Positions 1 through 23,129 of a stretch of DNA of 23,129 nucleotides are shown here, in pieces. How positions within the stretch are numbered: position 1 is the stretch's first letter; each line of letters starts with the position of its first letter. This DNA is from an uncultured Bacteroidales bacterium (GTDB lineage Bacteria > Bacteroidota > Bacteroidia > Bacteroidales > Paludibacteraceae). The notes beneath the pieces were generated by a model. It saw only the letters and a list, made by a program, of their open reading frames with translations. It was not told the origin of the DNA and searched no databases. Both the position numbers and the translations under genes were made by a program. The DNA is taken from positions 1 through 23,129 of the forward strand of contig CADCCH010000037.1 in NCBI GenBank assembly GCA_902799875.1, read 5' to 3'.

Positions 1-27
1 AACAGAGCTTTACTTTGGGGACCCCAG

Positions 28-52
28 GAGACCCGCACGGGTCTCTTTTTTT
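28..52 (+). terminator. Rho-independent terminator of an upstream off-window gene
   Basis: A perfect 7-bp stem GAGACCC/GGGTCTC (28-34 and 39-45) with a GCAC loop is followed by seven T (46-52). This is a classic intrinsic terminator for a + strand transcript that ends left of the window. It separates that transcript from the promoter at 72-103. Confidence 0.85.
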
Positions 53-71
53 GTATAAATTTATACAAATA

Positions 72-103
72 TTTGCATATTTCATTTTTTTTTCGTACTT
101 TTG
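72..103 (+). promoter_or_regulatory. Bacteroidota sigma-ABfr promoter of the AsmA-like gene/mtaB operon
   Basis: TTTG (-33) at 72-75, a 20-nt spacer and TACTTTTG (-7, consensus TAnnTTTG) at 96-103 followed by CAG. Transcription should start near 110. This places the ATG at 127 about 17 nt into the message and rules out the upstream in-frame ATG at 73, which lies inside the promoter. Confidence 0.85.
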
Positions 104-126
104 CAGCCGCAAAGGTTTTTTGCATT

Positions 127-1758
127 ATGAAAAAAGGAACGAAAATCACATTGTGGGTCGTAGGATCGTTCGTGGCCCTGTGCGTGGTAGCGGTGATGTG
201 TGCTGATATCATCGCATCGTATGTCGTCCGCAGAGAAGTACGTAATGCATTTGCACAAATGCCGGAAGTAAAAGCCGAAGTGGGTGGTATCTTCCTCCAT
301 CTGCTGAGCGGTTCGGCTATCGTGAAGGACATTACGTTCTGCACGAACAACCTGTCGTTGGAAGATACGATCGGTCGGCAGGAACCGGGGCTGGCGCTGC
401 ATATTCCTACGATTGCCGTTTGGAACATCAAGTACAAAGAACTGCTGCGTCACAAGCATCTGGATTTTCAAAAACTCGCCATCGATGACCTCGAAGTACT
501 GCTCTATATGGACGAGCAGCATCCGGAGAGTCTGATGCCTTATATCCCGAAGGATACAACCCTCGAGAAAGCGCCTATGTGGCTGCGTCAGATCACGGCA
601 CGGCGTATCGATATCGACGACTTATCGGCACGCTTGATCAGTACGACCTCGCCGCTGATGGTCCATTCGGAGGATTTGTCGGTCGATGTACGGGATATCG
701 TATATTGTTTCGAGGACTCTACCCTGCACTACAACGACTCCGTTTATGACCTTTGTCTGGAAGCGCTGCATCTGGCGACGCCGGACGGTCTGATGGCGAT
801 CGAGGCCCATGAGTTGCAGACCCGCAACGCCGGTCCGCTGAGTCTGGGTTATACGCGTGTACAGAACATTGTAGATCCGCAGAAGATGGCCGACAAAGCC
901 CGTGAGCCGATCACGTGGATCGACATGGAGCTGAACGGTCTGAGTACCTCGGCGATCAATCCGATACGCAAGGCGCTGCAAGCCGATTACACACTGGACT
1001 CGCTCCATGCGGATGTACGCCGCATGCACGTTTGCCGCGATGAGCGTTATGCTCCCAAGCGCCCGTTTGAGACGCCGCAGGAGTTCATGATGAAGATACC
1101 GGTAGAGTTCACCGTTCGTCACGCTAATGCGTATGTACGCGCAATCGATATTTATTTCTTCAGCACGCTGGTTAACTGCGGCGAGATGCACCTCAAGAAA
1201 GCACACGGTCAGACGTCTAACATCACCAACCGCCCCGGTGCCGTTTGGAAAAACCGCATGTCTGCGCCCTTCGGAAAGGAAGGTCAGATGACAGCCCAAT
1301 TCAACATGCACATGAACCGTGCCTCCGAGTTCGAAGCCAAGATAGACGGCAAGCATATCGAGACGCACGACATCAACTCGTTCGTCCGTCCGCTGGTAGG
1401 TATCACCTGCGAGTGCCATATCGACCATTTAGATGCCGAATACAAGGGCGACAAGACCATCGCAAAGGGAGAGTTCTGCATGGAGTACCACGGTTTGAAG
1501 ATCCAGGTTCACAAAGAAGACAATATCCCCTATAAGATCGTGACCAAGAACGCCGACACCTTCACCACACTCGCCAACAGTCTTATCCCCAAGAGCAATC
1601 CGACGGCGGTCGATATCGCCCCGAGGAGGTACCAGGTCGCATGGAAACGGGACGAGTGGAAACCCTACCCGCTGTATGTATTCGGTCCTTGTATCGATGG
1701 TATCAAAGAGACCATGCTGCCGGGTCTGTACGTGCACAAGCAAGCCAAGTATAAATGA
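127..1758 (+). CDS. AsmA-like membrane-anchored protein (hypothetical)
   Basis: 543 residues from the ATG at 127, chosen because the promoter -7 element lies at 96-103 and a longer in-frame start at 73 would be upstream of transcription. One N-terminal membrane segment (about residues 6-29) follows a short basic stretch (MKKGTK). The rest is soluble and has the alternating beta-strand character of AsmA/DUF748-type periplasmic proteins, but I see no diagnostic motif, so the family call is an inference from architecture. Such proteins are usually linked to envelope or lipid-transport homeostasis. Its TGA stop overlaps the mtaB start (ATGA at 1755-1758), so the two are translationally coupled. 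An unrelated anchored beta-rich protein remains possible. Confidence 0.6.
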   Translation: MKKGTKITLWVVGSFVALCVVAVMCADIIASYVVRREVRNAFAQMPEVKAEVGGIFLHLLSGSAIVKDITFCTNNLSLEDTIGRQEPGLALHIPTIAVWNIKYKELLRHKHLDFQKLAIDDLEVLLYMDEQHPESLMPYIPKDTTLEKAPMWLRQITARRIDIDDLSARLISTTSPLMVHSEDLSVDVRDIVYCFEDSTLHYNDSVYDLCLEALHLATPDGLMAIEAHELQTRNAGPLSLGYTRVQNIVDPQKMADKAREPITWIDMELNGLSTSAINPIRKALQADYTLDSLHADVRRMHVCRDERYAPKRPFETPQEFMMKIPVEFTVRHANAYVRAIDIYFFSTLVNCGEMHLKKAHGQTSNITNRPGAVWKNRMSAPFGKEGQMTAQFNMHMNRASEFEAKIDGKHIETHDINSFVRPLVGITCECHIDHLDAEYKGDKTIAKGEFCMEYHGLKIQVHKEDNIPYKIVTKNADTFTTLANSLIPKSNPTAVDIAPRRYQVAWKRDEWKPYPLYVFGPCIDGIKETMLPGLYVHKQAKYK

Positions 1759-3059
1759 AAATAGCGTTTACCACCTTAGGTTGCAAGCTCAATTTTGCAG
1801 AGTCCAGCGCATTAGGCAAAGCCCTGATCGCACGCGGACATACGCGTGCTCAAAAAGGCGAAGAGGCGGATATCTGCATCATCAACACCTGCTCCGTGAC
1901 CGATGCTGCCGATCATAAAGACCGGCAGATGATTCATCGTATCCGGCGACAGAACCCGAATGCAATCCTGATCGTCACCGGCTGCTACGCCCAACTCAAA
2001 CCCGATGAAATCGCACAGATTGAGGGGGTTGATTTTGTGCTCGGGCAGAACGAGAAGTTCAATCTGGAGGCGTTTGTTGAGCAACTCGAGATCTCGAGAT
2101 CACGAGATCACGTGATCACGAAAGTGCAGACTTCTCCGATCCGTGAGATCGACGATTTTCACGGGGCGTACAGCAAAGATGACCGTACCCGCTGTTTTCT
2201 AAAAGTACAGGACGGTTGTAACTATTTCTGCTCCTATTGCACGATCCCCTTAGCCCGCGGCAAGAGTCGCAATCCGTCCATTCAGACGCTGGTTCAGCAG
2301 GCGCAGGAAGCCATCGACGGCGGGGCGAAAGAACTGATCTTATCGGGCGTGAACATCGGTGATTTCGGTAGGAGCACGAACGAACGCTTTATTGATCTGG
2401 TTCGTGCATTAGACGGTCTGAACGGCGATTATCGGGTACGTATCTCGAGCTGCGAACCGAATCTTTTATCCGATGAAATCATTGATTTTGTAGCTACCAG
2501 TGCGCATTTTGCGCCGCATTTTCATATTCCGCTGCAATCGGGCAGTAATACGGTGCTCAAGATCATGGGACGCCGTTACACGCGTGAGCTCTTTGCCGAG
2601 CGCGTGGCACATATCAAAGCCGTGATGCCCCATGCTTTCATCGGCGTGGACTGCATGGTCGGTGTACGCGGCGAGACAGCTGCCTGCTGGGCAGATTATA
2701 TCGATTTCATCGAACAATTGCCGGTTAGCCAGTTGCATGTATTCACCTACTCCGAACGCGCCAACACGCGAATGTTAGAGATGGACCTGGAGATTGTGCC
2801 GCAGAAAGAACGCGAACGCCGCAGCAAACAGTTGCACGCTATCTCGGCACAAAAAACCCTGACGTTCTATAAAGAACATCAGGGATATGAAGCAACCGTG
2901 CTCTGGGAGTCCGCCAAAAAAGACGGACAGATGTTCGGCTTTACGGAGAACTACATCAAAGTGAGCTGTCCGTACGACCGTTCGAAAGTGAACACGTTTG
3001 AGCGCATAAGCGTGCAGCATCCGGATTCGGCAGACATTCCAACCGATACACAGGACTGA
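1755..3059 (+). CDS. mtaB: tRNA (N6-threonylcarbamoyladenosine(37)-C2)-methylthiotransferase MtaB
   Basis: 434 residues. The UPF0004 domain carries Cys10, Cys46 (NTCS) and Cys77 (TGCY), which bind one 4Fe-4S cluster. The radical-SAM cluster motif C-x3-C-x2-C is at Cys155/159/162 (CNYFCSYC), and a TRAM-like C-terminal region follows. The enzyme converts t6A37 to ms2t6A37 in tRNAs decoding ANN codons, using SAM and a sulfur donor. The LGCKLN start and length fit MtaB rather than MiaB or RimO. The start overlaps the previous stop (ATGA). Two oddities: residues about 113-123, between the two Fe-S domains, are encoded by an octamer repeat array (2091-2122), and the last 104 bp overlap the convergent P-loop kinase gene on the other strand. 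Confidence 0.93.
   Translation: MKIAFTTLGCKLNFAESSALGKALIARGHTRAQKGEEADICIINTCSVTDAADHKDRQMIHRIRRQNPNAILIVTGCYAQLKPDEIAQIEGVDFVLGQNEKFNLEAFVEQLEISRSRDHVITKVQTSPIREIDDFHGAYSKDDRTRCFLKVQDGCNYFCSYCTIPLARGKSRNPSIQTLVQQAQEAIDGGAKELILSGVNIGDFGRSTNERFIDLVRALDGLNGDYRVRISSCEPNLLSDEIIDFVATSAHFAPHFHIPLQSGSNTVLKIMGRRYTRELFAERVAHIKAVMPHAFIGVDCMVGVRGETAACWADYIDFIEQLPVSQLHVFTYSERANTRMLEMDLEIVPQKERERRSKQLHAISAQKTLTFYKEHQGYEATVLWESAKKDGQMFGFTENYIKVSCPYDRSKVNTFERISVQHPDSADIPTDTQD
2091..2122 (+). repeat. Octamer tandem array inside mtaB (ATCnCGnR family)
   Basis: Four successive octamers (ATCTCGAG, ATCACGAG, ATCACGTG, ATCACGAA) with a further half unit CTCGAG just before. They encode ISRSRDHVITK in the linker between the UPF0004 and radical-SAM domains. 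The same unit family occurs in addB at 4801-4832 and is read in the same phase there. Confidence 0.8.
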
Positions 3060-3852
3060 TTTCCAGCACTTTAGCAATCGATTCAAAAATCCGATCCATC
3101 ATCTCCGGCATGACCTTCAGTCCGCTCACGGACGCGAGGATGTACGGATAAGCCTGCGTCATCTTCAGTCGCGTGATCTTATTCTCCGGCGCTTGCGCCA
3201 GTTGAACCAAAGCCTGCACCGGTGCACTCTCGTTCTTATAACACGGTGTCTTACCGCTCCAAGGCGTACCATAGACCACTACCCTTTGATCCTCCCACAC
3301 ACGCACGGCGGGATTGTCGTCGTTGAGCAGATGCGCCTCCGGGAAAGCAGCATGCCATTGTTGCGAGTGCGTACTCTTACCGGTGCCTGAATGACCAAGG
3401 AACATATAGGCCTTGCCGTCCAGCACCGTGACGGACGAATGGAAGAGCAAGGTCGCTTTGTCTGCCGTGGCAAAAGCGTACACCAACATCGCCGCGTTAT
3501 CAATCGCAAAACGAGCTGTGGAGGCTTGCATGAACAAGTCGATGTGTTTCCAATTGGCAGAGCACCTCATCGCACAAACCGTCTCACTCTCGCGGTACAT
3601 CGACACGCAGAAGAGCCACTCGTCGGGACGTTGGTACATCTCGATACGCGGCATGTCTTCATCCGAACGGTCGGTGTAAAGCAGTTGCCAATCCTCGGTG
3701 GAGGGCACCGGTGCTTCGTGTACCTCGATGGCAAAAAGTGCCTTTTCAACAGGGTTGATCTTAAACGGAGCGTAGTTGGTTAACAACGCCAGGACTTGCT
3801 CCGGAGCTTCAATGCTGAACACGTGGTCAGCTACATTATAATACTGTTTCAT
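2956..3852 (-). CDS. HPr kinase/PEPCK-like P-loop protein
   Basis: 298 residues from the ATG at 3852, 5 nt after the addB stop. A longer reading (to 3903) would run into addB and lacks support. A clear Walker A, GHSGTGKST, lies at about residues 153-161 and an acidic NDDNPAV segment about 30 residues later. This is the arrangement of HprK-related and PEP-carboxykinase-like kinases found in many Bacteroidota and often seen near PqqD-like proteins or PF14907 nucleotidyltransferases. There is no full HprK signature or HPr-binding domain, so the substrate is unknown. It is the last gene of the addA-addB operon. Its 3' end overlaps mtaB antisense by 104 bp, and the C-terminal LECLPNPDAARLC segment looks like the usual end of this family, so both frames appear genuine. 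Confidence 0.75.
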   Translation of the reverse strand: MKQYYNVADHVFSIEAPEQVLALLTNYAPFKINPVEKALFAIEVHEAPVPSTEDWQLLYTDRSDEDMPRIEMYQRPDEWLFCVSMYRESETVCAMRCSANWKHIDLFMQASTARFAIDNAAMLVYAFATADKATLLFHSSVTVLDGKAYMFLGHSGTGKSTHSQQWHAAFPEAHLLNDDNPAVRVWEDQRVVVYGTPWSGKTPCYKNESAPVQALVQLAQAPENKITRLKMTQAYPYILASVSGLKVMPEMMDRIFESIAKVLEISPVYRLECLPNPDAARLCAQTCSLSNGRTDSSL

Positions 3853-3857
3853 AGTGC

Positions 3858-6560
3858 TTAATAAACGTTTGGCTGCCGGCCGCATAGTTGGAAGAACGGA
3901 CAATAGGACGGACAGTCGCTTTCTTCACAAAGCGGAAAATCGGTGGCAGTCAGTACCTGCTGCATCTTCGTTTGCAGGGCTTGTATAAAGGGTTCTTGTA
4001 TCTTTCTATAATCGTGTACGGTCTCATCCGCCACATCGAGCGTGGTGACGATATCGGTCAACTTATGCCGGCAGAAATACAGATGCGGCTCAATCGGTAA
4101 GCCGGTCTTCTCGTGCATCATCGCCGCATGACAGTAAATGAGCGTCTGACGGACGTAGCCCTTCTCTTCGCTCTCCATGATATCGTCCCAGGAAGCCGAC
4201 ATTTTTTTAAGATGCGTAGTATCCGTGTACCCGCCGGTCTTATAATCGACGATCCGCAGGCGTTCCGTCCCCGGCGCACCGTATATATCGAGCCGATCGA
4301 TCTTACCACCGGTCTGAATCGTTCCGATACCCGGTACTTCCACCGGGAAATAGCGCTCCTGCTCCAGCAGATAAACTTGCAGTCCCACTTTGGCATCCTC
4401 CCGATCGCGCTCCAGGACATTGCGTACGTAACCCTTGATGATGACGTTCTCGGAGACGTGTTCGTCCGGATTGTACACTTTTTCTTCCTCTTCCTCCATC
4501 GCCTTGTACGCCGCCATGAGGGCTTCCTGCAGTTTGGACTCATCGGTACGGATCGCTTCGATTTCATCGGGCTTAATCCGGGTCGGATGCGTATTGTCAC
4601 AATGCAGGAAATGCGTATATATATACTCCATTGCGTGATGGACGAAGGAACCTAAGGTGGCGGACTCAAACTGCGCCCCTTCCTCTTGCTGCGGACGCAG
4701 ATGCTCGATATACTGGTAGTAGAACGACCGCGGGCAGGTGATAAAAGCATTGAGGGCTGATGGCGAGAGTTTACGGGCATTCGTCGAAAGATAAGATTCT
4801 TTCGTGATCACGAGATCTCGTAATGACGAGATGAGGTTCTCCTCCGTTAACTCCGTGCGGGTGACGTCAAACGCATCCGAGTAGAGAATCTGCATGATAA
4901 AACGCGACATGCCGCGACTGCCACCGAGCGTATCCGGCTGACCGTGCATGAGGGTCGTATGACCCGAACGACTGAGCAGACGGAAAAAGTTATAGGCGTA
5001 GATTGTTGCCTTTTCATCGGAAGTCTGCATGTGGTACGCCTTACGCAGGTAGAAGGGAATGAACGAACTGTCGGTCTGCCGTTGCGGCAGAATACCCTCG
5101 TCCACATTGAGTAACAACAACTTATCGAAATCGAGCAAACGGGTCTCCAATACACCCATCACCTGTATATCCGTCACGGGTTCACCGTGGAAAGGCATCG
5201 TAACGCTCTCCATCGTTCGCCGCATGAGAAGCCGCAGCAACTTAAGCGTAAACGGTATCTCTCCTAATCCATCGGTGATCAGCTTGCGCATCTGGTTCGC
5301 TATCTTATGAATCTGATACTCGGACTCCAGAATGAGCAATTCTTGCCAGGAAAGGGAGATTTTTTCTTCGGTATCCCGTGATTCCGGTATCTCGGTATCC
5401 TGAACAAAGACCGCTTCCACTAAATGGTCGATGAAATCGGGATAAATGATATCTTCCGCTTTGCCTCGTGCACGGTCATACAACCACGCGATCGTGCGGG
5501 CATAGACAGCCGTATTTCGCAAGGGAAAACCTTTGGTGATATTAATCGGTTCCGGTGCCTCTTGTCCGGGCAAGATGATGGGCGGTAAAGCATATATAAC
5601 CGGTTCCAACATCGTCTCGTCGCAGATAACGACACCTACTTTCTGATTTTTAGCCGTATAGTTGTCCTGCAACCACCGATGCACGTACTGCGCTTGTGCT
5701 TCTTTCGAAACGCAAGAAATAACGGTTACATCGCGTTTTTTTGTACCCTGTTGAGGGGGTAGCACGGAACCTAAAAGACCGCTGTTGAGTTGGGCAAAGG
5801 AGAAGGCTTTGGTGTTGGTTTCAAAATCCGCCACGTAATCCCAGTAGAAGAGTGCCTGACCGTTATCGCGCAACCGTTGCATCAACTCACGTTCGACAGG
5901 AAGCAGATAATTAAAGCCCACGAAGATGAAGGTACGTCCTTTGATTTTGGCTTGAATCGCCTCACTCTCCCACTCTTCGATCACCGCACGTTGCCGCAGT
6001 CCCGCGTAGCCCTTCTGCTCCGCTTTCATCTCTGCCCGAAGGGCCGTATAGAGTTCATATAACTGATGCCAGAGTACTTCGTACTGATTCTTGATAGAAT
6101 CCCGTTCACCGCTAACCGCTAACCGCTCACCGTTAATCAATCCTCTCAATCGCTCTTCGATCTCGGGGTCAATCTTGAGTTGCTCCAGTTCATGGGCCGC
6201 AATCGTATTCTCAAAGAAATTGGGTACTTCGGACCCCCAGCCGTAGAAGAGATCCAAAGGGATCATTGGAGATTGAAGATTGGAGATTGAAGATTTTTGA
6301 TATAATTTATACAACCGTACGATGGTGAAGAGCTCGTCTTCGGCATATAGGGGACTGAGAGAATCTTGCAATTGGGTAAGCGTCTGTACCGTCGGCGCCC
6401 AAACGACCGGTGCTTTCTGCTCTTTGAGCATTTGCATCAGTTCATTCTTGAGCACGATACCGGCACGATGCGAGGGCAGCACAAGGGTAGTGCGGCTCAA
6501 CTGCTTCCCATCGATCTGTATGAGGATGGAGCGTGCTACTTGTTGCAAGAAACTATCCAT
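3858..6560 (-). CDS. addB: AddB-type Fe-S nuclease subunit (PD-(D/E)XK)
   Basis: 900 residues. It is the partner of AddA in a RecBCD-like end-processing helicase-nuclease for double-strand-break repair. The C-terminal PD-(D/E)XK nuclease has GSFVHH, GGKIDRLD and VDYK (Asp772, Lys774). A likely 4Fe-4S cluster is framed by Cys609 (ITCPRSF) and C-terminal Cys883, Cys887 and Cys893, with an extra Cys878. The N-terminus has LVLPSHRAG where a Walker A would be, so the helicase half is probably inactive as an ATPase, as in other Bacteroidota homologues. The start ATG (6558-6560) overlaps the addA stop by 8 bp. Four short tandem arrays lie inside the gene (4801-4832, 5369-5400, 6105-6139, 6265-6299), apparently in variable linkers. 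Confidence 0.88.
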   Translation of the reverse strand: MDSFLQQVARSILIQIDGKQLSRTTLVLPSHRAGIVLKNELMQMLKEQKAPVVWAPTVQTLTQLQDSLSPLYAEDELFTIVRLYKLYQKSSISNLQSPMIPLDLFYGWGSEVPNFFENTIAAHELEQLKIDPEIEERLRGLINGERLAVSGERDSIKNQYEVLWHQLYELYTALRAEMKAEQKGYAGLRQRAVIEEWESEAIQAKIKGRTFIFVGFNYLLPVERELMQRLRDNGQALFYWDYVADFETNTKAFSFAQLNSGLLGSVLPPQQGTKKRDVTVISCVSKEAQAQYVHRWLQDNYTAKNQKVGVVICDETMLEPVIYALPPIILPGQEAPEPINITKGFPLRNTAVYARTIAWLYDRARGKAEDIIYPDFIDHLVEAVFVQDTEIPESRDTEEKISLSWQELLILESEYQIHKIANQMRKLITDGLGEIPFTLKLLRLLMRRTMESVTMPFHGEPVTDIQVMGVLETRLLDFDKLLLLNVDEGILPQRQTDSSFIPFYLRKAYHMQTSDEKATIYAYNFFRLLSRSGHTTLMHGQPDTLGGSRGMSRFIMQILYSDAFDVTRTELTEENLISSLRDLVITKESYLSTNARKLSPSALNAFITCPRSFYYQYIEHLRPQQEEGAQFESATLGSFVHHAMEYIYTHFLHCDNTHPTRIKPDEIEAIRTDESKLQEALMAAYKAMEEEEEKVYNPDEHVSENVIIKGYVRNVLERDREDAKVGLQVYLLEQERYFPVEVPGIGTIQTGGKIDRLDIYGAPGTERLRIVDYKTGGYTDTTHLKKMSASWDDIMESEEKGYVRQTLIYCHAAMMHEKTGLPIEPHLYFCRHKLTDIVTTLDVADETVHDYRKIQEPFIQALQTKMQQVLTATDFPLCEESDCPSYCPFFQLCGRQPNVY
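4801..4832 (-). repeat. Octamer tandem array inside addB (same family as in mtaB)
   Basis: Four octamers read on the + strand: TTCGTGAT, CACGAGAT, CTCGTAAT, GACGAGAT. They encode LRDLVITK on the coding strand, about 20 residues before the nuclease-domain cysteine Cys609. Both this array and the one in mtaB end their coding-strand reading in CGTGATCACGAAA. Confidence 0.75.
5369..5400 (-). repeat. Octamer tandem array inside addB (CGGTATCC family)
   Basis: Four octamers: CGGTATCC, CGTGATTC, CGGTATCT, CGGTATCC, followed by TGAACAA. They encode QDTEIPESRDTE near residues 387-398. The same order of units occurs in addA at 7092-7123. Confidence 0.85.
6105..6139 (-). repeat. Heptamer tandem array inside addB (CTAACCG family)
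   Basis: Five heptamers: TTCACCG, CTAACCG, CTAACCG, CTCACCG and the degenerate TTAATCA. They encode GERLAVSGERDS near residues 141-152. Related units lie in the nucleotidyltransferase gene (13460-13487 and 13761-13781). Confidence 0.8.
6265..6299 (-). repeat. Heptamer tandem array inside addB (ATTGRAG family)
   Basis: Five heptamers: ATTGGAG, ATTGAAG, ATTGGAG, ATTGAAG, ATTTTTG. They encode KSSISNLQSPM near residues 88-99. The same unit (GATTGAA) lies at the rluB/MMPL junction, and a variant (GATTGGC) lies after rpmF. Confidence 0.85.
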
Positions 6561-9534
6561 GTACCTGTCTCAATTTATTCTCCTGTGCAAACCATAAATA
6601 CCCACGCACGGGACCGTATCCCATCCGTCGGAGCGCCTCCATATATTCGCGTACTTGCGTGGCATAGTGATCATTCCAATGCCCGAACTTATAATCAAGT
6701 ACGATCGCTTCGCGCGTCTGCGGATTGATCATCACGCGATCCGGTCGCAGTTCGCGTTGGTCTATGTATATCGCCTCTTCGAGGCGCAGTTCCCATGGTG
6801 ATGTAAACCAATCCCGCATCTGAGGACTACCCTCCCAAGCGGATGCAATCAAAGTACGAATATCTTCCCGTTGGGCTGCATCCTTGATCTCACCGCGACT
6901 CTCAAAATCATCTAATACGGCATCCAGTTCATCGGCCTTGCGGATATGTGCAAAGATCTCATGACAGAGCGTACCCTCTTCCATCCGCGCCACACGGCGA
7001 TAGGCCTCCTCACCGTTCTCGGTGTACATCGCACCTTCCTGGGACTGCACGAAACGTACCTGGTCACTTGCGGACCAGAGTTCGGCGGAAACGGTATCCC
7101 GTGATCCCTGTATCCCGGTATCCCGAACAATAACCTGTCCTTCTTCGTACTCGTCTCCGTAGCAATCCATGAGGTATTTGCCGACATGGTTGCATACACC
7201 GCGTTTGCCGTCCTTATTCTCCGAATAAGCGGTAGTGACAAAGAGATTGTCCTCCGCACGGGTCAACGCCACATAGAGCATATTGAGATTGTCCACCCGC
7301 ATGTCCGTTTGTTCTTGGATATAGGCCTCCTGATAGTCGGATGCTTCCATCTCCGCCCCGTACTGTACCGGCACAAAATCACCGGTTTCATCGACTTTTT
7401 CCGGCACTTGACACCACACTTTGGGTTTATGTCTGCCGTCCTCGCGCTCCCACATGCAGAAGGGCACAAAGAGCGTCTGGGCCTGCAGACCCTTGCTGGC
7501 ATGCACGGTCATGATCCGGATGGCATTGGAAGCGGTAACCGGTATCGGCTTAGCGTGCAAGGTTTCCTGCCAGTAGATGAGGAACTTATCCACATCGCTT
7601 CCATACGCACCCACATATTCGCGGGTACGATCTAATAGCGCATTGAGATACGCCGTCTCCGTACCTTGGTACTGTCCGTTTGCATCGGTCAGCAGGATAC
7701 GCACCAACTCACACACGGCCTCATATAAGGGTGTTTGAGTGGTAACGGCGGCTTGTATCGGTTCGATGAAATCGGTCGATTTGACCATCTCCATAAAGCG
7801 CTTGGCCACCACATCTTTCTGGAAAACCCACCGCAAGGCCGCGATGATGAGCTGTACATCCTGCGAGGCCTCCAACATAAAACTGTCTGCACTGACGATG
7901 GGCAAGGAGGTCATGGAGCAGATGAGATTGGCTTCTTTCTTCTCCCTTACGAGAATCATGATCTGAGCGGGTTTCACCCCTTGATGGAGCAGTTCTTCGA
8001 TCTGTTCGAACATATGCTGCGCCAAGTCCTCTTTGGTAGCATTCGGAAAAGCCTGAAAACGGACGTAGCCGCCTTTTTTCTTATCGGACTGATAGAAACG
8101 GTCGATTTGATCGGGTGAAAAACCCTCGGAGTAGATGCGTTCAATTAACTCATCCCCGCTCCGCCGGATGATATCGTCCATGAGGGTAAGGTTAAACTTC
8201 ACCACCTGTTCCGAACTACGGAAATTGCGGGTGAGGGACGTGAATCGTTCGTTGGTCTGCGGACCGTAGTTCAGTTCATCCATGATATGCCAGTCACCGT
8301 TTCGCCAACGGTAGATGGACTGTTTGATATCGCCTACGATGAGCAGCGTGTTGCCTGCTCCGGCCAGCACGTCGCGCAGCAGTTGTTCGATGACCGACCA
8401 TTGGAGTTGACTCGTATCCTGGAACTCATCCATGAGCACATGCTTGTACCGGATACCGGCTTTCTCGAGAATGAAATCCGCATCTCCGGTACGCAGGGCT
8501 TTGGTGAGCGTACTCGCCGTACGGGCCAGTAGCGCGCAGTTAGCCTCCGAAAGATTGCGTTGAATCAGCGCCTGCAGTGAGGACATCAGCTCCATATCGC
8601 GACTGAAACGGATGGTTAGAAAGAGGGTGTTGTAGTCGTTACGCAGTTCGTCCGCCAAGGCAGTCGCCTGCTTGAGTTCCGGGCGCTTGCAGGTATCCGA
8701 CGCCCCACGAAAACGATCCTTTGCAGATACTTTCTCCGGCGCTTCGACCGATTCTTTGAGTCGCCGGTACGCCGCACTCTCATTGCGATTATAGTCGGTG
8801 AAATCGATGGATTCTAACAATTGCTTCAATTCCTTCACCCGTTGATCGTTCTGCCATTGTGCCTCGATGCGTGCCCGTCTGCGCGCAATCGAATCGGCAT
8901 CAAAGAGGATGCGTTCGTCGGCATCGAGCATCTGGACGGACTCGTTATACAGTTCCTTGGCTAAGGTGACGAGGCTCTCCCGTACGTCCCAGGCGCTTTC
9001 CTGGTCGAGTTTGAGTTGCATATAGTCCTCCAGGATACGCTTGTCTGCGTCCGTCAGATCGGTCGTCAGCAGTTGATCCACGGCGGTACGAATAACCGGA
9101 TCGATGTCCAGTTCGGTATTGAGTCCGGCACTAGTGTGCATCATTCCTGCCAGACCGTTAAGCAGCATCAGAAGGAAGGAGTCGATGGTCTGAACCTGCA
9201 CGTTATCGAAATCGAGCAGCATGCGTTGGAAACACTCTCCGGCACGGCGGCGAAGCAGGGTCTCATCGGCCTTCGCATCGCGTACCATAAAGCAACGGGC
9301 ATAGTTCAGAAAATCATCCGCCCCCCCCTGCGCTATCTCGTGCAGAAAATGCAGGATACGTTCACTCATCTCCGCCGTTGCTTTGTTGGTAAACGTGATG
9401 GCGAGGATCGAGCGATAGTCCTCACCCGACAGCAAAAGGCCTACGTAATACGCGGCCAAGGTGTACGTTTTACCCGTTCCCGCCGATGCCTTACAGATAG
9501 TCACCGGCTGCTGTATGTGAAGCAACGATGTCAT
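6553..9534 (-). CDS. addA: AddA-type UvrD/Rep helicase-nuclease subunit
   Basis: 993 residues from the ATG at 9534. An in-frame start at 9573 is rejected because it lies upstream of the promoter. Superfamily 1 motifs appear in order: Walker A ASAGTGKT (16-23), DEFQDTS (about 369-375), IKQSIYRWRNGD, LTRNFRSS, TVHASKGLQ and YVALTRAEDNLFV. A C-terminal nuclease follows with CHEIF, RPDRV and LDYKFG. It would unwind and degrade broken DNA ends with AddB, producing a 3' tail for RecA. The stop overlaps the addB start by 8 bp, so the two are coupled. Oddities: a G8 run in the coding strand (9321-9328, about codon 70) and an octamer array (7092-7123) in the linker between helicase motif VI and the nuclease domain. 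Confidence 0.92.
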   Translation of the reverse strand: MTSLLHIQQPVTICKASAGTGKTYTLAAYYVGLLLSGEDYRSILAITFTNKATAEMSERILHFLHEIAQGGADDFLNYARCFMVRDAKADETLLRRRAGECFQRMLLDFDNVQVQTIDSFLLMLLNGLAGMMHTSAGLNTELDIDPVIRTAVDQLLTTDLTDADKRILEDYMQLKLDQESAWDVRESLVTLAKELYNESVQMLDADERILFDADSIARRRARIEAQWQNDQRVKELKQLLESIDFTDYNRNESAAYRRLKESVEAPEKVSAKDRFRGASDTCKRPELKQATALADELRNDYNTLFLTIRFSRDMELMSSLQALIQRNLSEANCALLARTASTLTKALRTGDADFILEKAGIRYKHVLMDEFQDTSQLQWSVIEQLLRDVLAGAGNTLLIVGDIKQSIYRWRNGDWHIMDELNYGPQTNERFTSLTRNFRSSEQVVKFNLTLMDDIIRRSGDELIERIYSEGFSPDQIDRFYQSDKKKGGYVRFQAFPNATKEDLAQHMFEQIEELLHQGVKPAQIMILVREKKEANLICSMTSLPIVSADSFMLEASQDVQLIIAALRWVFQKDVVAKRFMEMVKSTDFIEPIQAAVTTQTPLYEAVCELVRILLTDANGQYQGTETAYLNALLDRTREYVGAYGSDVDKFLIYWQETLHAKPIPVTASNAIRIMTVHASKGLQAQTLFVPFCMWEREDGRHKPKVWCQVPEKVDETGDFVPVQYGAEMEASDYQEAYIQEQTDMRVDNLNMLYVALTRAEDNLFVTTAYSENKDGKRGVCNHVGKYLMDCYGDEYEEGQVIVRDTGIQGSRDTVSAELWSASDQVRFVQSQEGAMYTENGEEAYRRVARMEEGTLCHEIFAHIRKADELDAVLDDFESRGEIKDAAQREDIRTLIASAWEGSPQMRDWFTSPWELRLEEAIYIDQRELRPDRVMINPQTREAIVLDYKFGHWNDHYATQVREYMEALRRMGYGPVRGYLWFAQENKLRQVHG
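7092..7123 (-). repeat. Octamer tandem array inside addA (CGGTATCC family)
   Basis: Four octamers: CGGTATCC, CGTGATCC, CTGTATCC, CGGTATCC, followed by CGAACAA. They match the addB array at 5369-5400 unit by unit. On the coding strand they give VRDTGIQGSRDT, against VQDTEIPESRDT in addB, so the phase is the same. Confidence 0.88.
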
Positions 9535-9542
9535 TTTGGGTG

Positions 9543-9574
9543 CAAAGGTACAACTTTTTTTTGAGATACACAAA
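9543..9574 (-). promoter_or_regulatory. Promoter of addA-addB-kinase operon
   Basis: On the - strand, TTTG (9574-9571), a 20-nt spacer and TACCTTTG (9550-9543) followed by CAC. The expected transcription start is within a few bases of the ATG at 9534, so addA should be nearly leaderless. Confidence 0.85.
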
Positions 9575-9593
9575 TAAAAAATTCACTAATTTA

Positions 9594-9625
9594 TTTGCAT
9601 ATATGCAAAAAATGTTGTATCTTTG
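9594..9625 (+). promoter_or_regulatory. Promoter of hpf-metK-lspA operon
   Basis: TTTG at 9594-9597, a 20-nt spacer and TATCTTTG at 9618-9625 followed by CAG. It is divergent from the addA promoter, with the two -33 elements only 19 nt apart. The leader to the hpf start is about 40 nt. Confidence 0.87.
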
Positions 9626-9671
9626 CAGCAAATTTGAAAAAACAATGTATAACCTTTAATTTTTTTGTACT

Positions 9672-9947
9672 ATGAACATGACGATTAATGCTGTAAATTT
9701 CGAGATGGCAGAGAAACTCGAGCAGTTTATTGAGAAGAAAATGAATCGTTTTGAGCGTCACCTGAACGCGGACGACAAAGTGGAGATTCGTATGTCGGTA
9801 GTGAAGCCCCAGACGAATGACAATAAAGAAGTGAAAATCAAGATTGCAGGACTCTTTGCTGAGAAGACAGCAGACACCTTCGAAGAGGGTATCGACGCTT
9901 GTCTCAGCGCGATGGAGTCGCAACTCGAGAAACGTAAAAATAACTAA
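9672..9947 (+). CDS. hpf: Ribosome hibernation promoting factor (short HPF/RaiA family)
   Basis: 91 residues, the length of a short HPF. The protein has the beta-alpha-beta-beta-beta-alpha pattern of the S30AE/RaiA fold, a positively charged first helix (EKLEQFIEKKMNRFERHL) and a C-terminal helix with basic residues (LEKRKNN). It binds the 30S decoding region and helps form inactive 100S ribosomes in stationary phase. The start ATG at 9672 lies about 40 nt after the promoter; an ATG two codons later is also possible. It is followed after 60 nt by metK, with a SAM-II-like element in between. Confidence 0.85.
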   Translation: MNMTINAVNFEMAEKLEQFIEKKMNRFERHLNADDKVEIRMSVVKPQTNDNKEVKIKIAGLFAEKTADTFEEGIDACLSAMESQLEKRKNN

Positions 9948-9953
9948 CATTCT

Positions 9954-10006
9954 AATGAGGACAGATTTGGCTGCTTGCAACCTCATTACAAAAAATGCTA
10001 AAAAAC
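9954..10006 (+). promoter_or_regulatory. SAM-II-like riboswitch upstream of metK
   Basis: A 7-bp P1 stem AATGAGG/CCTCATT (9954-9960 and 9981-9987) encloses a 20-nt loop containing GATTTGG and GCTTGCA. After P1 come an A-rich linker and TGCTAAAAAA (9996-10005). The order (P1, GATTT, UUGCA, P1', A-rich linker, GCUAAAAA) matches what I recall of the SAM-II pseudoknot consensus. The 3' strand ends two bases before the metK ATG, so ligand binding could hide the start region. No terminator follows, consistent with translational control of metK alone within an hpf-metK transcript. The assignment is by eye, without a covariance-model score. Confidence 0.72.
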
Positions 10007-10007
10007 A

Positions 10008-11261
10008 ATGCACTATTTATTTACATCAGAATCGGTGTCGGAAGGACACCCGGACAAGGTGGCGGACCAGATTTCGGACGCTATTTTGGATAACATGCTG
10101 GCACAGGATCCGCAGGCTCACGTAGCCTGCGAGACCCTTTGTACTACCGGTCAGGTCGTCATTGCCGGCGAAGTGAGTTGCAACGGATGGGTGGACATCC
10201 AGAAGATCGTCCGCAAGACGATTGCGGATATCGGCTACACCAAGGCGGAGTATAAATTCGAAGCGGAGAGTTGCGGTATTCTAACCGCGCTGCACGCCCA
10301 GAGTCAGGACATCAACCAAGGTGTCAGTCGTGCGGTTGCGGAGGAGCAAGGAGCCGGTGACCAGGGCATGATGTTCGGTTATGCGACCGACGAGACGGAT
10401 AATTTTATGCCCTTGACGCTGGATCTCGCGCATACATTAGTTTATACGCTCGCGCGTATCCGTAAGGAAGGCAAGCAGATGTTGTATCTCCGTCCGGACA
10501 GCAAGAGTCAGGTAACATTAGAGTACAACGAGCAGAACCAACCGGTTCGTATTGACACAATTGTGCTCAGTACGCAGCACGATGAGGGCGTAAGTGCGGA
10601 GCAGATCAAACGCGATATCATTGATATCCTGTTGCCGCGCGTAGCTACCCGTGACAGTCGCTACGGTCATCTGCTGCATGCATTCCTGGAGGACAAGGAT
10701 GCCAAGTTATTGGTTAACCCGACGGGCAACTTCGTGATCGGCGGTCCGCACGGGGATACGGGTCTGACAGGTCGTAAGATCATCGTAGACACATACGGTG
10801 GAAGAGGCGCACACGGTGGTGGTGCGTTCAGTGGAAAGGACCCCTCGAAGGTGGACCGTTCGGCGGCGTACGCGGCACGTTGGATTGCGAAACACCTGGT
10901 AGCTGCCGGCGTAGCCCACGAGGCCTTGGTACAGGTTAGCTACGCAATCGGTGTAGCAGAGCCGGTATCCTTGTATGTCAACACCTACGGCACGGCACGT
11001 ATCCCGATGAGTGACGCAGAGATTGCCGCTAAAGTAGCGCAGTTGTTCGACCTCCGTCCGGCTGCTATCATCCGTGACTTGAAGTTGACGCAACCGATGT
11101 ATGAGGAGACCGCCAAATACGGTCACGTAGGCCGCACGAATGAGGTCGTTACGAAGACTTTCATTGACTCAGACGGCAAAGAATACACCCGCGAAGTCGA
11201 ATTGTTTACATGGGAGAAATTAGACCGCTTAGCAGCCGTAAAAGCCGCATTTGGCTTGTAA
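10008..11261 (+). CDS. metK: S-adenosylmethionine synthase
   Basis: 417 residues, a little longer than the E. coli enzyme (384) and similar to other Bacteroidota forms. The protein makes SAM from methionine and ATP. Visible signatures are [13 protein letters not shown] near the N-terminus, [16 protein letters not shown] (the ATP-binding hexapeptide region) and the glycine-rich [16 protein letters not shown]. It ends with [16 protein letters not shown] as in relatives. It is preceded by the SAM-II-like element, which would give feedback by its own product. The 3' 52 bp overlap the lspA reading frame in another phase. Confidence 0.97.
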
Positions 11262-11770
11262 CAGGTATCGTAGTGGGTGCGGTGGTGATTGATCAGATCA
11301 TCAAACTGTACATCGCTACCCATTATGCACTCGGCGAGAGCCACGAAATCACTTCGTGGTTCTGGCTGTGTTATATAGAGAATAACGGCATGGCGTTTGG
11401 CATCGAGTGGTTTTCCAAATTAGCGTTGACCTTATTCCGTCTCTTGGCCGTCGGTTTGTTAGGCTGGTACGTGGACGGATTAATCCGCAAGCCGGAGACG
11501 CCGACCGGATATATCGCCACGATTGCGTTCATCATCGCCGGGGCGTTAGGGAACATCATCGACTGCGTATGTTACGGTAAACTGTTCGGCTATGCCGGTT
11601 GGTTCTTCGGTCGCGTGGTGGACATGTTCTATTTCCCGCTCATCCGCAACAGTGCCGGAGAGGTGCTCTTCTTCCGTCCTGTCTTCAATTTTGCGGACAG
11701 TTGTATCACCTGTGCAGTGATTGTGATCCTGCTCTTCTACATGAAGCAACTGAATGGTAAAAAAGATTAG
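11210..11770 (+). CDS. lspA: Lipoprotein signal peptidase II
   Basis: 186 residues with four hydrophobic segments. The family motifs are NNGMAFG (58-64) and the two catalytic aspartates, Asp118 in GALGNIID and Asp163 in FNFAD. This inner-membrane aspartyl protease cleaves signal peptides of diacylated prolipoproteins. The ATG at 11210 lies 52 bp inside metK. I keep it because the residues between it and the VVIDQ segment are needed for the first membrane helix and no other ATG is available. The 3' end overlaps the next gene, a lipoprotein and thus a probable substrate, by 17 bp. Confidence 0.93.
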
Positions 11771-12323
11771 TCTGCTCATAGTACTGTTCGTATGCCTGAC
11801 AGGCTGTCGTCCGAGAGGTATCCTGCACTCCTGGGAGATGCGGGAGATCATTGTGGACTTACACAAGACGGATGCTCTACTCTACACCAAGCATGTTCGC
11901 AACGGAGACTATGAGGGGCGTACGATCTACTATGCACAGGTAATGGAGAAACACGGTACGACACAGGCACAGTTCGATTCGTCGTTAGTGTGGTACACGG
12001 CGCATCCGAACTTGTTTAACAAGATCTACCCGAAAGTGCTGGCGGAACTCAAAGAAGAGGAGCAAGAATTCCTCAAGATTCATCCGGAGTTTGATGCCCG
12101 TTTGAGTCAGAACAAGGAGACCCAAGAGAAGCCGACGATTGTCTTCACGCGTGCCGATTACGACAGCGTGCTATGGGTCATGCGGGAAGGATATCCCAAC
12201 AGTTGGAAACCTTTAGTGCGTGATTTTAAAGATGAGCTCTTTCCACAGATCGGCGTCCTTCGCGGAGGGGTTGTTGATACCCTTCAGACGAGCGTCGATA
12301 TCTCGCAAGTAGCCCACGATTAA
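11754..12323 (+). CDS. DUF4296-family lipoprotein
   Basis: 189 residues. The signal peptide has a lipobox LTGC with the lipidated Cys at residue 18, so it is exported and processed by LspA, the gene just upstream (17-bp overlap). The body (WEMREIIVDLHKTDALLY, then charged helices) fits the small DUF4296 lipoproteins that sit beside lspA in many Bacteroidota; function unknown. The last 111 bp overlap the 3' end of holA on the other strand. The C-terminal residues after about position 154 are therefore antisense to conserved holA sequence and may be a recent extension. Confidence 0.8.
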   Translation: MVKKISLLIVLFVCLTGCRPRGILHSWEMREIIVDLHKTDALLYTKHVRNGDYEGRTIYYAQVMEKHGTTQAQFDSSLVWYTAHPNLFNKIYPKVLAELKEEEQEFLKIHPEFDARLSQNKETQEKPTIVFTRADYDSVLWVMREGYPNSWKPLVRDFKDELFPQIGVLRGGVVDTLQTSVDISQVAHD

Positions 12324-13244
12324 GAATGTTTTTCCGGCCGGATAACGTTTCGCGGCCATCTCATAATCCTTTACAAAATACGGATTGATACCTAATTCCT
12401 TAGCAACTATAGCCGGTGCTTTCGACGGCATATAGTGGTACATCAGTAGATTAGAGAAGAAGGTATAAAGCGGCGCCATCTCACGAATCATGGGATGGTC
12501 TTTGGAGGATGCGAAGTACTGCGTGATCCGGTGCGCCTTGACGATGTCGCCACGGATGAGTGCGGCTTGCAGCTCCATGATGTTATAGTCTTTGGAGATA
12601 CCGATATTGCGTTCCACGAGAGCGGCATCAATCGTATTGACACCTTCGGGACGACCATCAATGAGTTTATTGAGAGCTCCTACGATACCGGATAAATCCG
12701 TACCGATATGGTCCGCCAAGATAGGTGCCACACGCGGATCGATGGTCAGTTCTGGATGTTCTTTTTTGACATCAGCGATATAAGCCGTTATCCATTTCTC
12801 CACTTCGTAATCCCGCAGTTTGTCGGACTGCAACCAAACCACTTGCGGATGCTCCATGACCCGTTTCCAGATATTCTGCCGCTTATCGGGCTTGCCGTTA
12901 TAGCAGATGACCAGAACAGTCTGCGGCATGATGGCATTGAGGTACGCATCGAGCGCATCCCATTTCTTGATAACTTGTGCTTCCCGTACAATAACGACCT
13001 TGCGTCCACCCATCATAGCATAGCCTCTGGCGGCCGAGATAATCGGTGCGATATCCGCTCCTTGCAGGTCACGTCCGTACACGATCTGCTGGTCAAACTC
13101 CTTGGCCATCGGGTCCAATGCGTTCTCGGCAATAAACTCATACACACGGTCAGTGTAGTACGGTTCTTCGCCGCACAACAGGTACACCGGTGCGTACGTA
13201 CCGGTCTTGAGATCACTGATAATATCGTTGTACTTCTTTACCAT
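12213..13244 (-). CDS. holA: DNA polymerase III subunit delta
   Basis: 343 residues from the ATG at 13244, which overlaps the preceding stop as TAATG. A longer reading to 13382 would run into the nucleotidyltransferase gene and is not used. The protein begins with the delta-subunit hallmark PVYLLCGEEPYYTDR. It then shows an AAA+-like fold without a Walker A, a collar-type helical region with GISKDYNIMELQAAL, and the usual C-terminal DADLWKELIFKI. Delta opens the sliding clamp as part of the clamp loader. It is the last gene of the long - strand operon, and its 3' end overlaps the DUF4296 gene by 111 bp. Confidence 0.92.
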   Translation of the reverse strand: MVKKYNDIISDLKTGTYAPVYLLCGEEPYYTDRVYEFIAENALDPMAKEFDQQIVYGRDLQGADIAPIISAARGYAMMGGRKVVIVREAQVIKKWDALDAYLNAIMPQTVLVICYNGKPDKRQNIWKRVMEHPQVVWLQSDKLRDYEVEKWITAYIADVKKEHPELTIDPRVAPILADHIGTDLSGIVGALNKLIDGRPEGVNTIDAALVERNIGISKDYNIMELQAALIRGDIVKAHRITQYFASSKDHPMIREMAPLYTFFSNLLMYHYMPSKAPAIVAKELGINPYFVKDYEMAAKRYPAGKTFLIVGYLRDIDARLKGINNPSAKDADLWKELIFKITH

Positions 13245-14275
13245 TATTCCCAATGTCTGTCTTTTGCGAAGAAACGCAATGCGCCATGTAATAAGGTCGT
13301 CGCATTCATATGTCGCGCATAAGCAGGACTGTACTTCGCAATGCGATGGGCATTGAGAAGTCTTCCCTGCATCGTATTCCACTTACGGAGGATACGATTC
13401 CTGGAGGCTTTCTCTTGTGGTTTGGGTTCGACCATCTTACCGGCCAGCAGATCCTTCATCAACCGCTCCCCCCTAACCGCCAAGTGCTCCGCATTCGTGT
13501 AGAAGAACGTCTCCTCTTGCCGGATGCCGATGTACTGCACCAGCAGGTACATATAGAGCTGCCATACATCCAGCAGGTGCAACTGTTTGAGCCATTTTTT
13601 CAATCGTTGAGCATCGATAGTTTCGTGGTAGCGATGCAGCAAAAACGCCAGATCGCATAACTGCCGTACGTTCGCTCCTTGCGTGATCATATGCTCCCAT
13701 GAATGCAGCATTACGAAGAGGGCATTGAAGGTCGGTTCAAAAACCCTCACTTCTAATCCGTTCACCGTTAACGGCTCAGCGTGTTCCACACCAAAATGTT
13801 CCATTTGGGCATAACGACGCTCATCGATAGGATGCTGAAAACCGACACTGACACGGTGTATCTCGATGGATATACCGTCCGCAATCAGGTTATAGTGCTT
13901 ATAATGATCTAACTCCTCATCAAACTTAAGCGCATCAGGGAAGGTCTCCCGCATCACGGCACACGCCGGATGATACTGGTCAATGCCCACAAAGAGATCT
14001 ATATCGCCCCACGTACGCATCTGAGGTTCGGGGTACAAGGCAGCCAATCCGGCTCCTTTCATCAGTACCGGACGGATACCCGCCTTCGTCAGCGCTGTCC
14101 AAGCTTGGGTTAAGGTATATTGCAACTTCACCTGCTGCTGGAGGTTCTGCATACAAACCATCTTCATCCCTACGCTATGTTCCGGGTCAATAGCATCCTC
14201 CAGGCGTTTCGGAAAGACCGTCGGTCCTACTCCTTGTGCCAGGCATTGCTCATATGTAAGTTCATCCAATATCAT
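13244..14275 (-). CDS. PF14907-type nucleotidyltransferase family protein
   Basis: 343 residues. The N-terminal half has KGAGLAALYPEPQMR followed by WGDIDLFV, the G-x-D-x-D nucleotidyltransferase motif with Asp91 and Asp93. SIEIHR follows about 45 residues later. This is the pattern of the uncharacterised nucleotidyltransferase family PF14907, found in Bacteroidota near sugar and HprK-like genes. The substrate is unknown; placement right after a sugar transferase suggests a glycan role, but this is inference. The start overlaps the sugar-transferase stop (ATGA) and the stop overlaps the holA start (TAATG). Two degenerate heptamer arrays lie inside (13460-13487, 13761-13781). Confidence 0.8.
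   Translation of the reverse strand: MILDELTYEQCLAQGVGPTVFPKRLEDAIDPEHSVGMKMVCMQNLQQQVKLQYTLTQAWTALTKAGIRPVLMKGAGLAALYPEPQMRTWGDIDLFVGIDQYHPACAVMRETFPDALKFDEELDHYKHYNLIADGISIEIHRVSVGFQHPIDERRYAQMEHFGVEHAEPLTVNGLEVRVFEPTFNALFVMLHSWEHMITQGANVRQLCDLAFLLHRYHETIDAQRLKKWLKQLHLLDVWQLYMYLLVQYIGIRQEETFFYTNAEHLAVRGERLMKDLLAGKMVEPKPQEKASRNRILRKWNTMQGRLLNAHRIAKYSPAYARHMNATTLLHGALRFFAKDRHWE
13460..13487 (-). repeat. Degenerate heptamer array inside the nucleotidyltransferase gene
   Basis: Heptamers CAACCGC, TCCCCCC, TAACCGC, CAAGTGC. They encode HLAVRGERL, which resembles the GERLAVSGER peptide of the addB array at 6105-6139. The units have diverged, so this is weaker than the addB case. Confidence 0.5.
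13761..13781 (-). repeat. Short heptamer array inside the nucleotidyltransferase gene
   Basis: Heptamers TTCACCG, TTAACGG, CTCAGCG resemble the first units of the addB array at 6105. They encode EPLTVNG. Only three units, so a chance match is possible. Confidence 0.4.
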
Positions 14276-15786
14276 GCACTATGCGTTTTACGGGTTAATA
14301 TAGAGCGCATCGTCAGGAAGAAATACTTAATATCCGTCCAGATCGGATGCGCTAAGTATTCAGTCAGGTACTTATCCTCGGAGGCAAATAGTTCCTCAAA
14401 CGTGTTCGGATGGTCGATGTAGAAAGGCGGTATGAGTCCCGGTTTGCACTTGGTGCGTTTGTCCTGCAGCCACTCCGGATAGGTCTCAAACATCGTGCGA
14501 CTGAGCGGACGTACTCCCACTAACTTGACATCGCGTTTGAACCAGTTAATGAGCATTGGAAGTTCATCCAACCAGTATTTACGCATGAACTTACCCCAGG
14601 TCGTGATACGCCAGTCGTCGTTGGACTTGTCGGCGATATCCATACCACCGCGAGCATCGAATACATATTTCTGGATATACTCGGCGTACGGATGCATCGT
14701 GCGGAACTTATAGAAATACTTGATCTCCTTGTTCTTGCACACACGCGGCAACTTAATCAGCGGACCATAGACCTTAATCTGCTCCTGCGGGTACGGTTGC
14801 GATTTACGATGGGCAAAGACATACTCGATATGCCCCATCGGTACAATCTCATCCACCTCAAAACCGCAGTAATAGAGTCGTCCGAGCACCTCGGTCTTCG
14901 ACAACATACGCTTGCGTCCTTTGGTCAGATCGTAATAGAGTCGACTGGTCAACATCAGCCGCGGTACCACACGTTTATGCCAGAAATACATACAGTACAC
15001 CAGCCAGTTCAATCCCCGAGGATAGCGTTTGAGAATCTTCTGTTTGATATATTCCTGCGGACGGTAACAACATACATACGTTCCCTCATCCGGCAGTTTC
15101 TGGTTTACGATACAGAAACGGCGGTTGATACCCTTGGCATCGTTAAGCAAGGTCAGATCGACGAGCGTCTGGTATTGGTAGTCGGGTATCTGCAGGAACG
15201 CAAACCGATTGCGGTCACACACCACTTTAGTCTGCCGGCTGTCGAGTCGGGCTTTCTTACGCAGCATGTAATAATCGGCTTCGGTCGTGACAGAGAGTAC
15301 GGATTGGTGAATGGACTCGATACTGCTCTTGGGACGTTTCTCATCGGGTCGCGCCACCGTGGCATTCTCGCGCTTCTCGATCTGCATCGCCGGGACGGTC
15401 ATGTTGGTGGCATATTTCCAGTAATGCTCCATGACCACCACAAAAGTCTCCAGTGCGCCGACAATCAGAATCGTCCACATCGCCACACGCGGCGAGAGGT
15501 TATACGGCAGTTGCGGCAACAGCCACCAGCACAGGCCAATTAGTATTCCCGCATCGAGTACCAGCGATACCATCGACTGCCAGAGCCACGTATCCTTGTA
15601 CGAACGGTACAACTGTACCACAAAACCCACGAGAATCCAAGCTACGGTTAATGCTCCATAGAGTGCCCAGTAATGCACCATCTCACTCTTATTGGACACC
15701 CAACGCCAAAGCATACACAGCAATGCCGCAATGAGCCACACCAATACATCGACCGCTACTCTCCTATTCCCTCCTTCTCGAATCAT
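14272..15786 (-). CDS. Polyprenyl-phosphate sugar-1-phosphate transferase with extra middle domain
   Basis: 504 residues from the ATG at 15786, which overlaps the MMPL stop (ATGA). An upstream in-frame ATG at 15825 would overlap MMPL by 43 bp and is less likely. About four N-terminal membrane segments (residues 10-115) are followed by a soluble region (about 150-340) that I do not recognise. The C-terminal bacterial sugar transferase domain (PF02397) has KFRTM (360-364), LDELPM (406-411, with the Asp-Glu pair) and LVGVRPLS. It should load a sugar phosphate on undecaprenyl phosphate and start a surface glycan. The usual PGITG segment is replaced by KPGLIPPFYIDHP. The context (coupled to an exporter and a nucleotidyltransferase) fits envelope glycan or glycolipid synthesis. 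Confidence 0.82.
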   Translation of the reverse strand: MIREGGNRRVAVDVLVWLIAALLCMLWRWVSNKSEMVHYWALYGALTVAWILVGFVVQLYRSYKDTWLWQSMVSLVLDAGILIGLCWWLLPQLPYNLSPRVAMWTILIVGALETFVVVMEHYWKYATNMTVPAMQIEKRENATVARPDEKRPKSSIESIHQSVLSVTTEADYYMLRKKARLDSRQTKVVCDRNRFAFLQIPDYQYQTLVDLTLLNDAKGINRRFCIVNQKLPDEGTYVCCYRPQEYIKQKILKRYPRGLNWLVYCMYFWHKRVVPRLMLTSRLYYDLTKGRKRMLSKTEVLGRLYYCGFEVDEIVPMGHIEYVFAHRKSQPYPQEQIKVYGPLIKLPRVCKNKEIKYFYKFRTMHPYAEYIQKYVFDARGGMDIADKSNDDWRITTWGKFMRKYWLDELPMLINWFKRDVKLVGVRPLSRTMFETYPEWLQDKRTKCKPGLIPPFYIDHPNTFEELFASEDKYLTEYLAHPIWTDIKYFFLTMRSILTRKTHSA

Positions 15787-18700
15787 TCTCCTGTATATCT
15801 GTTTTTCTTCCCGTAAACCACCCATTTATCCAAAGCCACCAATACAGCCGGCACCACCGTCAGCGTCAGCACAATCGCCATGAACGCACCGACCGCCAGA
15901 CAGCCTACGATATTGGATATCATTAAATCATCTATCACCAAAGCCATCGCTCCCGGACCGATGACCATGATCAGCCCTGAGGTCAGGATCGTACGGATTG
16001 AACCTCTGTACGCAGCACATATAGCATCTACCGGTAACATCGTCTTGCGGTTCTCGCGGTAGTAGTTGGCAAAGAGGATACCGTAGTCGATGGTCGCACC
16101 CATGAGGATCGCTTGCACAATCAGGTACGCCAGATACAGCATCTGACCTGTTACGAGGCCTGCCACCACTACATTGACGTACACCGCACTCATCACCGTC
16201 ACCACCAAGATCGTCGGTACAATGACGGATCGGAAAGTCAGCGCCACAATCAGGAAGATGGACAGAATCGTCAATAACGATACCACACCCATCTCGTGAT
16301 CAAAACCGCCCCGCATCTCTGCGTACATCACGGACTCGCCAACATAATAATGATCGTGCGGCATCCGGGCATCCGCCATCGCCGTCAAGGTATCTACAAA
16401 CGCATACGTCTCCGGCGACTCTTTCGGTAAGGAAGAGAGCACTACCAGCAACGAATGCTGATCTTTGCGCAACATACCGAGTCCCTCTTTCATCTGTGCC
16501 TTGATACCCTTGGCCTGCTCACCGATTGTATCCGGCAGGATATCTGCCAAACGCGGGTCGTACACCAAGGTGTCGCACAGGAAATTCAGCAACGGTTCAA
16601 AGCCCATTCGCAGACTGTCGTATCCACCGTTGACAGAGAAATAATAATCATACAGCAGCGACATCTGTGCCGGTGTCACCGGATCAGCCTTGACATCCGA
16701 CAGTCTCATGAGTCGTGCCAGTTTGGCAGCCATCTTGTCCGCCGTATAGGTCTTCTCTCCAAACACCAGTTCGGTAAACAGTTCCGCTTGCAGATCTGCC
16801 TTAGAGGGTCCTTTATGCTTGACAACCACCGGCTCTTCTTTCTTTGGAGCCGAAGCCGCGGCACGCGTTGTGTCGGTACTGTGTAACGCACGTTGTAAGT
16901 CCGCAATCGAACTTACGATGGCCTGTGTATCGAGTTCAGAGGGCTGTTTAGCTACCCGTTTCGGTGCCTGTTGCGGCGGGTTCGCAATCGCCAACAACTG
17001 CTCATCCGTAAAATCTTCGATGCCAAACGCACGGAGCAGAATATTCAGATCATGCGGCGTAAGGCTGGCGTTATGATCCGCCAGGTCCATGAGGTACGTA
17101 CGTTGTGCCAACAGGTTACGTTGTTCCTCCGATACCATACCTGCCAAACCCGGACGTTTGAACAGATCGTCCACCAGCAGGTGTACATACTGCAACGGGG
17201 TCATCTTCTTCACCTTACCCGGCGCGTAACCATAAACCAACTGCGTCTGGATCTGCGTCGAACCGATAAAGATCGACATCTCCTTCACCGTCATCGGCAA
17301 ACGTATCGCCGCCGTATCCGTCAACTTATGCATCTCCACCGATGCCGCCGAAGTCTGCGTGGCGTTAAGACGCGTGATGAAAGGAACAATGGCTATCTTA
17401 TCGATCTCCATCTGCGGTACCGCCAGACTGTCTTCCGTCAGCGTCAGAGGTGCAGATGGCGTCATGATAGGCGCTATCGTCTCACGCACCGGCACCACCG
17501 TATCTTCCTCTATCGGAGTACTCTGCTTATCCGGATTGTTCGGAGTACTCTGAACAATCTGATTATTCTGATTTCCCGGTTCTTCCGGTACCTCCAGCAT
17601 CGACTGCAGATCGTGGATCTGCTTCTTCATATCCTCGTCCAGATAACTCGAGAAGAGCGGATTAGACGCCACATGGCTATCCAAGAATCGTGCGATCGAG
17701 GGGAAATCCAGTTCCGTCTCCACGGAGTCTTTGGCTTCCATGTAATAGAGCAGACGCACGATCTCGGGGTTGATCATCTCCAGCGCATCGTCCGGCACCT
17801 CCGTGCCCTCCGGCATAAAATCCTTGAAGTCCGTGAGCATCGACCGTACATGGTTCGCCATCTCGGTCGGCGTCAGCGGTTTGGACATCAGCGTCGGATA
17901 GGAGATCACCAGGTCGATACCCGGTTGCGCCAGCAGACTGTCCACCAGACTATAGACGGAGTCTTCATCTTGGGTGTCATACACCAACACAAACGGATTC
18001 GGACTCGGGAAGATCTTCTCGATCTGTGACTCGGCTTCGGCGGAGAAGAAGATCGTCGTCTGACGACTCAGGTACCAGGATCCGAAGAAGAGGATCACCG
18101 CGCCCACCGCCATCGGTAACTTATGCCGGGAGATGAACTTGGCAAAACGGTCCGTGTTCGGCACATACGCTTTCTTCGCCGTCCGGTTGATGGTCTTACG
18201 GAAAAGCAACATCAGCGCCGGCATCGCCGTGAACGTACAGATGAGCGAACAAACGACGCCCTTGGCCAGCACGATACCCATATCGGCACCGATCTTAAGG
18301 CGCATGAAACAGAGCATCAGCAGTCCCACCACGGTCGTCAGCGCGGACGAGAGAATAGAAGGTGCGGCTTTCTTAATCGCATTATTGGCGGCTATACCGG
18401 CAGTTTGCCGGTCGGTGTGTTCGTCCTGCTCCTGACGGTAACGGTTGAGCAGCACGATACAGTAATCGAGCGACAGCACCGCTTGCAGGATAGAACCGAT
18501 AAAATTCGTTGTGATCGAAACGGACGGCAACAAGGCGTTCGTACCCATGTTCAGCAAGATTGCCAAACCGGCCGTTACCAAAATCACCACCGGTTCAAAC
18601 CAACTCTGCGCCATCAGGAAGAGGACGCACATGATCGCTACGGCCGCAAAGATGATAACCGAGATAGGTGGGGTCGCACCGTCTTGCGAAGTCTCTACCA

Positions 18701-19094
18701 CGCAGTTTCCGCCGAAACGGGTACTGATCTGCTTTCCGAGCGCTTTCTGATCGACCGACTTGGGTACGTCCAAGTCAAAGACGGTGTACGTGCTGTCCTC
18801 GTTATAGCGGTAAGTGACACCGCGTACCTCTTCGTAACCGTCCAACAGGGTCCGGATACCCGGTACCTCGTTCGGTTTGACCCCTTCGAACAGCACATGC
18901 ACGTCCGTTCCCGACATCTGCGCCGCGGAGCCGAACTCATCCATCACGATCTCCAGCCCCCGCTTCATCTGCGAGTCATCGGGCAGGTACTTGGTCATGT
19001 CGGCATTGACGTTCGTGTAGAACATCATGATACCGCTGATGACCGCCAGTGCTACCGTGACAGCGAATAATATGTAATGATACCTACGTTTCAA
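15783..19094 (-). CDS. MMPL/RND-superfamily exporter
   Basis: 1103 residues. One membrane helix at the N-terminus (about 6-26) is followed by a periplasmic domain starting DMTKYLPDDS, helices near 145-300 and 328-346, a very large second periplasmic region (about 350-930) and the C-terminal helix block (935-1090). Both proton-relay Asp-Tyr pairs known from MmpL proteins are present (Asp210-Tyr211 and Asp1003-Tyr1004). It likely uses proton motive force to move a lipid or glycolipid across or out of the inner membrane; the substrate is unknown. The start is TTG at 19094: an in-frame TGA lies two codons upstream and no earlier ATG exists. It lies 9 nt after the rluB-type gene and overlaps the sugar transferase start. 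A nonamer array (17513-17575) encodes an N/Q/P/S-rich linker near residues 507-528. Confidence 0.88.
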   Translation of the reverse strand: MKRRYHYILFAVTVALAVISGIMMFYTNVNADMTKYLPDDSQMKRGLEIVMDEFGSAAQMSGTDVHVLFEGVKPNEVPGIRTLLDGYEEVRGVTYRYNEDSTYTVFDLDVPKSVDQKALGKQISTRFGGNCVVETSQDGATPPISVIIFAAVAIMCVLFLMAQSWFEPVVILVTAGLAILLNMGTNALLPSVSITTNFIGSILQAVLSLDYCIVLLNRYRQEQDEHTDRQTAGIAANNAIKKAAPSILSSALTTVVGLLMLCFMRLKIGADMGIVLAKGVVCSLICTFTAMPALMLLFRKTINRTAKKAYVPNTDRFAKFISRHKLPMAVGAVILFFGSWYLSRQTTIFFSAEAESQIEKIFPSPNPFVLVYDTQDEDSVYSLVDSLLAQPGIDLVISYPTLMSKPLTPTEMANHVRSMLTDFKDFMPEGTEVPDDALEMINPEIVRLLYYMEAKDSVETELDFPSIARFLDSHVASNPLFSSYLDEDMKKQIHDLQSMLEVPEEPGNQNNQIVQSTPNNPDKQSTPIEEDTVVPVRETIAPIMTPSAPLTLTEDSLAVPQMEIDKIAIVPFITRLNATQTSAASVEMHKLTDTAAIRLPMTVKEMSIFIGSTQIQTQLVYGYAPGKVKKMTPLQYVHLLVDDLFKRPGLAGMVSEEQRNLLAQRTYLMDLADHNASLTPHDLNILLRAFGIEDFTDEQLLAIANPPQQAPKRVAKQPSELDTQAIVSSIADLQRALHSTDTTRAAASAPKKEEPVVVKHKGPSKADLQAELFTELVFGEKTYTADKMAAKLARLMRLSDVKADPVTPAQMSLLYDYYFSVNGGYDSLRMGFEPLLNFLCDTLVYDPRLADILPDTIGEQAKGIKAQMKEGLGMLRKDQHSLLVVLSSLPKESPETYAFVDTLTAMADARMPHDHYYVGESVMYAEMRGGFDHEMGVVSLLTILSIFLIVALTFRSVIVPTILVVTVMSAVYVNVVVAGLVTGQMLYLAYLIVQAILMGATIDYGILFANYYRENRKTMLPVDAICAAYRGSIRTILTSGLIMVIGPGAMALVIDDLMISNIVGCLAVGAFMAIVLTLTVVPAVLVALDKWVVYGKKNRYTGE
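17513..17575 (-). repeat. Nonamer tandem array inside the MMPL gene
   Basis: Seven 9-bp units beginning TCGG, TCTG or CCGG, for example TCGGAGTAC (twice), TCTGATTAT and TCTGATTTC. The period equals three codons, giving a low-complexity NQN/NQI/VQS/TPN/NPD/KQS series in a periplasmic linker. Confidence 0.75.
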
Positions 19095-19103
19095 TCTTCA
19101 ATC
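19090..19103 (-). repeat. Two heptamers (GATTGAA) between the rluB-type gene and MMPL
   Basis: Read on the - strand, the TAA stop of the rluB-type gene (19106-19104) is followed directly by GATTGAA twice. The second copy contains the TTG used as the MMPL start (19094-19092). The unit is the one found in addB at 6265-6299. Confidence 0.8.
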
Positions 19104-20108
19104 TTAGAAGTTTCCCATTTGGAGGTAAGCCACCTCTTTGGGTGTCAGGAAACGCCATTTGCCGCGACCTACATTCTTCTTGGTCAAACCGGCAAAAGAC
19201 ACGCGGTCCAGGTTTACCACCTTGTATCCTACTTTCTCAAAGATACGACGTACCACGCGGTTCTGACCCGAATGGATCTCCAGACCGATATGACGACGAT
19301 CGGCTTTCGGGAACTCTAAGGCATCGGGGATGATACGCTCGTCGTCCAAAACGACACCGGCGCGTACAATCGCCTCATCTACCTCATCCAACTCCCGATC
19401 GAGGGTTACGGCATAAATCTTCTTCTTGTTGAATTTCGGATGCGTCAGCTTGGCAGCCAGATCTCCGTCATTGGTCAGCAGCAACACGCCGGTGGTGTTC
19501 CGGTCCAGACGACCTACCGGATAAATACGCTCCGGGCAGGCGTTCCGTACAATGTCGATCACCGTGTGACGCTCTTGGGGATCGTCGGTCGTAGTCACCG
19601 TGTTCTTCGGTTTATTGAGCAGGATATACACCTTGCGTTCCCGACGAACCGGCTGGTCATGGAAACGGATATCATCCGTCGGAAGCACTTTGGTACCCAG
19701 GCTGTCAACGGTCACACCATTAACGGTGATTACGCCGGCCTGAATAAAATCATCCGCCTCACGACGGCTACAGATACCGGCATTGGCCAGGTACTTGTTC
19801 AGACGAACCGGCTTGGTCGGATCTTCGTGCTGCTCACGATACACTTGCTGTTTGTGATGGGAATACAAACCGTTGTTACGTTTCGGTTTACGGTCTCCAA
19901 ACGGTCTTTGCGGGCGCTCCCCGTCGAACGGTCTCTGCGGGCGCTCACTGCGCTCATTGTTAAAACCAAATTGTTTAGGTCTACTCTCCCCGTCCTCTCG
20001 ACGGAATCTCGGACGAGCCGATGCCGGCTCTGTTTCGCGGCGAAAACGCGGACGGGGTCTGCGCTCACCTTCGTTGTTCAAATTGTTGTTGTACATTGTT
20101 GTGTTCAT
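19104..20108 (-). CDS. rluB: RluB/RsuA-family 23S rRNA pseudouridine synthase with basic N-terminal tail
   Basis: 334 residues from the ATG at 20108; a GTG in frame at 20123 is less likely and an ATG at 20096 is possible. The first 95 residues or so are low complexity and rich in Arg, Pro, Phe and Glu (repeats such as ERPQRPF and PRFRRE), as in many Bacteroidota homologues, probably for RNA contact. An S4 domain follows (VRLNKYLANAGICSRREAD), then the synthase domain with catalytic Asp202 in GRLDRNTTGVLLLTND and the C-terminal GQNRVVRRIFE. It should modify helix 89 of 23S rRNA, but RsuA/RluF-like specificity cannot be excluded. It sits 100 nt after rpmF with a repeat array between them. Confidence 0.88.
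   Translation of the reverse strand: MNTTMYNNNLNNEGERRPRPRFRRETEPASARPRFRREDGESRPKQFGFNNERSERPQRPFDGERPQRPFGDRKPKRNNGLYSHHKQQVYREQHEDPTKPVRLNKYLANAGICSRREADDFIQAGVITVNGVTVDSLGTKVLPTDDIRFHDQPVRRERKVYILLNKPKNTVTTTDDPQERHTVIDIVRNACPERIYPVGRLDRNTTGVLLLTNDGDLAAKLTHPKFNKKKIYAVTLDRELDEVDEAIVRAGVVLDDERIIPDALEFPKADRRHIGLEIHSGQNRVVRRIFEKVGYKVVNLDRVSFAGLTKKNVGRGKWRFLTPKEVAYLQMGNF
19901..19946 (-). repeat. 19-bp direct repeat, period 27 bp, in the rluB N-terminal tail
   Basis: 19901-19919 and 19928-19946 match with one mismatch (ACGGTCTNTGCGGGCGCTC). They encode two ERPQRPF copies in the low-complexity tail. Confidence 0.8.
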
Positions 20109-20145
20109 TATGCGTATACTCACGTACGCGCGTTAATTAAATAAT

Positions 20146-20208
20146 AAGGTGAAAAGGCAAAAGGGGTATAACCACCTTTCACCTTTAACCTTTCGCCAAT
20201 CGCCAATC
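20146..20208 (-). repeat. Nine-unit heptamer array with internal inverted repeat between rpmF and rluB
   Basis: Nine consecutive 7-bp units fill 20146-20208: AAGGTGA, AAAGGCA and AAAGGGG, a spacer unit, ACCTTTC/ACCTTTA/ACCTTTC, then GCCAATC twice. The array abuts the rpmF stop codon. The arms 20146-20157 and 20175-20185 are complementary except for one bulged base, giving an about 11-bp hairpin in the transcript with a 17-nt loop. It is followed by an AU-rich stretch but no clean U-run, so it could attenuate or process the message between rpmF and rluB. Confidence 0.8.
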
Positions 20209-20391
20209 TTAAGCTTCAGCTTGCTCGATAGCCAGTTTACCACGATAGTAACCGCAGCTCGGGCATACGGTGTGGTAAATGTGCAGTGCACCACAGTTCG
20301 GGCATGTAGCCAGTGTCGGTGCTTTCACTACGTCATGGGTACGACGTTTCGCTTGTCTGGTGTGGCTTTGTCTTCTTTTAGGATGTGCCAT
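20209..20391 (-). CDS. rpmF: 50S ribosomal protein L32
   Basis: 60 residues, the normal length. It starts MAHPKRRQSHTRQAKRRTHD, the conserved basic N-terminus of bL32, and has a zinc ribbon CPNC...CPSC (C-x2-C, 13 residues, C-x2-C) in the second half. It is a component of the large ribosomal subunit. It follows yceD as in many bacteria, with 35 nt between them. Downstream is an rluB-type gene rather than the fatty-acid genes that often follow. Confidence 0.97.
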   Translation of the reverse strand: MAHPKRRQSHTRQAKRRTHDVVKAPTLATCPNCGALHIYHTVCPSCGYYRGKLAIEQAEA

Positions 20392-20395
20392 AATT

Positions 20396-20437
20396 ATTTA
20401 CAATTTTAAGATTTCAAATTTATAATTTACAAATTAT
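20396..20437 (-). repeat. AT-rich degenerate heptamer series at the yceD/rpmF junction
   Basis: Six 7-bp steps (ATTTACA, ATTTTAA, GATTTCA, AATTTAT, AATTTAC, AAATTAT) span the end of yceD and the gap to rpmF. The units are similar but low in complexity, so the periodicity may be partly compositional. Confidence 0.4.
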
Positions 20438-20885
20438 CAATCTCGGGATCCGAATCGTCACAAAGGTGATCATGGAGGAGAAGTTCCATTTGCTTATTGC
20501 ACTCACCTGCTTGGTGACAGTGAACGATCGGAATATTGATACTTACTATTTCATATGCTAACCACGATAAATCGATTTCATCATTTAGCGAAGCGTCACC
20601 ATTTAGCGAAGCGTCACCATTATCGAATTCATCATTAGCATCTATTTCAAGGGGCATCGGGTCGAGGCACCTATCACACACGACAAAGACAGTTCCTCGA
20701 ACCGCTATATTGAGCTGATAGTCCTCCTCCCGGAGATTAAGCGTTGCTTTGCCTTCCACTTGTCCGCCTAAGATTTCCGTTTTCTCCAAGCTCTTGAAGA
20801 ACGCGTCATCCAGCGTAATATCAAACTCATGACGGCCTACAGGCAGGCGTTTTAAGTCAATGATATAGTGGTCTTTTTCGCTCAT
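20427..20885 (-). CDS. yceD: YceD/DUF177 family protein, putative 23S rRNA accumulation factor
   Basis: 152 residues. Family features are the CDRCL motif in the middle and the later HCHQAGEC-type segment, plus an acidic C-terminus. YceD is linked to 23S rRNA or 50S biogenesis and is commonly encoded directly before rpmF, as here. The ATG at 20885 lies about 10-15 nt after the predicted transcription start, so the leader is short. An exact 18-bp tandem duplication (20583-20618) adds NGDASL twice in an acidic linker near residues 89-101. The function in this phylum is inferred from homology. Confidence 0.87.
   Translation of the reverse strand: MSEKDHYIIDLKRLPVGRHEFDITLDDAFFKSLEKTEILGGQVEGKATLNLREEDYQLNIAVRGTVFVVCDRCLDPMPLEIDANDEFDNGDASLNGDASLNDEIDLSWLAYEIVSINIPIVHCHQAGECNKQMELLLHDHLCDDSDPEIDNL
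20583..20618 (-). repeat. Perfect 18-bp tandem duplication inside yceD
   Basis: ATTTAGCGAAGCGTCACC occurs twice without a gap. It keeps the frame and encodes NGDASL twice. Identity of the copies suggests a recent duplication. Confidence 0.95.
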
Positions 20886-20901
20886 TACGCAAAATCGGCT
20901 G

Positions 20902-20933
20902 CAAAGGTACTGCTTTTTTTTGAATTGTGCAAA
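20902..20933 (-). promoter_or_regulatory. Promoter of the yceD-rpmF-rluB-MMPL-sugar transferase-holA operon
   Basis: On the - strand, TTTG (20933-20930), a 20-nt spacer and TACCTTTG (20909-20902) followed by CAG. No other good TAnnTTTG promoter is visible before holA, so this may drive the whole - strand block. Confidence 0.87.
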
Positions 20934-20951
20934 TATTTTTTCAAAAAAATA

Positions 20952-21992
20952 TCAACAAGACTCAAATTGGCGTAAGAACCGAACATCATTCTCGGAGAAG
21001 AGACGTAAATCTTTGACGCGATATTTGAGGTTCGTGATACGCTCAACACCCATACCGAACGCATATCCGCTGTACTCCTTGCTGTCGATGCCGCAAGCCT
21101 CTAATACGTTCGGATCCACCATACCGCAGCCGAGGATCTCGACCCAACCGGTACCCTTGCAGAACGAACAACCCGTACCGCCGCAGATGTTACAGCTGAT
21201 ATCCATCTCGGCGCTCGGCTCCGTGAAGGGGAAATAACTCGGGCGCAGTCGGATCTTCGTCTCCGGACCGAACATCTCCTTCGAGAAATAGAGCAGCGCT
21301 TCGCGCAGATCGGCGAACGATACATTCTTGTCGATATACAAACCTTCTACCTGGTGGAAGAAACAGTGCGCACGCGCCGAGATAGCTTCGTTGCGATAGA
21401 CGCGGCCCGGGCAGAGCACACGGATCGGCGGCTTCTGGCTGGTCATCACGCGGGTCTGTACGGACGAGGTATGCGAGCGCAGCAGCACGTCCGTCGGCTT
21501 CTGTACACCGATTTCTTTCTCGATGAAGAAGGTATCCTGCATGTCGCGGGCCGGGTGCTCCGGGGCGAAGTTCAGCATACCATACACGTGCTTATCGTCC
21601 TCTACTTCCGGTCCTTGCGCAATGGTAAAACCGATGCGGGAGAAGATGTCCTCTATCTCTTCGCGCACAAGTGACAGCGGGTGACGCGTGCCGAGTGCGA
21701 TAGGATCCGGCGTGCGGGTGAGGTCGAGTTTGTCCGCCTCCGCCGCTTTCTCTTCGAACTGCTCGCGGAGCTCGTTGATACGCGCTTCGGTGGTCTGGCG
21801 CAACTGGTTGAGCAACTGGCCCAACTCACGCTTCTGATCGTTCGGCACATTACGGAACTCATTGAACAGCGCCGTGATCTCGCCTTTCTTACTGAGGTAC
21901 TTGATACGCAGCGCCTCCAACTCCTCGGCGTTATTCGCCTTCAACTCATTCACCTGCGCAAGCAAGGATTGTATATTTTCTTTCAAAGCCAT
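20952..21992 (-). CDS. pheS: Phenylalanine--tRNA ligase alpha subunit
   Basis: 346 residues from the ATG at 21992, about 18 nt after the predicted transcription start. The longer frame to 22115 crosses the promoter. The N-terminal coiled-coil arm (about 1-100) binds tRNA. The class II core has FFHQVEGLYIDKNVSF (motif 2 region), FTEPSAEMD and GMGVERI (motif 3). A CNICGGTGCSFC cysteine-rich insert, common in this lineage, precedes GWVEILGCGMV. With PheT (not in the window) it charges tRNA-Phe. It is a single-gene unit between its own promoter and that of yceD. Confidence 0.96.
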   Translation of the reverse strand: MALKENIQSLLAQVNELKANNAEELEALRIKYLSKKGEITALFNEFRNVPNDQKRELGQLLNQLRQTTEARINELREQFEEKAAEADKLDLTRTPDPIALGTRHPLSLVREEIEDIFSRIGFTIAQGPEVEDDKHVYGMLNFAPEHPARDMQDTFFIEKEIGVQKPTDVLLRSHTSSVQTRVMTSQKPPIRVLCPGRVYRNEAISARAHCFFHQVEGLYIDKNVSFADLREALLYFSKEMFGPETKIRLRPSYFPFTEPSAEMDISCNICGGTGCSFCKGTGWVEILGCGMVDPNVLEACGIDSKEYSGYAFGMGVERITNLKYRVKDLRLFSENDVRFLRQFESC

Positions 21993-22016
21993 AATACGAC
22001 ATTTTAAAAAACGCCG

Positions 22017-22048
22017 CAAAGTTACGACTTTTTTCTGACATATGCAAA
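22017..22048 (-). promoter_or_regulatory. Promoter of pheS
   Basis: On the - strand, TTTG (22048-22045), a 20-nt spacer and TAACTTTG (22024-22017) followed by CGG. The pheS ATG is 25 nt below the -7 element. Confidence 0.85.
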
Positions 22049-22066
22049 AAAAAGTGTAACTTTTCT

Positions 22067-23023
22067 TTACCAACGTCCTCCGGCGCCACCGCCGGAGGTG
22101 GAACCGCCGCCCCATGAACCGCCACCGCCGGAGCTGCCTCCACCGAAGCTGCCGCCGCCAGAAGAGGAAGAAGAGGACGACGATGAATGTTCTAATTTCG
22201 GGATGACCTCGCGGCGCGTGAAGACATGTCCGCAGTGCTTGCAGCGATAGGTTATTTCTTTCTCTCCGCTATGCGAATAGGTGGCTTTGGTGATGGTCTT
22301 GTATTGGATAGCGCGGGCTTTGCGCTTGCCGCATTTCGGGCATTTCTTAACCGCCGCGAACCAGCAGGCGATGATGATCAGCACTACGCCGAGTCCCATG
22401 ATCCAAAGAACGATAATCTCGCCTGTACTCCACTCTATTTCCTCGTTTTCCCAGGCATACTGCCCGCGGTTGGTGAACGACCGGACGGCGAGCAGTTCTT
22501 CGGGCGCTTCGCCGTCGGTACATATCTCATAGATAGCGAGTGCTCCGAGGCACAGCCCTTCGTCATAGTCTCCGGCGCGGAAGGCAGGGATCATCTCATC
22601 CTGTATGATGCGCGAGCAGACGGCATCCGTGAGGACACCTTCTATACCCGTACCCGTCATGATACGCACGTCATGGCTGTCGAGCACGAAGAGGATGAGC
22701 ACGCCGGTGTTCTGTCCCTCGCGTCCTATTCCCCATCGTTGGAAAAGCTCGTAGGAGAAGTCAAAGGCATCGGAGGTCTCTTCGATAGCGGAGAGGGCGA
22801 CGATAGCCATCTCGACGTGGGTCTTCTCATCAAGCATCGCCGCACAGCTGTTGAGCCATTGGACGGTGGAGTCCGCGAGAAGCGAATCGGGGTCAGCGAC
22901 ATAGTACTCCTGTCCCTGCTTCTTCGGGCTCGGCACCTCAGACGGCGTATAGACCGCCGCAGCGAGGGGAGTCAAGAGTAGAGATATGAAAGCTAAGAGA
23001 CAGCGTTTTTTAAATGATACCAT
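22067..23023 (-). CDS. TPM-domain membrane protein with zinc ribbon and Ser/Gly-rich tail
   Basis: 318 residues from the ATG at 23023; a TTG at 23035 is an unlikely alternative. A signal peptide (KKRCLLAFISLLLTPLAAA) precedes a TPM domain (about residues 35-170; typical WGIGREGQNTGVLILF and DVRIMTGTGIEG). One membrane helix follows (about 199-221), then a cytoplasmic zinc ribbon with Cys228/Cys231 and Cys261/Cys264, and a tail of Ser and Gly repeats, as in YgcG-type TPM proteins. TPM domains are linked to membrane-protein repair or acid phosphatase activity; the role here is unknown. The start overlaps the end of the regulator gene by 14 bp, so they are probably co-transcribed. Confidence 0.85.
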   Translation of the reverse strand: MVSFKKRCLLAFISLLLTPLAAAVYTPSEVPSPKKQGQEYYVADPDSLLADSTVQWLNSCAAMLDEKTHVEMAIVALSAIEETSDAFDFSYELFQRWGIGREGQNTGVLILFVLDSHDVRIMTGTGIEGVLTDAVCSRIIQDEMIPAFRAGDYDEGLCLGALAIYEICTDGEAPEELLAVRSFTNRGQYAWENEEIEWSTGEIIVLWIMGLGVVLIIIACWFAAVKKCPKCGKRKARAIQYKTITKATYSHSGEKEITYRCKHCGHVFTRREVIPKLEHSSSSSSSSSGGGSFGGGSSGGGGSWGGGSTSGGGAGGRW

Positions 23024-23129
23024 GCTCGATTGCAAAACGGACCATCTCCACGGAGGAGTTCAGACCGAGTTTATTGAATATATTGGTCTTGTGGCTGTTG
23101 ACCGCGCGGAGGGATATATGAAATTTCTC
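23010..23129 (-). CDS. LuxR/NarL-family response regulator, C-terminal end (partial)
   Basis: 39 residues and a TAA stop, cut at the window edge. The visible part is the second half of a GerE-type helix-turn-helix, with AVNSHKTNIFNKLGLNSS as the recognition helix region and VEMVRFAIEHGII as the last helix. It matches the ends of NarL-type response regulators common in Bacteroidota. Its receiver domain lies outside the window. It probably shares a transcript with the TPM gene, whose ATG lies inside its last codons. Confidence 0.85.
   Translation of the reverse strand, partial: EKFHISLRAVNSHKTNIFNKLGLNSSVEMVRFAIEHGII

What the first reader, a model, noticed from the sequence alone, without database searches (positions are those of the whole stretch)
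5369..7123. Same four-unit octamer array in addA and addB, read in the same phase
addB 5369-5400 and addA 7092-7123 have the same order of 8-bp units (CGGTATCC, CGTGATYC, CNGTATCY, CGGTATCC, then YGAACAA). They yield similar peptides, QDTEIPESRDT and VRDTGIQGSRDT, although the two genes are not alike there. The addA copy lies between helicase motif VI and the nuclease domain. This looks like a mobile or copied mini-array tolerated in linkers. As far as I know this is an undescribed element type in Bacteroidota; Rickettsia palindromic elements are the closest analogy.
Basis: partly seen in the sequence, partly recalled or inferred. Interest (0 to 1): 0.8.

Follow-up and report, generated by a model that had tools for sequence, protein, structure and literature searches.

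The report
Swappable short-repeat arrays in protein linkers
The matching repeats in two DNA-repair genes belong to a large set of tiny repeat cassettes that a group of gut and rumen bacteria keeps gaining, swapping and losing in the flexible linkers of its proteins and between its genes.

Summary
The repeat pair is real (35 of 39 bases) and is no isolated oddity. Each copy is a 34-bp cassette, CGNNATNN x4 + CG. The window holds four: mtaB 2087, addB 4803, addB 5369, addA 7092. Simulated windows average 0.04 hits. The cassette belongs to a wider class of degenerate arrays, mostly period 7, then 8 and 11, typically 30-38 bp. Two relatives have about one heptamer array per 4 kb, and none in simulated sequence. 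The arrays fill interdomain linkers and intergenic DNA.

At one linker, related species carry different words and even periods. Between close relatives I saw a gain already heterogeneous at birth, a 21-nt shortening and replacements. Dominant words are species-specific: GGCGAAN has 56 hits in one genome, 0-5 in each of 26 others.

Direct addA-addB copying is weakly supported (about 1% of other pairs match as well). At the one site tested without ascertainment the skeleton is not conserved. A shared reverse transcriptase or lost MutS does not explain it. The mechanism is unknown; repair-templated spreading of short words is my best guess. Closest precedents: Xanthomonas (GGGANTN)n and Beggiatoaceae TAACTGA heptamers.

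The parts
7092..7125 (.). octamer cassette (CGNNATNN x4 + CG) in addA, interdomain linker; the reported array
   Evidence: (score 6.5, 9 dinucleotide positions)
5369..5402 (.). octamer cassette in addB, upstream of the nuclease domain; the reported array (last CG is TG)
   Evidence: (8 dinucleotides, 5369-5398)
4803..4832 (.). further octamer cassette in addB, just before the nuclease domain
   Evidence: 8 dinucleotides; not seen by the period score
2087..2120 (.). further octamer cassette in mtaB, between the UPF0004 and Radical_SAM domains (CGAGATCA type)
   Evidence: (9 of 9 dinucleotides)
6102..6132 (.). heptamer array in addB (ACCGCTA words; ARCGG cores on the coding strand)
6265..6295 (.). 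heptamer array in addB (ATTGRAG x4)
20173..20208 (.). intergenic heptamer array (CACCTTT then TCGCCAA words)
6553..9573 (-). addA-like RecB-family helicase-nuclease gene
   Evidence: NCBIfam matches below their cut-offs
3858..6560 (-). addB-like PD-(D/E)XK nuclease gene
   Evidence: NCBIfam matches below their cut-offs
1755..3059 (+). mtaB (tRNA methylthiotransferase)
   Evidence: TIGR01579 above cut-off

Best explanation
SHOWN: the two arrays are members of a class of short degenerate tandem cassettes spread over related genomes, mostly period 7, then 8 and 11, usually 4-5 units. They sit in interdomain linkers and intergenic DNA. Genomes differ in their stock of words, and at a given linker arrays are shortened, decay or differ in word and period between relatives, with one polarised gain. 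INFERRED: they are nearly neutral passengers. New arrays are written when a break or stalled fork in tolerant DNA is repaired by synthesis that primes on short repeated words and recopies a few units from other arrays of the genome. Register slips scramble unit order and let mismatched units persist. Selection then keeps only products that leave the reading frame open. In AddA, AddB and MtaB the result is an interchangeable flexible linker with no sequence-specific role.
For: Period 7 far above zero-yield Markov controls, 8 and 11 next. Of seven runs of three or more GG-type octamers in DNA not centred on octamer hits, six have exactly four units, two of them the window's own. Length about 4.5 units in both coding (median 32) and intergenic DNA (31) for heptamers, so not a frame effect. 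Dominant words differ by species: GGCGAAN 56 overlapping hits at 37 places (my count of the listing) in G006 against 0-5 in each of 26 others; GGCTGAN 51 in G026, 17 in G011, 0-11 in each of the other 25. Word recurrence exceeds letter-shuffled words. One polarised gain (L013:21367) has unequal units at once, nets +18 nt, and two relatives lack any array there. One linker has a heptamer, an octamer and no array in three relatives (L016/L015/L013). Linker occupancy by different words. AddA at 94% identity already has another linker of equal length (peptide only).
Against: Heptamer unit order is hardly shared between arrays of one genome (69 against 55-62 permuted pairs at one threshold, 29 against 13-24 at another); octamers show more (33 against 19-29, 14 against 5-9), partly from a duplicated segment. 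So plain copying of whole arrays is not the rule. Overwriting by an unrelated word has no homology to start from. Only one gain was polarised, and its word has only 4 hits in that genome (G013), so a local origin is not excluded. No enzyme is identified.
Confidence: 0.43

Rival explanations
1. Ordinary replication slippage: the arrays are long simple sequence repeats that expand in place from chance duplications, 7-8 nt being the favoured slippage step, and later mutate.
For: Heptanucleotides are the commonest long repeats in many bacteria and polymerase contact length was proposed as the cause (Mrazek 2007 as quoted in PMC4679880). A 21-nt change at the mtaB site between L014 and L018 is three units. 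One array drifts from heptamer to octamer words along its length (L018, opposite L014:2665). Other periods (9, 10, 12, 15, 18) occur at low counts.
Against: Words recur genome-wide and differ by species; slippage from random seeds would not do this. Octamer runs peak at four units rather than falling off; detection limits blur this for heptamers. The one polarised gain is already heterogeneous. Loss of MutS does not explain it: MutS_I in 26 of 27 genomes.
Confidence: 0.27
2. A dedicated writer, for example a template-bearing polymerase or reverse transcriptase, synthesises about four degenerate units of a species-specific template and inserts them.
For: Near-fixed unit number of octamers, few common periods, position-specific degeneracy with CG and AT at 93-98% over skeleton-ascertained sites, species-specific words at many loci, heterogeneity at birth.
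Against: RVT_1 found in only 9 of 27 family genomes and in none of G006, G007, G008, which are rich in arrays (draft genomes, one model). No clean target duplication seen; the gain overwrites local sequence.
Confidence: 0.12
3. The cassettes are binding sites for a protein that contacts palindromic CG and AT every 4 bp, and the skeleton is kept by selection.
For: CG/AT nearly invariant over 88 sites; octamers recur at the same site in distant species, including DNA just downstream of promoter-like sequence.
Against: The 88 sites were found by their skeleton. At an orthologous site reached by protein alone, skeleton third-codon positions differ about as much as flanks (0.515 against 0.544 over 18 equal-length genomes of 24), and 7 of the 18 keep 5 or fewer of 9 dinucleotides. 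Period-7 arrays cannot carry the 4-bp spacing.
Confidence: 0.1
4. The peptides are selected and the DNA similarity is a by-product.
For: The U32-peptidase site keeps SRYT.IP.YR in several species.
Against: All three frames and untranslated DNA are used; periods 7, 8 and 11 are not multiples of three; relatives with another array have another peptide.
Confidence: 0.03

Closest known systems
Xanthomonas (GGGANTN)n and Nostoc GGGGA(C/T)T heptamer arrays (PMC4692102)
   Same: Dispersed heptamer arrays with fixed and variable unit positions; heterogeneous units; four units commonest; length and sequence vary between close species (passages and section 10 read)
   Different: One G-rich word studied per group, 89-93% intergenic in the two xanthomonads, read as G-quadruplexes, mostly between the same genes; here many words, periods 8 and 11 too, heptamers mostly coding, not G-rich
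TAACTGA direct repeats of Beggiatoaceae, Cyanobacteria and five Bacteroidetes incl. Paludibacter (PMC4679880)
   Same: Heptamer arrays, 2-6 copies in the main genome, patchy across phyla, no mechanism known (abstract and passages read)
   Different: Single word, mostly upstream of start codons, related heptamers rarely repeated, up to 43 copies in some genomes
Long simple sequence repeats with units of 1-11 nt (Mrazek 2007; paper not held; quoted in PMC4679880)
   Same: Heptanucleotide excess
   Different: Defined by length beyond chance; here degenerate units, near-fixed unit number of octamers, shared vocabulary, differing words at constant sites
Rickettsia palindromic elements
   Same: In-frame insertion tolerated in protein-coding genes (recalled; PMC2635572 passages only name the domain)
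   Different: Longer hairpin-forming elements (recalled); here 33-34 bp direct-repeat arrays whose variable positions avoid pairing (z -6.1)

Membership tests
Simple sequence repeats by slippage (LSSR) | Tandem units of 1-11 nt beyond chance | tested here: met
   Periods 7, 8, 11 present, simulations 0.0 for these (0.0-0.2)
Simple sequence repeats by slippage (LSSR) | Words independent between loci, as expected if each array grows from its own seed | tested here: not met
   Words recur genome-wide, species-specific
Simple sequence repeats by slippage (LSSR) | Unit number falls off smoothly | tested here: inconclusive
   Octamers peak at four (small numbers); heptamer peak partly shaped by detection
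Xanthomonas/Nostoc G4 heptamer arrays | Four or more G-tracts able to form G-quadruplexes | tested here: not met
   Words such as CCAATCN, AAAGGTG, CGAGATCA lack four G-tracts of three or more; read from sequence, no folding assay
Xanthomonas/Nostoc G4 heptamer arrays | Degenerate units, about four per array, dispersed | tested here: met
Rickettsia palindromic elements | In-frame insertion in unrelated genes | tested here: met
Rickettsia palindromic elements | Self-complementary stem-loop sequence | tested here: not met
   Skeleton symmetric, but variable positions complementary less often than shuffled (261 against 317 of 640)
RT-generated repeats (DGR/retron/telomerase-like) | Reverse transcriptase in the array-bearing genomes | tested here: not met
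   RVT_1 in 9 of 27 genomes, none in G006, G007, G008 (drafts, one model)
RT-generated repeats (DGR/retron/telomerase-like) | Template RNA carrying the word | not tested
   No template search was made

The most novel reading that the evidence does not exclude
A dedicated, still unknown DNA-writing activity in this bacterial family synthesises about four copies of a species-specific degenerate 7-, 8- or 11-nt word and overwrites tolerant DNA with them. It continually re-invents protein linkers while keeping them in frame, and its template (the 'word') turns over between species.
Probability: 0.15. Interest if true: 0.93.

Novelty: new variant of a known kind. Interest (0 to 1): 0.7.

Why it matters
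It gives an observable, fast-moving source of protein linkers: by extrapolation each genome has several hundred loci, and conserved flanks make the origin of short non-triplet repeats directly testable. It also warns that linker peptides such as RDTGIPESRDTE or SNLQSPISNLQSP in these genomes come from DNA-level arrays rather than protein motifs. It further suggests that the four-unit mode read as G-quadruplex selection in Xanthomonas may be more general, because it appears here for words without G-tracts.

Tried and rejected
Hairpin or cruciform function: rejected, variable positions avoid complementarity. Skeleton under selection: an ascertained set suggested it; the unascertained U32 site did not. 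Whole-array copying: small excess for heptamers, moderate for octamers. Reverse transcriptase. Mismatch-repair loss. A word grammar reaches held-out words only modestly (9, 18 and 4 of 500 shuffles at or above for 7-, 8- and 11-mers) and does not pick out heptamers of other phyla. Octamers elsewhere in the order: 11 of 295 genomes match, only G006 with more than one hit. The spaced pattern matched 27 of 27 genomes (7-35 places per strand against 1-5 in the reversed control), but its listing was truncated and mixed with short palindromes and unrelated sequence, so it was not used. Plasmid search: no match.

Paper searches. From the listings, none is a paper on this octamer or on array swapping in linkers; the library is open-licence papers only.

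Full report
OBSERVATION. They are the only direct-repeat family of 20 nt or more in 4700-7300, and both are read in codon frame 0. Written by skeleton they are CGNNATNN repeated four times and closed by CG, most often after T and before A (0.77 at the flanking base). Over 88 sites collected from fetched sequence the CG and AT dinucleotides stand at 93-98% while the bases between vary; these sites were found by a skeleton match, and shuffled sequence gave none. The window has four such cassettes, at 2087, 4803, 5369 and 7092; 300 Markov-3 windows average 0.037 hits.

SETTING. The genome is not held. AddA-like proteins at 53-76% identity come from 27 records titled Bacteroidales, Bacteroidia or Paludibacteraceae. 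Pfam places the addA array between UvrD_C_2 (757-779) and a weak nuclease match (861-998), and the mtaB array between UPF0004 and Radical_SAM. Both addB octamer arrays lie upstream of the nuclease domain, which starts at residue 597.

A CLASS OF ARRAYS. In the window plus 27 loci (537,770 bases) strict arrays number 78 at period 7, 11 at 8 and 10 at 11, with multiples 14, 16, 21 and 22 (41, 9, 22, 7). Periods 9, 15 and 18 give 5, 5 and 9, and 4-6, 10 and 13 none. Simulated sequence gives 0.0 at every period. In contiguous stretches of two relatives, period 7 gives 59 arrays in 220 kb and 33 in 140 kb, with small numbers at 9, 10 and 12 as well. Lengths peak near 4.5 units for 7- and 8-mers. 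Heptamers have the same median in coding (32 bp, n=63) and intergenic DNA (31 bp, n=22), so frame selection does not set it; five coding octamer hits are shorter, median 20. Read by eye, a common heptamer form is five 5-nt cores with four 2-nt spacers, 33 bp. Runs of the GG-type octamer in 897,770 bases not centred on octamer hits: six of four units (two of them the window's own), one of three, none longer, 38 of two; shuffled sequence gives 13 of two and one of three. The two contigs in that set were picked because one search listed octamer hits on them, so the set is not wholly unbiased. In one 220-kb stretch, heptamers lie in coding DNA (38), intergenic (15) or at gene edges (6), while 10 of 12 octamer and 9 of 11 undecamer arrays are intergenic by a crude ORF caller.

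THE SAME LINKER, OTHER WORDS. At the addA linker relatives carry AAAGGTG, AAATCAC, AGCCAAC or CCCGTAA arrays; at addB and mtaB likewise. An automatic period test with codon-shuffled expectation of at most 0.25 finds arrays in 6 of 28 sequences (addA), 10, 2, 5 and 5 of 27 (four addB linkers; five of the ten have period 9 or 12), 16 of 27 rows = 14 of 24 genomes (U32 peptidase) and 21 of 30 rows = 18 of 26 genomes (RimO, four of them with period 6, 9 or 10). It misses the window's own two addB octamer arrays. At the U32 site CGNNATNN-type octamers are present in many genomes, heptamers in G001 and G026, and another octamer word in G010. G012 and G011 carry sequence unlike either that stays below threshold. 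At RimO two octamer types share the same CG/AT phase in different species, read by eye.

TEMPO. Between L014 and L018 (96.6% identical) some arrays are unchanged, one differs by 21 nt, and one shares its start and then runs on as heptamers in one genome and octamers in the other. With relatives as outgroups, the array at L013:21367 (period-7 score 13.5, 0 of 200 shuffles) is a gain of 18 nt with unequal units; L016 and L015 have none there. At L013:19915 strong heptamers stand where L015 has a period-8 array (3 of 200 shuffles) and L016 a weaker one (15 of 200). At L016:19519 a heptamer array, an octamer array (L015) and no array (L013) share one linker. Among proteins closest to the window's own, P0001-P0004 (95-97%) keep RDTGI.GSRD, whereas P0005 (94%) has a different linker of equal length. 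For AddB, P0121 and P0122 (95, 91%) keep the peptide and P0123-P0129 (88-89%) do not (peptides only).

VOCABULARY. Heptamer words repeat beyond letter-shuffled expectation: 24 identical pairs against 2.1 in G006, and 105 against 15.4 over the 28 sequences. GGCGAAN gives 56 overlapping hits at 37 places in G006 and 0-5 hits in each of 26 others, with a reversed control of at most 5. GGCTGAN gives 51 in G026, 17 in G011 and 0-11 in each of the other 25, control 0. Yet heptamer unit order is hardly shared between arrays; octamers share it more (14 against 5-9 permuted pairs at the highest threshold), partly through a duplicated segment. So most arrays look like fresh draws from a degenerate word. 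The addA-addB likeness (14 of 16 variable positions) is reached by about 1% of other pairs: 5 of 512 within and 23 of 3252 between genomes.

WHAT IT IS NOT. Not a hairpin element. Not kept by detectable selection at the one unascertained site tested: skeleton third positions 0.515 against flanks 0.544 over 18 equal-length genomes, six of other length set aside; the lower figures and of the >=6/9 subset come from ascertained sets. Not tied to RVT_1 (9 of 27 genomes) nor to loss of MutS (present in 26 of 27). The GG-type octamer looks confined to this lineage. A heptamer word (GNTGAAN) is patchy over the order, 66 of 295 genomes; reversed controls are also high in several genomes, some of them without the forward word.

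MECHANISM. Shown: dispersed, degenerate, differing fast between relatives, tolerated in frame. Inferred: repair synthesis recopying short words from other arrays, then slips and decay. Slippage alone and a dedicated writer remain open.

KNOWN WORK. Heptamer arrays are known in Xanthomonas and Nostoc (PMC4692102, passages and section 10) and as TAACTGA in Beggiatoaceae, Cyanobacteria and five Bacteroidetes (PMC4679880, abstract and passages). The four-unit mode and heterogeneous units were seen in Xanthomonas and discussed as G-quadruplexes; here they appear for words without G-tracts. I found no account of species-specific vocabularies or of swapping at fixed linkers.

Noticed in passing
window about 6225-6240 (addB): The window's AddB lacks 16 residues (RQMLADFTN.DAS..A region) present in all 30 of the relatives aligned there; in-frame deletion or assembly loss.
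   Followed up: no
L052 and L047, both around 1500: An octamer cassette with near-identical flanks in G007 and G010, whose AddA proteins are 66% and 61% identical to the window's (distance to each other not measured): recent exchange or bin contamination.
   Followed up: no
addB linker at window 6265, in L002 and L007: Two species share an unusual stretch (CATACGGCGT.AGCAGATCG..AGAA) inside a CTTTCAA heptamer array at the same linker.
   Followed up: no
L126, L129, L134 (U32 linker); L156, L162, L172 (RimO linker): Another filler type at the same linkers: CTCCCT...AGGGAG-like inverted repeats, by eye.
   Followed up: no
L009 21495, L030 1500, L077 14064, L080 5000: Octamer cassettes lie just downstream of sigma54-like TTGGCACGN3TTTG sequence (promoter type recalled).
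   Followed up: no
L002 18012, L011 9789, L025 18063, L065 about 15637: The same 11-nt word (ACCTACTAATC) forms arrays in four species.
   Followed up: no
L012, L021, L022 addB linker: Period-9 repeats (CCGGANANT-like) at the addB linker, a multiple of three and so a possible true protein-level repeat.
   Followed up: partly
window 20578-20621: An 18-bp repeat (2.4 copies) inside the ORF 20427-20885, reading NGDASL.
   Followed up: no
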